A stretch of DNA of 64,000 nucleotides, from assembly GCF_001570525.1 (NCBI RefSeq), contig NZ_BBXC01000010.1, positions 186,001-250,000 on the forward strand, given 5' to 3'. The notes beneath the pieces were generated by a model. That model worked only from the letters and a program-made list of their open reading frames with translations. It ran no database searches and had not been told where the DNA came from. This DNA is from Herbidospora sakaeratensis. Lineage in GTDB: Bacteria; Actinomycetota; Actinomycetes; Streptosporangiales; Streptosporangiaceae. This document shows positions 1 through 64,000 of the stretch, piece by piece. Made by a program: the position numbers and the translations under genes. Numbering within the stretch: the first letter of the stretch is position 1; each line of letters starts with the position of its first letter.

Positions 1-1070
1 TCGCCCGGTCGGGGCGCGCAGAAGACGACGCGGGTGCCGTCGGGGGCGTGGTCGGGGGCCGACAGGGCCGCCACGTGGGCGTCGGCCGCCGCCGGATCGG
101 GGGTGCCGATGCCGACCGCGCGCAACTCCGCCGCGTCGCCGCCGTCGACGAGCCGGACCCGGTCGACGCCGAGCACCTCGACCAGCCGGCGCAGCCGCTC
201 GCCGTCGGGCCCGGTGGCGAGCTCGACGTAGCCGAAGTCCGTGAGGTCGGGCGGCGCGCCGCCCCCCGGATCGCGCTCCAGGAAACGCAGGGACAACATC
301 GCGTCGGCGGCCGTCCGCACCGGGTCGGCACGCCGGAAGACGTCGTTGAACACCTCCAGCGACAGTGGCCCCCGGTATCCGGCCGCCAGGACGTGGCGGG
401 TGAAGCCCGCCAGGTCGAAGTCGCCCTGGCCGGGGAAGCAGCGGTAGTGCCGTGACCACTGGAGGGTGTCCATGGTCAGCCGGGGCGCGTCCGCGAGCTG
501 GAGGAAGAAGATCTTCTCGCCGGGGATGGCCTCGATGCCGACCGGGTCGGTGCCCTTCGACAGGATGTGGAAGCTGTCGAGGCACACCCCGAGCGCCGGA
601 TGGCCGGCCATCCGGACGATGCGCCACGACCGCAGGTAGTCGTCGACGTGCCGGCCCCAGGCCAGCGCCTCGTAGGCGATCCGCACCCCGTGCGCGGCGG
701 CCCGTTCGGCCAGCGTGTGCAGCTGCTCGGCCGCCAGGGCGTCGTCGTCGATCGCCTGGGGTGACACGTTCGAGCAGACCAGCAGCAGGTCGGCCCCCAG
801 CCGGGTCATCAGCCGGAACTTGTGCTCGGCCCGCCGCAGGGCGTCGGCGAAGCGCTCGGGCGGCAGCGCCTCGGCGTCGCGGAACGGCTGGTAGAGCTCG
901 ACGCGTAAGCCCAGGTCGGCGGCCATGAGGCGGACGTCCTCGGGGGAGAGCGGGCAGGCCACCAGGTCGTTCTCGAACAGCTCGAAGCCGTCGAACCCGG
1001 CCGCCGCGACGGCGTGCAGTTTCTCCGGCAGCGTCCCGCTCAGGGAGACGGTCGCGATCGACTTCCGCAC
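1..1070 (-). CDS. 3-dehydroshikimate dehydratase fused to HPPD-like domain (QsuB type), 3' end cut by window edge
   Basis: The GTG start at 1070 opens a frame that runs off the left edge of the window (356 codons seen). Residues 1 to about 265 read as a TIM-barrel sugar-phosphate isomerase/epimerase-like domain, with the metal-site stretches IAYEALAWGRH, CLDSFHIL, FLQLADAP and LSLEVFND. After residue about 285 a second domain starts (FGYVELATG), as in the 4-hydroxyphenylpyruvate dioxygenase-like half of bacterial QsuB/AroZ fusions. The family converts 3-dehydroshikimate to protocatechuate in quinate/shikimate catabolism. The divergent MHS carrier, a family that includes the shikimate transporter ShiA, supports this reading. 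The substrate is inferred. Other TIM-barrel isomerases of the same superfamily remain possible. Confidence 0.75.
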   Translation of the reverse strand, partial: MRKSIATVSLSGTLPEKLHAVAAAGFDGFELFENDLVACPLSPEDVRLMAADLGLRVELYQPFRDAEALPPERFADALRRAEHKFRLMTRLGADLLLVCSNVSPQAIDDDALAAEQLHTLAERAAAHGVRIAYEALAWGRHVDDYLRSWRIVRMAGHPALGVCLDSFHILSKGTDPVGIEAIPGEKIFFLQLADAPRLTMDTLQWSRHYRCFPGQGDFDLAGFTRHVLAAGYRGPLSLEVFNDVFRRADPVRTAADAMLSLRFLERDPGGGAPPDLTDFGYVELATGPDGERLRRLVEVLGVDRVRLVDGGDAAELRAVGIGTPDPAAADAHVAALSAPDHAPDGTRVVFCAPRPG

Positions 1071-1091
1071 AGGGCCTCACCACTAATGTAC

Positions 1092-1179
1092 GAACTAGTG
1101 AGTTATTTGACTCCATCATCTTGACACGCTGAGGGCGTGAACGCAGCATTGCGGCCACACGTTATGAACTATCCAGTTA
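1092..1179. promoter_or_regulatory. Divergent promoter region with two AACT-N4-AGTT operators
   Basis: Two 14-bp copies of GAACTAnnnAGTTA lie at 1092-1105 (GAACTAGTGAGTTA) and 1166-1179 (GAACTATCCAGTTA). Each is an inverted repeat AACT-N4-AGTT. The first abuts the dehydratase gene and the second ends 11 bases before the carrier ATG. A TTGACA hexamer sits at 1121-1126 between them. One copy per divergent gene fits control by a single dimeric repressor, perhaps of the TetR or IclR type. The regulator gene is not in the window. Confidence 0.55.
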
Positions 1180-1190
1180 GGACAAGCTTC

Positions 1191-2504
1191 ATGACCCAGG
1201 CCACCCCCCGCCGCGCCGCCCTCGCCGCCTGGATCGGCAGCGCCCTGGAGTACTACGACTTCTTCATCTACGGCAGCGCCGCCGCGCTGATCTTCTCCAA
1301 GGTCTTCTTCGACGACTCCGACCCCGCGACCGCGACCCTCCAGTCGCTCGCGTCCTTCGGCGTCGCCTACGCCGCCCGCCCCGTCGGCGCCCTCATCCTC
1401 GGCCACATCGGCGACCGGTTCGGCCGCCGCCGCATCATGGTCTTCACGCTGGTGCTGATGGGGGTGGCGACGTTCCTGATCGGCTGTCTGCCGACCCGGG
1501 AGCAGATCGGCGGCCTCGCGCCCGTGCTGCTGGTCCTGCTGCGCGTCCTGCAGGGGCTCTCGGCGGCGGGCGAGCAGGCCAGCGCCAACTCCATGACGCT
1601 GGAACACGCCCCCGAGAACCGGCGCGGCTACTTCACCAGCTTCACCCTGAACGGCACCCAGTTCGGCCAGATCCTCGCCACGCTCGTCTTCATCCCGGTC
1701 GCGGCGTTGCCCGAGGAGCAGCTGCTGTCGTGGGGCTGGCGGGTGCCGTTCTGGTGCAGCGTCGTCGTGGCGGTCGTCGGCTACCTCATCCGCCGTCACC
1801 TCGACGAGACCCCGGCCTTCCAGGCGCAGGTCGACGACGGCTCGGTGCCGCGCATGCCGCTGGCCGAACTGTTCCGCACCCACTGGATCGACGTGCTGCG
1901 CGTCGTCGGCGCCGCCCTGATCGCGACGGTCAGCACCATCTTCACCGTGTGGGCGCTCAACTACGCGACGAGCGACGCCGTCGGCCTCGACCGCGCGGTC
2001 ATGTTGTGGGTGGGGGTGCTCGCCAACGTGGTCGCGCTCGGCGCGATCCCGCTGTGGGCCCGGTTGTCCGACCGCATCGGCCGCCGGCCCGTCTTCCTGG
2101 TCGGCGCGATCGGCAGCCCGATCATGATCTTCGCCTACCTGGCCGCGATCAACTCGGGCAATTACGTCCTCATCTTCCTGGCCGGCTGCGTCTGCTTCGG
2201 CGTCGTCTACTCGGCGTCCAACGGCATCTGGCCCGCCCTCTACGGCGAGATGTTCACCACCCGCGTCCGCCTGTCGGGCATGGCGATCGGCACCCAGATC
2301 GGGTTCGCGGTGGCCGGCTTCGCGGTCGCGTCGGCGGCCGGCATCATGACCGACGACGGCTGGCTCGGCCTGCAGGGATGGGTCGGCGTGGGCATCTTCA
2401 CCGCAGTCCTCTGCGCGGTCAGCGCGATCTCCGTGCTGACCGCGAGGGAGACGTACCGGGTGCCGACGGCCGAGCTCGGCCGCCGCGAGACCGCCGGCGT
2501 CTGA
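1191..2504 (+). CDS. MFS transporter, metabolite:H+ symporter (MHS) family
   Basis: A 437-residue, 12-helix carrier. It opens with the MHS signature ALEYYDFFIYG (about residues 18-28). It has the classic MFS loop motif GHIGDRFGRRR between helices 2 and 3, and the second-half copy ARLSDRIGRRP. MHS members import organic acids such as shikimate, citrate, alpha-ketoglutarate and proline/betaine with protons. Divergence from a QsuB-like dehydratase makes shikimate or dehydroshikimate the likeliest substrate, by inference. An in-frame GTG at 1137 would give a longer protein, but its extra residues are not MHS-like and would overlap the operator. ATG 1191 is therefore preferred. Confidence 0.82.
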   Translation: MTQATPRRAALAAWIGSALEYYDFFIYGSAAALIFSKVFFDDSDPATATLQSLASFGVAYAARPVGALILGHIGDRFGRRRIMVFTLVLMGVATFLIGCLPTREQIGGLAPVLLVLLRVLQGLSAAGEQASANSMTLEHAPENRRGYFTSFTLNGTQFGQILATLVFIPVAALPEEQLLSWGWRVPFWCSVVVAVVGYLIRRHLDETPAFQAQVDDGSVPRMPLAELFRTHWIDVLRVVGAALIATVSTIFTVWALNYATSDAVGLDRAVMLWVGVLANVVALGAIPLWARLSDRIGRRPVFLVGAIGSPIMIFAYLAAINSGNYVLIFLAGCVCFGVVYSASNGIWPALYGEMFTTRVRLSGMAIGTQIGFAVAGFAVASAAGIMTDDGWLGLQGWVGVGIFTAVLCAVSAISVLTARETYRVPTAELGRRETAGV

Positions 2505-2508
2505 GGGG

Positions 2509-4245
2509 TCACCCCTGGGGCAACCACACCCGCATCGTCGCGGGGCCGTGGTTGCCCCACTGGTAGTAGGGGCGCAGCCGCAGCCTGACCGCCTCGGTCT
2601 CGGTGCGGGCACGCGGGCCGTACGGCCACGGCCGGTCGTCGGCCGAGGTCAGGTGGGCGTCCACCTCGATCTCCTCGTCGACGACCTCGGGGGCGCGCGA
2701 GGTGTCGACCGTGATCCGGGTCAGCGGCGGCTGGTCGCCGGGAGACTCGGCGCAGTAGACGAGCGGGCCGCGTTCGACCGCGACGCAGCCGCGCAGCGCG
2801 TCGATCCGGGGGTCGGGTTCGACCCAGCGCGGGGTCATCCGCAGGTCGACCGACACCTCCTCGCCCGCCGCCCAGACGCGCGACCACTCGGCCGTGCCGC
2901 CGCCCGCCCACATCGGCAGCCGCAGCGACAACACCCGCAGCCGGTCGGGGGCCCGCAGCACGCGCAACGTCGCGGCGCCCTGCCACGGCATCTCGGTGTC
3001 CACCTCCACCACGAAACCGTCGTGCTCGATGCGGGCCGGGGTCAGGTGGTGGATCTGCAGGCCGGCGTCGGTGCCGGTCGCGACGTACGCGGGCAGGGCG
3101 GCGAAGGTGCGCGCCAGGTTGGTGGGGCAGCAGGACACCGCTCGCCAGGAGGCACGCAGTCCGCCGTCGGCGCGCGGGCTGACTCCCGATGTGACCTCTC
3201 CGGCGACTCTGACCTGCAGCGGGTTGGTGTAGAAGAACGACCGGCCGTCGAGCGCGGGCCCGGCGGCGATGACGTTGTAGAAGGTGCGCTCGGCCTGGTC
3301 GGCGTAGCGGCGGTTGCCGGTGGCCAGCAGCAGGCGGTGCGACAACATGAACGACGCCACCCCGGCGCACGTCTCGTTGTAGGCGCGGTCGGGCGGCAGC
3401 TCCCAGTCCTCGCCGAACGACTCGCCGTTGTGCCGCGAGCCCATGCCGCCGGTGAGGTGGGTGCGGCGGGCGACGGTCCGCTCCCACTGGCGTTCGACCA
3501 GGTCGAGCAGGTCGCGGTCGCCGGTCTCGACGGCCAGGTCGACCACCGCGCCGGCCAGATAGAGGGCCCTGACCGCGTGGCCGCGGAAGACCTCGGCCTT
3601 CCTGACCGGTACGTCGTCCTGGAAGTAGGCCCGGCCCAGCTCGATGTCGGCCAGCGCCGGAGTGCCCCGGCGGTCGATGAACCGGCGGGCCATCTCGAGA
3701 TAGCGTTCGGCCCGGGTGACCCGGTAGAGCTCGATCAGGGCCATCTCGATCTCGGGGTGCCCGCAGACGCCCCGGTTGTTCATGAACACGTCGCAGACGT
3801 GGTCGGCGGCCCGTTTCACCAGCTCAAAGAGCTCCCCGCCGCCGGACGCCCGCGCCTGCGCCACCCCCGCCTGGATCAGGTGGCCGTAGCAGTAGAGCTC
3901 GTGGCCCCACTCCAGGTCGCTGTAGCGGGCGTGGCCCCACTTCGTGTTCAGGTAGCCGTCTGACTGCTGGGCGGCGGCGATCACCGAGGTCAGTTCGTCG
4001 AGGCGGGGGTCGTGGACCCAGGCCATGCCCTCCATCAGCTTGTAGACCTCGGAGTCGCTGAACTCCCGGCCCCGGCGCGCGGCGCCGGTGAAGTTGGCCG
4101 CCCAGCCGACCCGGCCGATCCATTCGTAACAGTGGTCGATGATCGTCTCGGTGGGCAGCGAACCCCAGAAGCCGGGGTTCAGACGTACCGAAGAGACCCC
4201 CAGAGGCGTCAGCACGCCGCCCGACGGAACGACAGGACTATCCAC
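2509..4245 (-). CDS. GH127 beta-L-arabinofuranosidase
   Basis: A 578-residue protein without a signal peptide, so probably cytoplasmic. It matches the GH127 (DUF1680) family typified by Bifidobacterium HypBA1, which releases L-arabinose from beta-1,2-linked arabinofuranosyl chains of plant hydroxyproline-rich glycoproteins. The zinc/cysteine site is visible: NETCAG gives Glu291 and Cys293, and VSCCPTN gives Cys372 and Cys373. These correspond to HypBA1 Glu338, Cys340, Cys417 (nucleophile) and Cys418. It is the last gene of a binding protein-permease-permease-GH127 operon, and its 5' end overlaps the upstream permease by 8 bases. Import of beta-arabino-oligosaccharides followed by internal hydrolysis is the inferred role. 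Confidence 0.88.
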   Translation of the reverse strand: MDSPVVPSGGVLTPLGVSSVRLNPGFWGSLPTETIIDHCYEWIGRVGWAANFTGAARRGREFSDSEVYKLMEGMAWVHDPRLDELTSVIAAAQQSDGYLNTKWGHARYSDLEWGHELYCYGHLIQAGVAQARASGGGELFELVKRAADHVCDVFMNNRGVCGHPEIEMALIELYRVTRAERYLEMARRFIDRRGTPALADIELGRAYFQDDVPVRKAEVFRGHAVRALYLAGAVVDLAVETGDRDLLDLVERQWERTVARRTHLTGGMGSRHNGESFGEDWELPPDRAYNETCAGVASFMLSHRLLLATGNRRYADQAERTFYNVIAAGPALDGRSFFYTNPLQVRVAGEVTSGVSPRADGGLRASWRAVSCCPTNLARTFAALPAYVATGTDAGLQIHHLTPARIEHDGFVVEVDTEMPWQGAATLRVLRAPDRLRVLSLRLPMWAGGGTAEWSRVWAAGEEVSVDLRMTPRWVEPDPRIDALRGCVAVERGPLVYCAESPGDQPPLTRITVDTSRAPEVVDEEIEVDAHLTSADDRPWPYGPRARTETEAVRLRLRPYYQWGNHGPATMRVWLPQG

Positions 4246-5017
4246 GCAGAGCTCCAGACATGAATCCGCGCACGTAGTGGCGCTGGAGAACGAGGAACAG
4301 GACCAGGCACGGAATCGCCATGACCATGACGCCCGCCTGGAGCACGCCGTAGTCGATCGCGCCGAACGTGCGCTGCGTCATGCTCACCACGGCCACCGGC
4401 AGCGGGAAGCTGGCCCCGTCGCTGAGCAGGATCAACGGCGCGAAGAAGTCGTTCCACGACGCCAGGAACGCGAACAGCCCGACCGTCACCAGCCCCGGCC
4501 GGACGGCGGGCAGCAGCACCGACAGCAGCACCTTCAGCGAGCCCGCGCCGTCGACCAGCGCCGACTCCTCGATCTCGCGCGGGATCGCCTCGAACGAGTT
4601 GCGCATCATGTACAGCGCGAACGGCAGCTGGAACATGACGAACACCAGGCTCAGCCCGAGCAGCGAGTTCTGCAGGCCGACGTAGTCGAGCAGCACGTAC
4701 AGAGGGATGAGGATGGTGGCGTAAGGCACCATGAGGATCGCCAGCGCGGCCAGGAACAGCAGGTTCTTGCCGGGGAACTGGAACCGCGCGAACGCGTAGC
4801 CGCCCAGCGTGGCGACGATGAGGGTGCCGGCGACCGTCATGGCCGAGAGCGCGAGGCTGTTGCCGACGTAGGTCGCCAGCCCCTCGCCGAAGCCGATGAT
4901 GCTCCGGTAGTGGGTGAGGGTGAACCCCTCGGGCCCCTGCACCGACGCCCAGCCGCTCCAGATCAGCGGGAACAGGAAGATGACCGCCAGCGCGAGCCTC
5001 GGCGAGTAGTACTTCAT
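4238..5017 (-). CDS. Sugar ABC transporter permease, MalG type
   Basis: A 259-residue inner-membrane protein with about six hydrophobic helices. The start is set at ATG 5017, which overlaps the stop of the upstream permease by 4 bases (ATGA). The EAA loop that contacts the ATPase reads EIEESALVDGAGSLKVLLSV and ends in LP. This is the second permease of a carbohydrate uptake type 1 (CUT1) importer. No ATPase gene is nearby, so the importer probably uses a shared MsmK/MsiK-type ATPase encoded elsewhere, as is usual in actinobacteria. Its substrate is inferred from GH127 downstream to be an arabino-oligosaccharide. Confidence 0.88.
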   Translation of the reverse strand: MKYYSPRLALAVIFLFPLIWSGWASVQGPEGFTLTHYRSIIGFGEGLATYVGNSLALSAMTVAGTLIVATLGGYAFARFQFPGKNLLFLAALAILMVPYATILIPLYVLLDYVGLQNSLLGLSLVFVMFQLPFALYMMRNSFEAIPREIEESALVDGAGSLKVLLSVLLPAVRPGLVTVGLFAFLASWNDFFAPLILLSDGASFPLPVAVVSMTQRTFGAIDYGVLQAGVMVMAIPCLVLFLVLQRHYVRGFMSGALRG

Positions 5018-5889
5018 CGGGTCGTCGCCCCCCTGAGGATGCGCATCTGGACGGCGTTCAGCGCGACCAGCACGACCAGCAGCACCACCGACAACGCCGC
5101 CGCGCCGCCCAGGTCGAAGCGGAAGAACGCGTTGCGGTAGACGACCATCACCATCGACACCGTGCTGTTGTCGGGCCCGCCGTTGGTGAAGATGAAGAAC
5201 TGGTCGAACGCCAGCAGCGACCCGGTGATCGACAGGATCAGCATCAGCGCCAGCGTCGGCCGCAGCAGCGGCAGGGTGATCCGGGTGAAGATCTGCCAGC
5301 GGTTGGCGCCGTCGGCGCGGGCCGCCTCGTACACCTCGACCGGGATCGCCTGCAGGCCGGTCAGCAGGATCAGCATGTTGAACCCGGCGAACCGCCACAA
5401 CACCAGCAGGATCGTCGAGGTCAGCGCCATGTTCGGGGAGCCGATCCAGTTCACGCCGAGGAAGCCGAAGGGGCCGAAGTCGTTGTTCAGCAGGCCGTAG
5501 AACAGCAGCGCCGCCGCGGCGAACCCGACCGCTCCGGGCAGGAAGAACGCGGTACGGAAGAAGCCGACCCCCGGCCGGCGGTCCTGCACCAGCAGCGCCA
5601 GGCCCAGCGCCACCGCCGAGAGCAGCACGGTGATGATCACCGTGTACTTCAGCGTGAACAACACCGAGTCGAGGAACAGCGGGTCGTCCGGGATCTTCGT
5701 GTAGTTGGCCGGGAAGTTGGGCCTGGCCGGGCCCAGCAGCGGCCACTTGTGCAACGACATGACCACGACGAGCACCAGCGGCGCGATGAACAACACCGCC
5801 ACGATGACCGCCGTGGGAGCGGCGTACGCCCACCCGGCCAGCGCGCGTGCGCGCCGGAGCCGGGGGGCGGTCGAAAGCGGACTGCTCAC
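5014..5889 (-). CDS. Sugar ABC transporter permease, MalF type
   Basis: A 291-residue permease with a GTG start whose bases overlap the stop of the solute-binding protein gene (GTGA). The N-terminal hydrophobic helix (YAAPTAVIVAVLFIAPLVLV) is followed by the usual periplasmic loop and a five-helix core. The EAA loop reads VEVYEAARADGANRWQIFTR, then ITLPLLRP. It pairs with the MalG-type permease immediately downstream to form the membrane pore of a CUT1 sugar importer. Tight overlaps on both sides imply translational coupling across the operon. Confidence 0.88.
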   Translation of the reverse strand: MSSPLSTAPRLRRARALAGWAYAAPTAVIVAVLFIAPLVLVVVMSLHKWPLLGPARPNFPANYTKIPDDPLFLDSVLFTLKYTVIITVLLSAVALGLALLVQDRRPGVGFFRTAFFLPGAVGFAAAALLFYGLLNNDFGPFGFLGVNWIGSPNMALTSTILLVLWRFAGFNMLILLTGLQAIPVEVYEAARADGANRWQIFTRITLPLLRPTLALMLILSITGSLLAFDQFFIFTNGGPDNSTVSMVMVVYRNAFFRFDLGGAAALSVVLLVVLVALNAVQMRILRGATTR

Positions 5890-7166
5890 TGCGTGAGCGA
5901 CTGGTTGAGGGTCTCGTTGAGTTCGGGCAACTTGGCGGCGTCCCCGAACAGCGCCTCACGGGCGAACCGGAGCCACGGCCCCTGCGGGTCGTTGTACGTC
6001 TCCCCGAACTTCAGCGCGTAGGGCGTCTGGCCCTTGCCGACGAGCGAGTTGATGAGCACGACGCGCGGGTCCTCGGCCGAGTACTTGTTGTCGGCCAGGT
6101 CGGTGCGCGCGACCACGTCCTTGTTCTTGGCCATGATCTCGACCTGGGCCTCGTCGGAGACCGTCCACGACAGGAACTCCCAGGCCGCGTCGACGTTCTG
6201 CGAGGTCGAGGAGATGCCGACGGAGTCGCCGCCGACGAACGTCGACTCGCCGCCGTCGGGACCGGCGATGGGCGCGACGCCGATCTTCATGTCGGCCGGC
6301 ATCGAGCCGAGCGTGGTGGACGGCATCGGCATGACGCCGATCTCGCCCTTCGGGAAGAAGCCGGTCCAGGTCGGGCCCTGCTCCTCCTTCGTGGTCGGGC
6401 CGGTGACGCCGTTGTCGTACAGGCCCCGGTAGATGGAGAACACGTCGGTCATGGGGGAGGAGGCCACGGTCGACTCGGTGCCCTCGGCGTTCATGACGGT
6501 GCCGCCGGCCGCCCAGACCGAGGGCCAGAAGGTGAAGACGTAGCAGCCGCCGCAGTTGCCGCCGAAGAACGTGCCGTGCACCTTGCCGTCGGCGCCGAGC
6601 TTCTCCTGGACGGTGGTGGCCTGCTCGGCGAACTCCTTCAGGGTGGTCGGGCCCTTCTCGGGGTCGAGCCCGGCCTTCTCGTACAGGTCCTTGTTCCAGA
6701 ACCAGACCGACAGGTCGAGGGTGTGCGGAAGGGTGTACTGGCGGCCCTCGTAGGTGCCGAGCTTCATGTGCGAGGGGGCCAGCGCGTCCTTGAACGGCAG
6801 CGCCGCGATGCGGTCGGAGATGTCGGCGAACAGGCCCTGCGAGGTGTAGTTCGGCACGAAGATGACGTCGGCCGCGAACACGTCGGGCAGCTGCTTGGCC
6901 CCGGCCGCCGCGGCGATGCGCGGCTGATAGTTGTCCGTCGGAATGACGGTCAGTTTGACCTGGTTCGTGTGAGACTTGTTGTACGCCTCCACCAGGCGCT
7001 CACTCTGCGCCTGGGTGGCCGCCCGGGTCCACATCGTGATGGTGGTCGGACCCGAAGCAGCCGTGCCACCAGCGGGGGCGTTCTCCTCCGGGGCGGCAGA
7101 ACCACATGCGGCCATGGATGTCGCGAGGAGCGCCGCCGCGGCGAGCGCGGGGAGTCTTCTGAGCAT
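5886..7166 (-). CDS. Extracellular sugar-binding lipoprotein (ABC importer, CUT1)
   Basis: A 426-residue lipoprotein. Signal sequence MLRRLPALAAAALLATSMAAC ends in a lipobox with the lipidated Cys at residue 21. The rest is a type 1 extracellular solute-binding fold (TITMWTRAATQ near the mature start, VWFWNKDLYEKAGLDP in the middle). ATG 7166 is preferred over an upstream in-frame start because it has a GAGAGGAA ribosome-binding site 7-8 bases ahead and gives a proper signal peptide. It is the first gene of the importer/GH127 operon. It is transcribed divergently from a LacI regulator, with an operator-like palindrome just upstream. Confidence 0.9.
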   Translation of the reverse strand: MLRRLPALAAAALLATSMAACGSAAPEENAPAGGTAASGPTTITMWTRAATQAQSERLVEAYNKSHTNQVKLTVIPTDNYQPRIAAAAGAKQLPDVFAADVIFVPNYTSQGLFADISDRIAALPFKDALAPSHMKLGTYEGRQYTLPHTLDLSVWFWNKDLYEKAGLDPEKGPTTLKEFAEQATTVQEKLGADGKVHGTFFGGNCGGCYVFTFWPSVWAAGGTVMNAEGTESTVASSPMTDVFSIYRGLYDNGVTGPTTKEEQGPTWTGFFPKGEIGVMPMPSTTLGSMPADMKIGVAPIAGPDGGESTFVGGDSVGISSTSQNVDAAWEFLSWTVSDEAQVEIMAKNKDVVARTDLADNKYSAEDPRVVLINSLVGKGQTPYALKFGETYNDPQGPWLRFAREALFGDAAKLPELNETLNQSLTQ

Positions 7167-7182
7167 GGGGGGTTCCTCTCGA

Positions 7183-7206
7183 CCGAAAAACTGAAAAGGT
7201 TTTCGG
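7183..7206. promoter_or_regulatory. LacI-type operator upstream of the sugar importer
   Basis: A palindromic block sits 17 bases upstream of the binding-protein ATG. GAAAAGGTTTTC (7193-7204) is a perfect inverted repeat, and CCGAAAA (7183-7189) mirrors TTTTCGG (7200-7206). A related sequence, CGGAAAAGGCTTTCG, lies directly ahead of the divergent lacI-family gene. Repression of the importer operon and autoregulation by that protein is the simplest reading. Confidence 0.6.
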
Positions 7207-7300
7207 AAATGTAGCCGCAACATACGCCCCGATCGGGGACGTGTGAAGCCCTTGCTCTGTCACAAATGCGCAGCTACCTTCTGCGGGTATACCACCACTA

Positions 7301-7315
7301 CGGAAAAGGCTTTCG
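7301..7315. promoter_or_regulatory. LacI-type operator abutting the regulator's own start codon
   Basis: CGGAAAAGGCTTTCG lies immediately before ATG 7316. It shares the core GAAAAGG-TTTC with the palindrome at 7193-7204. Because it overlaps the ribosome-binding position, bound repressor would block the gene's own expression. The GGAAAAGG part may double as the ribosome-binding site. Confidence 0.55.
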
Positions 7316-8305
7316 ATGCAACGTATCGCCACGATCAGCGATGTGGCCCACCTGGCCGGGGTGTCGGTCGCCACTGCGTCGAAGGCGCTCAACGGCAAAG
7401 ACCAGGTCCGTGCCGAGACGCGGCAGCGGGTCCTGGAGGCGGCGGAGCAACTGTCGTTCAAGCCCAATCCGGCCGCCCGCAGCCTGCTGGGCGGTCCCAC
7501 CAAGACCGTCGGACTGCTGACCAGCGACAGCGTCGGCCGTTTCGGCATCCCGGTGCTGCTCGGCGCGGAGGACGCCTTCGGCGCAGGCGAGATGGCCGTG
7601 CTGCTCTGCGACGCGCGCGGCGACTCGATCCGGGAGCAGCACTACATCCGCACCCTGCTGGCCCGCCGGGTCGACGGCATCATCGTGGTGGGCGAGAGCA
7701 CCGACGCGCGCCCGTCGATCAGCCGCGAGCTGGGCGTCCCGGTCGTCTACGCCTACGGTCCGTCCGACGATCCCGACGACGTGTCCTTCGTACCGGACGA
7801 CCTCGAAGGATCCCGCACGGCCATCAAGCACCTGGTCACCCTCGGCCGCCGCCGGATCGCGCACGTCACCGGCCTGGCCACCTACCAGGCGGCGCGGGAA
7901 CGCGCCGAAGGCGCCGCCGCCGCGCTCGACGACGCCGGCTTGGAACCGGGGCCGGTGTTCTGGGGCCAGTGGTCGCAGCGCTGGGGCCGCCAGGCCGCCG
8001 CGATGGTGCTGCACGCCGACCCCGACGTCGACGCGGTGTTCTGCGGCAGCGACCAGATCGCGGCCGGGTTCGTCGAGGCCGCCAGGGAACGCGGGCGGCG
8101 CATCCCCGAGGACATCGCCGTCGTCGGCTACGACAACTGGGAGGTGCTGGCCGCCGAGAGCCGGCCCCCGCTGACCACCATCGACCCCAACCTGGAGGTG
8201 CTCGGCCGCACGGCGGCGCAGCATCTGTTCGCGGCCATCGACGGCCGTGCCACCCCGGGCGTGCACCGCATGCCGGTACAGCTCGTCATCCGCGACTCCA
8301 CCTGA
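7316..8305 (+). CDS. LacI-family transcriptional regulator
   Basis: A 329-residue repressor. Residues 1-50 are the LacI helix-turn-helix (ATISDVAHLAGVSVATASKA, then the hinge NPAARSLLGG). The rest is a periplasmic-binding-protein-like effector domain ending in the usual VVGYDNWE...RPPLTTIDPN motifs. It is divergent from the arabino-oligosaccharide importer operon and followed by a hairpin terminator and the secreted glycosidases. It probably senses an arabinose-containing sugar and represses at the GAAAAGG-TTTC sites on either side of its promoter region. Confidence 0.9.
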   Translation: MQRIATISDVAHLAGVSVATASKALNGKDQVRAETRQRVLEAAEQLSFKPNPAARSLLGGPTKTVGLLTSDSVGRFGIPVLLGAEDAFGAGEMAVLLCDARGDSIREQHYIRTLLARRVDGIIVVGESTDARPSISRELGVPVVYAYGPSDDPDDVSFVPDDLEGSRTAIKHLVTLGRRRIAHVTGLATYQAARERAEGAAAALDDAGLEPGPVFWGQWSQRWGRQAAAMVLHADPDVDAVFCGSDQIAAGFVEAARERGRRIPEDIAVVGYDNWEVLAAESRPPLTTIDPNLEVLGRTAAQHLFAAIDGRATPGVHRMPVQLVIRDST

Positions 8306-8310
8306 TCCTC

Positions 8311-8331
8311 GCACCGCCATCCGGGTGGTGC
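8311..8331 (+). terminator. Hairpin after the LacI-family gene
   Basis: GCACCGCCATCCGGGTGGTGC folds with GCACC/GGTGC and an inner CC/GG pair, six bases after the lacI-family stop. No U-tract follows, as is common in high-GC actinobacteria. Confidence 0.5.
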
Positions 8332-8339
8332 CCTGGAGA

Positions 8340-8353
8340 TGTTAACGCTAACA
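8340..8353. promoter_or_regulatory. Palindromic operator TGTTAACGCTAACA
   Basis: A near-perfect 14-bp palindrome centred on CG lies 22 bases upstream of the GH43 GTG start. It has the size and CG centre of LacI/GalR-family operators but a different sequence from the GAAAAGG-TTTC sites. The secreted glycosidases may therefore answer to another LacI-family regulator encoded elsewhere. Confidence 0.6.
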
Positions 8354-8375
8354 TCAAGGAAAGGAACCGCTCCCC

Positions 8376-9746
8376 GTGAAACGCCGATTAGCCGTCCTGA
8401 CGCCTCTCCTGCTGTTACTCGGCCTCACCCTCCCCGTCCAGGCAGCCGCTCCCATCACCACCCAGATCTACACCGCCGACCCCGCGGCGCTCGTCGTCGG
8501 CGACACGCTCTACCTCTACACCGGCCACGACGAGGCCTCCTCCACCGGCCAGAACTTCGTGATGCGCGACTGGCACGTCTACTCCTCCACCGACGCCGCC
8601 ACCTTCACCGACCAGGGCGCCCGCCTGGCGATCTCCAACTTCTCCTGGGCCGGTCTGGACGCCTGGGCCAGCGAGGTCGAACGCGGCGCCGACGGGCGCT
8701 ACTACTGGTACGTCTCCATCAACGGCAACGGCCCCGGCTGGATGAACATCGGCGTGGCCGTCGGCAACAGCCCCACCGGCCCGTTCACCGACGCGATCGG
8801 CGGCCCGCTGATCAGCGACTCCACCCCGAACTCCTCGCCGCTGAACATCGACCCGACCGTCTTCACCGACGACGACGGCCAGGTCTACATGTACTGGGGT
8901 TCCTACTACGGCCTGCGGGCGGCCCGCCTGAACAGCAACATGACCTCTCTTCAGGGCTCGGTCGTCACCCCGTCCGGAGTGTCGAACTTCTGGGAGGCGC
9001 CGTGGATGTTCAAGCGCAACGGCGTCTACTACCTGGCCTACGCGGCCAACGACTCCGGTTGTGCCACCCCGGGATACGCGTGCATCAGGTATGCGACGGC
9101 CTCGAACCCGCTCGGCCCGTGGACACACCGCGGCGTGGTGCTCGACATGGTCAGCTCGACGACCAACCACCCGGCGATCATCGAGTACAAGGGCCAGTGG
9201 TACATGGTCTACCACAACGCCGCCGCGCCGGGCGGAGGTAACTTCCGCAGGTCGGTGACGCTCGACAAGCTCTACTTCAACGCCGACGGGACGATGCAGA
9301 AGGTCGTCCAGACCTCCGGCGGCACCTCGTCGAACCTGGCCGCCTCGGCGACGGCCTCCACCTCCTACGTCTCCTCGTGGGAGACGCTGAACGCGATCAA
9401 GGACGGGTTCACGCCGACGAGCTCGGCCGACCGGTCCCACGGCGTCTACGGCAACTGGAACCAGCAGGGCACGCAGTGGGTCGAGTACCGCTGGCCCACC
9501 GCGCAGAACATCTCGAAGAGCGCCGCCTACTGGTTCGACGACAACCAGGGCATCGACCTGCCGGCGTCGTGCCAGCTCCAGTACTGGAACGGCACGTCCT
9601 ACGTGAACATCGGCTCGTGCGGCGTCGCCGCCAACCAGTTCAACACGATGACCTTCCCGCAGATCTCGACCACCCGGCTCCGGCTCAACATGACCTCTCG
9701 TACCGGTTTCTCGACCGGCATGATCGAATGGACGGTGGGCGTGTGA
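8376..9746 (+). CDS. Secreted GH43 glycoside hydrolase with C-terminal carbohydrate-binding-like module
   Basis: A 456-residue secreted enzyme with signal peptide MKRRLAVLTPLLLLLGLTLP...QAAA. The GH43 five-bladed propeller covers about residues 28-310. The three acidic residues are visible: Asp35 (YTADPAAL, general base), Asp159 (NIDPTVF, pKa modulator) and Glu207 (FWEAPWMF, general acid). Residues about 315-456 form a discoidin-like module (SNLAASATAS to MIEWTVGV), closely related to the last module of the next protein. GH43 enzymes cleave alpha-L-arabinofuranosides or beta-xylosides, and arabinosidase activity fits the cluster. The GTG start has AAGGAAAGGAA upstream. The stop overlaps the next gene by 4 bases (GTGA), implying a two-gene secreted operon. 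Confidence 0.88.
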   Translation: MKRRLAVLTPLLLLLGLTLPVQAAAPITTQIYTADPAALVVGDTLYLYTGHDEASSTGQNFVMRDWHVYSSTDAATFTDQGARLAISNFSWAGLDAWASEVERGADGRYYWYVSINGNGPGWMNIGVAVGNSPTGPFTDAIGGPLISDSTPNSSPLNIDPTVFTDDDGQVYMYWGSYYGLRAARLNSNMTSLQGSVVTPSGVSNFWEAPWMFKRNGVYYLAYAANDSGCATPGYACIRYATASNPLGPWTHRGVVLDMVSSTTNHPAIIEYKGQWYMVYHNAAAPGGGNFRRSVTLDKLYFNADGTMQKVVQTSGGTSSNLAASATASTSYVSSWETLNAIKDGFTPTSSADRSHGVYGNWNQQGTQWVEYRWPTAQNISKSAAYWFDDNQGIDLPASCQLQYWNGTSYVNIGSCGVAANQFNTMTFPQISTTRLRLNMTSRTGFSTGMIEWTVGV

Positions 9747-12700
9747 GACTCCTCCGCGTTTCCGCAGCTCTGGCACTGTTAGCCGGGCTGATCGTCGCAG
9801 GACCGGCCGCCTCGGCGGCGCAGACGATCGGCTTCCCCACGTTCGGCGGCGGGACCATCCCGGCCGCACCGGTGGCCTACACGACCGGCAACATGATGCA
9901 GGCCATGTACGACGCCGAATCCTCCGGCACCGACTTCTGGATGGACCGCCTCCTCGGCAGAACAGGCAGCGACCCGGCCGGGAACTGGCTGATGACGCGG
10001 GGCCGGGCGCTCTACATGAAGACGCACAACCCCGGCACGCTCGGCTTCTCCGGCCAGGTGGCGTACTGGGAGGCGATCGGCGGATCGTCCGCCTTCACGG
10101 TCGCGATCACCCCGGGGACCTTCTCCGAGCAGGTCTCCCAGCGGTTCCAGGCGCCGTCGTACTGGCGCAGCGTGCACACGAGCGGGTCACTCGTGGTGAC
10201 GCAGCAGAAGTTCATCACCAACAACAACGTCGCCGTGGCGAACCTCTCGATCGTCAACAACGGCACGTCGTCGTCGACGCTGCAGCTCAGGGCCACCTCG
10301 CCCTATGCCACCAGCGGCTCGGGCAGTGAGCTGACGGGGCAGGTGAACGCGTACAACAACCTGACCACGCTGTTCCCCCGGCTCGGCGGAGACGGCTTCA
10401 CCGTCAGCAGCGGCGGCCTGAACAGGTCGGTCACCGTGGCCCCGGGCGCGACCGTGACCGCGAAGGTCGTGATGGGCTTCGTCGCGAACGAGATCCCCGA
10501 CTCGCTGACCGAGTACAACGCCTACCGGGGCTACACCAACGCCACGGCGTTCGCGACGCACGTGCGGGCCTACAACCTGTGGTGGGCGCAGAACCTGCCG
10601 TACATCGACCTGGCCGAACCCGCGATCAAGAAGAACGTCTACTACCGCTGGTGGTTGATGCGCTACAACAACCTCGACGCGGACATCCCCGGCCAGACGT
10701 TCCAGTTCCCGGTGTCGATGGAGGGCGTGCTCGGCTACAACAACGCCATCGCGCTCACCCAGCCGATGCACATCGACGACCTGAAATACCTGCGCACCCC
10801 GCTGTACGCCTACGGCAACTGGTTGTCGACCGGGCAGACGTCCAGGAACGGCCGGTTCATGGACAACCCCGGCGACCCGGAGAACTGGTCGAACAGCTAC
10901 ACCCAGTACATCTCCGAAGCGGCCTGGCGGGCCTACCAGATCCACGGCGGCCAGCCCGCCATCGCGGGCGCGCTGGCCCGCTACGCCGAACGCGACGTGA
11001 AGGGCCAGCTCAGCTACTACGACACCGACAACAACAAGCTCATCGAGTACGACTGGGGCGCCCTCACCGGCAACGACGCCGACGCGGTGTCGTTCCACTG
11101 GAAGCCGGGCCGGATGGACCGCGCCGAATCGGCCTACCAGTACAGCGGCGCACTGGCCTCGGCCCAGGCGTACGAGGCCGTCGGCAACACCGCCAAGGCC
11201 ACCGAGATGCGCACGCTGGCGACCGACATCCAGAACGCCATCGTGAACGTCCTGTGGAACCCGTCGCGCCAGCTGTTCGAGCACCGGCTGAAGTCGACGA
11301 ACGAGTACGTGCCGTGGAAGGAGATCAACAACTACTACCCGTTCTCCGTCGGCGCGATCCCCAACACCGCGACCTACCGCCAGGCGCTGCGCCTCTACGA
11401 CGACCCCGCGCAGTACCCGATCTTCCCCTTCTACACCGCCAACCAGGTCGACAAGGCCGCCGCGGCCGCCCAGGGCGAACCCGGGTCGAACAACTTCTCC
11501 ACGATCAACTCGACCGTGCAGTTCCGCCTCTACTCCTCGGTTCTGCGCAACTACCCGAACTCGTGGATGACGGCCAACGACTACAAGAAGCTCCTGTACT
11601 GGAACACCTGGGCCCAGTACGTCGGCGGCAACACCGCCTGGCCCGACGCCAACGAGTTCTGGGCCGACTGGAACGGCTCCACGGTCCAGTACCGCTCGTG
11701 GATCCACCACAACATCCTCGGCAGCAGCAACTGGACGGTGATCGAGGACGTCGCCGGCCTGCGCCCCCGCAACGACGCGAAGGTGGAACTCTCGCCGATC
11801 AACATCGGCTGGACCCACTTCACCGTCAACAACCTGCGCTACCGCAACGCCGACCTGACCATCACCTGGGACGACCCGGCCGACGGGGTGACCCGCTACC
11901 CGGGCGTGCCCCAGGGCTACTCGATCTTCATCAACGGCACCCGCGTAGCCACCGTGAACTCGCTGGTGCCCTTCACCTGGGACCCGGCGACGGGAGCCGT
12001 GACGACGTCGGGAACCGTCGCCTACAACCAGTCCTACTCGGGCCTGCAGACGCCGTCGCAGGTGTCGTTCACGAGCGGACGCATGACCGACGTGCTGGCC
12101 AAGGCCGGCATCAACGTGGCGTCGGGGCTCATCCCCGCCTCCGGTAGCGCCTCGACGACGGCGTCGGGCGCCGGCACGGCCGGCGCGGTCGACGGCCTGC
12201 CGGTCAACGAGCCGTTCTGGGGCGGAACCGGGGCGACGAGCGACTGGTACGAACTGAACCTGGGGTCGTCGCAGCCGGTCAACGAGGTGCGGTTGTGGTT
12301 CAAGGACTCCCGGCCCGCCTCGGCGACCTATCGGGCGCCTTCCGCCTACACGATCCAGTACCTGAACGGATCGACGTGGACGGCGGTGCCGTCGCAGACG
12401 AAGACGCCCGCGACGCCCCGGGCCAACTACAACGTGGTCACCTTCCCGTCGGTGACGGCGGCCCGGATCCGCGTGCAGGTCACCAACGCGGGCAGCGCCA
12501 AGACCGGGCTGACGGAGATCGCGGCCTACAACCGCGGCGGCACCCCGCCGCCCGTCACGAACCTGGCGTTGTCGGCGACACCGTCGGCTTCCTACACCTC
12601 GTCGTGGGAGTCGGTGGCGGCGCTGAACGACGGCATCCAGCCGCCATCGTCGAACGACACGGTGAACCCACGGTGGGGCACGTGGCCGGAGACCGGGCAG

Positions 12701-12979
12701 CAGTGGGCGGAGCTGACGTGGCCGTCGGCGCAGACGCTCGGCCGCGCGGAGGTGTACTTCTTCGACGACGAGCAGGGCATCGACATGCCGTCGGCGTGGA
12801 AGCTCCAGTACTGGAACGGGTCGTCCTACGTTGACCTGCCGGGCTCCTACGGCCTGGCGAAGAACCAGTTCAACTCCGTCTCCTTCACGCCCGTGAGCAG
12901 CACCCGCCTGAGAGTGGTGCTGACCAGCACGGGCACGGCGTCGCTCGGGCTTCTTGAAGTGCGGGCGTTCGCGAGCTAG
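9743..12979 (+). CDS. Large secreted (alpha/alpha)6-barrel glycoside hydrolase with two discoidin-like modules
   Basis: A 1078-residue secreted protein beginning at GTG 9743 (signal VRLLRVSAALALLAGLIVAG...SAA). A beta-rich N-terminal domain (residues ~30-270) precedes an all-helical barrel (~280-700) with repeats such as YYRWWLMRYN, SNSYTQYISEAAWRAYQIHG and FWADWNGSTVQYRSWIHHN. This resembles MGH1/GH63-type clan enzymes. Two galactose-binding-like modules follow (~790-930 and ~935-1078). The cluster mates GH127 and GH43 suggest a GH121/GH142-like beta-arabinan hydrolase, as GH121 HypBA2 partners GH127 HypBA1 in bifidobacteria. That family assignment is inference. A decayed copy of the 3' end of this gene lies at about 15.1-15.4 kb. 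Confidence 0.7.
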   Translation: MRLLRVSAALALLAGLIVAGPAASAAQTIGFPTFGGGTIPAAPVAYTTGNMMQAMYDAESSGTDFWMDRLLGRTGSDPAGNWLMTRGRALYMKTHNPGTLGFSGQVAYWEAIGGSSAFTVAITPGTFSEQVSQRFQAPSYWRSVHTSGSLVVTQQKFITNNNVAVANLSIVNNGTSSSTLQLRATSPYATSGSGSELTGQVNAYNNLTTLFPRLGGDGFTVSSGGLNRSVTVAPGATVTAKVVMGFVANEIPDSLTEYNAYRGYTNATAFATHVRAYNLWWAQNLPYIDLAEPAIKKNVYYRWWLMRYNNLDADIPGQTFQFPVSMEGVLGYNNAIALTQPMHIDDLKYLRTPLYAYGNWLSTGQTSRNGRFMDNPGDPENWSNSYTQYISEAAWRAYQIHGGQPAIAGALARYAERDVKGQLSYYDTDNNKLIEYDWGALTGNDADAVSFHWKPGRMDRAESAYQYSGALASAQAYEAVGNTAKATEMRTLATDIQNAIVNVLWNPSRQLFEHRLKSTNEYVPWKEINNYYPFSVGAIPNTATYRQALRLYDDPAQYPIFPFYTANQVDKAAAAAQGEPGSNNFSTINSTVQFRLYSSVLRNYPNSWMTANDYKKLLYWNTWAQYVGGNTAWPDANEFWADWNGSTVQYRSWIHHNILGSSNWTVIEDVAGLRPRNDAKVELSPINIGWTHFTVNNLRYRNADLTITWDDPADGVTRYPGVPQGYSIFINGTRVATVNSLVPFTWDPATGAVTTSGTVAYNQSYSGLQTPSQVSFTSGRMTDVLAKAGINVASGLIPASGSASTTASGAGTAGAVDGLPVNEPFWGGTGATSDWYELNLGSSQPVNEVRLWFKDSRPASATYRAPSAYTIQYLNGSTWTAVPSQTKTPATPRANYNVVTFPSVTAARIRVQVTNAGSAKTGLTEIAAYNRGGTPPPVTNLALSATPSASYTSSWESVAALNDGIQPPSSNDTVNPRWGTWPETGQQWAELTWPSAQTLGRAEVYFFDDEQGIDMPSAWKLQYWNGSSYVDLPGSYGLAKNQFNSVSFTPVSSTRLRVVLTSTGTASLGLLEVRAFAS

Positions 12980-12987
12980 GTCCATCG

Positions 12988-13020
12988 GCGGGTGCCGTCA
13001 CTCTCCTGGACGGCACCCGC
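12988..13020 (+). terminator. Terminator of the secreted glycosidase operon
   Basis: GCGGGTGCCGTC (12988-12999) and GACGGCACCCGC (13009-13020) form a perfect 12-bp stem with a 9-base loop, starting 8 bases after the glycosidase stop. Confidence 0.8.
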
Positions 13021-13039
13021 TCTCACCTATCCCTCAAGA

Positions 13040-13053
13040 TGGGAGCGCTCCCA
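13040..13053. promoter_or_regulatory. CelR/CebR box TGGGAGCGCTCCCA
   Basis: A perfect 14-bp palindrome identical to the operator of the cellulose regulator CelR (Thermobifida) and CebR (Streptomyces). It ends 2 bases before the ATG of the CBM2 metalloprotease gene, so it overlaps the ribosome-binding site (GGGAG inside the box). This ties the gene to cellobiose-induced derepression. Confidence 0.9.
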
Positions 13054-13055
13054 CA

Positions 13056-14228
13056 ATGCGAACATCAATCTTGGCCGTGGCCTTCTCGGTCATGGCCGCC
13101 CTGGGCGTGATCGTCGCCCAGCCCGCGCAGGCGGCCGTCGCCTGCTCCGTGACCTACACGAAGACGTGGGACAACGGCGGCGCCTTCGGGGCCAACGTGA
13201 CGATCAACAACCTCGGCGACCCGCTCAACCCGTGGACCCTGCGGTTCACGTGGCCGGGCAACCAGCAGGTCGGTCAGGGCTGGAACGGGACGTGGACCCA
13301 GTCGGGCCAGAACGTGACCGTGACCGCACCGGCATACGCGCCCGTCCTGTCCACGGGCGCGAGTGTCACGGTGGGGTTCAACGGGACGTACAGCGGGGCC
13401 AACAACGCGCCGACGTCGTATTCCATCAACGGCGTGACCTGCGGCGGCCCAGGCACCCCGTCGCCGACCCCCACTCCGACCTCTTCTACGGGGTGGAACC
13501 CGCCGGCGAACCTGGTCAATCCGCTCAACCAGGTCTGGTCGCACGTCGAGAGCACCTACGGGAACCTCTACGGGTTCCGCAACTACGGCTGGGACCAGGT
13601 CATGGCCAACCGGGGCTACGTGAACTACTGCGTGCGCTGGGACTCCCCGGCCTCGGTCACCGCCGCCCAGCGCGACGCCATCCACGCCGCGTTGCAGCGG
13701 CAGTTCAAGAAGTGGATGGACGTCATGGCCGGGCACAACGCCTGGCCCTACACCGACGTGCCGGTGCGGGTCGTCGGCTGGGCCGTCCGGGACCGGGCGC
13801 AACTCCAGTGGACCGACAACTCCGTCGACGTCTACGTGGGCGACATCCGCGAGAACGCGCCGCAGTGCGCCCCGCCGTGCGGCCGGTTCTTCAACCAGGG
13901 CGGGACCTACCCGAACTGCCCGGGCGGCGTGGCGCGGCACTACGACATGTCACTGTGGCTGACGGCCGGCATGGGCGGCGGCGCGGGCGGAGACTGGGGC
14001 CAGCGCATGGGGTCCGAGTACTTCATGAACAACATCAACGCCTCGAACATGCACATCCTGCTGCACGAGATAGGGCACACGTTCGGCCTGGACGACTTCT
14101 ACGACTGGACTCCGACGGGGGTGGGCGGCTTCCTGATGAAGGCCGGCAGCGCATCACAGATCACGGAGTTCGACGCGTGGATGCTGCGTGACTTCTGGCG
14201 CCACGTGAAGAATAGGTACGGGCTCTGA
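13056..14228 (+). CDS. Secreted CBM2 cellulose-binding metalloprotease
   Basis: A 390-residue secreted protein. The signal peptide (MRTSILAVAFSVMAALGVIV...AQAA) is followed by a family 2 cellulose-binding module (~30-128, with the conserved WT/W pattern NPWTLRFTWPGNQ and GWNGTWTQ). A Pro/Thr linker (TPSPTPTPTSS) and a catalytic domain of ~240 residues follow. The zinc site HEIGHTFGLDD (His337, Glu338, His341, Asp347) matches the HExxHxxGxxD form seen in snapalysin-like metzincins. The gene carries a perfect CelR operator, so it belongs to the cellulose regulon. A protease anchored to cellulose may strip cell-wall protein or process cellulases. That role is inferred. Confidence 0.82.
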   Translation: MRTSILAVAFSVMAALGVIVAQPAQAAVACSVTYTKTWDNGGAFGANVTINNLGDPLNPWTLRFTWPGNQQVGQGWNGTWTQSGQNVTVTAPAYAPVLSTGASVTVGFNGTYSGANNAPTSYSINGVTCGGPGTPSPTPTPTSSTGWNPPANLVNPLNQVWSHVESTYGNLYGFRNYGWDQVMANRGYVNYCVRWDSPASVTAAQRDAIHAALQRQFKKWMDVMAGHNAWPYTDVPVRVVGWAVRDRAQLQWTDNSVDVYVGDIRENAPQCAPPCGRFFNQGGTYPNCPGGVARHYDMSLWLTAGMGGGAGGDWGQRMGSEYFMNNINASNMHILLHEIGHTFGLDDFYDWTPTGVGGFLMKAGSASQITEFDAWMLRDFWRHVKNRYGL

Positions 14229-14234
14229 TCAGCG

Positions 14235-14265
14235 GGAGGTGCGTCCTTCGGCAGGGCGCACCTCC
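14235..14265 (+). terminator. Terminator of the CBM2 metalloprotease gene
   Basis: GGAGGTGCG (14235-14243) and CGCACCTCC (14257-14265) form a perfect 9-bp stem 6 bases after the stop. The next 180 bases up to 14445 show no recognisable gene. Confidence 0.75.
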
Positions 14266-14445
14266 ACCCGCCGCCTCGGCGGATCCTGCGCCTTCATGGT
14301 GTCCTGGCTTACGCCAATGCGGCGGATCTGCGGGGCCGTCCGAGTTTCGATCGGAGGACTCCGAAGGGCTTTCTCCACCCAATCGTTGGTGCGGGTTTTC
14401 TCTCGGAACGGCCCTTTCGCGGACTTCGATTCCGTCGATCGTGGC

Positions 14446-15090
14446 CTAGCGGAAGATGTCCTCCAGCCGCTCTGCCGAAATCGCCCGTTGGGCCCACACC
14501 TCGAGTTTTTCGGGGTCGGCGCATTCGGCGATCTGCGCGCGCATCTCGGCGGTGAGAGCGAAACCACGGTGCTCGACGGTGAACAGGAGCATCTTGCGGA
14601 AGGTTTCGGCCTGGCCGGCGGCGTAGTTCGTCACCGCGACGATGCTGTGGCGTTCGGGCTCGATCATCGTCATGAGAGTCTCCAGCTCCCTCTTCGCGGC
14701 CTCAGACAGACGCTTGGCCACTACTCAACGTACACGACGGTCTTGGACGGCTCGATGGCGTTCAGCGCGTGGACGACGGCTTCGAGCACGTCACGGTTGT
14801 GATCTCCGTGAACCGCCCCCGACAGGACCGCCAGTTCGGGCGACTCGCGGGCGACCTGGGGATCGGTGATGACGGGTACGGCGTCGGGGCCGATCACCAG
14901 CGGGGTCAGGGCAAGACCGGGGTGGCCGATCTGGATGGGCGCGGTGTAGCGGCGGGCGGTCTTGCGGTCGGGGGCGTAGACCACGAGTGTGGTCGGGCAG
15001 CGGCGGCGGGCCCAGAGATTGGCGACGTAGGGGAACCAGTCGTAGATCTTGTCTTTCTCGAAGCGAAGCTGGACTTCGGCGTAAACGATC
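14446..15090 (-). pseudogene. Frameshifted, N-terminally truncated Rpn/transposase-like (PD-(D/E)XK) protein
   Basis: Two overlapping reading frames together spell one protein of a family that is multicopy in Streptosporangiales. The upstream part reads YAEVQLRFEKDKIYDWFPYV, then CPTTLVVYAPDRKTARRY and PLVIGPDAVPVITDP, and ends VVYVE at a TAG (14721). The downstream part continues in another frame (AKRLSEAAKRELETLM to AERLEDIF). Restoring one base at the junction (14720-14723) would join them. The expected N-terminal ~90 residues are absent. Their place, beyond about 15090, is taken by antisense of a decayed glycosidase fragment. EVQL is probably the remnant nuclease-core E-x-Q motif. A non-functional remnant is likely. 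Confidence 0.7.
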
Positions 15091-15398
15091 CAATACCTGA
15101 ACGGGTCGACGTGGACGGCGGTGAACCCACGGTGGAGAACGTGGCCGTCCGCGCGGACGCTCGGCCGGGCGGACATGCCGTCGGCATGGAAGCTCCATTA
15201 CTGGAACGGGTCGTCCAACGTCGACCTGCCGGGCGCCTACGGGCTGGCGAAGAACGAGTTCAACTCGGTTTCGTTCACGACTGTGAGTGGCGCTGACCAG
15301 CACGGGAACGGCGTCGATGGGGCTGCTTGAGGTCAGGGCGTTCGCGAGTTGGTCAATCGGCGGGTGTGGCCGCACGATCGGGTGGCACCCACGCCGGT
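15087..15398 (+). pseudogene. Decayed duplicate of the 3' end of the large glycosidase gene
   Basis: Several blocks match the 3' part of the 9743-12979 gene in the same order and strand, with deletions between. 15087-15124 matches about 12352-12390, 15120-15147 matches about 12661-12690, and 15155-15360 matches about 12729-12987 with internal gaps. Recognisable peptides are PSAWKLHYWNGSSNVDLPGA and GLAKNEFNSVSFT (compare the intact PSAWKLQYWNGSSYVDLPGS). At least two deletions break the frame, and the copied terminator is also eroded. No start codon or promoter remains. The copy forms an imperfect direct repeat about 2.5 kb from its source. Confidence 0.82.
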
Positions 15399-15887
15399 TC
15401 ACAGATCGATGCGCTGAGCCTCCAAGAGGACGACGCCGGTCGACCCGGTCTGTGCGATGGCGTCTTTCAGCAACTTCTCCGCGTCTGGATTCAGGCCGGG
15501 ATGCGAGGCGTGATACTCGATGCCTTCGATGGAGAGTCCGATGTCCGGCCACCTCGTAGATGTCATCGACTCGATGGTGGGGTGGCGGTCGATGACGTGA
15601 GTCCAACCGCGTTCCTGAAGCAGTCTTCTCGCCGTGCCCACCGCTCCCTTGGGGCCGGGTCGTCCGACGTCGATGACCAGGACGTTCGAGATCTCGGTGG
15701 TGCTGTCCCACAGGGCCCAATCGGTGGTTTCCCCTACCACCTTCCCGATTTCACGGATGTCCTCGACGGCGTAAGGATCGACCCGGCGTACGACGGGAGC
15801 GACCGCTTCGAAGCAGGCCGCCAGAAGGAAAGACGTGCAGAGGAGGACGGCGAACTTCCGGCCGTGCCGGATATTCGGCACCCTCAT
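15399..15887 (-). CDS. Putative lipoprotein of unknown function
   Basis: A 162-residue protein with a good GGAGG site 6 bases before ATG 15887. The signal sequence ends in a lipobox (SFLLAACF, Cys at about residue 23). The mature part reads VDPYAVEDIREIGKVVGETT, then TTEISNVLVIDVGRPGPKGA and RLLQERGWTHVIDRHPTIES. I do not recognise a family. It is divergent from the membrane-protein gene at 16008, with a 120-base gap that probably holds both promoters. The 3' end abuts the decayed glycosidase fragment. Confidence 0.6.
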   Translation of the reverse strand: MRVPNIRHGRKFAVLLCTSFLLAACFEAVAPVVRRVDPYAVEDIREIGKVVGETTDWALWDSTTEISNVLVIDVGRPGPKGAVGTARRLLQERGWTHVIDRHPTIESMTSTRWPDIGLSIEGIEYHASHPGLNPDAEKLLKDAIAQTGSTGVVLLEAQRIDL

Positions 15888-16007
15888 CGACGACCTCCGA
15901 GGGTTTCCATTTGGGAAACGACCCGGTTCTTCTCCGGGCGAGGTCTCGCATAGTAGCGTCGGAGCGCTATTCGCCCATGGCGGAGTTTCATATGGGAGGG
16001 GACCGCG

Positions 16008-17297
16008 GTGGCCGCTGATGAGAGAACGCCCGTGCCCGTATGGACACTCGCGACCGAAACCGTGAGCGTTCTGAACGTGCCCGGCGAGCAGGGCATGACG
16101 CCGGCCCGGCTGGCAGAACTGAGAACGGTTCTGGCGACACTCGCCGATTCCCCCATCGCCACTCTGGAAGCGCATCCGATGCCGGCCCAGCGTGACCGCA
16201 GCGGCGGAATCGTATTGCACGCGGCCAGCCCGCTCGCCCAGCAGTTGTCGCACCTCGTGGCTCAGACGGCGAAATCGGCGCCATCGACGCCGGGCCTCGT
16301 GGGCTCCGGTGACGTGCTCTACCGGATGGTCGTGCCGGCCAGGGTCGCCGCGCAACTCGGGAAAGGACTCATCCGGCCCATGGCCGCGAAGGCGGGAGGC
16401 ATCCGCGGTCCGCTGGTCGACTCCACGGGCACGATAGCAGCCAACGCCAGGTTCGTGCCCGTCACCGGCAAGACCACGGCCGGTGTGGCCGGTGTGGCCG
16501 GTGTGGCCGGCGTGGGGGCGTTCACGGTGGCCGCGCCCCTTGTGCTGATGGCCGTCGCGGTCGGCATCAGCGCCCACGCCGACCGCCAACGCCAGAAGGC
16601 GATCGAGCGGATCACCGATCTGCTGGAGCAGTTGGGCGAGGACAACGTCGAGACCGAGCGCAGTGAGCTCGACGGTTGCCGCGACGCGATCGACAAGGCG
16701 ACCTCGATCCTTCTCGACCAGGGCAGAATCGGCCTGTCATTGGGGCTCGACTCCTCGTCGTACGCGATCAGCACGGCGATCGAACGAGCCAAGCGCCGCC
16801 TCACGAAATGGCAGGACGCGCTGGCCGATTTGCCCGAGGGCCCGGTCGAAATCAGCGTGTTGACGAAATCGTTCCCCGGCGTCAACGAGGAAGGCGGCGC
16901 ATTCCGCGCCCACTTGGAGCTCGCACGACTCGCCATTGCCCTCAAACGCCGGGTGCTCGTGCTCCAGGCCGTCGAACACGCTCAACTGATGGCGGCCGAC
17001 AATCCGTTCAAGAGATTCATCGCGACCCTGCACGACGACGAACGTCGCGTCGGAGAACTGGAATCCGGCCTCGACGACGTCTTACTCCGGCTGTCGACTC
17101 TCGAACTCAAACGCTCCAGCGGTTTCCTGGGCGTCATGTTCACGCCGGGCGACGTCGACGACCTGCTCAAGGCCGTATATCGCCTGCGCGCCCTGGGCGA
17201 CGGCCTCAACAGGAGAGACGCCCAAGCCGACGTCGCGATCGATATCGAACGAAGCGGCGACGGATCGCTGGTGGTGTTCCCCGCGACCGCCGCGTGA
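16008..17297 (+). CDS. Hypothetical protein with central membrane segment and C-terminal helical domain
   Basis: A 429-residue protein of unknown function. The GTG start has GGGAGGGG about 7 bases upstream. The N-terminal ~155 residues are mixed. A hydrophobic stretch (~160-190) then follows, opening with a GVAGVAGVAGVG repeat and continuing as AFTVAAPLVLMAVAVGIS. The C-terminal half is mostly helical and charged (HADRQRQKAIERITDLLEQL, ELARLAIALKRRVLVLQAVE), suggesting coiled coils. It ends 18 bases before the convergent SDR pseudogene. The layout, a short amphipathic domain, one Gly/Ala-rich membrane span and long helices, recalls pore-forming or membrane-stress proteins, but no specific family is claimed. 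Confidence 0.6.
   Translation: MAADERTPVPVWTLATETVSVLNVPGEQGMTPARLAELRTVLATLADSPIATLEAHPMPAQRDRSGGIVLHAASPLAQQLSHLVAQTAKSAPSTPGLVGSGDVLYRMVVPARVAAQLGKGLIRPMAAKAGGIRGPLVDSTGTIAANARFVPVTGKTTAGVAGVAGVAGVGAFTVAAPLVLMAVAVGISAHADRQRQKAIERITDLLEQLGEDNVETERSELDGCRDAIDKATSILLDQGRIGLSLGLDSSSYAISTAIERAKRRLTKWQDALADLPEGPVEISVLTKSFPGVNEEGGAFRAHLELARLAIALKRRVLVLQAVEHAQLMAADNPFKRFIATLHDDERRVGELESGLDDVLLRLSTLELKRSSGFLGVMFTPGDVDDLLKAVYRLRALGDGLNRRDAQADVAIDIERSGDGSLVVFPATAA
16479..16514 (+). repeat. 9-bp tandem repeat inside a membrane-protein gene
   Basis: Four units of GCCGGTGTG (the last is GCCGGCGTG), encoding the repeated Ala-Gly-Val at the start of the predicted membrane segment. The unit length keeps the frame, so copy number could vary without breaking the gene. 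Confidence 0.8.
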
Positions 17298-17315
17298 CAG
17301 GAGCCGTGGCCCGCG

Positions 17316-18033
17316 CTATGCGGTCTGCCCGCCGTCCAGCGGAATGCGAGCCCCGTTGAGATAACCCGATTCATCGCCCGCGAGAAAGACGGCCATGTCG
17401 GCGACATCGGTGACGGTCCCGATCCGCCTCGACGGGATGGCCTCCAGGTCGACGTAAGGCCGCGCGGGGCAGCGACATCGGCGCGTCGACGACCGGCAGC
17501 GTCACCGCGTTCGCGGTGAGCCCGAAAGGCCCGTATTCGTGCGCCCACGTCTGCGTCAGGTTCTCCAGCGCCGCCTTGCTGGCGTTGTAGACCGAGGCCC
17601 CCGGCCAGGCCCTGCGCACACCCGAGCTGGAGATGTTCACGATCCGCCCGCCGGGCTTCCTGATCAGGTACGGCAGCACGTCCCGCGTCACCAGGAACGC
17701 CGCCCGGAAGTTGAGCCCCACGATCCGGTCGAAGTCGTCGTCGGTCACCTGGTCGGTCACCGCGTCCCCGAACGCGGCGGCGTTGTTGACCAGCACGTCC
17801 AGCCCGCCCTGTGCCTCGACGGCGGCGACGAGGGCGGCGCGGGTCTCGGCCGAGGTCAGGTCACCCGGCACGAACGTCGCGGCCCCGATCTCGTCGGCGA
17901 TTCGCTGCCCGAGGTCGGCCCGGCGGCCGGTGAGCACCACGGTCGCCCCTTCGGCGCCGAAACGCCGTGCGATGCCCTCGCCGATCCCCGAGGTGCCGCC
18001 GGTGACGAGCGTGATCTTCCCTGAAAGTCTCAT
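17316..18033 (-). pseudogene. Short-chain dehydrogenase/reductase with a C-terminal frameshift
   Basis: The first ~190 codons from ATG 18033 encode a classical SDR: TGGTSGIGEG cofactor loop, NNAA, ISSSG, and the catalytic VYNASKAALENL (YxxxK). After VVDAPMSLPRAA the frame turns into arginine-rich noise. In the next frame the expected C-terminus is intact: PYVDLEAIPSRRIGTVTDVA, then MAVFLAGDESGYLN and LDGGQTA, ending at a TAG at 17316-17318. The shift lies near 17460-17480. Either this is a recent inactivating indel or a sequencing error. The gene is divergent from a LysR regulator, a usual arrangement for an oxidoreductase it controls. Confidence 0.82.
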
Positions 18034-18104
18034 GGCTCCGACGCTAGGAGCCCGGCGTACATAAGATCAAAGACCGATTCTCAATGCGTGGATAAGCTGA
18101 ATGC

Positions 18105-19013
18105 ATGAACTTCGAGCTGCGCCACCTGGAGGGCTTCGTCGTTCTGGCCGAGGAGTTGCACTTCGCCCGCGCCGCCGAACGTCTCCACATCGCCCAGCCG
18201 GCCCTGTCGCAGCAGATCCAGAAGCTGGAGTCGGTGCTGGGCGTCGAACTCCTCATCAGGGAGAAACGCCGCACCCGCCTGACCCACGTCGGTGAGCTCT
18301 TCCTGGTCGAAGCCCGCCGCACCCTCGATCAGGCCAAGGTCGCCCAGTCGGTGGCAGACCGGGCCAAACGCGGGGAACTGGGGCGGTTGAGGGTGGCGTA
18401 CATGCCGACGACCTCGTCGGGCCCCTTCCTCGCCATGCTCGCCCACTTCCGCGACCGCCACCCCGGTGTGGAGATCGACCTGCTCGAACTCCCGCTGGGC
18501 ACCACCGGCCGCCCGCCCGACGTGGACGTCGCCTTCATCTCCCGCATCGGCGACATCGTCTGCCCGGAGGGCGTGATCCTCTCGGTCGAACCGTTCATCG
18601 CCGCCCTACCGGTAAAGCACCGCCTGGCGTCGAGTCCGGTCATCGAGATCGCCGACCTGGCCGGCGACCCGTTCGTCTTCCTCGACCTCGCCGACTGCGC
18701 CGAGTGGGCCGAGACGGTGCACGACATGTGCACGACCGCCGGCTTCCGTCCCCAGGTCACCCATCGCGTCTGCCAGGTCTCCACCCAGCTCATGAGCGTC
18801 GCGGCCGGGCTGGGCGTCGCCCTGGTCCCCGCCTCCACGGAGGGGCTGCGGCGGGAGGGCGTCGCCTTCGTCCCGCTGAAGGGCCCGACGGCCACGATCA
18901 CCGCCGCGGCCCTGTGGCACGCCTCCGATCCGTCACCGGTCCTGGCGAGGTTCGTCGCGAGCCTGCGTACGGAAGACGTTCGTGGCATGCCAGGCGAAGT
19001 AGTGCCTGCTTGA
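18105..19013 (+). CDS. LysR-family transcriptional regulator
   Basis: A 302-residue LTTR. The N-terminal winged helix reads FELRHLEGFVVLAEELHFAR, then AAERLHIAQPALSQQIQKLE. A substrate-binding domain follows (LRVAYMPTTSSGPFLAMLAH to the C-terminus). It is transcribed away from the SDR gene across a 71-base gap, so it probably regulates that gene. Its last 81 bases overlap the convergent HNH endonuclease gene. Confidence 0.9.
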   Translation: MNFELRHLEGFVVLAEELHFARAAERLHIAQPALSQQIQKLESVLGVELLIREKRRTRLTHVGELFLVEARRTLDQAKVAQSVADRAKRGELGRLRVAYMPTTSSGPFLAMLAHFRDRHPGVEIDLLELPLGTTGRPPDVDVAFISRIGDIVCPEGVILSVEPFIAALPVKHRLASSPVIEIADLAGDPFVFLDLADCAEWAETVHDMCTTAGFRPQVTHRVCQVSTQLMSVAAGLGVALVPASTEGLRREGVAFVPLKGPTATITAAALWHASDPSPVLARFVASLRTEDVRGMPGEVVPA

Positions 19014-19877
19014 GTCACTCCACGCCGCCACGGCGCGTCCGGCCAGGCGGCTCGCGTGCTCGTGCAGGCGGGGGTGGCCGACGAGCTCCGGACTGAGCTC
19101 GACCAGGCCGCCGTCCGAGACCTTGATGTAGCCGTGCTCGTAGAGGCTGTCGCAGCCAAGTGTGCAGGCCAGCATGGCGACGTTGTCGAGATCGCGCCGT
19201 TCCCGCTCCTCACAGTCGGTGCGCCTCTTGATGTGTGCGGCCACGAGGAACGTCTCCGGCAGTTCCGCGCCGCACAGGGCGCACCGGGCTCCACCGTTGA
19301 TCAGCAGCCGCCGGAGCATCGCCTGCTCGCCGCGCCTGGCGACCATGGCGTTGTAGGTCAGCGAGCCGGTGAAGTCGCGCCGGGCCGCCGCCACGTCGGC
19401 CAGACCGACCGCTCCAAGCAGCGCGGCTTCGTCGGCGTCGTCGAAGTAGTCGTGCAGCAACTGGTCGACGACGAGGTCGGCGGCGGCTCGCGACCGGGTG
19501 AAAAGATCATGGAGGGGGCGGGTGAACCCACCCCTGATGGGCGGGTCCGCGGAGTTCAACCACGTCAAGTGGTGGTCGCGGGGCGGCGGTTCGGACAGCT
19601 CCCAGAGCCGGGTGTTGTGCAAGGCGACAAAGGGATACTGCGGGGTCGCGGCGTCGCCCGCCTTGCCGAACTTCCTGATCAGGCCGGCGACCGCTTTCTT
19701 GAGCTCAGGCCATTCCGCCATTCGCTCTTCGCCCCGCACGGCTCTGCCGATGGCCCACAGCAGGGTCAGCGGTTGGTGGCGTTTACGGGAGCCGTCCCGC
19801 GAAGGCTGGACGTTCAGCTTGATCACCGACGCCAGGACCGCCTCGATGGGGCTGACCGGATCTTCCTCAAGTTCCAC
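18933..19877 (-). CDS. SBD-HNH endonuclease, probable phosphorothioate-dependent (type IV-like) restriction enzyme
   Basis: A 314-residue protein from GTG 19877. The N-terminal half resembles the sulfur-binding domain (SBD) of ScoMcrA/SprMcrA: RHQPLTLLWAIGRAV, then PQYPFVALHNTRLWEL, which matches the family pattern hPeYPFwrLqnDgLWEv. The C-terminal half is an HNH fold with a zinc knuckle: CALCG, AAHIKRRTDCEERERRDLDN, then LACTLGCDSLYEHGYIKV. SBD proteins read DNA phosphorothioate marks made by Dnd systems and cut nearby. No dnd genes are in the window, so this would act against modified incoming DNA. The 3' end overlaps lysR by 81 bases. Function is inferred from remembered motifs. Confidence 0.7.
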   Translation of the reverse strand: MELEEDPVSPIEAVLASVIKLNVQPSRDGSRKRHQPLTLLWAIGRAVRGEERMAEWPELKKAVAGLIRKFGKAGDAATPQYPFVALHNTRLWELSEPPPRDHHLTWLNSADPPIRGGFTRPLHDLFTRSRAAADLVVDQLLHDYFDDADEAALLGAVGLADVAAARRDFTGSLTYNAMVARRGEQAMLRRLLINGGARCALCGAELPETFLVAAHIKRRTDCEERERRDLDNVAMLACTLGCDSLYEHGYIKVSDGGLVELSPELVGHPRLHEHASRLAGRAVAAWSDSSRHYFAWHATNVFRTQARDEPRQDR

Positions 19878-19898
19878 TTCTGGTGATCGTTCACGACC

Positions 19899-19933
19899 GG
19901 GGCCGTGTCACACCTCTTGTGCGACACGGCCCC
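19899..19933 (-). terminator. Terminator of the xylanase gene
   Basis: GGGGCCGTGTC (19899-19909) pairs perfectly with GACACGGCCCC (19923-19933), a strong 11-bp stem just downstream of the GH10 stop on the minus strand. Confidence 0.8.
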
Positions 19934-19941
19934 TTCGCGGA

Positions 19942-21108
19942 CTAACGACGAGGTCTGGGCTGGACGTGCGGCGGCCCCGCGAACACCAGATCAGCCTTGA
20001 TCGAGTTGTAAGCCCGCTTCGGCTGGTAGTTCTCGTCGTACAGCGTCGCCAGTCCCTCCGGCGGGTTGGTGAACCACGTCGGCACCCACGAGTGCTTGTC
20101 CGTGAAGCCCCACACCGTGTACGACAGACAGTTCCGGTTCAGCAGACACGCCTGCATCAGCACGCTGAAGTTCGACGCCGACGCCTGCAGACGCGGGTTG
20201 ATCTCGTTCGAATCCCCGGCCTGCACCCCGGCCGTCATCTGGCTCCGCACGTCGACCTCGGTCAGCGCCGAGACCATGCCCAGGTCGGAGAACGCGTCCA
20301 GGACCTCCTTCACCTGGAAGGTGTCGAAGTTCCCGTACTGGGTGCCCAGGTGCCCCTGTGATCCGAAGCCGTCGATCGGCACGCCCTGGGCGCGCAGGTT
20401 CTTGATCAGGTTGTAGATGAACCAGACCTTGTCGGAGGGGCCGCGGTCGCCGAAGGCCTCCATGTTGTAGTCGTTGTAGAACAGCAACGCGTGGGGGTCG
20501 GCGGCGCGGGCCCAGCGGAAGGCGTCGGCGATGTAGGTCGGGCCGAGGTTCTGGGCCCAGAAGCCCTTCAGGTGGATCTCCGAGGGGGTGTCCCACGGGT
20601 CGCTGGCGGCCTCGTTGACGACGTCCCACTGCCAGATCTTGCCCTTGTAGCGCTTCACCACGGTCGTGATGTGCTTCTTCAGCAGGTCGCGCAGTTCGGT
20701 CTTGGAGATCGTGCCGTTGGCCACGCCTTCGGTCAGCCACGCCGGCAGCTGGTTGTGCCACACGAGCACGTGCCCGCGGACCTTCTGGTTGTTCTTCTTC
20801 GCGAAGTCCATCAACGCGTCGGCGGGGCCCCAGTTGTAGGTGCCGCGCGTGGGTTCGAGGCTCTCCCACTTCATGGCGTTCTCGTGGGTGACGCTGTTGA
20901 ACTCCCGGGTGGCGATGGCCTTGTACTGCGGCTCCGCGAGGGCGTCGTTGCTGATCGCCGTGCCGATCGCGAGGTTGTGCCGGGCGGCCAGGGCTTTCAG
21001 GCTCTGGTCCTGTACGGCCGGGGGCCGCCCGTTAGCCGACACGGGTCCCTGGCTGAGGACAGCCACGAGTCCGAGCGCCGTGGCCGCGATGACCACCAGT
21101 CGTCTCAT
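19942..21108 (-). CDS. Secreted GH10 endo-1,4-beta-xylanase
   Basis: A 388-residue secreted enzyme from ATG 21108, with GGAGAGAG upstream and signal peptide MRRLVVIAATALGLVAVLSQ...SANG. The GH10 barrel fills the rest. The catalytic acid/base is Glu166 in WDVVNEAASD and the nucleophile is Glu284 in SALTEVDVRS. RGHVLVWHNQLPAWL and YTVWGFTDKHSWVP are also hallmarks. It cleaves internal bonds of xylan outside the cell and has no carbohydrate-binding module. The gene stands alone between two terminators and has palindromic operators in its promoter region, so sugar-responsive control by a LacI-type regulator is likely. Confidence 0.95.
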   Translation of the reverse strand: MRRLVVIAATALGLVAVLSQGPVSANGRPPAVQDQSLKALAARHNLAIGTAISNDALAEPQYKAIATREFNSVTHENAMKWESLEPTRGTYNWGPADALMDFAKKNNQKVRGHVLVWHNQLPAWLTEGVANGTISKTELRDLLKKHITTVVKRYKGKIWQWDVVNEAASDPWDTPSEIHLKGFWAQNLGPTYIADAFRWARAADPHALLFYNDYNMEAFGDRGPSDKVWFIYNLIKNLRAQGVPIDGFGSQGHLGTQYGNFDTFQVKEVLDAFSDLGMVSALTEVDVRSQMTAGVQAGDSNEINPRLQASASNFSVLMQACLLNRNCLSYTVWGFTDKHSWVPTWFTNPPEGLATLYDENYQPKRAYNSIKADLVFAGPPHVQPRPRR

Positions 21109-21143
21109 CGAACTCTCTCCTTTGGGGGTCAGGCTCCAAAATG

Positions 21144-21162
21144 TTTCGGAGATGTTCCGAAA
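21144..21162. promoter_or_regulatory. Xylanase operator: 7-bp inverted repeat
   Basis: TTTCGGA (21144-21150), GATGT, TCCGAAA (21156-21162): a perfect inverted repeat 36 bases upstream of the GH10 ATG. The CGAAA/TTTCG theme fits LacI-family xylan regulators of actinobacteria. Confidence 0.65.
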
Positions 21163-21212
21163 TCGGATGCTAACCGTCTCGGGCAAAGTGAGAAAGACCC
21201 AGTTTGGGAAGC

Positions 21213-21224
21213 CGAAAAGTTTCG
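21213..21224. promoter_or_regulatory. Second CGAAA-N2-TTTCG palindrome between xylanase and metH
   Basis: CGAAAAGTTTCG is a perfect CGAAA/TTTCG inverted repeat with a 2-base spacer, about 100 bases upstream of the GH10 start and 7 bases before a TTGACA hexamer (21231-21236) that faces metH. It probably belongs to the xylanase promoter. Confidence 0.5.
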
Positions 21225-21261
21225 ATTGTCTTGACACGCGAGGCGTTTGTTAAACTAGTCG

Positions 21262-21342
21262 GCAGGTCGAGAGGCGCTGCAACGGGCTGGTCAACGCCCG
21301 CCACGCTCGGCTGGAACCACCCCGACAAGGTCGCCTCTTCCA
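21262..21342 (+). ncRNA. S-adenosylhomocysteine (SAH) riboswitch upstream of metH
   Basis: The 5' leader of metH carries the conserved SAH-riboswitch core GAGGCGCTGCAACG (21271-21284) and CACGCTCGG (21302-21310). Closing helix P1 is GAGGCG (21271-21276) with CGCCTC (21332-21337). A second helix is CGGGC (21283-21287) with GCCCG (21296-21300). TCGG (21307-21310) can pair with CCGA (21322-21325). The family turns on SAH recycling genes (ahcY, metH, metF) when SAH builds up. The ribosome-binding site GGAGGAGG follows about 10 bases later. Assigned from motif memory, not by covariance search. Confidence 0.75.
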
Positions 21343-21360
21343 TCGTTCGGAGGAGGCTCA

Positions 21361-24897
<3,537 letters not shown>

Positions 24898-24913
24898 AGA
24901 GCCCCGAACGCCA

Positions 24914-24942
24914 GCGCCCGCGGGGCCGGTCCCCGCGGGCGC
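24914..24942. terminator. Shared bidirectional terminator after metH
   Basis: GCGCCCGCGGGG (24914-24925) and CCCCGCGGGCGC (24931-24942) form a perfect 12-bp GC stem with a 5-base loop between the convergent metH and SnoaL-like genes. Confidence 0.82.
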
Positions 24943-24945
24943 CGA

Positions 24946-25335
24946 TCACGACGCGTCGGTGTGCTCCATGGGGAACGAGTGGTGCTCGTGGGCGATCTGC
25001 CACGCCCCGTCGATCTTCTTGAGGCCGAAGGTGAGGCGCAGCCGGGCCGGGCCGTCGTCGTCGGCGTCGGCGCAGCGGGCCAGGGCGTGGGCGAACGCGA
25101 CGTCGGCCCCTTCGACGACGTCGAGCGACTCGAGCTCGAAGACCGCCCCCGAGCGCTGCCACTCGAAGAAGCCGGGCCAGGTGGCCCGGTAGGCGTCGAG
25201 GCCGCGCACCCCCTCGTAAGGGGGCGGCACGTCGAACATCGTCACGTCGTCGGTGTGGTGGGCGGTGACCTGCTCCAGGTCGCCGTCGTGGACCGCGCGG
25301 GCCCAGGTCTCGATCAGCTTGCGGATGTCTTCCAT
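24946..25335 (-). CDS. SnoaL-like / nuclear transport factor 2-fold protein
   Basis: A 129-residue single-domain protein with the NTF2/SnoaL fold: N-terminal helix IRKLIETWARAVHDGDLEQV, HHTDDVTMFDVPPPYEG, then GLKKIDGAWQIAHEHHSFPM near the end. These proteins bind small hydrophobic molecules or act as isomerases or hydrolases, and the substrate cannot be told. It lies 4 bases downstream of an ECF sigma gene whose own C-terminus has the same fold, so the two are probably co-transcribed. Confidence 0.8.
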   Translation of the reverse strand: MEDIRKLIETWARAVHDGDLEQVTAHHTDDVTMFDVPPPYEGVRGLDAYRATWPGFFEWQRSGAVFELESLDVVEGADVAFAHALARCADADDDGPARLRLTFGLKKIDGAWQIAHEHHSFPMEHTDAS

Positions 25336-25339
25336 ACCC

Positions 25340-26149
25340 TTACAACCCGAGGAACTTCACGAATTCGTCGCCGATGAACGAGATGACCGCGGAGATCTTC
25401 GGCCCGCGGAAGACGAGGACGTCGAGGCTGACGGGCACCTCGACGCCGTCGTCGATCAGGTAGGTGACCCAGACCTTCGGCGAGGCGGTCGGCGCGAAGC
25501 GCCAGCCGTACTGGAGCGGGCCCTCCACCAGGAAGCGCCTGATCTCCGCGTGACCGTGGTAACGCTCGTCGAGCGGCGGCATGGTGTACCTGGCGTCGTC
25601 GGTCAGCATGCCGACGATCGCGTCGAGGTCGCCTGCGGTCCAGGCGGCGGCGTATCGGGCGGCGGTCTCGCGCTGGCCCTCCTCGCCGAGCGCGTCCTGC
25701 TCGGCCAGCGCCGCCCGCGCCCGCCTGACCGCGCTGTGCACCGCGGCGGCCGAGGTGCCGAGCATGTCGGCGGCCTCCCGGGCCGAGTAGCCGAGCACGT
25801 CGCGCAGCAGCAGCGCGGCGCGCTGCGGCGGGGTCAGGTGGTGGATGGCGGCCACGAAGGCCAGTTCGACGCTCTCCCGGATGAGCACCTGGCTCTCGGC
25901 GCTCGCCACGAAGATCGGCGGCCCGAGCTCGATCGGCTGCCTGCGCTGCCCGATGATGGTCAGCGCCCGGTTGGTGGCGATCTTGTAGAGCCAGGGCCGC
26001 AGCGAGCCCTCGAACCCGTCGAGGTTGCGCCAGGCGCGCTGGAGGGTCTCCTGTACGGCGTCCTCGGCGTCGTCCATGGAGCCGAGCAGGCGGTAGCAGT
26101 GGGCTCGCAGCTCGTCGCGGTAGCCGGCGACTTCCTCGAAAGACGTCAC
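25340..26149 (-). CDS. ECF sigma factor with C-terminal SnoaL-like domain (SigG/SigJ-like)
   Basis: A 269-residue sigma factor from GTG 26149 (VTSFEEVAGYRDELRAHCYR). Region 2 has LLGSMDDAEDAVQETLQRAW and RPWLYKIATNRAL. Region 4 has LTPPQRAALLLRDVLGYSAR, then EAADMLGTSAAAVHSAVRRA. Residues ~190-269 form a SnoaL/NTF2-like extension (YAAAWTAGDLDAIVGMLTDD), typical of ECF groups that lack an anti-sigma factor and are tuned by this domain. A longer in-frame start would run into the neighbouring gene and adds low-complexity residues. It is followed by a free SnoaL-like protein, a likely functional partner. Confidence 0.88.
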   Translation of the reverse strand: MTSFEEVAGYRDELRAHCYRLLGSMDDAEDAVQETLQRAWRNLDGFEGSLRPWLYKIATNRALTIIGQRRQPIELGPPIFVASAESQVLIRESVELAFVAAIHHLTPPQRAALLLRDVLGYSAREAADMLGTSAAAVHSAVRRARAALAEQDALGEEGQRETAARYAAAWTAGDLDAIVGMLTDDARYTMPPLDERYHGHAEIRRFLVEGPLQYGWRFAPTASPKVWVTYLIDDGVEVPVSLDVLVFRGPKISAVISFIGDEFVKFLGL

Positions 26150-26189
26150 CCCGCCGATTCTGCCGAACCGGCGGGGCGGGAGTCGGGCG

Positions 26190-27029
26190 TCAGTCGCCCA
26201 GGTTGATCGCGCCGACGATGCTCGGCTGGAAGCTGATGCCGGGGTCATCGAAGTCGGCCACGAACTTCTCGGCCGGAGCGTCGATCCAGACCTTCTTGCC
26301 CCAGTTGGTCAGGTAGGTGTCGCTCCCCAGGACGACCTTCGAGGACTTGCCCTTGTTGTCAGTCGACTCGAGCACGTCATGGGTGGCGATGCGGCGGATC
26401 AGGCCGTCTTCGGTGCCGATCCACAACTTCCAGTTGAGCGTCCAGAGGAGCGGGAAGCCGGGCACGCTCAGGTCGAGGCGCTGCTTGCCCGTGTAGAGCG
26501 TGGTCGCCACCCCGTTGACGACGCCGCCCGCCTTCTTCGACGTGGTCGACTTGAGCAGGGTGCGCAGTTCCTTGGGCGACAACACGTTGATGGCCGATCC
26601 GCCCAGCCCCGACGCGTTGCCCTTGCCCTTGAACCTGATCCAGCTCTTGCCCGCGGGCAGTTGGAGGAAGTCGACCAGGCCGCCGGTCATGTAGGTGGCG
26701 CCCTTGAGATTGATCGTCTGGGACGCGGTGCCGCTGAACTCGCCGAAGAGTTCGGTGAGCTCCTTGGGGACCGTTCCGTCCGTGGCGCTGCTGGTGACGA
26801 TGTCGCTCGCCGTCACCCGTGAGCGGCCGAACTGCAGGTTGCCGTACGACCTGCTCTTGAACCCGAGAGTGGGTCGGATCTGGCTGACCGAGTTGAAGTG
26901 CACGCCGTGGGCGCTCTTGAGCTGCGCCGCCAGCGCCGCCACCGGATCCGCCGCCTTGGCCTGCGCCGCCCCCGTGGTCAGCGCGGTCACCATGACGAAC
27001 GCCGCAGCGGTCGCGATTAATCGCCTCAT
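26190..27029 (-). CDS. Secreted LolA/LprG-like protein, copy 1 of a tandem pair
   Basis: A 279-residue exported protein with signal peptide MRRLIATAAAFVMVTALTTG...AQAKA and no lipobox. The mature part has alternating beta strands and the pattern SAHGVHFNSVSQIRP, GNLQFGRSRVTAS, WKLWIGTEDGLIRRI, SDTYLTNWGKKVWIDAPAEK. This resembles the LppX/LprG and LolA fold that holds lipids. It is homologous to the next upstream gene (27120-27800) through the whole length, and both signal peptides begin MRRLIA. The role is unknown. Lipid or peptide binding in the envelope is inferred only from the fold. Confidence 0.65.
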   Translation of the reverse strand: MRRLIATAAAFVMVTALTTGAAQAKAADPVAALAAQLKSAHGVHFNSVSQIRPTLGFKSRSYGNLQFGRSRVTASDIVTSSATDGTVPKELTELFGEFSGTASQTINLKGATYMTGGLVDFLQLPAGKSWIRFKGKGNASGLGGSAINVLSPKELRTLLKSTTSKKAGGVVNGVATTLYTGKQRLDLSVPGFPLLWTLNWKLWIGTEDGLIRRIATHDVLESTDNKGKSSKVVLGSDTYLTNWGKKVWIDAPAEKFVADFDDPGISFQPSIVGAINLGD

Positions 27030-27063
27030 TGTTGTACCGTCACCCCGTTTGTTTGTGATTGCC

Positions 27064-27094
27064 GATAACCCTGTCCTATCCGGACAGGGTTATC
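27064..27094 (-). terminator. Hairpin between tandem paralogues
   Basis: GATAACCCTGTCC (27064-27076) pairs perfectly with GGACAGGGTTATC (27082-27094) around a 5-base loop. It sits after the 27120-27800 gene and before the 26190-27029 gene on the minus strand, so the two paralogues may be separate transcripts. Confidence 0.7.
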
Positions 27095-27119
27095 AACGGA
27101 CGTTACAGAACTGGTTCTA

Positions 27120-27800
27120 TCAAGAAGTGGACGTGACAAAGCGCTGGTCAGGGGCGTAGATCCAGACCGGCTTGCCCCATTCCGTCAGATAGGTGTCACG
27201 GACCGTCCGGTCTTTTCCATTCTTTTTCGCCGTGTCACTCGTGACCCGCCGAATCAGACCGTCACTGCCGATCCAGACCTTCCAGTCCGTCACACGGGTC
27301 TGCCCGCGTCTCCGGCCTTCGTAGACCGTCGTCGACACTCCGTCGAGGACGCCCCCGGGGGACTTCTTCTTCGCCGATTTCAACAGTGCGCCGATTTCCG
27401 CCACCGACAACGCGTGCACGGCGGGGTCGTCGAGCCCCGCGGCCGTCACGTCGTTCTTCAGCTTCCATCCGCCGTTGTCGTCGTCGTGGTAGACGGCGTC
27501 GCCGACCCAGATGGTCTCGCTGATGTTCTCGTGCCGCTCTTCCTGCGTGGCGGTGGGCCCGAGGGCCCGCTCCACGATGGCGCGGTTGGCCTTCACCCGG
27601 GACCACCCGAACTGCAGGTCGCCGTAGATCTTGAAGGTGGCGTCGTCGGTTCTCTGCACCGTCTCGTAATGCACCCCGTGGGCGCTTTCGAGTTTGGCCG
27701 CGAGTGCCTGGAGGGGGTCGGCGGGCGCGGCGGCGGCCGGGGTGGCGAGAACCGTGCCCACCATGGCCGCACTCCCGGCGAATGCGATTAATCGCCTCAT
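27120..27800 (-). CDS. Secreted LolA/LprG-like protein, copy 2 of a tandem pair
   Basis: A 226-residue exported protein with signal MRRLIAFAGSAAMVGTVLAT...AAAA. It shares with the downstream paralogue SAHGVHYETVQR, YGDLQFGWSRVKAN, GVLDGVSTTVYEGR, WKVWIGSDGLIRRV and DTYLTEWGKPVWIYAPDQR. It is about 50 residues shorter, lacking the paralogue's loop after the second strand and its last ~15 residues. It is therefore a diverged tandem duplicate. The upstream 70 bases before the MarR gene hold its promoter. Function is unknown. Confidence 0.65.
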   Translation of the reverse strand: MRRLIAFAGSAAMVGTVLATPAAAAPADPLQALAAKLESAHGVHYETVQRTDDATFKIYGDLQFGWSRVKANRAIVERALGPTATQEERHENISETIWVGDAVYHDDDNGGWKLKNDVTAAGLDDPAVHALSVAEIGALLKSAKKKSPGGVLDGVSTTVYEGRRRGQTRVTDWKVWIGSDGLIRRVTSDTAKKNGKDRTVRDTYLTEWGKPVWIYAPDQRFVTSTS

Positions 27801-27869
27801 GGCGGACAGCGTATTGGTGGGAAGTCTTCAGGTGTTGAACTTTGTGCCCGCAATCACGAAACCTTCACA

Positions 27870-28361
27870 TCAGACGCCGTCGCCGAGGTCGGTGAGGGTG
27901 TCGCGCAGCAGGTCGGCCAGGGCGCGCAGGCGTTCGGGCGGGACGGGCGACAACAACTCCCGATGGGCCTTCGTGGTCTCCAGGGAGAGCTGCTCCGACG
28001 TGGCCACGCCCTCGGGGGTGAGCCGGACCCAGGAGGACCGGCCGTCGGCCGGGTCGGGCTCGCGGACGACCAGCCCGGCCGCCTGGAGTCGCTGGAGGAT
28101 GTTGCTGGTGCCGCCCGTGGTGAGCATCAGATGGCTCGACAACCCGCTCGGCTTGAGGCGGTAGGGCGCGCCCTCGCGGCGCAGGGTGGCGAGCACGTCG
28201 AAGTCGGCGTAGGTCAGGCCGTGGGCGCCGAGGACGCGGGCGGTGACCTCCTCGATCATCCCCTTGAGTCGACCCGATCGTTTGACGATCTCCAGTTCGG
28301 TCGTGGCGGCCTCGGGGAGCTCGGCGCGCCACCTGGTGATCATCTCGTCCACACGATCCAT
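27870..28361 (-). CDS. MarR-family transcriptional regulator
   Basis: A 163-residue winged-helix regulator: YADFDVLATLRREGAPYRLK, then PSGLSSHLMLTTGGTSNILQ RLQAAGLVVREPDPADGR (recognition helix and wing with the conserved DxR), and a C-terminal dimerisation helix. It is divergent from an amidohydrolase gene with a palindromic operator in the 63-base gap, so it most likely represses that gene and itself until a ligand binds. Confidence 0.9.
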   Translation of the reverse strand: MDRVDEMITRWRAELPEAATTELEIVKRSGRLKGMIEEVTARVLGAHGLTYADFDVLATLRREGAPYRLKPSGLSSHLMLTTGGTSNILQRLQAAGLVVREPDPADGRSSWVRLTPEGVATSEQLSLETTKAHRELLSPVPPERLRALADLLRDTLTDLGDGV

Positions 28362-28388
28362 GGCTTGAGTCTAGATGCCTTGCCTGAT

Positions 28389-28408
28389 AGCTTTCCGAAA
28401 AGCTTTCG
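28389..28408. promoter_or_regulatory. MarR-type operator between marR-like gene and amidohydrolase
   Basis: Overlapping inverted repeats: AGCTTTCCGAAAAGCT (28389-28404) and CGAAA-AGC-TTTCG (28396-28408). A further GAAAGG (28411-28416) is the ribosome-binding site of the amidohydrolase. The overlap suits mutually exclusive binding by the MarR dimer and RNA polymerase. Confidence 0.6.
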
Positions 28409-28424
28409 TGAAAGGAATCTGGTC

Positions 28425-29564
28425 ATGTGCACCCTCATCACCAACGCGACCCTGCTCGACACCGACCCGGAGCCCCGCGCCGTCGAGGGCGACCTGCTCA
28501 TCGAAGACGGCCGCATCGCCGCCGTCGGCCACGGACTGGCCGCCGACCACGTCGTCGACGCCGGGAAGGCGATCGTCATGCCCGGCCTGGTCGACGCCCA
28601 TCGCCACGTCTGGCAGAGCGTGCTGAGATCGCTCGACCCCGACTCGACCCTCGGCGACTACCTCGACCTCGTGCTGGGCCGGCTCGCGCCGTCGTTCACC
28701 GAAGACGACGTGCACGCCGCCAACCACTGGGGCGCGCTCGACGCCCTGAACTCCGGCGTCACCACGCTGTACGACTGGTCGCACGTCCCCCACCCGGAGG
28801 CGGCGCTCGACGGGCTGGTGCAGGCGGGCGTGCGGGCCGTGTTCGCCCATCCCGACCGGGAGGCGCTGGCCCGGCTCCGCCCGCCGGCGCACATCGCACT
28901 AGCTCTGGCCGCCACGGGTCCCGTCTACGGGCCGGTCGAGGAGGCCGTACGGGACTGGAAGGCGGCGCGGGAGCGGAGGTGGCACCTCAGCCTGCACGCC
29001 ACCGGGACGGGCGCGGTCGAGAGCCTGCACCGGCACGGGCTGCTCGGGCCCGACGTGATGGTCGTGCACGGCAACGGCTTCACCGACGACGCGATGAAGA
29101 CGATGGCCGACGCCGGCGCGACCGCCACGGTCACCCCCGCCGTGGAGGCGCAGATGGGCCACGGCGCTCACGAGACCGTGCGGTTCCGCGCCCACGGCAT
29201 CGCGACCGGGCTCGGGGTCGACACCGTCGTCACCGTGCCCGGCGACCTGTTCTCGGTCATGCGGGCCGCGCTGCCGGGCACCCCGGCGGCCGAGGTGCTG
29301 AGGATGGCCACCATCGAAGGCGCCCGCGCGATCGGGCTCGACCGGGAGATCGGCTCCCTCACGCCCGGCAAGCACGCCGACCTCGTCATGATCGCCACCG
29401 ACGGTCCCGGGATGGCCCCGGTGACCGACCCGGTGAGAGCGGTCGTGGGGTCGGCGGGCCGGGGCGACGTGCGGGCCGTCTTCGTCGCGGGCCGCCGCGT
29501 CGAGACGACCTCGGCGCGGGCCCGGGAGCGGGCCGAGCAGGTCAGGGCACGCTTGACGGCTTAG
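28425..29564 (+). CDS. Metal-dependent amidohydrolase (cytosine/guanine deaminase-like, TrzA/AtzA group)
   Basis: A 379-residue enzyme from ATG 28425 with AAAGGAA upstream. The N-terminal small beta domain (LITNATLLDTDPEPRAVEGD) is followed by the metal motif GLVDAHRHVWQS. The group's usual HxH is present as His-Arg-His. Later motifs are LHATGTGAVESLHRHG, VVHGNGFTDDAMK, GLGVDT and the C-terminal SLTPGKHADLVMI. Such enzymes deaminate or hydrolyse cyclic amides and purine/pyrimidine-like compounds. The substrate is unknown. Control by the divergent MarR suggests a xenobiotic or catabolic role. It ends 4 bases into the convergent next gene. Confidence 0.85.
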   Translation: MCTLITNATLLDTDPEPRAVEGDLLIEDGRIAAVGHGLAADHVVDAGKAIVMPGLVDAHRHVWQSVLRSLDPDSTLGDYLDLVLGRLAPSFTEDDVHAANHWGALDALNSGVTTLYDWSHVPHPEAALDGLVQAGVRAVFAHPDREALARLRPPAHIALALAATGPVYGPVEEAVRDWKAARERRWHLSLHATGTGAVESLHRHGLLGPDVMVVHGNGFTDDAMKTMADAGATATVTPAVEAQMGHGAHETVRFRAHGIATGLGVDTVVTVPGDLFSVMRAALPGTPAAEVLRMATIEGARAIGLDREIGSLTPGKHADLVMIATDGPGMAPVTDPVRAVVGSAGRGDVRAVFVAGRRVETTSARARERAEQVRARLTA

Positions 29565-29974
29565 GAGTGGCCGCCGTGCTCGGCCACCTCGACGTGCCCG
29601 CCGAGACGGGGGACCAGCCCGTTGAGCTCCTTCTCCGGGCCGACCACGACCCAGCGGGTGCCGACCAGGTAGGTGCCGCCGTAGGCCTGGGCGCCCTTCA
29701 GCCAGTCGGTCTGGTTCTTGTCGGCCTGGAAGGTGAGCACCACCGACTGGTAGGTCGGGGCGGTGCACATCGCCTGGCGCATGTCGGGCTGCTGGCCCTG
29801 GATCTCCGGCGTGCAGCCGATGACGCCGGTGATCTCCTCCAGGGTGTGCGTCGGCGCGACCGCGTGGTGGCCGGTGGCCTGGGACTCCTCACCCCCGATG
29901 GCCCACCAGATCACGGGGATCGCCGCCAGCGCGAGGATCGGAAGCGTCCAGCGTCTGGTCACGACGAGAGGCAT
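29561..29974 (-). CDS. Small membrane-anchored exported protein, unknown function
   Basis: A 137-residue protein from ATG 29974, with an AAGGAGGA site 7 bases upstream. One N-terminal helix (LPILALAAIPVIWWAIGG) anchors an extracytoplasmic domain with several His (GHHAVAPTH, HVEVAEHGGH) and two Cys (IGCTPEIQG, AMCTAPTYQ). The pattern TYLVGTRWVVVGPEKELNGL suggests a compact alpha/beta domain. It overlaps the 3' end of the CopD-CtaG gene by 86 bases and is surely co-transcribed with it. A link to copper or oxidase assembly is inferred only from position and the His/Cys content. Confidence 0.65.
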   Translation of the reverse strand: MPLVVTRRWTLPILALAAIPVIWWAIGGEESQATGHHAVAPTHTLEEITGVIGCTPEIQGQQPDMRQAMCTAPTYQSVVLTFQADKNQTDWLKGAQAYGGTYLVGTRWVVVGPEKELNGLVPRLGGHVEVAEHGGHS

Positions 29975-31586
29975 GACCGTCCTCCTTCTTCGGTGTGAGC
30001 CGCGCCGTCGCGACGGCGACGGCCGCGATCGCGGCGTAGACCAGGGCGCCGAGCCACTGGTCGCCGACGGGCAGCCAGGCGATGTCGTCGAGCTGCGAAT
30101 ACCAGCCCCGGCCCTGGGCCGGGCCGAGCAGCAGATAGAGGGCGACCACCGCCTGGGTCCCGGCCATGACCGGCCAGATCCCACTGCAGATGGTCGTGTA
30201 CGCCGCCACGGCCAGCCCCAGCAGCACGAGCAGCCGGACCGCCAGCACCGACTGCGACAGCTCGAACAGCGGCGTGGTGAACAGGGCGAGCGAGGGCACC
30301 GTGGCGGTCACCAGGCCCAGCCAGGCCGGGGGCCGCCACGGCCGCCAGGCCATCGCCAGCAGCGCCGGGACCAGCGCGCCCACGATCGCCCACTGGACCA
30401 GCTGCACCGACACGATCGCGCGGGCGTAGGTGCCCAGGCCGCCCACGGTCGCGTAGGCGAACAGCGCCAGACCGCCCGCCCACATCACCGGCCGCTGCCG
30501 GTCGGACCAGCGGAAGTAGGCCGCGCAGGCCAGGGCGACGGCCAGCAGCAGGATCGGGTCGGGCCGCCACTCGGTGACGAGCCGCCCGGGGGCCAGGATC
30601 GGCAGGTAGAAGCCGAGCACGCCGTGGGCCGGCGACTCGCCGGGCGGCGGCGGGGTGCGCGAGAGCGCCACGGCCAGGCCCATCGTGGCGGCCATCAGCA
30701 CGACCTCCCCGGCGGCCAGCCGCAGGAAGGGGACCTTGGTGGAGGTGAGGGCCGCGATGGTGCGGGTCCGGTGGCGCATTCCGAACCACCCCAGCGCGAC
30801 CATCGCGGCCAGCTTGAGGAGCACGAGGACGCCGTACTCCGACGACCAGAGGAGCTCCAGCCGGCCCAGCCGGACCCAGGCGTTCAGCAGGCCCGACAGG
30901 GCGACCGTGACGTAGCACCACAGGGCCAGCGTGCTGAAGCGTTCGACCGCCCTGACCGGCGCCTCGCGCATGAACACGATCAGGCCGAACAGCCCGCCGA
31001 CCCACAGGACGACCCCGCCGAGGTGGACGAGCAGGCTCGACACCGCGAAGTCGTGGTCGACGGCCGAGGCCGAGTGTCCCGCGTAGGCCGGCGGCAGCAC
31101 CGCGAGCACGGCCACGGCGAGCAGCAGCCACGGTTTCCCCCGGGCCACGAAGCTCAGCAGGGTGATCGCGAGGGCCAGGACGTACACGATCAGGAAGGAG
31201 AGCCCCTGCGGGACGTACAGGATGAAGGTCGAGAGCATGCCCGACCGCAGGGCTTCGAGCACCGGCGCGCCGACGAAGTCCGACAGCGTGAGCAGCACGG
31301 TCGCCGCCGCGCTGCCCGCCCAGGCCAGCGCCCACCGGGGGACCGCCCGCGCCAGGATCTCCTTCTCGCCCAGCAGCACCGCCGCGAGCAGCGAGCCGAC
31401 CGTGCCGACCGCGCACAGATCGTGCACCAGCCGCATGATCGGCAGGCCCCAGGTGGTCAGGGCCCCCGGTGACGGGAGCCCCCGGATGGCGGGCAGGTCA
31501 CGCGGCCCGCCGAACAGCTGGACGAGCACGAGAGCAGCCAGCCCCGCGGCCAGGGCCAGCGCGCACACGAGCACGGGTCGCCTCAC
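29889..31586 (-). CDS. CopD copper-resistance domain fused to CtaG-like cytochrome oxidase assembly domain
   Basis: A 565-residue, roughly 14-helix membrane protein. The N-terminal half (to ~300) fits CopD: TWGLPIMRLVHDLCAVGTVG, LLVHLGGVVLWVGGLFGLIV and VALSGLLNAWVRLG. The C-terminal half (~320-540) fits the Caa3_CtaG family: WRPDPILLLAVALACAAYFR, YARAIVSVQLVQWAIVGALV, then ALLAMAWRPWRPP and PVMAGTQAVVALYLLLG. The fusion is common in actinobacteria and is thought to move or insert copper for cytochrome oxidase. GTG 31586 is the start. It overlaps the small exported-protein gene downstream. Confidence 0.85.
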   Translation of the reverse strand: MRRPVLVCALALAAGLAALVLVQLFGGPRDLPAIRGLPSPGALTTWGLPIMRLVHDLCAVGTVGSLLAAVLLGEKEILARAVPRWALAWAGSAAATVLLTLSDFVGAPVLEALRSGMLSTFILYVPQGLSFLIVYVLALAITLLSFVARGKPWLLLAVAVLAVLPPAYAGHSASAVDHDFAVSSLLVHLGGVVLWVGGLFGLIVFMREAPVRAVERFSTLALWCYVTVALSGLLNAWVRLGRLELLWSSEYGVLVLLKLAAMVALGWFGMRHRTRTIAALTSTKVPFLRLAAGEVVLMAATMGLAVALSRTPPPPGESPAHGVLGFYLPILAPGRLVTEWRPDPILLLAVALACAAYFRWSDRQRPVMWAGGLALFAYATVGGLGTYARAIVSVQLVQWAIVGALVPALLAMAWRPWRPPAWLGLVTATVPSLALFTTPLFELSQSVLAVRLLVLLGLAVAAYTTICSGIWPVMAGTQAVVALYLLLGPAQGRGWYSQLDDIAWLPVGDQWLGALVYAAIAAVAVATARLTPKKEDGHASRRDQTLDASDPRAGGDPRDLVGHRG

Positions 31587-31686
31587 GACCGGAGATACGC
31601 CGTCCGGCGCGATCGGGTTCGGTCAACGAAAAGGTAACGATGTGCGCCTCATTGAGCTGCGCATTTCCGCCCCGCACAGTGGAGGC

Positions 31687-31920
31687 ATGGTGACCTCCTA
31701 TCGCGAAGTCGTCGACCGCATCTACACCCTGGCCCGGTTACATGCGCTGTCGGTCAGATGGCGCGAAACGACGACGGCCAGTCGCCTACTCTTGCTCTAC
31801 GACGGAACCGAGGTGGTCGTGGGACGGTCGATGGTGCCGATACGGAACATCACCAGAGCGGCCCTTGACGACGTCGAGCACGACCTTGAACACGTCTTCG
31901 GAAGGGGCTGGTTGCGGTGA
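31687..31920 (+). CDS. Small hypothetical protein (77 residues)
   Basis: A short protein with strong actinobacterial codon use: SYREVVDRIYTLARLHALSV, then LLLYDGTEVVVGRSM and DDVEHDLEHVFGRGWLR. GGAGG lies only 1 base before ATG 31687 but 4 bases before GTG 31690, so the true start may be the GTG. Its stop overlaps the next gene (GTGA), so the two are coupled. No family is recognised. Confidence 0.55.
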   Translation: MVTSYREVVDRIYTLARLHALSVRWRETTTASRLLLLYDGTEVVVGRSMVPIRNITRAALDDVEHDLEHVFGRGWLR

Positions 31921-32243
31921 CGACCGCCGTCCACCGGCTGACCGTCAGGGTCAGCAGGGAACGCGCACTCGACCGGGACATCGAGGTCTGGTACGCCCGC
32001 CCGGTGGACGCCCCGATCCGTTCGGGGGTGTCGGCCGAGACCCTGACCGAGCTCCGCGACGCCGTCGACGGCGTGAAGCACTTCATCCTCGACGTCTCCT
32101 CCGACGCCGCGGTCGAGGTCGACTACCAGTACGACCTCCCGGGCGTCTCGCCCGAGGTGTGGCAGGCCCACCGCGAACTGCTCGCCCACCTTGACAAGGC
32201 CGGCCTGTCGGCGGCCGACCGGGCGGCCCTGCTCGCGGGCTGA
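31917..32243 (+). CDS. Hypothetical protein (108 residues), coupled to the preceding small gene
   Basis: Starts at GTG 31917 inside the previous stop. Sequence features: HRLTVRVSRERALDRDIEVW, YARPVDAPIRSGVSAETLTE, an acidic strand (VEVDYQYDLPG) and a C-terminal helix (EVWQAHRELLAHLDKAGLS). No signal peptide or membrane helix. Together with the 77-residue protein it may form a small two-protein complex. No function can be assigned. Confidence 0.55.
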   Translation: MTTAVHRLTVRVSRERALDRDIEVWYARPVDAPIRSGVSAETLTELRDAVDGVKHFILDVSSDAAVEVDYQYDLPGVSPEVWQAHRELLAHLDKAGLSAADRAALLAG

Positions 32244-32249
32244 GCAACG

Positions 32250-33074
32250 TCAAGAATGTTTCACGTGAAGCCGAGTTCTGATCTTCGTGATCTGGGCCGG
32301 CGTCGTACGGCAGCAGCCGCCGATGTGGGTCGCGCCCGCCCAGTCGGCCACCGGGAAGTCGTTCCCGACCCCCTCCCACGTCTTCTCCTGGGCGTTCCAG
32401 GTCTCGCCCGAGTTGGGGTAGACGACCCTCGCCCCCAGCGTGATCAGGTTGGCGATGTAGGCCGGGTTGGTGCAGTTGGCCCCGACCGGGACGTCGAGGG
32501 CGGCGGCCGCCTCGGCGAACGGGGTGCCGTCGCTGATGGTGTGGTCGTCGCGGCACGAGAAGCTGATCCAGCCGTCGGCCCCGGTCTCGTGGAACAGGCG
32601 CAGCAGCGCCTTGGCCTCGGGCAGCGAGGGCACGGTCTCGGCCGCCACCAGGTCGGCGCCCGCGCCGGCCAGCAGGTGGAAGCGGTCGCGGTGCCACGCG
32701 TAGAGGTCGTCTTCGGTCAGGTCGCCGTAGTCGCCGGTGTACTCCTGCCCGTCGGCCAGGTAGGCGCCGTAGGGCCCGACACTGGCCGCGACCTGGCCCG
32801 CGCCGTGCTGGTCGCGGGCCTGCCGGGCCAGCTCGACCGACGACACGATCAGCGCGGCGGCCTCCGAGGGAGACGCGCCGTGGCGGGTGAAGCCCTCGAT
32901 GGTCGCCTGGTAGCTGGCCGTCGTCGCGACGTCGGCTCCGGCGGCGAAGAAGTCGAGGTGGGCGCGGCGGATCACGCCGGGGTCGTCGGACAACAACCGG
33001 GCCGACCAGAGGTCGTCGCCCAGATCGCAACCGAGGGTCTCCAGGTGGGTCGCGAGCCCGCCGTCGAGGATCAC
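32250..33074 (-). CDS. mmuM: Homocysteine S-methyltransferase
   Basis: A 274-residue enzyme from GTG 33074 (VILDGGLATHLETLGCDLGD). It matches the homocysteine-binding barrel of MmuM/BHMT-type enzymes: TTASYQATIEGF, GPYGAYLADGQEYTGDY, AAETVPSLPEAKALL and the zinc site GANCTNP plus HIGGCCRTTPAQI. It methylates homocysteine using S-methylmethionine or AdoMet. It overlaps the upstream GNAT gene by 4 bases (GTGA) and is the last gene of a three-gene run. The window thus has two routes to methionine, this one and metH. Confidence 0.9.
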   Translation of the reverse strand: MILDGGLATHLETLGCDLGDDLWSARLLSDDPGVIRRAHLDFFAAGADVATTASYQATIEGFTRHGASPSEAAALIVSSVELARQARDQHGAGQVAASVGPYGAYLADGQEYTGDYGDLTEDDLYAWHRDRFHLLAGAGADLVAAETVPSLPEAKALLRLFHETGADGWISFSCRDDHTISDGTPFAEAAAALDVPVGANCTNPAYIANLITLGARVVYPNSGETWNAQEKTWEGVGNDFPVADWAGATHIGGCCRTTPAQITKIRTRLHVKHS

Positions 33075-33871
33075 GCGATCGCCTGCATGACCGGGGTGTA
33101 GACACGCGAGATGTCGGTGGTCATCGGCTTGCCGTACTCCATGAGGGTGGTGCTGAACGCGGGTTTGAGCCCCTGGTCGCGGGCCCACCGCGCGGCGGCG
33201 GGCAGCAGCGACTCGACCCGGATCGGGCCGGTCACGTCGGCCGCCAGATCGGCGAGCAGGTCTTCGGCGTCGGCGGCCGACTTCGCCACGACGGGACCGA
33301 TCACGTTGATGTGGCCGTTGTGCCACACCCCGCCGAACCCGCCGTCGGTCACCCGGAAGCTCTCGCAGAAGCCCGGCAGCCGGGCGAACAACTCGGTTCG
33401 GGGAGCGCCGTAGACCTCCTCGTCGAGCGCGGTGACCGCCGCGAGGTCGGTCAGTTCGCCGGTACGTCCCGACGCCGACCCCGAGAAGGTCCCGGTGTAG
33501 ACGTCGCAGACGCCGGTCGAGCGGAAGCCGAGGCGTTCGTAGAGCGGGCGGCCGTAGGCGGTGGCGGTGAGGGTCGCGGTGTCGGTGCCGGCCACGTCGA
33601 GGGCGTGGCGCATCAGCCGGCCGCCGAGGCCCTGCCGTTCGTAGCGGCGGGCCACCAGCATCATGCTGATCGCGGTCACCTGAGTGCCGAAGCGCACCAG
33701 CGCCACCGTGGCCGCCAGGCCGTCGCCGTCGGGGGCCTCGATGCCGTGGACCTCGCCGACCTCGTAGAGCAGGCGGCACTTCTCCCGTTCGGGCGACCAC
33801 TCGCGGTCGACCGCGAGGGCGAGGAAGTCGTCGAGCCGGTCGACGCCGAGCCGGTGGATCGAAAAAGTCAT
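33071..33871 (-). CDS. GNAT-family N-acetyltransferase with extra C-terminal domain
   Basis: A 266-residue protein. The first ~130 residues are a GNAT domain with acetyl-CoA loop RRYERQGLGGRLMRHALD and YERLGFRSTGVCDVYTG. The remaining half reads TGELTDLAAVTALDEEVYGA, then FCESFRVTDGGFGGVWHNGH and GKPMTTDISRVYTPVMQAIA. This fits the two-domain GNAT plus DUF1248-type layout. The substrate is unknown. Overlapping junctions (ATGA upstream, GTGA downstream) place it in one operon with another GNAT and mmuM. Confidence 0.82.
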   Translation of the reverse strand: MTFSIHRLGVDRLDDFLALAVDREWSPEREKCRLLYEVGEVHGIEAPDGDGLAATVALVRFGTQVTAISMMLVARRYERQGLGGRLMRHALDVAGTDTATLTATAYGRPLYERLGFRSTGVCDVYTGTFSGSASGRTGELTDLAAVTALDEEVYGAPRTELFARLPGFCESFRVTDGGFGGVWHNGHINVIGPVVAKSAADAEDLLADLAADVTGPIRVESLLPAAARWARDQGLKPAFSTTLMEYGKPMTTDISRVYTPVMQAIA

Positions 33872-34323
33872 TCGTCAATCAATCGGTCGAAATAGACACG
33901 GTCCGCACCCGGGCCATCGTAGTCGGCGATCGGTTCGCTCACGCGGAAGCCCATCGCGGTGTGGAAGGCGATCGACCGCGTGTTGCGCGGCGAGGTGACG
34001 GCGGCGACCCGGGTCCGGCCGACCGAGTGGACCAGCGAGAAGAACCGCCGGTAGAGCTCGCGTCCCACGCCGCTGCGCCGGAACGTCGGGGCGACCCCGA
34101 CGAAGTGGATGTACGCCAGGTCGCGCTGCCCCTGGGAGAGGAAGCCGACGAGGAAGGCCACGAGGTGGCCGTGGGCGTACACGACGAAGCTGGTGTTGTG
34201 GAAGTGGTCGAGGAACAGGCGCGTCAGCCCACCCTGGACCGGCACGCCCCACCAGTCGTCGACGACCGCCTTGATGGCGTCGTAGTCGGAGGGCTTCGCC
34301 GGGCGAACCTCTATCTCGGACAC
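33868..34323 (-). CDS. GNAT-family N-acetyltransferase
   Basis: A 151-residue single-domain GNAT from GTG 34323 (VSEIEVRPAKPSDYDAIKAV). The acetyl-CoA pyrophosphate loop reads VAPTFRRSGVGRELYRRFF, with the final strand FHTAMGFRVSEP. It is first in the GNAT-GNAT-mmuM run and overlaps the next gene by 4 bases. It is divergent from a third GNAT gene across only 18 bases, so their promoters must overlap. Confidence 0.87.
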   Translation of the reverse strand: MSEIEVRPAKPSDYDAIKAVVDDWWGVPVQGGLTRLFLDHFHNTSFVVYAHGHLVAFLVGFLSQGQRDLAYIHFVGVAPTFRRSGVGRELYRRFFSLVHSVGRTRVAAVTSPRNTRSIAFHTAMGFRVSEPIADYDGPGADRVYFDRLIDE

Positions 34324-34341
34324 GAGCCTATTGTGGGCCGC

Positions 34342-35067
34342 ATGCGACAGATCAGGGCCAACGACCACGGGGTCGCGGCGATCAGCTTCGTCGAAGGGGT
34401 CCGCGACGGCCGTCCGTGGGCCGACTACCTCGAAGTGATCGGCCCCGGCGCGATCGAGGTGATCATGGCGCAGCTGAAGGGCTGGGCCGTCTCCGCCGAC
34501 GTCGACCTCGGCCGCGAACTGGTCGCGCGCGGCGCCCGCAGGCTCCGCCACGCCCACTCCATGTACGCCGACCTCACGGCCCTCCCCTCCGCCCCCGGCG
34601 CCCCGCCCGAAGGGGTGCGCTTCACCCCGGTCGACCGCTCGCCCGAGGACATCTATCCGGCCATGAGCGCGGCCTACCCGCCCGGCCACGTCGACCACCA
34701 CGCGCGCGACCGCGACGAGGCCATCGCGACCGAGTTGGTCCCGCTCCTCGACGGCAGCATGGTCGGCCCGCTGCTGCCGTGCAGCTCGCTGGCCGTGAAC
34801 GACGCGGGCGCGGTCGTCGCGGGGGTGTTCGTGAACGACTTCAAGACCGTCCCGTGGGTGACCGAGGTGTTCCGCCACCCGGCGCTGTCGGTCCCGGGCA
34901 CCGGCGGGCGGCTGCTGCGCCACGTGCAGCTCAGGGCCGCCGCCGACGGGCTCGACCGGCTGGGGCTGGCCGTCAGCGACGGCAACCCGGCGCAGCGGGT
35001 CTACAGCCGGCTCGGGTTCGCCGTCACCCACACCGCGTTCACCGTGGCGATCGAAGAAAGTCCCTGA
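34342..35067 (+). CDS. GNAT-like acetyltransferase
   Basis: A 241-residue protein from ATG 34342. The C-terminal ~120 residues hold the GNAT core: VAGVFVNDFKTVPWVTEVFR, then GTGGRLLRHVQLRAAADGLD and YSRLGFAVTHTAFTV. The N-terminal half is a divergent GNAT-like region. The substrate is unknown. Its last 29 bases overlap the convergent hydrolase gene. Confidence 0.8.
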   Translation: MRQIRANDHGVAAISFVEGVRDGRPWADYLEVIGPGAIEVIMAQLKGWAVSADVDLGRELVARGARRLRHAHSMYADLTALPSAPGAPPEGVRFTPVDRSPEDIYPAMSAAYPPGHVDHHARDRDEAIATELVPLLDGSMVGPLLPCSSLAVNDAGAVVAGVFVNDFKTVPWVTEVFRHPALSVPGTGGRLLRHVQLRAAADGLDRLGLAVSDGNPAQRVYSRLGFAVTHTAFTVAIEESP

Positions 35068-36163
35068 CCGCCCGCTCGTAGGCGTCTGGGTCGACGTTCC
35101 ACGACCCGGTGTGGCCGCCGCCCTTGGTCTCCACCAGCGTGGTGAGGTCGGGCCGGGCCCGGGCGAACGCCTGCGCCCGGTCGACCGGCACGGTCGCGTC
35201 GTCGTGGTCGACGAAGATCAGGATCGGCAGGTCGAACTCGGCGGCGTGCTCGACGTGGTCGAGGTCGCCGAAGCTCAGCCCGGTCCGCGCTGTGATCACC
35301 CACTGGCCGACCGTGGTGAGGAAGCCGGGCACACCCATCTGCCGCGCCCCCAGCGCGATCGGCGAGCGCCAGTCGAGCACCGGGCTGTCGAGGATCAGCG
35401 CGGTGATCCCCGCGCCGGGCAGCCGCCTGGCCGTCACGGCGGAGATGCCGCCGCCCATCGACCAGCCGTAGAGGACGAACTTCCTGGCGCCCCGGGTGCG
35501 GGCGTAGTCCATCGCGGCCTGGACGTCCTCCCACTCGGTGTCGCCCAGGTGGAACCGGCCGTCGGGGCTCGCGGGGGCGCCCTCGTCGTTGCGGTAGGAG
35601 ATCGCGAGCACCGGATGGCCCAGCTCGTGGAGCGTGGGGATGATGCGCAGCGCCTCGCCGCGACCGCCGTTGCGGCCGTGGACGGCGATCACCCACGTGT
35701 CGGAGGCGCCCTCGGTCAGCCACGCGGGGAACACGCCCAGCGGTGACTTCACGCCGACCTCCTCGAAGGGCACCCCGACCGACTCGGGGGTGCCCGCGCC
35801 CCACATCCAGCGGTCGAGGTAGGCGAACACGCCCGGCCGCAGGTCGCCGCTGCTGACCTTCTCGAGCCTGCGGGTGACCGTGCCGGCTCCCACCGAGATC
35901 GTCTCGCCGAGCAGGGCGTTGCCGCCGGCCCAGGTCAGGCCGTAGGAACCCGGCGCGCCGGTGTCGCCGCCGCCCTTCAGCGTGACCCGGCCGTCGCCGA
36001 CGGCGGTGACCTCGATCGGGTAGTTGGAGGTGTGGACGGGGTCGATGACGAGACCGGAGTAGTAGTAGCCGGCCGCGCCCAGGGCCAGCGCCACGACGAC
36101 GACCGTGCCGGTCGCGCCCAGCAGCACGCGGCGCCGCCACTTTGTCCGCATGGGAGCCACCAT
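35039..36163 (-). CDS. Membrane-anchored alpha/beta hydrolase
   Basis: A 374-residue protein with an N-terminal membrane anchor (RVLLGATGTVVVVALALGAA) after a short basic tail. An extracytoplasmic beta region (~35-140) precedes an alpha/beta hydrolase domain. That domain has WVIAVHGRNG (oxyanion strand), the nucleophile elbow GWSMGG, the acid region LPILIFVDHDDATVPVDRAQ and the His in TKGGGHTGSW. It probably acts on an ester or peptide outside the membrane. The substrate is unknown. Either Met1 or Met5 (36151) could be the start. It overlaps the neighbouring GNAT gene tail to tail. Confidence 0.85.
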   Translation of the reverse strand: MVAPMRTKWRRRVLLGATGTVVVVALALGAAGYYYSGLVIDPVHTSNYPIEVTAVGDGRVTLKGGGDTGAPGSYGLTWAGGNALLGETISVGAGTVTRRLEKVSSGDLRPGVFAYLDRWMWGAGTPESVGVPFEEVGVKSPLGVFPAWLTEGASDTWVIAVHGRNGGRGEALRIIPTLHELGHPVLAISYRNDEGAPASPDGRFHLGDTEWEDVQAAMDYARTRGARKFVLYGWSMGGGISAVTARRLPGAGITALILDSPVLDWRSPIALGARQMGVPGFLTTVGQWVITARTGLSFGDLDHVEHAAEFDLPILIFVDHDDATVPVDRAQAFARARPDLTTLVETKGGGHTGSWNVDPDAYERAVRDFLRSPR

Positions 36164-36234
36164 CTCGCGGCCGGCGACCCCGTGGCGACGGTTCCTGCGG
36201 GATTTGGCAGATATGCACGCCTAGAGTCGCGGTC

Positions 36235-36837
36235 ATGGACAAGCACGAGACCAGAGCCTTCTTCGCCGCCCGCGCCGCGACCTGGGACGACACGTTCCCC
36301 GACGACGGCCCGGCGTTCGCGGCGGCCATCGCCCGCCTGGAGCTGCGGCCCGGTCTGGTCGCCCTTGACGCCGGGTGCGGCACCGGCCGGGCGATGCCGC
36401 TGCTGCGCGAGCACACCGACCGGGTGGTCGGCGTCGACCTGACCCCGGAGATGGCCGCCGTGGCGAGCGAACGCGGCCCGGCCCTGATCGGCGACGCCTT
36501 TCGGTTGCCCTTCGCCGACGCGACCATCGGGGGCATCCTGGCCGCCGGGCTCATCGGCCACCTCGGCGACGCCGAGGGCACCCTGCTGGAGTTCGCGCGG
36601 GTGGCCCGGCCGGGTGCCCGGCTGGCCCTCTTCCACCCGGTGGGCCGGGCCGTGCTGGCCGCCCGCCGGGGCCGTGAGCTCTCTCCGGACGACATCCGGT
36701 CCGAACACCGCATCACGCCGCTGCTCCGGGCCACCGGCTGGGAGCCCGTGCACTTCCACGACGACGACGATCACTATCTGGCCCTCGCCCGTAGAGACGG
36801 GCAGCGGGCGGCGGTGCCGGGGTGGGCGGAGCCGTAA
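36235..36837 (+). CDS. Class I SAM-dependent methyltransferase
   Basis: A 200-residue enzyme from ATG 36235. AdoMet-binding motif I is VALDAGCGTGRAMPLL, motif post-I is VVGVDLTPEMAAVA, and DAFRLPFADATIGGILAAGL follows. This is the small Methyltransf_11/25 type with no recognisable acceptor-binding extension. The acceptor is unknown. It stands alone upstream of the modABC leader. Confidence 0.87.
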   Translation: MDKHETRAFFAARAATWDDTFPDDGPAFAAAIARLELRPGLVALDAGCGTGRAMPLLREHTDRVVGVDLTPEMAAVASERGPALIGDAFRLPFADATIGGILAAGLIGHLGDAEGTLLEFARVARPGARLALFHPVGRAVLAARRGRELSPDDIRSEHRITPLLRATGWEPVHFHDDDDHYLALARRDGQRAAVPGWAEP

Positions 36838-36853
36838 CGGAAGGAAAGGAAGT

Positions 36854-36939
36854 TACCTCGCAGAAGCGAGGGTATTGCTCGATTAGTGCGGCGATTGCGA
36901 TGCAGTCGCTATCGGATGGTTAGCGGGTGCCACGTAATC
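36854..36939 (+). promoter_or_regulatory. Structured 5' leader of modABC, candidate cis-regulatory RNA
   Basis: The 133-base gap ahead of modA can form TACCTCGC/GCGAGGGTA around AGAA (36854-36874). It can also form a larger element closed by GATTA (36881-36885) with TAATC (36935-36939). An inner GGC/GCC helix and the hairpin GCGATTGC-GAT-GCAGTCGC (36891-36909) sit inside. Its position before a molybdate importer suggests a molybdate or molybdenum-cofactor response. I do not see the known Moco riboswitch sequence with confidence, nor a clear ModE site. Confidence 0.4.
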
Positions 36940-36970
36940 TTGGGAGCATTCCTACGGTAAGGAGTGCTCG

Positions 36971-37759
36971 GTGTTGAAGCGCCTGTCCCTCGTCGCGGCC
37001 ATCGCGTCCGTGTTCGCGCTGGCGGCCTGCGGGTCGTCGTCGACCGACGGTGCGGCCCCGTCGTCGGCCGCCCCCGCCACGTCCGCCGCCGCCCCGGCCG
37101 AGCTGACGGTCTTCGCCGCGGCGTCGCTCACCGGGACCTTCACCGAACTCGGCGAGCAGTTCGAGGCCGCCAACCCCGGCACCAAGGTGACCTTCAACTT
37201 CGGCTCCAGCGCCACGTTGGCCCAGCAGATCACCCAGGGTGCGCCCGCCGCCGTGTTCGCCGCCGCTTCTCCTGCGACGATGAAGACCGTGGCCGACGCC
37301 GGCCTCGCGGGCACGCAGACCGTGTTCGTGAAGAACAAGCTGGAGATCGCGGTGCCGCCGGACAACCCCGCCAAGGTCGAGAACCTCAAGGACCTGACCG
37401 ATCCGAAGGTCAAGGTCGCGTTGTGCGCCGAGCAGGTGCCGTGCGGGGCCGCCGCCGTCAAGGCGCTCGACGCCGCCGGGCTGAAGGTCACCCCGGTCAC
37501 GCTGGAGCAGGACGTCAAGGCCACCCTCACCAAGGTCGAGCTCGGCGAGGTCGACGCGGCGCTGGTCTACAAGACCGACGTCATCGCCTCGGCCGGGAAG
37601 GTCACCGGCATCCCGTTCCCCGAGGCCGACCAGGCGATCAACGACTACCCGATCGCCACCCTGAAGGACGCGCCGGCCCTGGCACAGAAGTTCGTCGACC
37701 TGGTGCTGTCGCAGCAGGGCAAGGACGTGCTGACGAAGGCCGGTTTCGAAGCCCCGTGA
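36971..37759 (+). CDS. modA: Molybdate-binding lipoprotein ModA
   Basis: A 262-residue lipoprotein from GTG 36971 with AAGGAG about 7 bases upstream. The signal ends in FALAACG, with the lipidated Cys at about residue 20. A Ser/Ala-rich tether is followed by the ModA fold: LTVFAAASLTGTFTELGEQF, FNFGSSATLAQQI, GAPAAVFAAAS, and near the end VDAALVYKTDVIASAGK. These are oxyanion-binding signatures of molybdate/tungstate receptors. It is first in a tightly overlapping modA-modB-modC operon with a foldable leader. Confidence 0.94.
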   Translation: MLKRLSLVAAIASVFALAACGSSSTDGAAPSSAAPATSAAAPAELTVFAAASLTGTFTELGEQFEAANPGTKVTFNFGSSATLAQQITQGAPAAVFAAASPATMKTVADAGLAGTQTVFVKNKLEIAVPPDNPAKVENLKDLTDPKVKVALCAEQVPCGAAAVKALDAAGLKVTPVTLEQDVKATLTKVELGEVDAALVYKTDVIASAGKVTGIPFPEADQAINDYPIATLKDAPALAQKFVDLVLSQQGKDVLTKAGFEAP

Positions 37760-38541
37760 GAAGCCGCGTCCCCTGGCTCCTGGTCGTCCCGGCCGTGCTG
37801 GGGATGGCGTTCCTCGTCCTGCCGCTGGCGGGGCTGCTCGTCCGGGCGCCGTGGTCGACGTTGCCGCGGCGGCTCTCCGAACCCCAGGTTCTGGAGGCGC
37901 TGCGGTTGTCGCTGGTCACGGCGTCCCTGGCGACGGTGATCTGCCTGGTGCTCGGGGTGCCGCTGGCGTGGCTGCTGGCCCGCACCGACTTCCCCGGCCG
38001 CCGCCTGCTGCGCGCCCTGGTGACCGTGCCGCTGGTGCTGCCGCCGGTGGTCGGCGGCGTGGCGCTGCTGCTGGTGCTCGGCCGGCGCGGGCTGGTCGGG
38101 CAGTGGCTGGAGTCGGCGTTCGGGTTCTCGTTGCCGTTCACGACGGCCGGGGTGGTCGTCGCGGAGGCGTTCGTGGCGATGCCGTTCCTGGTCATCGCCG
38201 TCGAGGGCGCGCTGCGGGCCGCCGACGTGCGGTACGAGGAGGCCGCCGCGACCCTGGGGGCCTCGCGCTTCACCGTGTTCCGCCGGGTGACGCTGCCGCT
38301 GGTCGCGCCGGGCGTGCTGGCCGGAGGGGTGCTGTGCTGGGCGCGGGCCCTGGGGGAGTTCGGCGCGACGATCACCTTCGCGGGCAACTTCCCCGGCCGC
38401 ACCCAGACGATGCCGCTGGCCGTCTACCTGGCCCTGGAGACCGAACCCGAGGCGGCGATCGTGCTCAGCCTGGTGCTGCTGGCGGTGTCGGTGCTCATCC
38501 TGGTCGCGCTGCGCGACCGCTGGGTGGGGGCGGCGGCATGA
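37756..38541 (+). CDS. modB: Molybdate ABC transporter permease ModB
   Basis: A 261-residue permease whose GTG start overlaps the modA stop (GTGA). About six membrane helices are present. The EAA loop is YEEAAATLGASRFTVFRRVT followed by LPLVAPG, then the ModB/CysT-typical LGEFGATITFAGNFPGRTQT. It forms the homodimeric channel of the molybdate importer. Confidence 0.94.
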   Translation: MRSRVPWLLVVPAVLGMAFLVLPLAGLLVRAPWSTLPRRLSEPQVLEALRLSLVTASLATVICLVLGVPLAWLLARTDFPGRRLLRALVTVPLVLPPVVGGVALLLVLGRRGLVGQWLESAFGFSLPFTTAGVVVAEAFVAMPFLVIAVEGALRAADVRYEEAAATLGASRFTVFRRVTLPLVAPGVLAGGVLCWARALGEFGATITFAGNFPGRTQTMPLAVYLALETEPEAAIVLSLVLLAVSVLILVALRDRWVGAAA

Positions 38542-39569
38542 CGTTGCGCGCCCGCATCGTGGTCGAGCGGCCGGCCTTCCGGCTCGACCTCGACCTCACG
38601 GTCGGCCGGGGCGAGGTGGTCACGCTGCTCGGCCCCAACGGCGCGGGCAAGACGACCGCCCTGCGCGCCCTCGCCGGGCTGACCCCGCTGACCGAGGGCT
38701 CGATCGAGCTCGACGGCGTCCGCATCGAGCACGAACCGGCCGAGCGACGCCCCGTCGGCGTCGTCTTCCAGGACTACCTGCTCTTCCCGCACCTGTCGGC
38801 GCTCGACAACGTCGCCTTCGGCCCCCGCTGCCAGGGAAGGTCGAAGGCCGAGGCCCGGCGGCGGGCCGAGGAACTGCTCGACCGCATGGGCCTCGCGGAG
38901 TTCTCCTCGGTACGCCCCCGCCGCCTCTCCGGCGGACAGGCCCAGCGGGTGGCGCTGGCCCGGGCCCTGGCGGTCGAACCGCGCCTGCTGCTCCTCGACG
39001 AGCCGCTGGCCGCCCTCGACGCCCACACCCGCCTGGAGATCCGCTCCGAGCTGCGCCGCCGGCTGACCGGCTTCGACGGCGCGACCGTCCTGGTCACCCA
39101 CGATCCGCTCGACGCCATGGTGCTGGCCGACCGGCTCGTGGTCGTCGAGAACGGCGCGGTCGTGCAGGAGGGCGCCCCGACGGAGATCGCCCGCCGCCCC
39201 CGGACCGACTACGTGGCCCGGCTCGTCGGCCTCAACCTCTATCGCGGCGAGGGCGACGGCGACCGGGTGACGGTCGGCGGCCTGTCCTTCGCCGCCGAGG
39301 AGCACGTGACCGGCCCGGCGTTCGTGGCGTTCGCGCCGCGTGCGGTGGCCCTCTACCGGGCCCGTCCCGACGGCAGCCCCCGCAACCTGTGGGAGGGCCG
39401 GATCGACGGCATCGAACGGCACGGCGACAACGTGCGCGTCCACGTCGACGGCCCGGTGGCGGTCGCCGCCGACGTCACCCCGGCGGCCGTGGCCGAACTC
39501 GACCTCACGCCCGGCCGCCCGATCTGGGTCTCGGTGAAGGCCACCGAGACGCACGCCTACCCCGCCTGA
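38538..39569 (+). CDS. modC: Molybdate ABC transporter ATPase ModC
   Basis: A 343-residue ATPase overlapping modB by 4 bases (ATGA). Walker A is GPNGAGKTT, the signature is RLSGGQAQRVALARAL, Walker B is LLLLDEPLAALD and the switch His is in VTHD. The region after ~235 is a C-terminal TOBE/Mop-like regulatory domain (NLWEGRIDGIERHGDNVRVH, IWVSVKATETHAYPA) that senses oxyanion in ModC proteins. It powers ModB. Its last 13 bases overlap the convergent murG-like gene. Confidence 0.93.
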   Translation: MTLRARIVVERPAFRLDLDLTVGRGEVVTLLGPNGAGKTTALRALAGLTPLTEGSIELDGVRIEHEPAERRPVGVVFQDYLLFPHLSALDNVAFGPRCQGRSKAEARRRAEELLDRMGLAEFSSVRPRRLSGGQAQRVALARALAVEPRLLLLDEPLAALDAHTRLEIRSELRRRLTGFDGATVLVTHDPLDAMVLADRLVVVENGAVVQEGAPTEIARRPRTDYVARLVGLNLYRGEGDGDRVTVGGLSFAAEEHVTGPAFVAFAPRAVALYRARPDGSPRNLWEGRIDGIERHGDNVRVHVDGPVAVAADVTPAAVAELDLTPGRPIWVSVKATETHAYPA

Positions 39570-40696
39570 AGGACCTCGTCGGCGAGCCGTTCGGCCGCGT
39601 CGGGGCGGCCGTGGCGGCGCGCCTCGGCCGCGAGCGCCGCCCGCCGCGCCGGGTCGGCCAGCAGCGGCCCGACCGCGGCCTGCAGCCTCTCGGGCGTCAC
39701 CTCGCCGAGCAGTGCGACCGCGGCCCCGGCCTTCTCCAGATAGGAGGCGTTGTGGGCCTGCTCGTTCCCGGCCGAGGTGGCCAGCGGGATCAGCACGGCC
39801 GCCTTGCCGAGCGCCGTGACCTCGGCGACGGTGCCCGCGCCGCTGCGCGAGACCACCACGTCGGCGAGCGCGAGCACGTCGGGCAGTTCGGCCCCCACGA
39901 ACCCCTTGACCTGGTAGCGGGCCGCCAGCGCCGGCGGCAGGGCCCGCGCGGCGGCGACGACCTGCTCCTCCTCGGCCGGGCCGCACTGGTGCACGACGTT
40001 CGCCCGCTCCAGCAACCACGGCAGGATGGCCGTGACGAGCCCGTTGATCTGCCGGGCGCCCTGGGCGCCGCCGGTGACGTACACGGTCGGCAGGGCGCGG
40101 TCGAAGCCGTCGACCGGCGCGCGGTCGGCCCGCCCGGTGAGCACCTCGGCCCTGACGGGGTTGCCGGTCACCACGGCCCGCTCGCGCGCCGCGCCCGACA
40201 GCAGTTCCAGCGACGCCTCGGCCGTCAGCGCGACGCGGGCCGCGCCCCGGGCGAGCACCCGGTTGGCCAGCCCGAGCCGGACCGTCTGCTCGTGGACGAC
40301 CAGCGGCACCCGGCACACCCGCGCCGCGATGCCGACCGGCACCGCGACGTAGCCGCCGGTGCCCAGCACGACGTCGGGACGGAACCGGCGCACGATCGAG
40401 ACGGCCTGGAACACCCCCAGCGGCACCCGGAACATGTCGCGCACGTTCTCGGCCGACACCATCCCCAGCAGGCTCCGCGCCCGGCGCACCTTGCCGGTCG
40501 CCACCGAGGCGAACGGGATGCCCTCGGCGGTGGCCACCCGCTCCTCCAGGCTCCCGGCCGCGCCGACCCAGAGCACCTCCAGCCGCCCGCCGGTCCGGGC
40601 CCGCAGCGCGCGGACCGTGGTCAGCGCCGGGAAGGTGTGCCCGCCGGTGCCGCCCCCGGAGACGATCAGGCGGAACGGTTCTGCCTCGAAGATCAC
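39557..40696 (-). CDS. MurG-like UDP-GlcNAc glycosyltransferase outside the dcw cluster
   Basis: A 379-residue GT28-family protein. The N-terminal loop IVSGGGTGGHTFPALTTVRA and the C-terminal UDP-GlcNAc site VVSRSGAGTVAEVTALGKAA, with SAGNEQAHNASYLEKAGAAV, match MurG. MurG adds GlcNAc to lipid I to make lipid II at the inner membrane face. It stands alone, beside modABC, with no mur or fts cell-wall genes nearby. It is therefore probably a second paralogue rather than the housekeeping copy, and may serve a differentiation or antibiotic-resistance role. That part is inference. Confidence 0.82.
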   Translation of the reverse strand: MIFEAEPFRLIVSGGGTGGHTFPALTTVRALRARTGGRLEVLWVGAAGSLEERVATAEGIPFASVATGKVRRARSLLGMVSAENVRDMFRVPLGVFQAVSIVRRFRPDVVLGTGGYVAVPVGIAARVCRVPLVVHEQTVRLGLANRVLARGAARVALTAEASLELLSGAARERAVVTGNPVRAEVLTGRADRAPVDGFDRALPTVYVTGGAQGARQINGLVTAILPWLLERANVVHQCGPAEEEQVVAAARALPPALAARYQVKGFVGAELPDVLALADVVVSRSGAGTVAEVTALGKAAVLIPLATSAGNEQAHNASYLEKAGAAVALLGEVTPERLQAAVGPLLADPARRAALAAEARRHGRPDAAERLADEVLQAG

Positions 40697-40714
40697 GGTC
40701 CGGGACGATAGCAG

Positions 40715-41146
40715 TCAGGTCCGCCACAGTTGGTCGTCGGACCAGATCCCGATCTGCGTGATGCCGCTGATCTGGCGTCCACCGCAGAGGTCTCCCGGCA
40801 CGACCAGATGGGGGTCGGCCAGCGGGTTCCCGTCCATCGTGGTGCCGAGCACGGCCGCGACCCCGGCGAACTCGGGATCGATCTCGCCCCACGACAACAC
40901 GGCGTGGTGCCCGTCGCCGCCCAGGATCGAGATCAGGAAGCGGAGCCGGTCCTTGCGCTCGGCCGGGTCGAAGGCCGGCTGCGCGGCCCGGACGACGTCG
41001 AGGAGCAGCGGCCCGGAGAAACGATGCCGGCGCAGCCCGGACGTGCGGCAGCTGAAGGAGATCTCGACATCGTGCTGGGGGAGCGTCCGGAGGTCGTGGA
41101 CGCTGAGCGACGCCTTGTTGCGGATGTCGCCATCGAGTCGCACCAT
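40715..41146 (-). CDS. Small molybdopterin-binding (sulfite oxidase-fold) protein
   Basis: A 143-residue protein made only of the core of the oxidoreductase molybdopterin-binding domain: HDLRTLPQHDVEISFSCRTS, FSGPLLLDVVRAAQPAFDP, then HHAVLSWGEIDPEF and LVVPGDLCGGRQISGITQIG. The conserved Cys that would bind molybdenum may be the one in SFSCRT. There is no signal peptide. It probably holds Moco or has lost catalysis. Proximity to modABC is suggestive, although murG lies between and no operon is shared. Confidence 0.72.
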   Translation of the reverse strand: MVRLDGDIRNKASLSVHDLRTLPQHDVEISFSCRTSGLRRHRFSGPLLLDVVRAAQPAFDPAERKDRLRFLISILGGDGHHAVLSWGEIDPEFAGVAAVLGTTMDGNPLADPHLVVPGDLCGGRQISGITQIGIWSDDQLWRT

Positions 41147-41241
41147 GTCCAGGTTTTACCCCGCATCTGCGAGGGCAATGACGTTCTTTGGCTCGCAGAT
41201 AGGAAGAACAGCGGCCCGCCTGGCAGGCGGGCCGCTGTTGC

Positions 41242-42144
41242 TCACTCCTCTTCGAAGACGTCCTCGAAGACCTCTTCCACGACCTCGCCGAGGATCATGC
41301 CGCCGACGACGCCGGCCGCGGCTCCGGCGACCACGCCGCCCATGCCGATGCCGCCGCCGTGGTGGTGATCGTCGTCGTGGTGGCCGTAGTGGCCGCCGTG
41401 GTGGCCACTGTGGTGGCCCCCGTGGTGGCCGTAGGAGCGCTGGGCCAGCCAGTTGCCGAAGACCGACGTCCAGTCGGTGCTCAGCGCCTCCTGGTGGGTG
41501 GTCGGGAAACGGCCGATCGCGTCGTGGCCGCCCTCGATGACGATCTCCAGGTGGTGGGGGTCGGAGATGAAGGTCACCTCGATCTCGCCGTACTGGTGAG
41601 AGGTGAACTCGATCTCCTGGTAGAACGGCAGCGTCTGGCGGGAGCCGCCGATGTGCCCGGCCTCCAGGTCGGCCGACCGGAAGTGGAAGCCCAGCCGCGA
41701 CAGCGACTCGAGCACGTGGACCTGCGAGGGGAGCGGCGCGACCTCGATCATGTCGAGGTCGCCCTTGTCGACCGCCTTGGCGATGGCCAGCTCGGTGCGC
41801 ACGCCGATCGCCATGCCGCGCAGGCCCTCGCTGATGGGGGTCTCCCAGGGGACCGGGAGCTGGAACGGGATCGTCCGCTCCTCGCCGGTCCGGAGGGTGA
41901 AGGGCCCGGAGACCGGGAAGCCGAAGAACTCGCGCAGCCCGCTGCTCTCGCCTTCGCTGTGCTCGATCTCGACCCGGGCGACGAGGCTGAGGGTGATGTG
42001 CTCGATCTCCGCGTCGACCTCGCCGCCCTTGATCCGCACCTCACCGGAAAGGGCGCCGCCGGGCTGGGTGCGCGGGTTGTGCAGAACGGTGTCCACCGAG
42101 GGGGCGCCGACGCCGAATGCGCTCAGCATCCGTTTGAAGACCAC
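41242..42144 (-). CDS. Sporulation-control protein Spo0M family, with histidine-rich tail
   Basis: A 300-residue protein. Residues 1 to about 240 match Spo0M, an arrestin-like beta sandwich: MVFKRMLSAFGVGAPSVDTV, GGALSGEVRIKGGEVDAEIE and FQLPVPWETPISEGLRGMAI. A tail of about 60 residues follows. It is very rich in His and Gly (blocks such as HHGGHHSGHHGGHYGHH), then a Gly/Ala/Val hydrophobic stretch (GGVVAGAAAGVVGGMILGEV) and an acidic end (VFEDVFEEE). The tail could bind metal and touch the membrane. Spo0M links to sporulation and cell shape in Bacillus, and the actinobacterial role is unclear. Confidence 0.85.
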   Translation of the reverse strand: MVFKRMLSAFGVGAPSVDTVLHNPRTQPGGALSGEVRIKGGEVDAEIEHITLSLVARVEIEHSEGESSGLREFFGFPVSGPFTLRTGEERTIPFQLPVPWETPISEGLRGMAIGVRTELAIAKAVDKGDLDMIEVAPLPSQVHVLESLSRLGFHFRSADLEAGHIGGSRQTLPFYQEIEFTSHQYGEIEVTFISDPHHLEIVIEGGHDAIGRFPTTHQEALSTDWTSVFGNWLAQRSYGHHGGHHSGHHGGHYGHHDDDHHHGGGIGMGGVVAGAAAGVVGGMILGEVVEEVFEDVFEEE

Positions 42145-42189
42145 GTTTTCTCCTGTCGAGTTGGACGTCTCGGCCGCACGCCAGAACGT

Positions 42190-43002
42190 TCAGCGCCGGC
42201 GTACGGTTCCGCGTTCGAGAAGAAGATCGATTTTGGCGTGGAGCGCGGCGACCTCCTCGCGGAGTTCGACCAGCTCGGCCTGGGCCAGCTCCTCCGACGG
42301 CGAGGGTTCGGCGTCGTTCATGGCGTTGACCACAACCGCAATGAACAGGTTCAAGGCGACGAACGTCGAAATGAGGATGTAAGAGATGAAGAACAACCAC
42401 GCCCAGGGCTTGTGCGCCATGACCTCCTTGGCCACCGTGCCCCAGTCGTCGCCGGTCATGATCTGGAACAGGGTGAAGAGGGAGTCGGGCAGCTCGTCGA
42501 ACCGCTCGGGCGCGACCTCGCCGAACAACTTGGTCGATATCACCGCCGCGACGTAGATCATCAGCAGCAGCAGTCCGATGATCGACGCCATCCCGGGCAC
42601 GGCCGTGAGCAGCGCGCTCACCACCCGCCGCATGCTCGGCACGGCCGACACCAGACGGAGCGCGCGCAGGATGCGCAGCGCCCGGAGCACCGATGTCGGC
42701 CCCGACGCCGGGACGAGCGCGACCACCACGATGATCAGGTCGAACCAGTTCCACGCGTCGGTGAAGAAGTCGCGGCGGTAGGCGTAGAGGCGGGCCAGGA
42801 TCTCGACGGCGAAGATCGTCAGCGCGATGTGGTCGATGGCGACGAGCAGTCCGCCGACCTGGGCCATGAGGGTGGCGCTGGTCTCGCAGCCGATGGTGAT
42901 CGCGTTGACGACGATGAGGATGACGACGGCGCGCTGAACGGCGGGACGTTCCAGAAACCGGCGAACACGTTCATGTCGGGCTAATTCCACGCGGAAGATC
43001 AT
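42190..43002 (-). CDS. One-domain voltage-gated cation channel (BacNav/CavAb-like)
   Basis: A 270-residue membrane protein with six helices. S1 starts AVVILIVVNAITIGCETSAT. The voltage sensor S4 reads SVLRALRILRALRLVSAVPS, with arginines every third residue. The pore has IMTGDDWGTVAKEV and the gate helix FISYILISTFVALNLFIAVV. After S6 comes a charged C-terminal helix (ELAQAELVELREEVAALHAK), a likely four-helix coiled coil. Four subunits would make one channel. The filter TGDDW, with two Asp, resembles the engineered calcium-selective CavAb (TLDDW) more than sodium channels (TLESW). Start ATG 43002 is preferred. GTG 43035 is possible. Confidence 0.87.
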   Translation of the reverse strand: MIFRVELARHERVRRFLERPAVQRAVVILIVVNAITIGCETSATLMAQVGGLLVAIDHIALTIFAVEILARLYAYRRDFFTDAWNWFDLIIVVVALVPASGPTSVLRALRILRALRLVSAVPSMRRVVSALLTAVPGMASIIGLLLLMIYVAAVISTKLFGEVAPERFDELPDSLFTLFQIMTGDDWGTVAKEVMAHKPWAWLFFISYILISTFVALNLFIAVVVNAMNDAEPSPSEELAQAELVELREEVAALHAKIDLLLERGTVRRR

Positions 43003-43067
43003 CCCACTGGGCAGTCGATTGCCCGTCAGCGCCACATGTCAACGGAATCAGGGGGATTCACGTCATC

Positions 43068-43715
43068 ATGGGCCCCATGGACGTCCACCTGCTCGCGGCC
43101 TTCGCGGTCGCGACCTTCCTCCTGAACATCGCCCCCGGGCCCGATCTGCTCTTCGTCATCACCAACGGCGTGGCGGGCGGGCGGCGGGCCGGCGTCCTGG
43201 CCGCGCTCGGGGTCTCCACGGGGCTCGTGGTGCACTCGGTCGCGGCCGCGTTCGGCCTGGGCTTCCTGATCGCCAGGGCTCCCGAGGCGCTGACGGCAGT
43301 CCGGATCGCGGGGGCGGTCGTGCTGCTCTGGTTGGCGTACACGACCTGGAAGGGCAGCCGAGAGGCCCTGCACGTGACCGAGGCGCCGCAGCGGTCGCTG
43401 CGGCGCACCTATGTCATGGCCGCGCTCACCAACCTGGCCAACCCGAAGGTCATCCTGTTCTACCTGGCGTTCGTGCCGCAGTTCGTCACCAAGGGCGACC
43501 AGGCGTGGCCGGTCACCGTGCAGATGCTGGTGCTCGGGCTGATGTTCATCGTCTCCGGCCTCATGGTCGACGGCTCGGCCGGCCTGCTGTCGGGCCACCT
43601 GTCGGAGCGCATCGCCCGCCGCCCCGGCTTCCGCACGTGGATGGAGCGCATCTCGGCCGGCGTCTTCGCCGCCCTGGCCGCGCGGCTGGTCCAGGAGTCG
43701 ACCACGGCGCGGTAG
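43068..43715 (+). CDS. LysE/RhtB-family amino-acid exporter
   Basis: A 215-residue, six-helix protein with the family signature FLLNIAPGPDLLFVITNGVA near the N-terminus, then GRRAGVLAALGVSTGLVVHS and AALTNLANPKVILFYLAFVP. Members pump amino acids or homoserine lactones out of the cell. The substrate is unknown. It is divergent from the channel gene and convergent with the SDR gene. Confidence 0.9.
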   Translation: MGPMDVHLLAAFAVATFLLNIAPGPDLLFVITNGVAGGRRAGVLAALGVSTGLVVHSVAAAFGLGFLIARAPEALTAVRIAGAVVLLWLAYTTWKGSREALHVTEAPQRSLRRTYVMAALTNLANPKVILFYLAFVPQFVTKGDQAWPVTVQMLVLGLMFIVSGLMVDGSAGLLSGHLSERIARRPGFRTWMERISAGVFAALAARLVQESTTAR

Positions 43716-43722
43716 CCGCCGC

Positions 43723-44457
43723 CTAGAGCGCCGAGCCGCCGCCGTCGACGGGGATGACCGCCCCGGTCATGTACGACGCCTTGTCGGAGGCCAGGAACGC
43801 CACGACGTCGGCGATCTCCTTGGGATCGGCGGCCCGGTGCAGCATGGTGCCCTCGTCGAACTCCTTGGCCCGTTCGCCCATGCTGTGGTACATCCCGGTC
43901 ACCACCGGGCCGGGCGCCACCGCGTTGACCCGGATGCCCCGATCGGCGAACTCGGCCGCCCACGTGCGGGTGAGTTCGTTGATGGCGGCCTTGGTGGCGC
44001 CGTAGACCGACAGGAACGGCACGGCCACCACGGCGGCGATGGTCGAGATGTTGACGATCGCGCCGCGCCCGCGCTCCATCATCCCCGGCACCAGCGCCTG
44101 GGTGAGGAAGTAGGGCGCCCTGAGGTTGAGCGCGAGGGTCTTCTCGAAGACCTCGGGGTCCTGGCCGACGGTCGCGGAGACCGGGGCCATGCCGGCGTTG
44201 TTGACGAGCACGTCGACGTCGCCGGCCTCGCCGGCCAGGTCGTGGAGCGCGTCGAAGTCGGTCAGGTCGGCGGGCACGAACCGGGCGGAGCCGCCGTTCT
44301 GCACGATGTCGTCGACGACCATCGCGCCCTTGGCGGCGTCGCGGCCCGAGACGATGACGTCGTCGCCCTGGGCGCCGAACACGCGGGCGCTCTCGGCGCC
44401 GATCCCCTCGGTGGACCCGGTGATGAGCACAGATCTCATAACAGACATAACCGGCAA
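43723..44457 (-). CDS. Short-chain dehydrogenase/reductase
   Basis: A 244-residue classical SDR: cofactor loop TGSTEGIGAE, DLTDF, NNAG, IVNISTIAAV, catalytic VYGATKAAINEL (YxxxK), VAPGPVVTGMY and C-terminal VIPVDGGGSAL. The substrate cannot be told. It is intact, unlike the SDR at 17.3-18.0 kb. It ends 8 bases from the convergent lysE-like gene. Confidence 0.9.
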   Translation of the reverse strand: MPVMSVMRSVLITGSTEGIGAESARVFGAQGDDVIVSGRDAAKGAMVVDDIVQNGGSARFVPADLTDFDALHDLAGEAGDVDVLVNNAGMAPVSATVGQDPEVFEKTLALNLRAPYFLTQALVPGMMERGRGAIVNISTIAAVVAVPFLSVYGATKAAINELTRTWAAEFADRGIRVNAVAPGPVVTGMYHSMGERAKEFDEGTMLHRAADPKEIADVVAFLASDKASYMTGAVIPVDGGGSAL

Positions 44458-44525
44458 ATCGGTCAGCTCAGTTCCGTCCCGATAACTGTTGGCACCCGAT
44501 CTCCCGTCTCAATACCCTCGACCCC

Positions 44526-46136
44526 ATGGCCCACGTCGAGATCGCCCATATCACCCATGTGCTCCCAGACGGGCGGCCACTGCTCAACGACGTCTCCTTC
44601 CGCATCGGCGAGGGCGTCAAGGCCGCCCTCGTGGGCCCCAACGGCGCGGGCAAGACGACGCTCATGCGGCTGATCGCGGGCGATCTCCAGGCGGTCGAGG
44701 GCACGGTGGCCAGCTCCGGCGGCCTCGGCGTGATGCGCCAGTTCATCGGCAGCATCCGCGACGGCCGGACCGTCCACGACCTGCTCCTGTCGGTGGCCCC
44801 GACCCGGGTCAGAGCGGCCGCCGAACACCTCGCCAAGATCGAGCTCCTGATGATGGAGCGCGACGACGAGAAGACCCAGATGCGCTACGCCCAGGCGATC
44901 ACCGACTACACCGACGCCGGCGGCTACGACATCGAGGTCCTGTGGGACACCTGCACGATGGCGGCCTTGGGCATCCCGTACGACGCCTGCAAGTACCGCG
45001 AGGTCAACACCCTCAGCGGTGGAGAGCAGAAGCGGCTGGTCCTGGAGGCCCTGCTGCGGGGCCCCGACCAGGTCCTCCTCCTCGACGAGCCCGACAACTA
45101 CCTCGACGTGCCGGGCAAGCAGTGGCTGGAGCAGGTCCTGCGCGAGACCCAGAAGACCGTCCTGCTGGTCTCGCACGACCGCCAGCTGCTCGCCAACGCC
45201 GCCGACCGCATCGTGACCGTCGAGTCGGGCAACATCTGGGTGCACGGCGGCGGCTTCACCACCTACGCGCAGGCCCGCAGAGAGCGCAACGAACGCCTCG
45301 ACGAGCTCCGCAGGCGCTGGGACGAGGAGCACGCCAAGCTCAAGCGCCTGGTCAACATGCTGAAGCAGAAGGCCACCTACAACGACGGCATGTCGGCCGC
45401 CTACCACGCGGCCCAGACCCGGCTCCGCAAGTTCGAGGAGGCGGGCCCGCCCGAGATGGCGGCCAAAGACCAGAACATCAACATGCGCCTGCGCGGCGGC
45501 CGCACCGGCAAACGGGCGGTCATCTGCGAAGGCCTGGAGCTCACCGGCCTGATGAAGCCGTTCGACCTGGAGATCTGGTACGGCGAACGGGTCGCCGTGC
45601 TCGGCTCCAACGGCTCCGGGAAGTCCCACTTCCTGCGGCTCCTCAGCGGCGACGACGTGAATCACACCGGCGTCGCCCGGCTCGGCGCACGGGTCATCCC
45701 CGGGCACTTCGCCCAGACCCACTCCCACCCCGAGCTGATGAAGCGCACCCCGTGCGAGATCGTGATGACCGAGCACGCCCGGCTCAAGAACGAGGCCATG
45801 AAGATCCTGGCCCGCTACGAGCTGGCCGGCACCATCGCCGAGCAGCGATTCGAGACCCTGTCGGGCGGCCAGCAGGCCCGTTTGCAGATCCTCCTGCTGG
45901 AGTTGTCGGGCGCGACGCTGCTGCTGCTCGACGAGCCGACCGACAACCTCGACCTCGCCAGCGCCGAGGCGCTCCAGGAGGGCCTCGACGCCTTCGAGGG
46001 CACCGTCATGGCGGTCACCCACGACCGCTGGTTCGCCGCCGACTTCGACCGCTACCTGGTCTTCGGCGCCGATGGGAAGGTCTACGAATCGTCAGAGCCC
46101 GTCTGGGACGAGGGGCGGGTCGTCCGCGCGCGTTAA
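44526..46136 (+). CDS. ABC-F family ATPase (ribosome-associated type)
   Basis: A 536-residue soluble protein with two ATPase domains and no membrane segment. Domain 1 has GPNGAGKTT and LSGGEQKRLVLEALL with LLDEPDNYLDV. A long charged linker follows (RRERNERLDELRRRWDEEHA, the P-site tRNA interaction motif of ABC-F). Domain 2 has GSNGSGKSH, LSGGQQARLQILLLEL and LLDEPTDNLDL. ABC-F proteins act on the ribosome, either as translation factors or as antibiotic-protection proteins. Which of these applies cannot be decided from the sequence alone. Confidence 0.92.
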   Translation: MAHVEIAHITHVLPDGRPLLNDVSFRIGEGVKAALVGPNGAGKTTLMRLIAGDLQAVEGTVASSGGLGVMRQFIGSIRDGRTVHDLLLSVAPTRVRAAAEHLAKIELLMMERDDEKTQMRYAQAITDYTDAGGYDIEVLWDTCTMAALGIPYDACKYREVNTLSGGEQKRLVLEALLRGPDQVLLLDEPDNYLDVPGKQWLEQVLRETQKTVLLVSHDRQLLANAADRIVTVESGNIWVHGGGFTTYAQARRERNERLDELRRRWDEEHAKLKRLVNMLKQKATYNDGMSAAYHAAQTRLRKFEEAGPPEMAAKDQNINMRLRGGRTGKRAVICEGLELTGLMKPFDLEIWYGERVAVLGSNGSGKSHFLRLLSGDDVNHTGVARLGARVIPGHFAQTHSHPELMKRTPCEIVMTEHARLKNEAMKILARYELAGTIAEQRFETLSGGQQARLQILLLELSGATLLLLDEPTDNLDLASAEALQEGLDAFEGTVMAVTHDRWFAADFDRYLVFGADGKVYESSEPVWDEGRVVRAR

Positions 46137-46200
46137 AGATTGGGTCCGCTGTTGGCGGGTCGAGGTGAACGGGGCCGCGCGCACGCGTTATCACGGCCTG

Positions 46201-47004
46201 GTGACGCACCGTATGACAGCCCTGGCCCTGTCGTTCCTCTCCGTGACGCTCCTGGTTTCCGGGTGCTCGGGTGACGAGGAGACCAAGAAGACCGAACTCG
46301 CGCCGCTCGCGTTGAAGGAGCAGACCTCCTCGGTCGTGCAGGCCAGCGGCGGTTACCTGGTCAACTGGGCCGCCGTGCTCAACAACGGCAACAAGTGGCA
46401 CTTCGGCGAGAACGCGGTCGCCACCATCACCGGCAAGGACGCCGCCGGCAAGGAGGTCGTCCGCATGGAGCAGCCGCTCGACGCGGTCGCCCCGGGCGGG
46501 TCGATGGCGTTCACGGGGGAGGCGCTGGCGGTCGAGAAGCCGGTCAGCGTCAAGATCGACTACAAGCCGGCCTCGTGGCACCAGGCGGCCCGGGTGCCGT
46601 CGGCGTACAAGTCGTTCCCGGTGACCCGGGTGTCGACCGAGAAGCTGGGCGCCTCGTCCTACCTGATCACCGGCTACGTCGAGTCGCCCTACACGCGTCC
46701 GGCCGGGAGCCTGGTGGTGACCGGGCTGCTGCGCGACGCCGCGGGCAAGCTGATCGGCGGGGGCACCGCCTTCGTCGACGACGTCCGGCCGGGCGCGAGC
46801 CGCCGCTTCATCATCACGGTCGAGAGCGTCAGCGCCGGGGTCGCCGCCGCCACCGCCGTGACCGCCCGCACCTGGGGCGCCACCGCCAAGCCCTACGAGG
46901 ACCTGGCCGCCGGCGGGGCCGCGCCGATCTTCACCCAGGCCCCGAAGACCGCGCCGTTCGCCAAGGACCGGGGCTACACCGTCATCACCGAACAGAAGCC
47001 GTGA
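46201..47004 (+). CDS. Putative lipoprotein
   Basis: A 267-residue lipoprotein. The signal (MTALALSFLSVTLLVSGC) ends in the lipobox LVSGC. GTG 46201 or ATG 46213 could be the start, and neither has a strong ribosome-binding site. The mature part seems to be two similar beta-sandwich repeats (SSVVQASGGYLVNWAAVLNN and LGASSYLITGYVESPYTRPA), each followed by a strand pair with GxAxAxI/TxxD. This resembles FxLYD-type domains. Function unknown. Confidence 0.65.
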   Translation: MTHRMTALALSFLSVTLLVSGCSGDEETKKTELAPLALKEQTSSVVQASGGYLVNWAAVLNNGNKWHFGENAVATITGKDAAGKEVVRMEQPLDAVAPGGSMAFTGEALAVEKPVSVKIDYKPASWHQAARVPSAYKSFPVTRVSTEKLGASSYLITGYVESPYTRPAGSLVVTGLLRDAAGKLIGGGTAFVDDVRPGASRRFIITVESVSAGVAAATAVTARTWGATAKPYEDLAAGGAAPIFTQAPKTAPFAKDRGYTVITEQKP

Positions 47005-47027
47005 ACCCGTGAGGTTACGGTAATGGC

Positions 47028-48110
47028 ATGACCACCCCCCGTATCGTCCTGTTCGGCGCCACCGGCTACACCGGGCGGCTCACGGCCAAGGCGCTGGTCG
47101 CGCTGGGCGCCGAGCCGCTTCTGGCCGGGCGGGACCCCGCCCGGCTGGCCGACCTGGCGGCCACGTTGCCGGGCGCGCTGCCCACGGCGGTGGCCGACGC
47201 GACCCGGCCGCGCTCGGTGGCCCACCTGCTCGAACCCGGCGACGTCCTGGTCTCCACGGTGGGACCGTTCCTGCGGTGGGGCGACGCGGCGGTCACGGCG
47301 GCGATCGAGGCGGGCGCGGTCTATCTCGACTCGACCGGCGAGCCGCCCTTCGTCAAGCGCGTCTTCCAGCGCCACGGCCCCGAGGCGGCCGCGGCGGGCG
47401 CGACCCTGATCCCCGCCTTCGGGTACGACTACGTCCCCGGCAACCTGGCCGCCGCCCTGGCCCTGCGCAAGGCCGGCAACGACGCGATCAGGGTCGACGT
47501 GGGCTACTTCCTGCGCGGCAACATGGCCAAGAGGGCCAGCGCCGGCACCCGCGCCTCCGCGCTGAGCATGATCCTCGAACCCATGTACGGCTTCCGCGAC
47601 GGCCGCATCGTCCGGGAGACGGGCCGCACCCGGGCCTTCGCCTTCGGCGCTCGACGGCGCCACGGCATCGCCATGGGGGCCAGCGAGCACTTCGCCCTGC
47701 CGCGCACCCACCCCCGGCTGCGCGAGGTCAACGTCTACCTCGGCTGGCTCGGCGGCCTGACCCGCGCGGCGGGCGTCTTCGCCAGGGCCACCCCGCTGCT
47801 GCGGGCGCTGCCCGGCTCCAAGCGCCTCATGGCGGCCATGGCCGAGCGGGCGGCCCGGTCGACGAACCAGGAGACCCACCCGATCGCCTCCCAGACCATC
47901 GCCGAGGCGTACGCCGACGACGGCACCCTGCTCGCCACCGTCCGCCTGAACGGCGGCGATCCCTACGACCTGACCGCCAGAATGCTCGCCTGGGGCGCGA
48001 CCAGCGCCCTGGTCGGCGGGGTGGGCGGGATCGGGGCGCTCGGCCCGGCCGAGGCGTTCGGGCTCGACGCCCTGGCCGAGGGATGCGCGTCGGCCGGGCT
48101 GGCCCCGTGA
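47028..48110 (+). CDS. Saccharopine dehydrogenase-like NAD(P)-binding protein
   Basis: A 360-residue protein with the N-terminal dinucleotide fold (RIVLFGATGYTGRLTAKALV), a second strand motif LLAGRDPARL, STVGPFLRWG and YLDSTGEPPFVKRVF. These are hallmarks of the Sacchrp_dh_NADP group, which includes trans-acting enoyl reductases and many uncharacterised proteins. The middle and end carry a substrate domain (AFGYDYVPGNLAAALALRKA). True saccharopine dehydrogenase activity is unlikely. Confidence 0.8.
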   Translation: MTTPRIVLFGATGYTGRLTAKALVALGAEPLLAGRDPARLADLAATLPGALPTAVADATRPRSVAHLLEPGDVLVSTVGPFLRWGDAAVTAAIEAGAVYLDSTGEPPFVKRVFQRHGPEAAAAGATLIPAFGYDYVPGNLAAALALRKAGNDAIRVDVGYFLRGNMAKRASAGTRASALSMILEPMYGFRDGRIVRETGRTRAFAFGARRRHGIAMGASEHFALPRTHPRLREVNVYLGWLGGLTRAAGVFARATPLLRALPGSKRLMAAMAERAARSTNQETHPIASQTIAEAYADDGTLLATVRLNGGDPYDLTARMLAWGATSALVGGVGGIGALGPAEAFGLDALAEGCASAGLAP

Positions 48111-48203
48111 ATCACCAAGAAACAGCGCGTCGCGGTGGGATCACTCCGCGTTCGTGATATTCCCCCGAATAAGGCTCGATCTTTCTTCCGGGGGGCGATT
48201 TCC

Positions 48204-48581
48204 ATGAAGAACCTCAAAGTACGGCCTACACCACGATTCGGGCGTGGCACCGCCTCCACGAAAGACCTCATGACCTCCTGGGCCCTCGTCGAGGCGGCGG
48301 TGGCGCGGCGCGACGCCCCGTACACCTCGGTCGTCTGGACCGCCCGGCTCGGCTACCTCTCGCTCCCGCTGCTCTTCCTGGGCGGCGTGGGCGTCTTCCT
48401 CGCACTGGCCGCGCTGGTCATGGGCGTGCGGGCGCTGCGGGAGATCGCCGACGACCATCCCCGGTCGATCAACCGGGGCGTTGTCGAGACCGCCATGGTC
48501 TGCTCCGGGGTGACGCTGGCGCTGGGCGCCTCGGCCGCCGCCGCGGCGGGCCTCGCGATCGTGGCCGGCGGCCTGGCGTGA
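48204..48581 (+). CDS. Small membrane protein (DUF4190-like)
   Basis: A 125-residue protein from ATG 48204. After ~45 polar residues there are two hydrophobic helices (LGYLSLPLLFLGGVGVFLAL, and VCSGVTLALGASAAAAAGLA) joined by MGVRALREIADDHPRSINRG. The repeated helix-GxRALREI layout resembles DUF4190 envelope proteins. Its stop overlaps the next gene's first candidate start (GTGA). Confidence 0.6.
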   Translation: MKNLKVRPTPRFGRGTASTKDLMTSWALVEAAVARRDAPYTSVVWTARLGYLSLPLLFLGGVGVFLALAALVMGVRALREIADDHPRSINRGVVETAMVCSGVTLALGASAAAAAGLAIVAGGLA

Positions 48582-49528
48582 GACCTCACCCATGGGCGGG
48601 GGCGGTGTCTTCGAAGCGGATTCGCGTCTCGCTGGCCCTCGCCATCGTGGTGGCGCTCGGTTGCGGGCCGGTCAGCCACGTCGAACCGCCCCCACCGAAG
48701 CCGGTGCCGAAGGTGCTGGTGATCGGGGTCGACGGGGTGCGCACCGACCGGGTGCTCACCACCAAGGCGACCTATCTGCGCGCGCTGATGAGCGAGGGCC
48801 TCTACGCCACCGGCCACCTCGATCTGGCCCCGGGCGTGAAATCGCTGAGCGGTCCGGCGTGGTCGACCATTCTCACCGGCGTCAATCCGGAAAAGCATGG
48901 CGTACACGACAACACCTTTGATGGACGCCAATACACGAGATATCCCGATTTCCTGACCCGGCTGGAAAGGCTGCGCCCCGACCTCGACACGCTGGCCGTC
49001 ACCCTGTGGCGCACCTTCTTCGAGACCGGCCTGCTCCACCAGGTCGACTGGCACGCCACCCTGCGCCCCGGCGTCGACTACGCCGAGCACCTCAAGGACG
49101 AGATGATCATCCGCCGGATGACCGACCTGATCTCCCGTCACCAGGTCGACGTCGTCTTCCTGCACCTGGTCAACCCCGACAAGGTGGCCCACAAACACGG
49201 GCCGCTGGGCCCCGAGTACACCACCGCGCTCGACACCATGGACCTCGGCGTCGGCCGCCTCGTCGACGCCGTCAGGCGGCGGCCGACGTTCCCGAACGAG
49301 AAGTGGTCGGTCATCGTGGTGACCGACCACGGGCACCGCGACGAGGGCGGCCACGGCGGCCTGTCGCCGGAGGAGCTGCAGATCTTCCTGCTCGCCGCCG
49401 GCCCCGGAATCCGGCACGAACGCCGCCACGAGGCGAAACTCGTCGACGTCGCGCCGACCGTTTTCGCCCAGTTGGGGATACGAATTCCGGCCGACTTCGA
49501 AGGCGTTCCACTCGGGGGAGAAAAGTGA
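48578..49528 (+). CDS. Alkaline phosphatase-superfamily lipoprotein (type I phosphodiesterase/nucleotide pyrophosphatase-like)
   Basis: A 316-residue exported protein. The signal ends VALGCG (lipobox Cys at about residue 29). The metal-dependent phosphohydrolase core is VLVIGVDGVRTDRVL (first Asp), LKSLSGPAWSTILTG-like stretch VKSLSGPAWSTILTGVNPEK with the Ser/Thr nucleophile, FLHLVNPDKVAHKHG and VVTDHGHRDEGGHGG (metal His/Asp). It probably cleaves phosphodiesters or phosphonates outside the cell. GTG 48578 overlaps the previous stop. GTG 48605, with GGGCGGGGG ahead, is an equally good start. Confidence 0.82.
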   Translation: MRPHPWAGAVSSKRIRVSLALAIVVALGCGPVSHVEPPPPKPVPKVLVIGVDGVRTDRVLTTKATYLRALMSEGLYATGHLDLAPGVKSLSGPAWSTILTGVNPEKHGVHDNTFDGRQYTRYPDFLTRLERLRPDLDTLAVTLWRTFFETGLLHQVDWHATLRPGVDYAEHLKDEMIIRRMTDLISRHQVDVVFLHLVNPDKVAHKHGPLGPEYTTALDTMDLGVGRLVDAVRRRPTFPNEKWSVIVVTDHGHRDEGGHGGLSPEELQIFLLAAGPGIRHERRHEAKLVDVAPTVFAQLGIRIPADFEGVPLGGEK

Positions 49529-49655
49529 GCCGCGGGCGGCCGAAGGCCGACCGTGGCTCGCGCTCGTGAATCCGCCCCAATAACCGGGAAAATAGCGGCG
49601 GAGAATGCGGCAGAAATCCTGAACTCCAAGTTACGGATCCATTACCTTCTGTGAC

Positions 49656-50945
49656 ATGACCGATCGCGATCTGGTTCAGGCCCTGCGCGCCCGCGATCCG
49701 GGTGCTCTCGCAGCCCTCTACGACGCCCACGCCGAAGGCGTCTACCGCTTCTGCTGGTTCCTGCTCGGCGCCGAGGGCGCCCAGGTGGCGTTACGCGACA
49801 CCATGATCGCCGCCGAGGCCCACGTCGACGCCCTGCGCGACCCCGACCGCCTCTACGTCTGGCTGCTCGCGCTGGCCCGCGCCGAGTGCCGCCGCCGGTG
49901 GCAGGCCGGCCAGCCGGCCGAACCCGAGGAGGCCCCCGACGCCGCCGCCTGGCATGCCGTCCACGGCCTGCCGCCCGAAGACCGCGAGATCCTCGAACTG
50001 TCGCTGCGCCACGGCCTGGCCGCCGCCGACCTGGGCGTGGTGCTCGGCCTGAGCGCCCGCCACGCCGAGGCCCTGCGCGAGTCGGCCTCGCTCCGGCTGC
50101 AAGACGCGATCACCGCCGAGGTGCTGGCCCGCCGCGACCCCGGCGACTGCCCGGCCCGGTCGGTCCTGGTCGCCGACGCCGAGGGCGGCGACCCCGACGA
50201 ACGGCGCGCCCGCGTGGTGAACCACATCTTCACCTGCGAGACCTGCCGCCCCCACCGGGCCCGCCAGGTCTCGGCCGGCAAGGTCTTCGCCCTGCTGCCG
50301 CTCCCGGTCATGCCCGACACGGTCCGCGTACGGGTGATGAGCTGCTTCATCGACCCCGAACTGCTGGCCTACCGCCGCTACGTCGCCCGCCGGGCCGGGC
50401 CGCTCGACCCCGACGGTTTCCCCGGCACCCCGAACCGGCGCGGCCGCCACGTGGCCGTGGGCGCGGTGGCGGCCGTGGTCGCGGCGGCCGTGGTGGTCGT
50501 GCTGGTCATGCAGGTCACCGGCGACCCGATGGAGAACAGAAGCGGCGTGGCCGCGCCGACCGCCCGGCTCTACACCCCCGCCGCGACCGTCAGCGACTAC
50601 CCGCCGAAGGTGCCGCCCAAGGTGCCGCCGCCCATCCGCACGCTCGACCCGGTCAAGGAGTCGTCGGAGAGCGCGGTGGCGCGGCCCCGTCCGACCGTGC
50701 TCGGCGTGCACTACCCGCCGCCCCCGCGTGTCGTCCCCCCGCGTCCCCGTCCCACCAAGACCGCCCAGGGCGAGCCTCCCCACAGCCGCCCGCCGGGCCC
50801 CCGCCCGTCGCCGACCCCGGTCGCCACGGTCACCCCGGCGGCCGAGCCGGTCGAGGTCGACCTGGCGTCCACCCCCGCGGAAACGCACGAGCACGAGCAC
50901 GTGAAGGGCGAACACCATGGCCGCCGACGGCTTTGCCGTTCGTGA
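49656..50945 (+). CDS. Membrane-tethered sigma-70-like (ECF-type) protein with proline-rich exterior
   Basis: A 429-residue fusion. Residues ~1-165 read as an ECF-like sigma factor: LVQALRARDPGALAALYDAH, YVWLLALARAECRRRWQ and PPEDREILELSLRHGLAAAD LGVVLGLSARHAEALRES. A short zinc-ribbon-like stretch follows (VNHIFTCETCRPHRARQ). Then come a basic segment, one membrane helix (VAVGAVAAVVAAAVVVVLVM) and ~140 residues rich in Pro, Val and Thr. The sigma domain would face the cytoplasm and the Pro-rich tail the wall. Region 2 motifs are weak, so promoter-recognition ability is uncertain. The gene overlaps the next one by 29 bases. Confidence 0.72.
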   Translation: MTDRDLVQALRARDPGALAALYDAHAEGVYRFCWFLLGAEGAQVALRDTMIAAEAHVDALRDPDRLYVWLLALARAECRRRWQAGQPAEPEEAPDAAAWHAVHGLPPEDREILELSLRHGLAAADLGVVLGLSARHAEALRESASLRLQDAITAEVLARRDPGDCPARSVLVADAEGGDPDERRARVVNHIFTCETCRPHRARQVSAGKVFALLPLPVMPDTVRVRVMSCFIDPELLAYRRYVARRAGPLDPDGFPGTPNRRGRHVAVGAVAAVVAAAVVVVLVMQVTGDPMENRSGVAAPTARLYTPAATVSDYPPKVPPKVPPPIRTLDPVKESSESAVARPRPTVLGVHYPPPPRVVPPRPRPTKTAQGEPPHSRPPGPRPSPTPVATVTPAAEPVEVDLASTPAETHEHEHVKGEHHGRRRLCRS

Positions 50946-51564
50946 TCGCCGGGTCTACCCCGACCTGCCGCCCGCCCCGCTGGCCGACCTCGTCACCAAG
51001 GCCCACGAGGCGGCCTGGCCGGTCTGGCTCGACCCGGGGCCCCGCATGCTCCGCGACGTCCTCGACCTCAGCCGCCTCCAGGCCGCCCGGGCCCTGGCCG
51101 TCCTGACCTGGCTGGCCGAGGCCCACACCCCCGACGACGTCACGTGGTTGTTGTCCCCCCGCCGCCTGACCGGCCCCCGGCAAGACCGCATGTACGGCGA
51201 GGCCGCCCGCCTCCCCGCCCCCGTCCTCAACCTGGTCGTCGCCAACTGGACGTGGGTGCAGAGCACCCCCCACGGGGGCCGGGTCACCGCCCCCTACCTG
51301 GCCGGCACCGCCTACCCCGACGACGGCTACGCCGCCGCCCACGCCGCGATCACCCTGGCGCAGATCCACGAACGCCACCCCGAGGCGCGACCGGCCCTGT
51401 CGGTCGCGTGGGCGGCCTGCCGGACCGCCGCCGACTGGTGCAAGGCGGCCGAACTGAGGGCCACCCACGGCGGCGACGCCCCGGTGTTCGCCTACCCGCG
51501 CGGCCCCGACCCGGTCACCACGGGCATGCGCCCCTGGATCGCCCGGCTGTTGAAACTTGTGTGA
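50917..51564 (+). CDS. Hypothetical protein (215 residues)
   Basis: Begins inside the 3' end of the sigma-like gene. It is soluble, Trp-rich and helical: DLVTKAHEAAWPVWLDPGPR, LQAARALAVLTWLAEAHTPD, APVLNLVVANWTWVQSTPHG and AAITLAQIHERHPEARPALS. No signal, membrane segment or known motif. The overlap suggests it works with the membrane-tethered sigma-like protein. Confidence 0.6.
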   Translation: MAADGFAVRDRRVYPDLPPAPLADLVTKAHEAAWPVWLDPGPRMLRDVLDLSRLQAARALAVLTWLAEAHTPDDVTWLLSPRRLTGPRQDRMYGEAARLPAPVLNLVVANWTWVQSTPHGGRVTAPYLAGTAYPDDGYAAAHAAITLAQIHERHPEARPALSVAWAACRTAADWCKAAELRATHGGDAPVFAYPRGPDPVTTGMRPWIARLLKLV

Positions 51565-51609
51565 ACACCTTTGCCATTGGGGCCGGTGTTCCTTGAGTGA
51601 CCTGCGGGA

Positions 51610-52671
51610 ATGGGCCTGCGCATGTGCAATCGCAGGTCGAGGGCGCTGCCCGCGACGCTCATCGTCGCCGGGCTGCTGGCCGGGGCGCCGGGTGAGGCCG
51701 CCGCGACCCCGGGCCCCCGCGACACGATCTCCGCGCAGGTCCGGGAGCTCGCCCGCAACCAGGTGAAGCTGGCGCGGGCCAAGGAGCGCCGCCGCGAGCT
51801 CGTCAGAGACGCCGAGCGCCTCGTCGAGGCGTACAACGGCGAGCTGGTCAGGGTGCGGCGGGCGCGGGCCGAGCACGCCGAGGTCACCGCCGACCTGCTG
51901 GCGGCGGAGAAGACCGTCGAGGAGGCCAGGAGCCGGGCCGCCGCCCTGGCCGCCGACGCCTACGGGGTCGACCTGGCCAACCCGATGATGGCCCTGCCGG
52001 GCGCCCCCGACGCGCTGATGCGCCGGGCCAGCCTGGTCACCCAGATCGGCGACGAGCGCGCGGCCGTCATCGACCGCCTCGACGACAGCCGCGAGGTGCT
52101 CCGGATCCTGCAGAACCAGGCCGCCGACATGCTCGACGAGGCCCACCGGGCCGCGGCCGAAGCGGGGCGTCTCAAGACGGCCGCGGAGGAGGCCGTGAAG
52201 ACGCAGCTGGCCGAGACCAGGGACCTGCGCAGGGAGCAGCGGGAGATCGAGGAGCGCCTCGACCTGGCCAGGTTCCGGATGGGGGCCGGTCCGGCGGCGC
52301 CCGGCTGGGCGCTCACCGCCGGGGGCGCGGGGGGCGAGGCGGCCCGCTGGGCGCTGGCCCAGCTCGGCAAACCCTACGTGTGGGCGGCCGACGGCCCCGA
52401 GAGCTTCGACTGCTCGGGGCTGACCATGCGGGCCTGGGAACGGGCCGGCGTGCCGCTCGACCACTGGACCGGCACGCAGTGGACCGCCGGGCCGCACGTC
52501 GAATCAGCCGACCTGCGCCCCGGCGACCTCGTCTTCTTCGGCGACCCGATTCACCACGTGGGCATGTTCATCGGACGCGGCCTGATGGTCCACGCCCCCC
52601 AGACGGGAGACGTGGTCCGCATCGCGTCGATGTGGCGGCCCGACTACGTCGGCGCCACGAGACCGGGCTGA
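51610..52671 (+). CDS. Secreted NlpC/P60 peptidoglycan endopeptidase with coiled coil
   Basis: A 353-residue exported protein. The signal peptide (SRALPATLIVAGLLAG...) precedes a long coiled coil (~40-225, e.g. NQVKLARAKERRRELVRDAE). The C-terminal NlpC/P60 domain follows. The catalytic Cys is in ESFDCSGLTMRAWERAGV, the His is in HHVGMFIGRG, and the third polar residue is the His of MVHAPQTG. These enzymes cut the D-Glu to diaminopimelate bond in the wall peptide, as in RipA-type daughter-cell separation enzymes. It ends 1 base before the convergent ppa gene. Confidence 0.92.
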   Translation: MGLRMCNRRSRALPATLIVAGLLAGAPGEAAATPGPRDTISAQVRELARNQVKLARAKERRRELVRDAERLVEAYNGELVRVRRARAEHAEVTADLLAAEKTVEEARSRAAALAADAYGVDLANPMMALPGAPDALMRRASLVTQIGDERAAVIDRLDDSREVLRILQNQAADMLDEAHRAAAEAGRLKTAAEEAVKTQLAETRDLRREQREIEERLDLARFRMGAGPAAPGWALTAGGAGGEAARWALAQLGKPYVWAADGPESFDCSGLTMRAWERAGVPLDHWTGTQWTAGPHVESADLRPGDLVFFGDPIHHVGMFIGRGLMVHAPQTGDVVRIASMWRPDYVGATRPG

Positions 52672-52672
52672 G

Positions 52673-53158
52673 TCAGTGCTTGGCGCGCTTGTAGGAGCGC
52701 TCGATCTCGGCCTCGGCCTCGGTCCGGCCGACCCAGTTGGCGCCCTCGACCGACTTGCCGGGCTCGAGGTCCTTGTAGACCTCGAAGAAGTGCTGGATCT
52801 CCAGCCGGTCGAACTCCGGGACGTGGTGGATGTCGCGGATGTGCTCCTGGCGGGGGTCGCGTGAGGGCACGCAGAGGACCTTGTCGTCGCCGCCCTTCTC
52901 GTCGGTCATGCGGAACATCCCGACGGCGCGGCAGCGGATGAGACACCCGGGGAAGGTCGGTTCCTGGAGGAGGACGAGGGCGTCGAGGGGGTCGCCGTCC
53001 TCGCCGAGGGTGTTCTCGATGAAGCCGTAGTCGGCAGGGTACTGAGTGGACGTGAACAGCATCCGGTCGAGCCGGATCCGGCCGGTCTCATGATCCACTT
53101 CATATTTGTTGCGTTGCCCTTTGGGTATCTCAACGACAACGTCGAACTCCACTGCCAT
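52673..53158 (-). CDS. ppa: Inorganic pyrophosphatase (soluble family I)
   Basis: A 161-residue enzyme: [44 protein letters not shown] (with the metal-binding Asp cluster DGDPLD) and [20 protein letters not shown]. It hydrolyses pyrophosphate to phosphate in the cytoplasm. Length is normal for bacterial family I. It is divergent from dacB across 76 bases, the usual actinobacterial arrangement. Confidence 0.96.
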
Positions 53159-53234
53159 TTCCTCCGCTCAAGCCATCCGAGTGGTCCCGGAGTGGCGTTA
53201 GTGTCTCGTAGGCGTTACTTAGGGGAGAGGTCAC

Positions 53235-54620
53235 GTGGTGCGACGCGAACGTTGGATGGTGATCGCCACCCTCGCGCTGCTACAGGTCTTCGTCATCGCC
53301 GCGGGCGTCTACCTCGTGGTCAACGGCACCGAGCGAGTTCCGATACAGGCCGCGGCCCCCAAACCGGCCCCCACACCGATCGTCACGGCACCGCCTGTTC
53401 TGGTCGCCGCGCTCGACGGCCCTCTCCCGGCTAAGAGTACTTTGACCACCCTGCTTCGTGACGCCATGGGTGACCCGGGAATCGGTGGCAAGGTCGCAGG
53501 TACCGTCATCGACGCAGAAACCGGGCAAACGCTGTTCGATGAGGGCTCGACCACCGCGCTGACCCCGGCGTCCACCACCAAAGTGGTCACCGGCGCCGCG
53601 GCGCTGGCGTCGATCGGCGCCGATGTGACGTTCGCCACGACGGTCGTCCAGACCGCCCCCGGCAAGATCGTTCTGGTCGGCGGCGGCGATCCGACCCTGG
53701 CCGGGCCCAAGGCCGACCCCCGCGACCACTATCCGCGCGCGGCCAGCCTCCAGACGCTCGCCTCCCGCACCGCCAAGGCGCTGAAGGCGGCCGGAATGAA
53801 GTCGGTCACGCTCTCGTACGACGCCTCGCTCTTCCAGGGCCCGGTGACCGCCCCCGGCTGGAAGCCGACGTACGTGCCCGAGGGCAGCGCCTCCCCGGTG
53901 ACCGCGCTGGCCATCGACGAGGGCCGCGTCGTGCCCCGCCAGGACGCCCCCCGTTCGGCCAACCCGCCGGCCGACGCCGCCAAGGCGTTCGGCGACCTGC
54001 TGGCCAAGTACGGCGTCAAGGTCGGCAAGACGATCAAGTCGGTCAAGGCCGCGCAGCCCGGCCAGGAACTGGCCCGGGTCGAGTCGGCCCCGGTCTACGC
54101 CCTGGTCGAGCGCATGCTCACCGAGAGCGACAACGACCTGGCCGAGGCGCTGGGCCGCCACGTGGCCATCGCCGAGAAGCAGCCCCACACCTACGCCGGC
54201 CAGGCCAAGGCCTACCAGGCCGTGCTGACCCGCCTCGGCGTCACCCAGGGCGTCGAGGTCCACGACGGCAGCGGCCTGTCGACCGCCAACAAGATCACCC
54301 CGGCGGCGCTGGCCAGACTCGTCGCGCTGGGCGCCTCCCCGCAATACCCGAACCTCCACTCGCTGATCAGCGGAATGCCGGTCGCGGGCTTCACCGGCAC
54401 CCTCCACGGGCGCTACGGCGAGGCCGACTCGAAGGCCGGCGCCGGATTGGTCCGGGCCAAGACGGGCACGCTCGACGGAGTGAACACACTGACGGGCCTC
54501 GTCCACACCGCCGACGGACGGCTGCTGAGCTTCGCGTTCATGGCCAACGGCGTCACCGACCCCGGCAAGACCGTCAAGGCGCTCGACCGGCTCGCGACCC
54601 TGGTCTCGCGCGCAGCCTGA
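53235..54620 (+). CDS. dacB: D-alanyl-D-alanine carboxypeptidase/endopeptidase (PBP4 family)
   Basis: A 461-residue class C penicillin-binding protein from GTG 53235, with an N-terminal membrane/signal segment (VIATLALLQVFVIAAGVYLV). The active-site motifs are STTKVVTGAAAL (SxxK), SESDNDLAEALGRHVA (SxN) and VRAKTGTLDGVNTL (KTG). It trims or cleaves peptidoglycan peptides outside the membrane. It is first in a run dacB, DUF2342 metalloprotease, tilS, hpt, ftsH that is conserved in actinobacteria. Confidence 0.94.
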   Translation: MVRRERWMVIATLALLQVFVIAAGVYLVVNGTERVPIQAAAPKPAPTPIVTAPPVLVAALDGPLPAKSTLTTLLRDAMGDPGIGGKVAGTVIDAETGQTLFDEGSTTALTPASTTKVVTGAAALASIGADVTFATTVVQTAPGKIVLVGGGDPTLAGPKADPRDHYPRAASLQTLASRTAKALKAAGMKSVTLSYDASLFQGPVTAPGWKPTYVPEGSASPVTALAIDEGRVVPRQDAPRSANPPADAAKAFGDLLAKYGVKVGKTIKSVKAAQPGQELARVESAPVYALVERMLTESDNDLAEALGRHVAIAEKQPHTYAGQAKAYQAVLTRLGVTQGVEVHDGSGLSTANKITPAALARLVALGASPQYPNLHSLISGMPVAGFTGTLHGRYGEADSKAGAGLVRAKTGTLDGVNTLTGLVHTADGRLLSFAFMANGVTDPGKTVKALDRLATLVSRAA

Positions 54621-54643
54621 ACCGACGACATACGGTGGTGAAC

Positions 54644-55720
54644 ATGCAGGTGATCGACTGGGATCTCGCCGTCGCTACCGGAGTCCGGCTCGTCCGCCCG
54701 GGGCCACAGGTGAGCCGTGAAGAGGCCAGGCAGGCCGTCAGCGAGCTTCGGCGCCTGTCGCGCGAGGCCGAGGTCCACGTCAAGGAGTTCACCGGGATCG
54801 ACTCGGCGCCTCCCGAAGAGGCCACCGTCGTCGACCGTCCCGGCTGGATCCGGGCCAACGTCGAAGGGTTCAAGGTCGTCCTCGAACCGCTGTCGGAGAA
54901 GGTCGGCAACGTGCCGGCCATCGTCAGCGCCGTGGGCTCGCGCATCACCGGCGTCGAGGTGGGCGCGGTCCTGGCCTTCCTGGCCAGCCGGGTCCTCGGG
55001 CAGTACGAACTGTTCCTGCCGCCCGACCCCGACGGCAACGCCCCGACCGGCCGCCTCACCCTGGTGGCCCCCAACATCGTCAACACCGAGCGCGAGCTGC
55101 GCGTCGACCCGCGCGACTTCCGCCTCTGGGTCTGCCTCCACGAGGAGACCCACCGGGTGCAGTTCACCGGCGTCCCGTGGTTGCGCGAATACCTCCAGGC
55201 CCAGATGAAGGAGTTCCTCACGATCTCCGACATGGACCTGTCGACCCTCCTCGACCGCATGCGCGACGTCACCGACGCGGTCGCCGACGCCTTCCGCGGC
55301 GGCGAGGGCAACCTGATCGAGGCCATCCAGACCCCCGAGCAGAAGGCCGTGCTCGACCGGGTGACCGCCGTGATGACCCTGGTCGAGGGCCACGGCGACT
55401 ACGTGATGGACGCCGTGGGCCCCAGCGTGGTGCCCTCGGTGGCCGAGATCCGGGCCAAGTTCCAGCAGCGCCGCGCCGGCGGCTCCCGCGTCGACCAGGT
55501 GATCCGCCGCCTGCTCGGCGTCGACCTCAAGATGAAGCAGTACGCCGAGGGCTCCTCCTTCGTGACCACCGTGGTCGAGGAGGCCGGGATGGACGGCTTC
55601 AACCGGGTCTGGACCTCCCCGGAGACCCTGCCCACCCGCCAGGAGATCTCCGATCCCCACGCGTGGATGCGCCGGGTCCTCGTCACCAACGCGCTGGAGC
55701 CCGATCACAAGTCCGCCTGA
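54644..55720 (+). CDS. DUF2342 zinc-dependent metalloprotease
   Basis: A 358-residue protein of the actinobacterial family once called F420-biosynthesis-associated. The zinc site is VCLHEETHRVQFTGVPWLRE (HExxH), with GHGDYVMDAVGPSVVPSV downstream contributing the third ligand region. It is a minigluzincin-like putative peptidase of unknown substrate. ATG 54644 has GGTGG 5 bases ahead. GTG codons at 54635 and 54638 are alternatives. Its stop overlaps the tilS start by one base (TGATG), giving coupling. Confidence 0.85.
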   Translation: MQVIDWDLAVATGVRLVRPGPQVSREEARQAVSELRRLSREAEVHVKEFTGIDSAPPEEATVVDRPGWIRANVEGFKVVLEPLSEKVGNVPAIVSAVGSRITGVEVGAVLAFLASRVLGQYELFLPPDPDGNAPTGRLTLVAPNIVNTERELRVDPRDFRLWVCLHEETHRVQFTGVPWLREYLQAQMKEFLTISDMDLSTLLDRMRDVTDAVADAFRGGEGNLIEAIQTPEQKAVLDRVTAVMTLVEGHGDYVMDAVGPSVVPSVAEIRAKFQQRRAGGSRVDQVIRRLLGVDLKMKQYAEGSSFVTTVVEEAGMDGFNRVWTSPETLPTRQEISDPHAWMRRVLVTNALEPDHKSA

Positions 55721-56694
55721 TGGGCCCGCATCCGGCGGTCGCCGACGTCCGCCGCGCGATCCGCGAATCGCTCTCCGACCTCGACAAGGGAAGCCTGGCG
55801 CTCGCCGCCTGCAGCGGCGGCGCCGACTCCCTGGCGCTGGCCGCCTGCCTCGGCTTCGTCGCGCCGCGCCTGGGCCTGCGCGCCGGGCTGGTCACTGTCG
55901 ACCACGGCCTGCAGCCCGGTTCCCGCTCAAGAGCCGATGATCTTGTACGTCTCGCGCCCGACCTCGGGCTTTCCTTCGGTGAGGCCGTCACGGTGGAGGT
56001 CGGAACCGTGGGCGGGCCGGAGGCGGCGGCGCGGATCGCCCGGTACGCGGCTCTCGACGACCTCGCCTCGCGGCACCAAGCCGTGATCCTGCTCGGCCAC
56101 ACCCGCGACGACCAGGCCGAGACCGTGCTGCTGCGGCTGGCCCGGGGCAGCGGCTCGCGCACCCTGTCGGGCATGGCCGAGGTCGCGGGCGTCTACCGGC
56201 GGCCGCTGCTGGGCGTGAGCCGTACCCGGACGGAAGAGGTCTGCGCGGCACTCGGCCTGAGCCCCTGGCACGACCCCCACAATGACGACCCGCGTTTCAC
56301 CCGGGTCAAGGTACGGCAAACCTTGTTGCCCCTCCTGGAGTCGGAACTCGGCCCCGGCATCGCCGACGCGCTCGCCCGCACCGCCCGGCTCTGCCGCGAC
56401 GACGCCGACGCCCTCGACGACTGGGCCGACCGCGTCTACGCCGAGGCCAGAGACCTCGGCACCGGGCTGTCGACCGCCCTGCTGGCCGAACTGCCCGCGG
56501 CGGTGCGCCGCCGGGTGATCCACCGGGCCGCCGTCGCCGCCGGGTCGCCGCCCTCGGCCCTCGCGGCCGTGCACATCGAGGAGGCCGAGCGGCTGATCAC
56601 CCGCTGGACGGGGCAGAAGGGGGTGGACCTACCCGGAGGGGTGGGTGTGGTGCGGCGATATGGCAGGCTGATGTTCACCAGCTCCCTCTCGTAA
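55720..56694 (+). CDS. tilS: tRNA(Ile)-lysidine synthase
   Basis: A 324-residue ATP-pyrophosphatase: [20 protein letters not shown] (P-loop SGGxDS), [35 protein letters not shown] and [19 protein letters not shown]. It puts lysine on C34 of the CAU-anticodon isoleucine tRNA so that it reads AUA. It has the short C-terminus usual in actinobacteria. Essential housekeeping gene, directly upstream of hpt. Confidence 0.95.
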
Positions 56695-56705
56695 GGAATT
56701 CGCAG

Positions 56706-57263
56706 GTGGACGCAGCCGACATGGGCAGAGACCTGTCCAGGGTCCTCATCTCCGAGGAAGAGCTCCAGACCAAGATCAGGGAACTCGCCGGGAAGATCGA
56801 CGCCGACTACGCGGGCCACGAACTGCTCATCGTCGGAGTGCTGAAGGGCGCCGTCATGGTGATGGCCGACCTCGCCCGCGCGCTCCACGTGCCCGTCCAG
56901 ATGGACTGGATGGCGGTGTCGTCCTACGGCGCCGGCACCAAGTCGTCGGGCGTGGTGCGGGTGCTGAAAGACCTCGACACCGACATCGCCGGCCGTCACG
57001 TGCTGGTCGTCGAGGACATCATCGACTCGGGCCTGACCCTGTCGTGGCTGCTCAACAACCTCCAGTCGCGCAACCCGGCCTCCGTCGAGATCTGCACGCT
57101 GCTCCGCAAGCCCGACGCGGTGAAGGTGCCCCTCGACGTCAAATACGTGGGTTTCGACATCCCCAACGAGTTCGTCATCGGCTACGGGCTCGACTACGCC
57201 GAGCGCTATCGAAACCTCCCATTCATCGGCACTCTCGCGCCACATGTCTATGGCGGCGAATAA
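56706..57263 (+). CDS. hpt: Hypoxanthine phosphoribosyltransferase
   Basis: A 185-residue purine-salvage enzyme: [40 protein letters not shown], the flexible loop region [20 protein letters not shown], and the PRPP motif [18 protein letters not shown]. It makes IMP or GMP from hypoxanthine or guanine. GTG 56706 is the listed start and ATG 56721 is also possible. tilS-hpt-ftsH is a widely conserved order. Confidence 0.95.
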
Positions 57264-57397
57264 GCCCTGAGCGAAGTGGCCCCTCCGGAGGCTTGATATT
57301 TGCTCTCCGCGAAGGGAACACGCCTGTCCCTGACGTACGTTGGAGGAGCAATGCCCGAGCCTGCCGGGCGGTGACCCTCACCGGCGGCTCGGTGTAC

Positions 57398-57477
57398 CTT
57401 CTGATAACCCGGGGGCGGCCCCGGGGTAGTCAGAAGGAGCGGCAAAGGGTGCCGCGACCCCCTTTACCCAAAGGGGG
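57398..57477 (+). promoter_or_regulatory. Two stable hairpins in the hpt-ftsH gap
   Basis: The 261-base gap holds a long hairpin, CTTCTGA (57398-57404) with TCAGAAG (57430-57436), closing an inner ACCCGGGG/CCCCGGGGT stem. A second is CCCCCTTT (57458-57465) with AAAGGGGG (57470-57477) around ACCC. They could terminate hpt transcription or act in the ftsH leader. The last hairpin ends 47 bases before the ftsH ATG, which lacks an obvious strong ribosome-binding site. Confidence 0.5.
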
Positions 57478-57524
57478 CCAGGCCTTGGTCAGGAAGGGAC
57501 GGGCCCGCCGGGGTTCCGCATCGG

Positions 57525-59531
<2,007 letters not shown>

Positions 59532-59536
59532 GAACA

Positions 59537-60121
59537 GTGGTTGGCAAGCCTCTCCAGGTCGACAACGCCCGGATCGAAGCGGCCGTACGCGAGATTCTGA
59601 TCGCGATCGGCGAAGATCCGGGCCGTGAGGGCCTGGTCGAGACTCCGGCGCGCGTCGCCCGAGCCTACGCGGAGCAGTTCGCGGGGCTCGGGCAGAAGCC
59701 GGAAGACGTGCTCACGACGGTGTTCGACGCCGACCACGACGAGATGGTCCTGGTGCGCGACATCGAGATCTACTCCACGTGCGAACACCACCTGGTGCCC
59801 TTCCACGGGGTGGCCCACATCGGCTACATCCCCAACGACAAGGGCCAGGTGACGGGCCTGTCGAAGCTGGCCCGGCTGGCCGACCTCTACGCCCGCAGGC
59901 CCCAGGTCCAGGAGCGGCTGACCTCCCAGGTCGCCGACGCCCTCATGGAGGTCCTGAAGCCCCGCGGCGCGATCGTGGTCATCGAGGCCGAGCACATGTG
60001 CATGACCATGCGGGGCGTCCGCAAACCGGGCGCCAAGACGATCACTTCGGCGGTCCGCGGCATCTTCCGCGAAGACGACAAGACCCGCGCCGAGGCGATG
60101 TCCCTGATCATCGGCCGCTAG
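59537..60121 (+). CDS. folE: GTP cyclohydrolase I
   Basis: A 194-residue enzyme from GTG 59537. It has [18 protein letters not shown], the zinc site [40 protein letters not shown] and the second zinc Cys in [16 protein letters not shown]. It makes dihydroneopterin triphosphate, the first step of folate synthesis. It lies between ftsH and folP. Confidence 0.96.
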
Positions 60122-60215
60122 TTTTCGATCGTTATCCACAGGTGCCCCCCGGGCGGCGGATCGTGCTGCCGGAACGCCTAGGCTTGATCCCGATCGACCA
60201 CATGAGGAGCCGTTG

Positions 60216-61073
60216 ATGAGCGCGTTCACCGTGCCGGGGCTGCCCGACGCCGGGCGCTGCCTCGTCATGGGCGTGGTCAACGTCACCCCCGACTCCTTCT
60301 CCGACGGGGGCCGCTGGTTCGACCCCGAGATCGCCATCGCCCACGGCCTCGCCCTGGTCGAGCAGGGCGCCGACATCGTCGACGTGGGCGGCGAGTCGAC
60401 CCGCCCCGGGGCCGCCCGGGTGTCCCTCGACGAGGAGCTGCGCCGGGTCGAGCCGGTGATCCGCGCCCTGTCCGCCGAGGGCGTCGCCGTCAGCGTCGAC
60501 ACCATGCGCGCCGAGGTCGCCGAGGTGGCCGTGGCCGCCGGGGCCCGGCTGGTCAACGACGTGAGCGGCGGCCTGGCCGACCCCGTGATGCCCCGGGTGG
60601 TGGCCGCCTCCGGGGTCGCCTACGTGGTCATGCACTGGCGCGGCCACAGCAGAGACATGGAGAGCCGGGCGATCTACAGCGATGTGGTCACCGAGGTGAG
60701 TGAGGAACTGCGCAAGCGCGTCGACTCGGTGCTCGCCGAGGGCGTGCGTGAGGAGCAGCTGATCCTCGACCCCGGCCTGGGGTTCTCCAAGCAGGCCGAC
60801 CACAACTGGACGCTCCTGGCCGGCCTCGACCGGCTCCGGGAGCTGGGCCGTCCCCTGATCATCGGGGCGTCCCGCAAGCGCTTCCTGGGCCGGCTGCTCG
60901 CCGGTCCCGACGGCGAGCCTCGCCCGTTCGCCGAGAACGACGACGCGACCCTGGCGGTCACCGCGCTCGCCGCCCGAGACGGCGCCTGGTGCGTACGCGT
61001 CCACGACGTCCGACCCAACGCCGACGCCGTACGGGTTGCCGCGGCGTGGAGGGCAGCCGATGAAAGAGGTTGA
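60216..61073 (+). CDS. folP: Dihydropteroate synthase
   Basis: A 285-residue enzyme from ATG 60216, with GAGGAG 7 bases upstream (a TTG at 60213 is less likely). The pterin-binding signatures are MGVVNVTPDSFSDGG and IVDVGGESTRPGAARV, followed by LVNDVSGG and IIGASRKRFLG. It joins dihydropterin pyrophosphate to p-aminobenzoate and is the sulfonamide target. Its 3' end overlaps the next gene. Confidence 0.96.
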   Translation: MSAFTVPGLPDAGRCLVMGVVNVTPDSFSDGGRWFDPEIAIAHGLALVEQGADIVDVGGESTRPGAARVSLDEELRRVEPVIRALSAEGVAVSVDTMRAEVAEVAVAAGARLVNDVSGGLADPVMPRVVAASGVAYVVMHWRGHSRDMESRAIYSDVVTEVSEELRKRVDSVLAEGVREEQLILDPGLGFSKQADHNWTLLAGLDRLRELGRPLIIGASRKRFLGRLLAGPDGEPRPFAENDDATLAVTALAARDGAWCVRVHDVRPNADAVRVAAAWRAADERG

Positions 61074-61500
61074 AGACCTCAACCAGGCCTTTTACGCCGC
61101 GATCGAAAGCGCCGACCTGGATCGCATGTCGGAGATCTGGGTGGAGGACGTGCCTGACCACCTGGTGGCGATGTGCGTGCATCCCGGGTGGCCGATGTTG
61201 TCGGGCCGTGGCGAGGTGTTGCGGTCGTGGGCGCTGATCATGGCCAATACGCCGTATATCCAGTTTGTGCTTACTGACGTACAGACGACGGTTTTAGGGA
61301 ATGTCGCGGTGCTGACCTGCGCCGAGAACATCCTCACGGCGGCCGACGCCGAAGACGTGGGAGACACGGGGTTCGCCGCCGGGCGAGTGGTGGCGACCAA
61401 CACGTTCGTGAAGACGGCCGGCGGCTGGCGCCTGTGGCACCACCACGGGTCACCGGTTCTGCAGACGGGCGACGACGAGGAAGAGGAAGAAACCTCCTGA
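61060..61500 (+). CDS. SnoaL-like nuclear transport factor 2-fold protein in the fol operon
   Basis: A 146-residue protein from ATG 61060, overlapping the folP stop by 14 bases. The NTF2/SnoaL pattern is MKEVEDLNQAFYAAIESADL, SEIWVEDVPDHLVAMCVHPG WPMLSGRGEV, and TFVKTAGGWRLWHHHGSPVL. The tail is acidic (DDEEEEETS). This gene is a regular member of actinobacterial folE-folP-folB-folK operons. Its role is unknown, but the conserved place suggests a link to pterin or folate chemistry. Confidence 0.82.
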   Translation: MKEVEDLNQAFYAAIESADLDRMSEIWVEDVPDHLVAMCVHPGWPMLSGRGEVLRSWALIMANTPYIQFVLTDVQTTVLGNVAVLTCAENILTAADAEDVGDTGFAAGRVVATNTFVKTAGGWRLWHHHGSPVLQTGDDEEEEETS

Positions 61501-61537
61501 TTTGCGCGCTCGCCGACGTGGTTGGCGAGTCGCTCCT

Positions 61538-61580
61538 TTCGCCGAGTTCGCCGAGTTCGCCGAGTTCGCCGAGTTCGCCG
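61538..61580 (+). repeat. 9-bp tandem repeat TTCGCCGAG
   Basis: About 4.8 perfect copies of TTCGCCGAG, 38 bases after the SnoaL-like stop and next to a hairpin. Confidence 0.9.
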
Positions 61581-62002
61581 CACGCCGCCCCATGGACATC
61601 GGTTCGATGTGGTGGTCGAGGGCGGCTCGGCGTGGCACTCAAGCAAACGATGCCCTATGTCCCGGTCGACCCAGGGGTTCAATGCAGGGCTGCATGCAAG
61701 GGTGCGTTGCAGGCCCTCCGCTACCAGCCGCGCATCGCTGAACCGCCAGGCATGGGTCCCGCATCGCTTCGATCACCCGCCAAGCTCGGCGGTCGCGCAC
61801 CATGCGGGACTCGAGGACGCGGTGTCTCAACGAAAGGGGCCATAGTTCGGCGGGGCACAAGCCGAAGCGTCCTACAAAGGCGGCGGCGTCAAAGGCGGGC
61901 CCGACGTCTCACGGAGGTTGCCAACTCCTACAGAAGCTTCATGTTCCGCCGAGGTTGCATGTCCCACGGAGTTTGCAGACCTCCCACGGGGCTTTCATAT
62001 TC

Positions 62003-62199
62003 CACCGAGGCTGCCTGTACCGCGGAGGCCGCGTGTACCGCGGAGGCCGCGTGTACCACGGAGGCCGCGTGTACCACGGAGGCCGCGTGTACCACGGAGG
62101 CCGCGTGTACCACGGAGGCCGCGTGTACCACGGAGGCCGCGTGTACCACGGAGGCTGCATGTGCCGCGGAGGCTGCTGTACCACGGAGGGCGCGCGTCC
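62003..62199 (+). repeat. 18-bp minisatellite array in the fol operon
   Basis: Eleven units of consensus CACGGAGGCCGCGTGTAC. Five are identical (62057-62146), two begin CGCGG instead (62021-62056), and the outer units are increasingly diverged (62003-62020, 62147-62164, a 17-base unit at 62165-62181, 62182-62199). Still weaker units can be traced upstream to about 61925. Because 18 is a multiple of 3, each frame would encode a repeated hexapeptide (TEAACT, HGGRVY or PRRPRV). None looks like a real protein. Confidence 0.9.
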
Positions 62200-62514
62200 C
62201 GGAGAGGCCGGTGACCACAGCGGCGAAGGCGGCCGATCTGCTGTCCGACGGCAGCATCGCGCTCCACGGCCCGCTGACCTATCCCGGTGAGGATGGGGGT
62301 ACCTGGCCAGGTGAGGGGAAGCAGAGTTTCACAGGGGTGCGACTCCCATGGAGGCTCTGGGGCGCCACATGGGCGGCGGCTTTAGTCGATGTTGGGCTTT
62401 GGGGCGTTTCGTGGAATTTGCGTTCGGGCGGGGGGCGTTGTCGTCGTCGGAATGGGTGGGCGGTAGAAAGTGATCTCGGGCAGGTCGCCCGGGTGAGATC
62501 GGTGCGGAGGTGTC

Positions 62515-62877
62515 GTGGGCCTCGATACGGTGAGCCTGAAAGGGCTTCGGGCGAGGGGGCGGCATGGATGCCTGCCCGCTGAGCGTGAGCTGGGGCAGGA
62601 GTTCGTCGTCGACGCGACGTTGTTCCTCGACGTGCGGCCGGCGGCCGCGGGTGACGATCTGACCAAGACCGTCGACTACGGGGCGCTGGCGGTCGAGCTG
62701 GTCGCCGTGGTCGAGGGGGAGCCGGTCGATCTCATCGAGACGCTGGCCGAGCGGCTGGCGGCGGTCTGTCTGCGGTATGAGCTGGTGGAGAACGTCGAGC
62801 TCAGCGTGCACAAGCCGGCGGCGCCGATTCCGTTGCCGTTCGACGACGTGGTGGTGACGGTCAGGAGGTCGCGGTGA
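62515..62877 (+). CDS. folB: Dihydroneopterin aldolase
   Basis: A 120-residue enzyme from GTG 62515, with GGAGG 5 bases ahead. It has SLKGLRARGRHGCLPAEREL, FVVDATLFLDVRPAAAGDDL, KTVDYGALAVELVAVVEGEP, the catalytic-tunnel region DLIETLAERLAAVCL and the C-terminal VHKPAAPIP. It converts dihydroneopterin to hydroxymethyl-dihydropterin. Its stop overlaps the folK start (GTGA). Confidence 0.95.
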   Translation: MGLDTVSLKGLRARGRHGCLPAERELGQEFVVDATLFLDVRPAAAGDDLTKTVDYGALAVELVAVVEGEPVDLIETLAERLAAVCLRYELVENVELSVHKPAAPIPLPFDDVVVTVRRSR

Positions 62878-63374
62878 GGGTCGTCTTCTCGCTCGGCTCC
62901 AACCTCGGGCAGCGCATGGACTATCTGCAGAGTGGGCTCGACGCGCTGTTCGACGCGCCCGGCATGGCGTTCGTGGCGCTGTCGCCGGTCTACGAGACCG
63001 ATCCCGTCGGCGGGCCCTCGCAGGGGGCCTATCTGAACGCCGTGGTGATCGCGGAGAGCTCGCTCGACCCCCGTACCCTGCTCGACCGGGCCCTCGGGGT
63101 GGAGGACGCGTTCGGGCGGGTTCGGAAGGAGCGCTGGGGGCCGCGTACCCTCGACGTCGACATCGTCATGATCGGTAGCCTGATGTCCGACGAGGCCGAG
63201 CTGACGCTGCCCCATCCGCGGGCCCACGAGAGGGCGTTCGTGCTGGTGCCGTGGGCGCAGGCCGACGCTTCGGCGGTGCTGCCGGGGCGGGGGTCGGTGG
63301 CGGCGCTGCTGGCCGGTGTCGACCAGAGCGGCGTGCGCCTCCGGGCTGACCTGTCGCTGGAACCGCCGCTTTAG
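62874..63374 (+). CDS. folK: 2-amino-4-hydroxy-6-hydroxymethyldihydropteridine pyrophosphokinase
   Basis: A 166-residue enzyme: VVFSLGSNLGQRMDYLQSGL, SPVYETDPVGGPSQGAYLNA, and the HPPK signature RWGPRTLDVDIVMIG with the two Asp that bind magnesium, then LTLPHPRAHERAFVLVPW. It activates the pterin with ATP for folP. Translationally coupled to folB. Confidence 0.95.
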   Translation: MRVVFSLGSNLGQRMDYLQSGLDALFDAPGMAFVALSPVYETDPVGGPSQGAYLNAVVIAESSLDPRTLLDRALGVEDAFGRVRKERWGPRTLDVDIVMIGSLMSDEAELTLPHPRAHERAFVLVPWAQADASAVLPGRGSVAALLAGVDQSGVRLRADLSLEPPL

Positions 63375-63384
63375 GAGTCGTGTC

Positions 63385-63846
63385 GTGAAGCCCAGCAATC
63401 CCGGTGTGCTCGTCGGCGTCGTGGTCGTGTTCGCCGTCGTGACCTGGGCGTTCCTGCAGGGGGCCTATGCGAGTCTGCCGCAGGTGCCGTGGACGGCCAT
63501 CCCGACGTTCCTGCTGCTGGCGATCGGCGAGGCGTACACGGGGTGGCTGACGCGGGGGCGGATCATGCGGAAAGAGGACACCACGCCGCCCGAGCCCCTG
63601 GTGGTGGCACGGCTCGCGGCGCTGGCCAAGGCGACGGCTCTCGCCGGGGCCGCGTTCGCGGGGGTGTTCGCCGGGTTCTTCATCCACACCCTGCAGATGT
63701 TCGACATCCCCGGCCCGCGGCAGGACGCGCTCGTGTCGGCGGGGTCGCTGATCTCGGCGGTGCTGCTGGTCTGCGCGGCGCTGTTCCTGGAGTTCTGCTG
63801 CCGCATTCCGGACGACAAGAACAACCAGAACCAGCGGCCCGCCTGA
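63385..63846 (+). CDS. DUF3180 membrane protein
   Basis: A 153-residue protein from GTG 63385 with AGGAG 7 bases upstream. Four hydrophobic helices are visible: VLVGVVVVFAVVTWAFLQ, WTAIPTFLLLAIGEAYTGW, ATALAGAAFAGVFAGFFIHT and SAGSLISAVLLVCAALFLEF. The third carries the conserved pattern LAKATALAGA. DUF3180 follows folK in most actinobacteria. Function unknown. It abuts the convergent nuoD gene with no gap. Confidence 0.85.
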   Translation: MKPSNPGVLVGVVVVFAVVTWAFLQGAYASLPQVPWTAIPTFLLLAIGEAYTGWLTRGRIMRKEDTTPPEPLVVARLAALAKATALAGAAFAGVFAGFFIHTLQMFDIPGPRQDALVSAGSLISAVLLVCAALFLEFCCRIPDDKNNQNQRPA

Positions 63847-64000
63847 TCATTTGTCGATGTCGCCCACGACGAAGAACATCGACCCCAGGATCGCGACCAT
63901 GTCGGCCACCAGGTGGCCGGGCAACATCTCACGCAGCACCTGGATGTTGTTGAAGCTGGCGCTGCGCAGCTTCAGCCGCCACGGCGTCTTCTCGCCCCGG
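63847..64000 (-). CDS. nuoD: NADH-quinone oxidoreductase subunit D, C-terminal 50 residues
   Basis: The frame entering from the right edge reads [20 protein letters not shown], then [20 protein letters not shown] and FFVVGDIDK before a TGA at 63847-63849. This is the very conserved end of NuoD, the 49-kDa quinone-site subunit of complex I. The rest of the gene lies outside the window. A nuo operon or a stand-alone nuoD-like paralogue cannot be told apart here. Confidence 0.85.

Follow-up and report, generated by a model that had tools for sequence, protein, structure and literature searches.

The locus

The open reading frame at positions 18933-19877 of the window, that is, of the entire 64,000-nucleotide stretch of DNA analysed here from the soil actinobacterium Herbidospora sakaeratensis (family Streptosporangiaceae), is read from 19877 down to 18933 on the minus strand, begins with a GTG codon and encodes a protein of 314 amino acids that consists of an N-terminal sulfur-binding domain (SBD; residues about 9-165, 19383..19853, minus strand) and a C-terminal HNH nuclease domain (residues 178-305, 18963..19346, minus strand). 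The sequence-only reading had described this gene as solitary, and indeed it stands alone, a search of the genome (8.6 Mb in 35 contigs) giving a single match. The GTG start is found also at the matching place in the frames from H. galbida (L039) and H. daliensis (L040). Downstream, the gene converges with that of a LysR regulator recognized by Pfam (18105..19013, plus strand), the last codons of which overlap its 3' end; upstream, on the same strand, lies a GH10 xylanase gene (19942..21237, minus strand; Pfam Glyco_hydro_10, E=9.7e-97). Pfam assigned no family to the neighbouring ORFs 14721-15176 and 16008-17297. Between the GH10 gene and the gene of interest, there is a strong hairpin (19899..19933, minus strand) that ends about 21 nt before the GTG codon; RNA folding of the surrounding 91 nt (19870-19960, minus strand) gave an energy of -46.3 kcal/mol, with a z of -4.9. 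By eye, H. galbida, H. daliensis and H. solisilvae have related hairpins in the corresponding position, as does a congener (G149) in which the nuclease gene is missing.

Sulfur-binding domain and HNH nuclease domain

The assignment of the N-terminal half to the SBDs, previously made on the basis of two motifs that are both present, is borne out by comparison of sequences as well as structures. A phmmer search of the PDB matched residues 26-161 to the SBD of SprMcrA (7cc9) with E=2.2e-21 and also retrieved the SBD of ScoMcrA (5zmo; E=2.3e-9). The family profile NCBIfam NF045808 (PT-DNA_restrict) matches residues 27-303 with E=5.7e-21, but the score of 74.9 bits is below the curated cut-off of 180 bits, so the protein is not filed under that model. 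In a full-length AF2 model built from an alignment of the window protein with 22 relatives (mean pLDDT 73), the SBD is well scored, with ten-residue blocks at pLDDT 77-97 over residues 11-160, whereas much of the HNH half is poor, so the latter was folded separately. Foldseek matched the model to the SBD chains of SprMcrA, with E values between 4.4e-10 and 8.1e-9, a TM of 0.77-0.80 by target length and 36% of the residues identical in the structure-based alignment, followed by ScoMcrA and then by the Hga SBD; the structural comparison envisaged in the sequence-only reading thus came out in favour of an SBD fold.

The roles of pocket residues in SBDs are described in PMC7470945 and PMC6224610. 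According to the former, the sulfur in SprMcrA is seated among Y31, Q32, Y78, P79 and A82, the phosphates are gripped by R29, R73 and R85, and the bases are read by H102-G103-D104; both sources derive the base contacts of ScoMcrA from a differently placed loop. When the window residues were mapped on the SprMcrA-DNA structure and compared across 23 aligned SBDs, the sulfur pocket was found to consist of H34-Q35 (19773..19778, minus strand; Y31-Q32 in SprMcrA, H116-R117 in ScoMcrA) together with Y81, P82 and A85 (19623..19637, minus strand; Y78, P79 and A82 in SprMcrA). Each of these residues, including the histidine of the ScoMcrA type, is known from one or the other of the two enzymes, and none falls outside this set; H34, Q35 and P82 are present in 23/23 of the aligned domains, Y81 in 12/23 and A85 in 7/23. 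The earlier suggestion that the pocket departs from the consensus (VALHNTRLWEL versus FwrLqnDgLWEv) therefore did not hold, and the mapping on SprMcrA led us to reject a diverged pocket as the origin of any new specificity.

The part that has changed is the DNA-contacting surface. Among the phosphate-contacting and basic loop-34 residues, R29, R73, R75 and R85 of SprMcrA are replaced by K32, A76, T78 and N88, respectively, and in the base-contact loop (residues 97-105; 19563..19589, minus strand), H102 is aligned with D101, whereas G103 and D104 fall in a gap, so an H-G-D readout loop of the SprMcrA type was not found in the window protein, with the proviso that the alignment of such a short loop is uncertain. 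The position of G103 is occupied by glycine in 17/23 aligned SBDs and by a gap in the window protein and in H. galbida; the H. solisilvae protein contains the letters HGD near the motif, but the alignment, equally uncertain in so short a loop, does not place them on it. As judged from the alignment, the sulfur pocket is retained, fewer contacts to the backbone are left and the loop that reads the bases is shorter, and the shortened loop suggests a sequence preference or an affinity unlike that of SprMcrA. The new sequence preference proposed previously hence remains plausible, for a reason other than the one given, because the sulfur pocket is conserved and it is the base-reading loop that is altered. 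Binding of phosphorothioate (PT) DNA by this SBD could also be weak, given that the window protein has no clear equivalents of H102 and G103 and that, in PMC7470945, the SprMcrA replacement G103A nearly abolished binding and H102A made it 370-fold weaker.

In the C-terminal half, residues 160-314 matched the structure of the restriction endonuclease VcaM4I from Vibrio campbellii (6YEX) in a phmmer search (E=1.9e-5), and an AF2 model of the HNH half alone, built from 21 sequences (mean pLDDT 87.9), had the same protein as the clear best Foldseek match (E=3e-7, TM 0.62 by query length), with the runner-up protein reaching only E 0.034. In VcaM4I, the replacements H224A, D250A and D254A drastically impair activity, and N241 is structural, according to PMC7897488; the alignment places H215 (19233..19235, minus strand), the predicted general base, at the position of H224, and N232, D243 and E247 (within 19137..19184, minus strand) at those of N241, D250 and D254. 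Together with C199 and C202, which form a CxxC motif (19272..19283, minus strand), and with C238 and C242 (within the same 19137..19184 segment), H215, D243 and E247 are invariant in 14/14 HNH modules, and N232 is nearly so. The zinc-knuckle type of HNH noted in the sequence-only reading is supported by this invariance, the four cysteines being a putative zinc site. The relationship to VcaM4I thus extends to the HNH fold, the catalytic H/N/D and an acidic residue at the place of D254, with the four cysteines and their probable metal site as a difference. VcaM4I reads 5mC and 5hmC via an EVE domain; in the window protein, no EVE domain was found at the N-terminus, where the SBD lies instead.

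SprMcrA (PDB 7CC9/7CCD/7CCJ) has the same two-part plan and an equivalent sulfur pocket; compared with it, the window protein has lost phosphate-contacting arginine as well as the full H-G-D loop, and the published HNH of SprMcrA is of the H-N-R kind (PMC7461809), unlike the H-N-D with the acidic E247 found here. The comparison with ScoMcrA (head-SBD-SRA-HNH; 5ZMM), made outside the HNH halves, reveals the same SBD fold, with H116 and P165 corresponding to H34 and P82, but the window protein lacks the head, has Q35 in place of R117 and is devoid of the SRA domain: Pfam detected no SRA, and only a short linker (about residues 166-177) separates the SBD from the HNH. The N-domain of EcoKMcrA (NEco) is absent as well, in contrast to the homologues from H. 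solisilvae and Acrocarpospora considered below. Within the bacterial family, 11 HNH modules that follow N-terminal domains of other kinds are 39-48% identical to the HNH half; one of these domains (L015) is the VcaM4I EVE domain by sequence (E=1.2e-13), whereas the N-terminal domains of two others (L010 and L025) have no PDB match below 0.03. By sequence comparison, the HNH half is apparently a nuclease swapped in relative to the other SBD-HNH proteins compared.

The combination of an SBD with this HNH has a narrow distribution. A scan of named-genome contigs with two exact peptide patterns yielded 25 loci, 4 of which have it, namely, those from H. galbida, H. daliensis, H. solisilvae and Acrocarpospora corrugata; in most of the remaining SBD loci, the HNH follows the pattern CQICG...LLCLCPN.H.LFD, whereas that of L050 and L058 is of yet another kind, and by eye, no HNH motif is seen in L061 or L062. 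In L061 (L061:7920-9272, from Frankia), the C-terminal part looks PD-(D/E)XK-like and follows an SRA-like stretch, again by eye; Pfam found no family in it. Searches that score only some candidates per genome, so that rarer cases may escape, detected the combination in at least 5/297 genomes of the family among the matches listed (G000, G033, G083, G163 and G027) and in at least 2/394 genomes of the class, both Herbidospora. Inspection of 26 weaker full-length family matches identified 24 with a CxxHH-type HNH, two unclassed and none of the window type, and among all collected loci, HQPLTL[LV]W and the GCD-type HNH occur in one frame only in those five genomes and their named twins. These searches, which were limited by sampling and by the patterns used, turned up the combination in no genus other than Herbidospora and Acrocarpospora. 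Among the open PMC papers listed, no title or opening of an abstract describes the fusion of an SBD with a VcaM4I-type HNH or with an EcoKMcrA-like domain, and a literature search on Herbidospora and restriction endonucleases returned no paper.

The idea that the entire gene came from a phage or a plasmid is rejected because only the HNH half has matches in plasmid (15/72,556) and phage (2/50,697) records. In IMG/VR, 33 viral-contig loci (L106-L138) match the four-cysteine HNH module; visual inspection of 18 showed a different N-terminal part in place of an SBD in 17, the remaining locus (L130) being fragmentary. One of the viral loci, L133, resembles NEco followed by an unfamiliar domain and the HNH, and Pfam recognized no family there. 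A scan of IMG/VR with one peptide pattern for the SBD matched 21 stretches, none of which was confirmed as such a domain.

Predicted activity and competing readings

We propose, with a probability of roughly 80%, that the window protein is a stand-alone type IV, PT-dependent (that is, modification-dependent) restriction endonuclease, because its N-terminal half is an SBD by sequence and structure, the sulfur pocket is kept and the HNH is of the VcaM4I type, with the catalytic residues in place, and because the gene is under purifying selection in comparison with two congeners. SBD-HNH enzymes described previously restrict PT DNA or cleave it (PMC7461809), and by analogy, the gene product probably cuts incoming DNA with a sulfur-marked backbone. 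The kind of enzyme is already known; what appears to be new, from sequences and models, is the union of an SprMcrA-like reader that has a reduced base loop with a VcaM4I-like nuclease. In this proposal, the SBD would take the Rp sulfur of an incoming phosphorothioate link into the hydrophobic pocket formed by H34, Q35, Y81, P82 and A85, and this binding would place or release the HNH half, which then would cut some way off the mark, D243 and E247 holding the metal ion and H215 activating a water molecule. Dimerisation and release from auto-inhibition might be involved as well, by analogy with what has been published on VcaM4I.

In a defence role, a host without dndC would be safe, whereas the DNA of Dnd-positive relatives would be cut. 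The sequence-only reading had seen no dnd genes in the 64 kb, which we confirmed and, for dndC, extended to the whole genome: a search with the dndC profile (TIGR03183) gave no match, and the four matches to the PP-loop family PF01507 are three CysD and one CysH. A co-resident Dnd system is accordingly rejected as far as dndC and these PP-loop proteins are concerned, none of the four being DndC- or SspD-like. The Dnd-positive neighbours that had been surmised have counterparts among the relatives: dndC scores above the cut-off in 21/297 genomes of the family, so PT-modifying relatives are present, and in 0/7 members of the genus. A family-wide anti-correlation between SBD genes and dndC is nevertheless rejected. 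Among the matches listed, in exploratory counts with an E-value split that mixes HQP and HKP types, dndC accompanies SBD-covering matches below 1e-13 in 1/43 genomes compared with 20/254 of the others (p=0.33, not significant), whereas weaker SBD-HNH matches are commoner in dndC-positive genomes (9/55 vs 12/242, p=0.007). The weak matches that were inspected are mostly of the HKP type, as are G243, G231 and G261 in the stronger set. Because weak SBD-HNH matches are commoner, not rarer, in dndC-positive genomes of the family, avoidance of Dnd hosts by PT-dependent nucleases is not a general rule. In one genome of the family (G068), an SBD-HNH gene (L103, G068:C887:9146-10194) that scores 327.9 bits with NF045808 lies about 17 kb from dndC (G068:C887:26824-28131) on one contig; 5/6 inspected SBD-HNH genes from dndC-positive genomes (L099-L103, L105) are of the HKP type, and the remaining one (L099) is HRA.

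The most serious competing explanation, which we consider unlikely, is that the sulfur dependence of the SBD is lost or changed, so that the domain binds DNA weakly or reads some other feature, for instance a modification of another kind or unmodified DNA at particular sites, with the HNH acting as a modification-dependent nuclease that has some other trigger. The gap at the G103 equivalent, a position at which a single replacement is so damaging in SprMcrA, would fit such a change, as would the EVE and other N-terminal domains to which the same HNH module is otherwise joined. The three invariant pocket residues and the predicted SprMcrA-like fold speak against it; moreover, ScoMcrA, with its differently placed base-contact loop, demonstrates that loop changes occur among working SBDs, and the dN/dS of the SBD half is 0.34 in comparison with H. 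galbida and 0.16 with H. daliensis.

Less probable still is a decaying or unexpressed relic. Expression of the gene may be low, given the strong hairpin before the start codon and the failure to find a sigma-70-type promoter upstream, but the frame is unbroken in the window species and in three named Herbidospora species, the catalytic residues are kept, and the gene is under purifying selection, with whole-gene dN/dS of 0.41 in comparison with H. galbida and 0.20 with H. daliensis (0.20-0.41 among the three closest) and 0.49 with H. solisilvae (0.45-0.49 for these three against H. solisilvae).

Within the genus, the gene behaves as a presence/absence cassette, a feature that, like the VcaM4I kinship of the HNH half, goes beyond the sequence-only reading. 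Three congeners have it at the same place, between the convergent LysR gene and the GH10 gene, which is followed by metH, and in all carriers, including the window species, the 3' end of the LysR frame overlaps that of the nuclease frame. The SDR-LysR flank is present in 7/7 genomes of the genus; the nuclease gene is found in 4, and the site is empty in 3 (blastn of L074-L076, with the junctions read). In G130, the flanks meet and 18956..19923 of the window is missing; in G109 and G149, 13 and 43 bases, respectively, separate the flanks, with borders at 18964/19946 and 18979/19946. Translation of the junctions by eye gives the LysR proteins of G130 and G149 a different short C-terminal tail. 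The cassette borders (18916-19000 and 19886-19965) share no word longer than 6 bp. This clean presence/absence pattern and the altered lysR tail might suggest a free-standing, homing-type selfish HNH gene that inserts between lysR and the GH10 gene, yet both halves of the protein resemble modification-dependent restriction enzymes and the borders lack a longer common word, so we regard this as the least probable explanation of all.

Alleles at one chromosomal site

The H. solisilvae allele may point to variation in what is read. Compared with the window protein, the SBD half is 51% identical, the HNH half 78% and LysR 90%, and because of this disparity, we conclude that the reader half either was replaced or diverged much faster; the dN/dS of the SBD half in this comparison is 0.56, which implies weaker constraint on the reader there. 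The homologues from H. solisilvae and Acrocarpospora begin with an additional domain, some 145 residues long and followed by the SBD (L041:7572-8018 in H. solisilvae and L042:969-1457 in A. corrugata, both on the plus strand), that resembles the N-domain of EcoKMcrA: a single-sequence phmmer search gave only 0.024, whereas a two-sequence profile reached E=1.8e-8. The PADLOC mREase_IV model PDLC03656 (277 residues) matches this domain of L042 at 1.2e-4 and does not match that of L041 (0.001). PMC7145662 describes N119, K122 and the 5mC-pocket residue W31 of NEco; by eye, the extra domains have equivalents of N119 and K122, and W31 is replaced by A and S. These proteins could represent dual readers of methylcytosine and phosphorothioate on one nuclease, with the pocket tryptophan of NEco lost.

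Tentatively, and with more doubt than confidence, one may envisage a single site at which the nuclease half is kept and the reader is swapped or reshaped: an SBD with a cut-down loop in the window species, H. galbida and H. daliensis, possibly recognizing phosphorothioate with a new or no sequence preference, as opposed to an EcoKMcrA-like N-domain that in H. solisilvae precedes a different SBD, making a single enzyme that would answer to methylated cytosine as well as to backbone sulfur. In a broader perspective, the protein described here indicates that two parts already familiar from other enzymes, a sulfur-reading domain and a VcaM4I-type nuclease, can occur together. The orthologous alleles, only some of which include the EcoKMcrA-like domain and which have longer or shorter base loops, are natural material for testing the sequence preference of PT recognition and, if the prediction is true, a PT-specific nuclease that prefers new sites would be of use in mapping DNA phosphorothioation.
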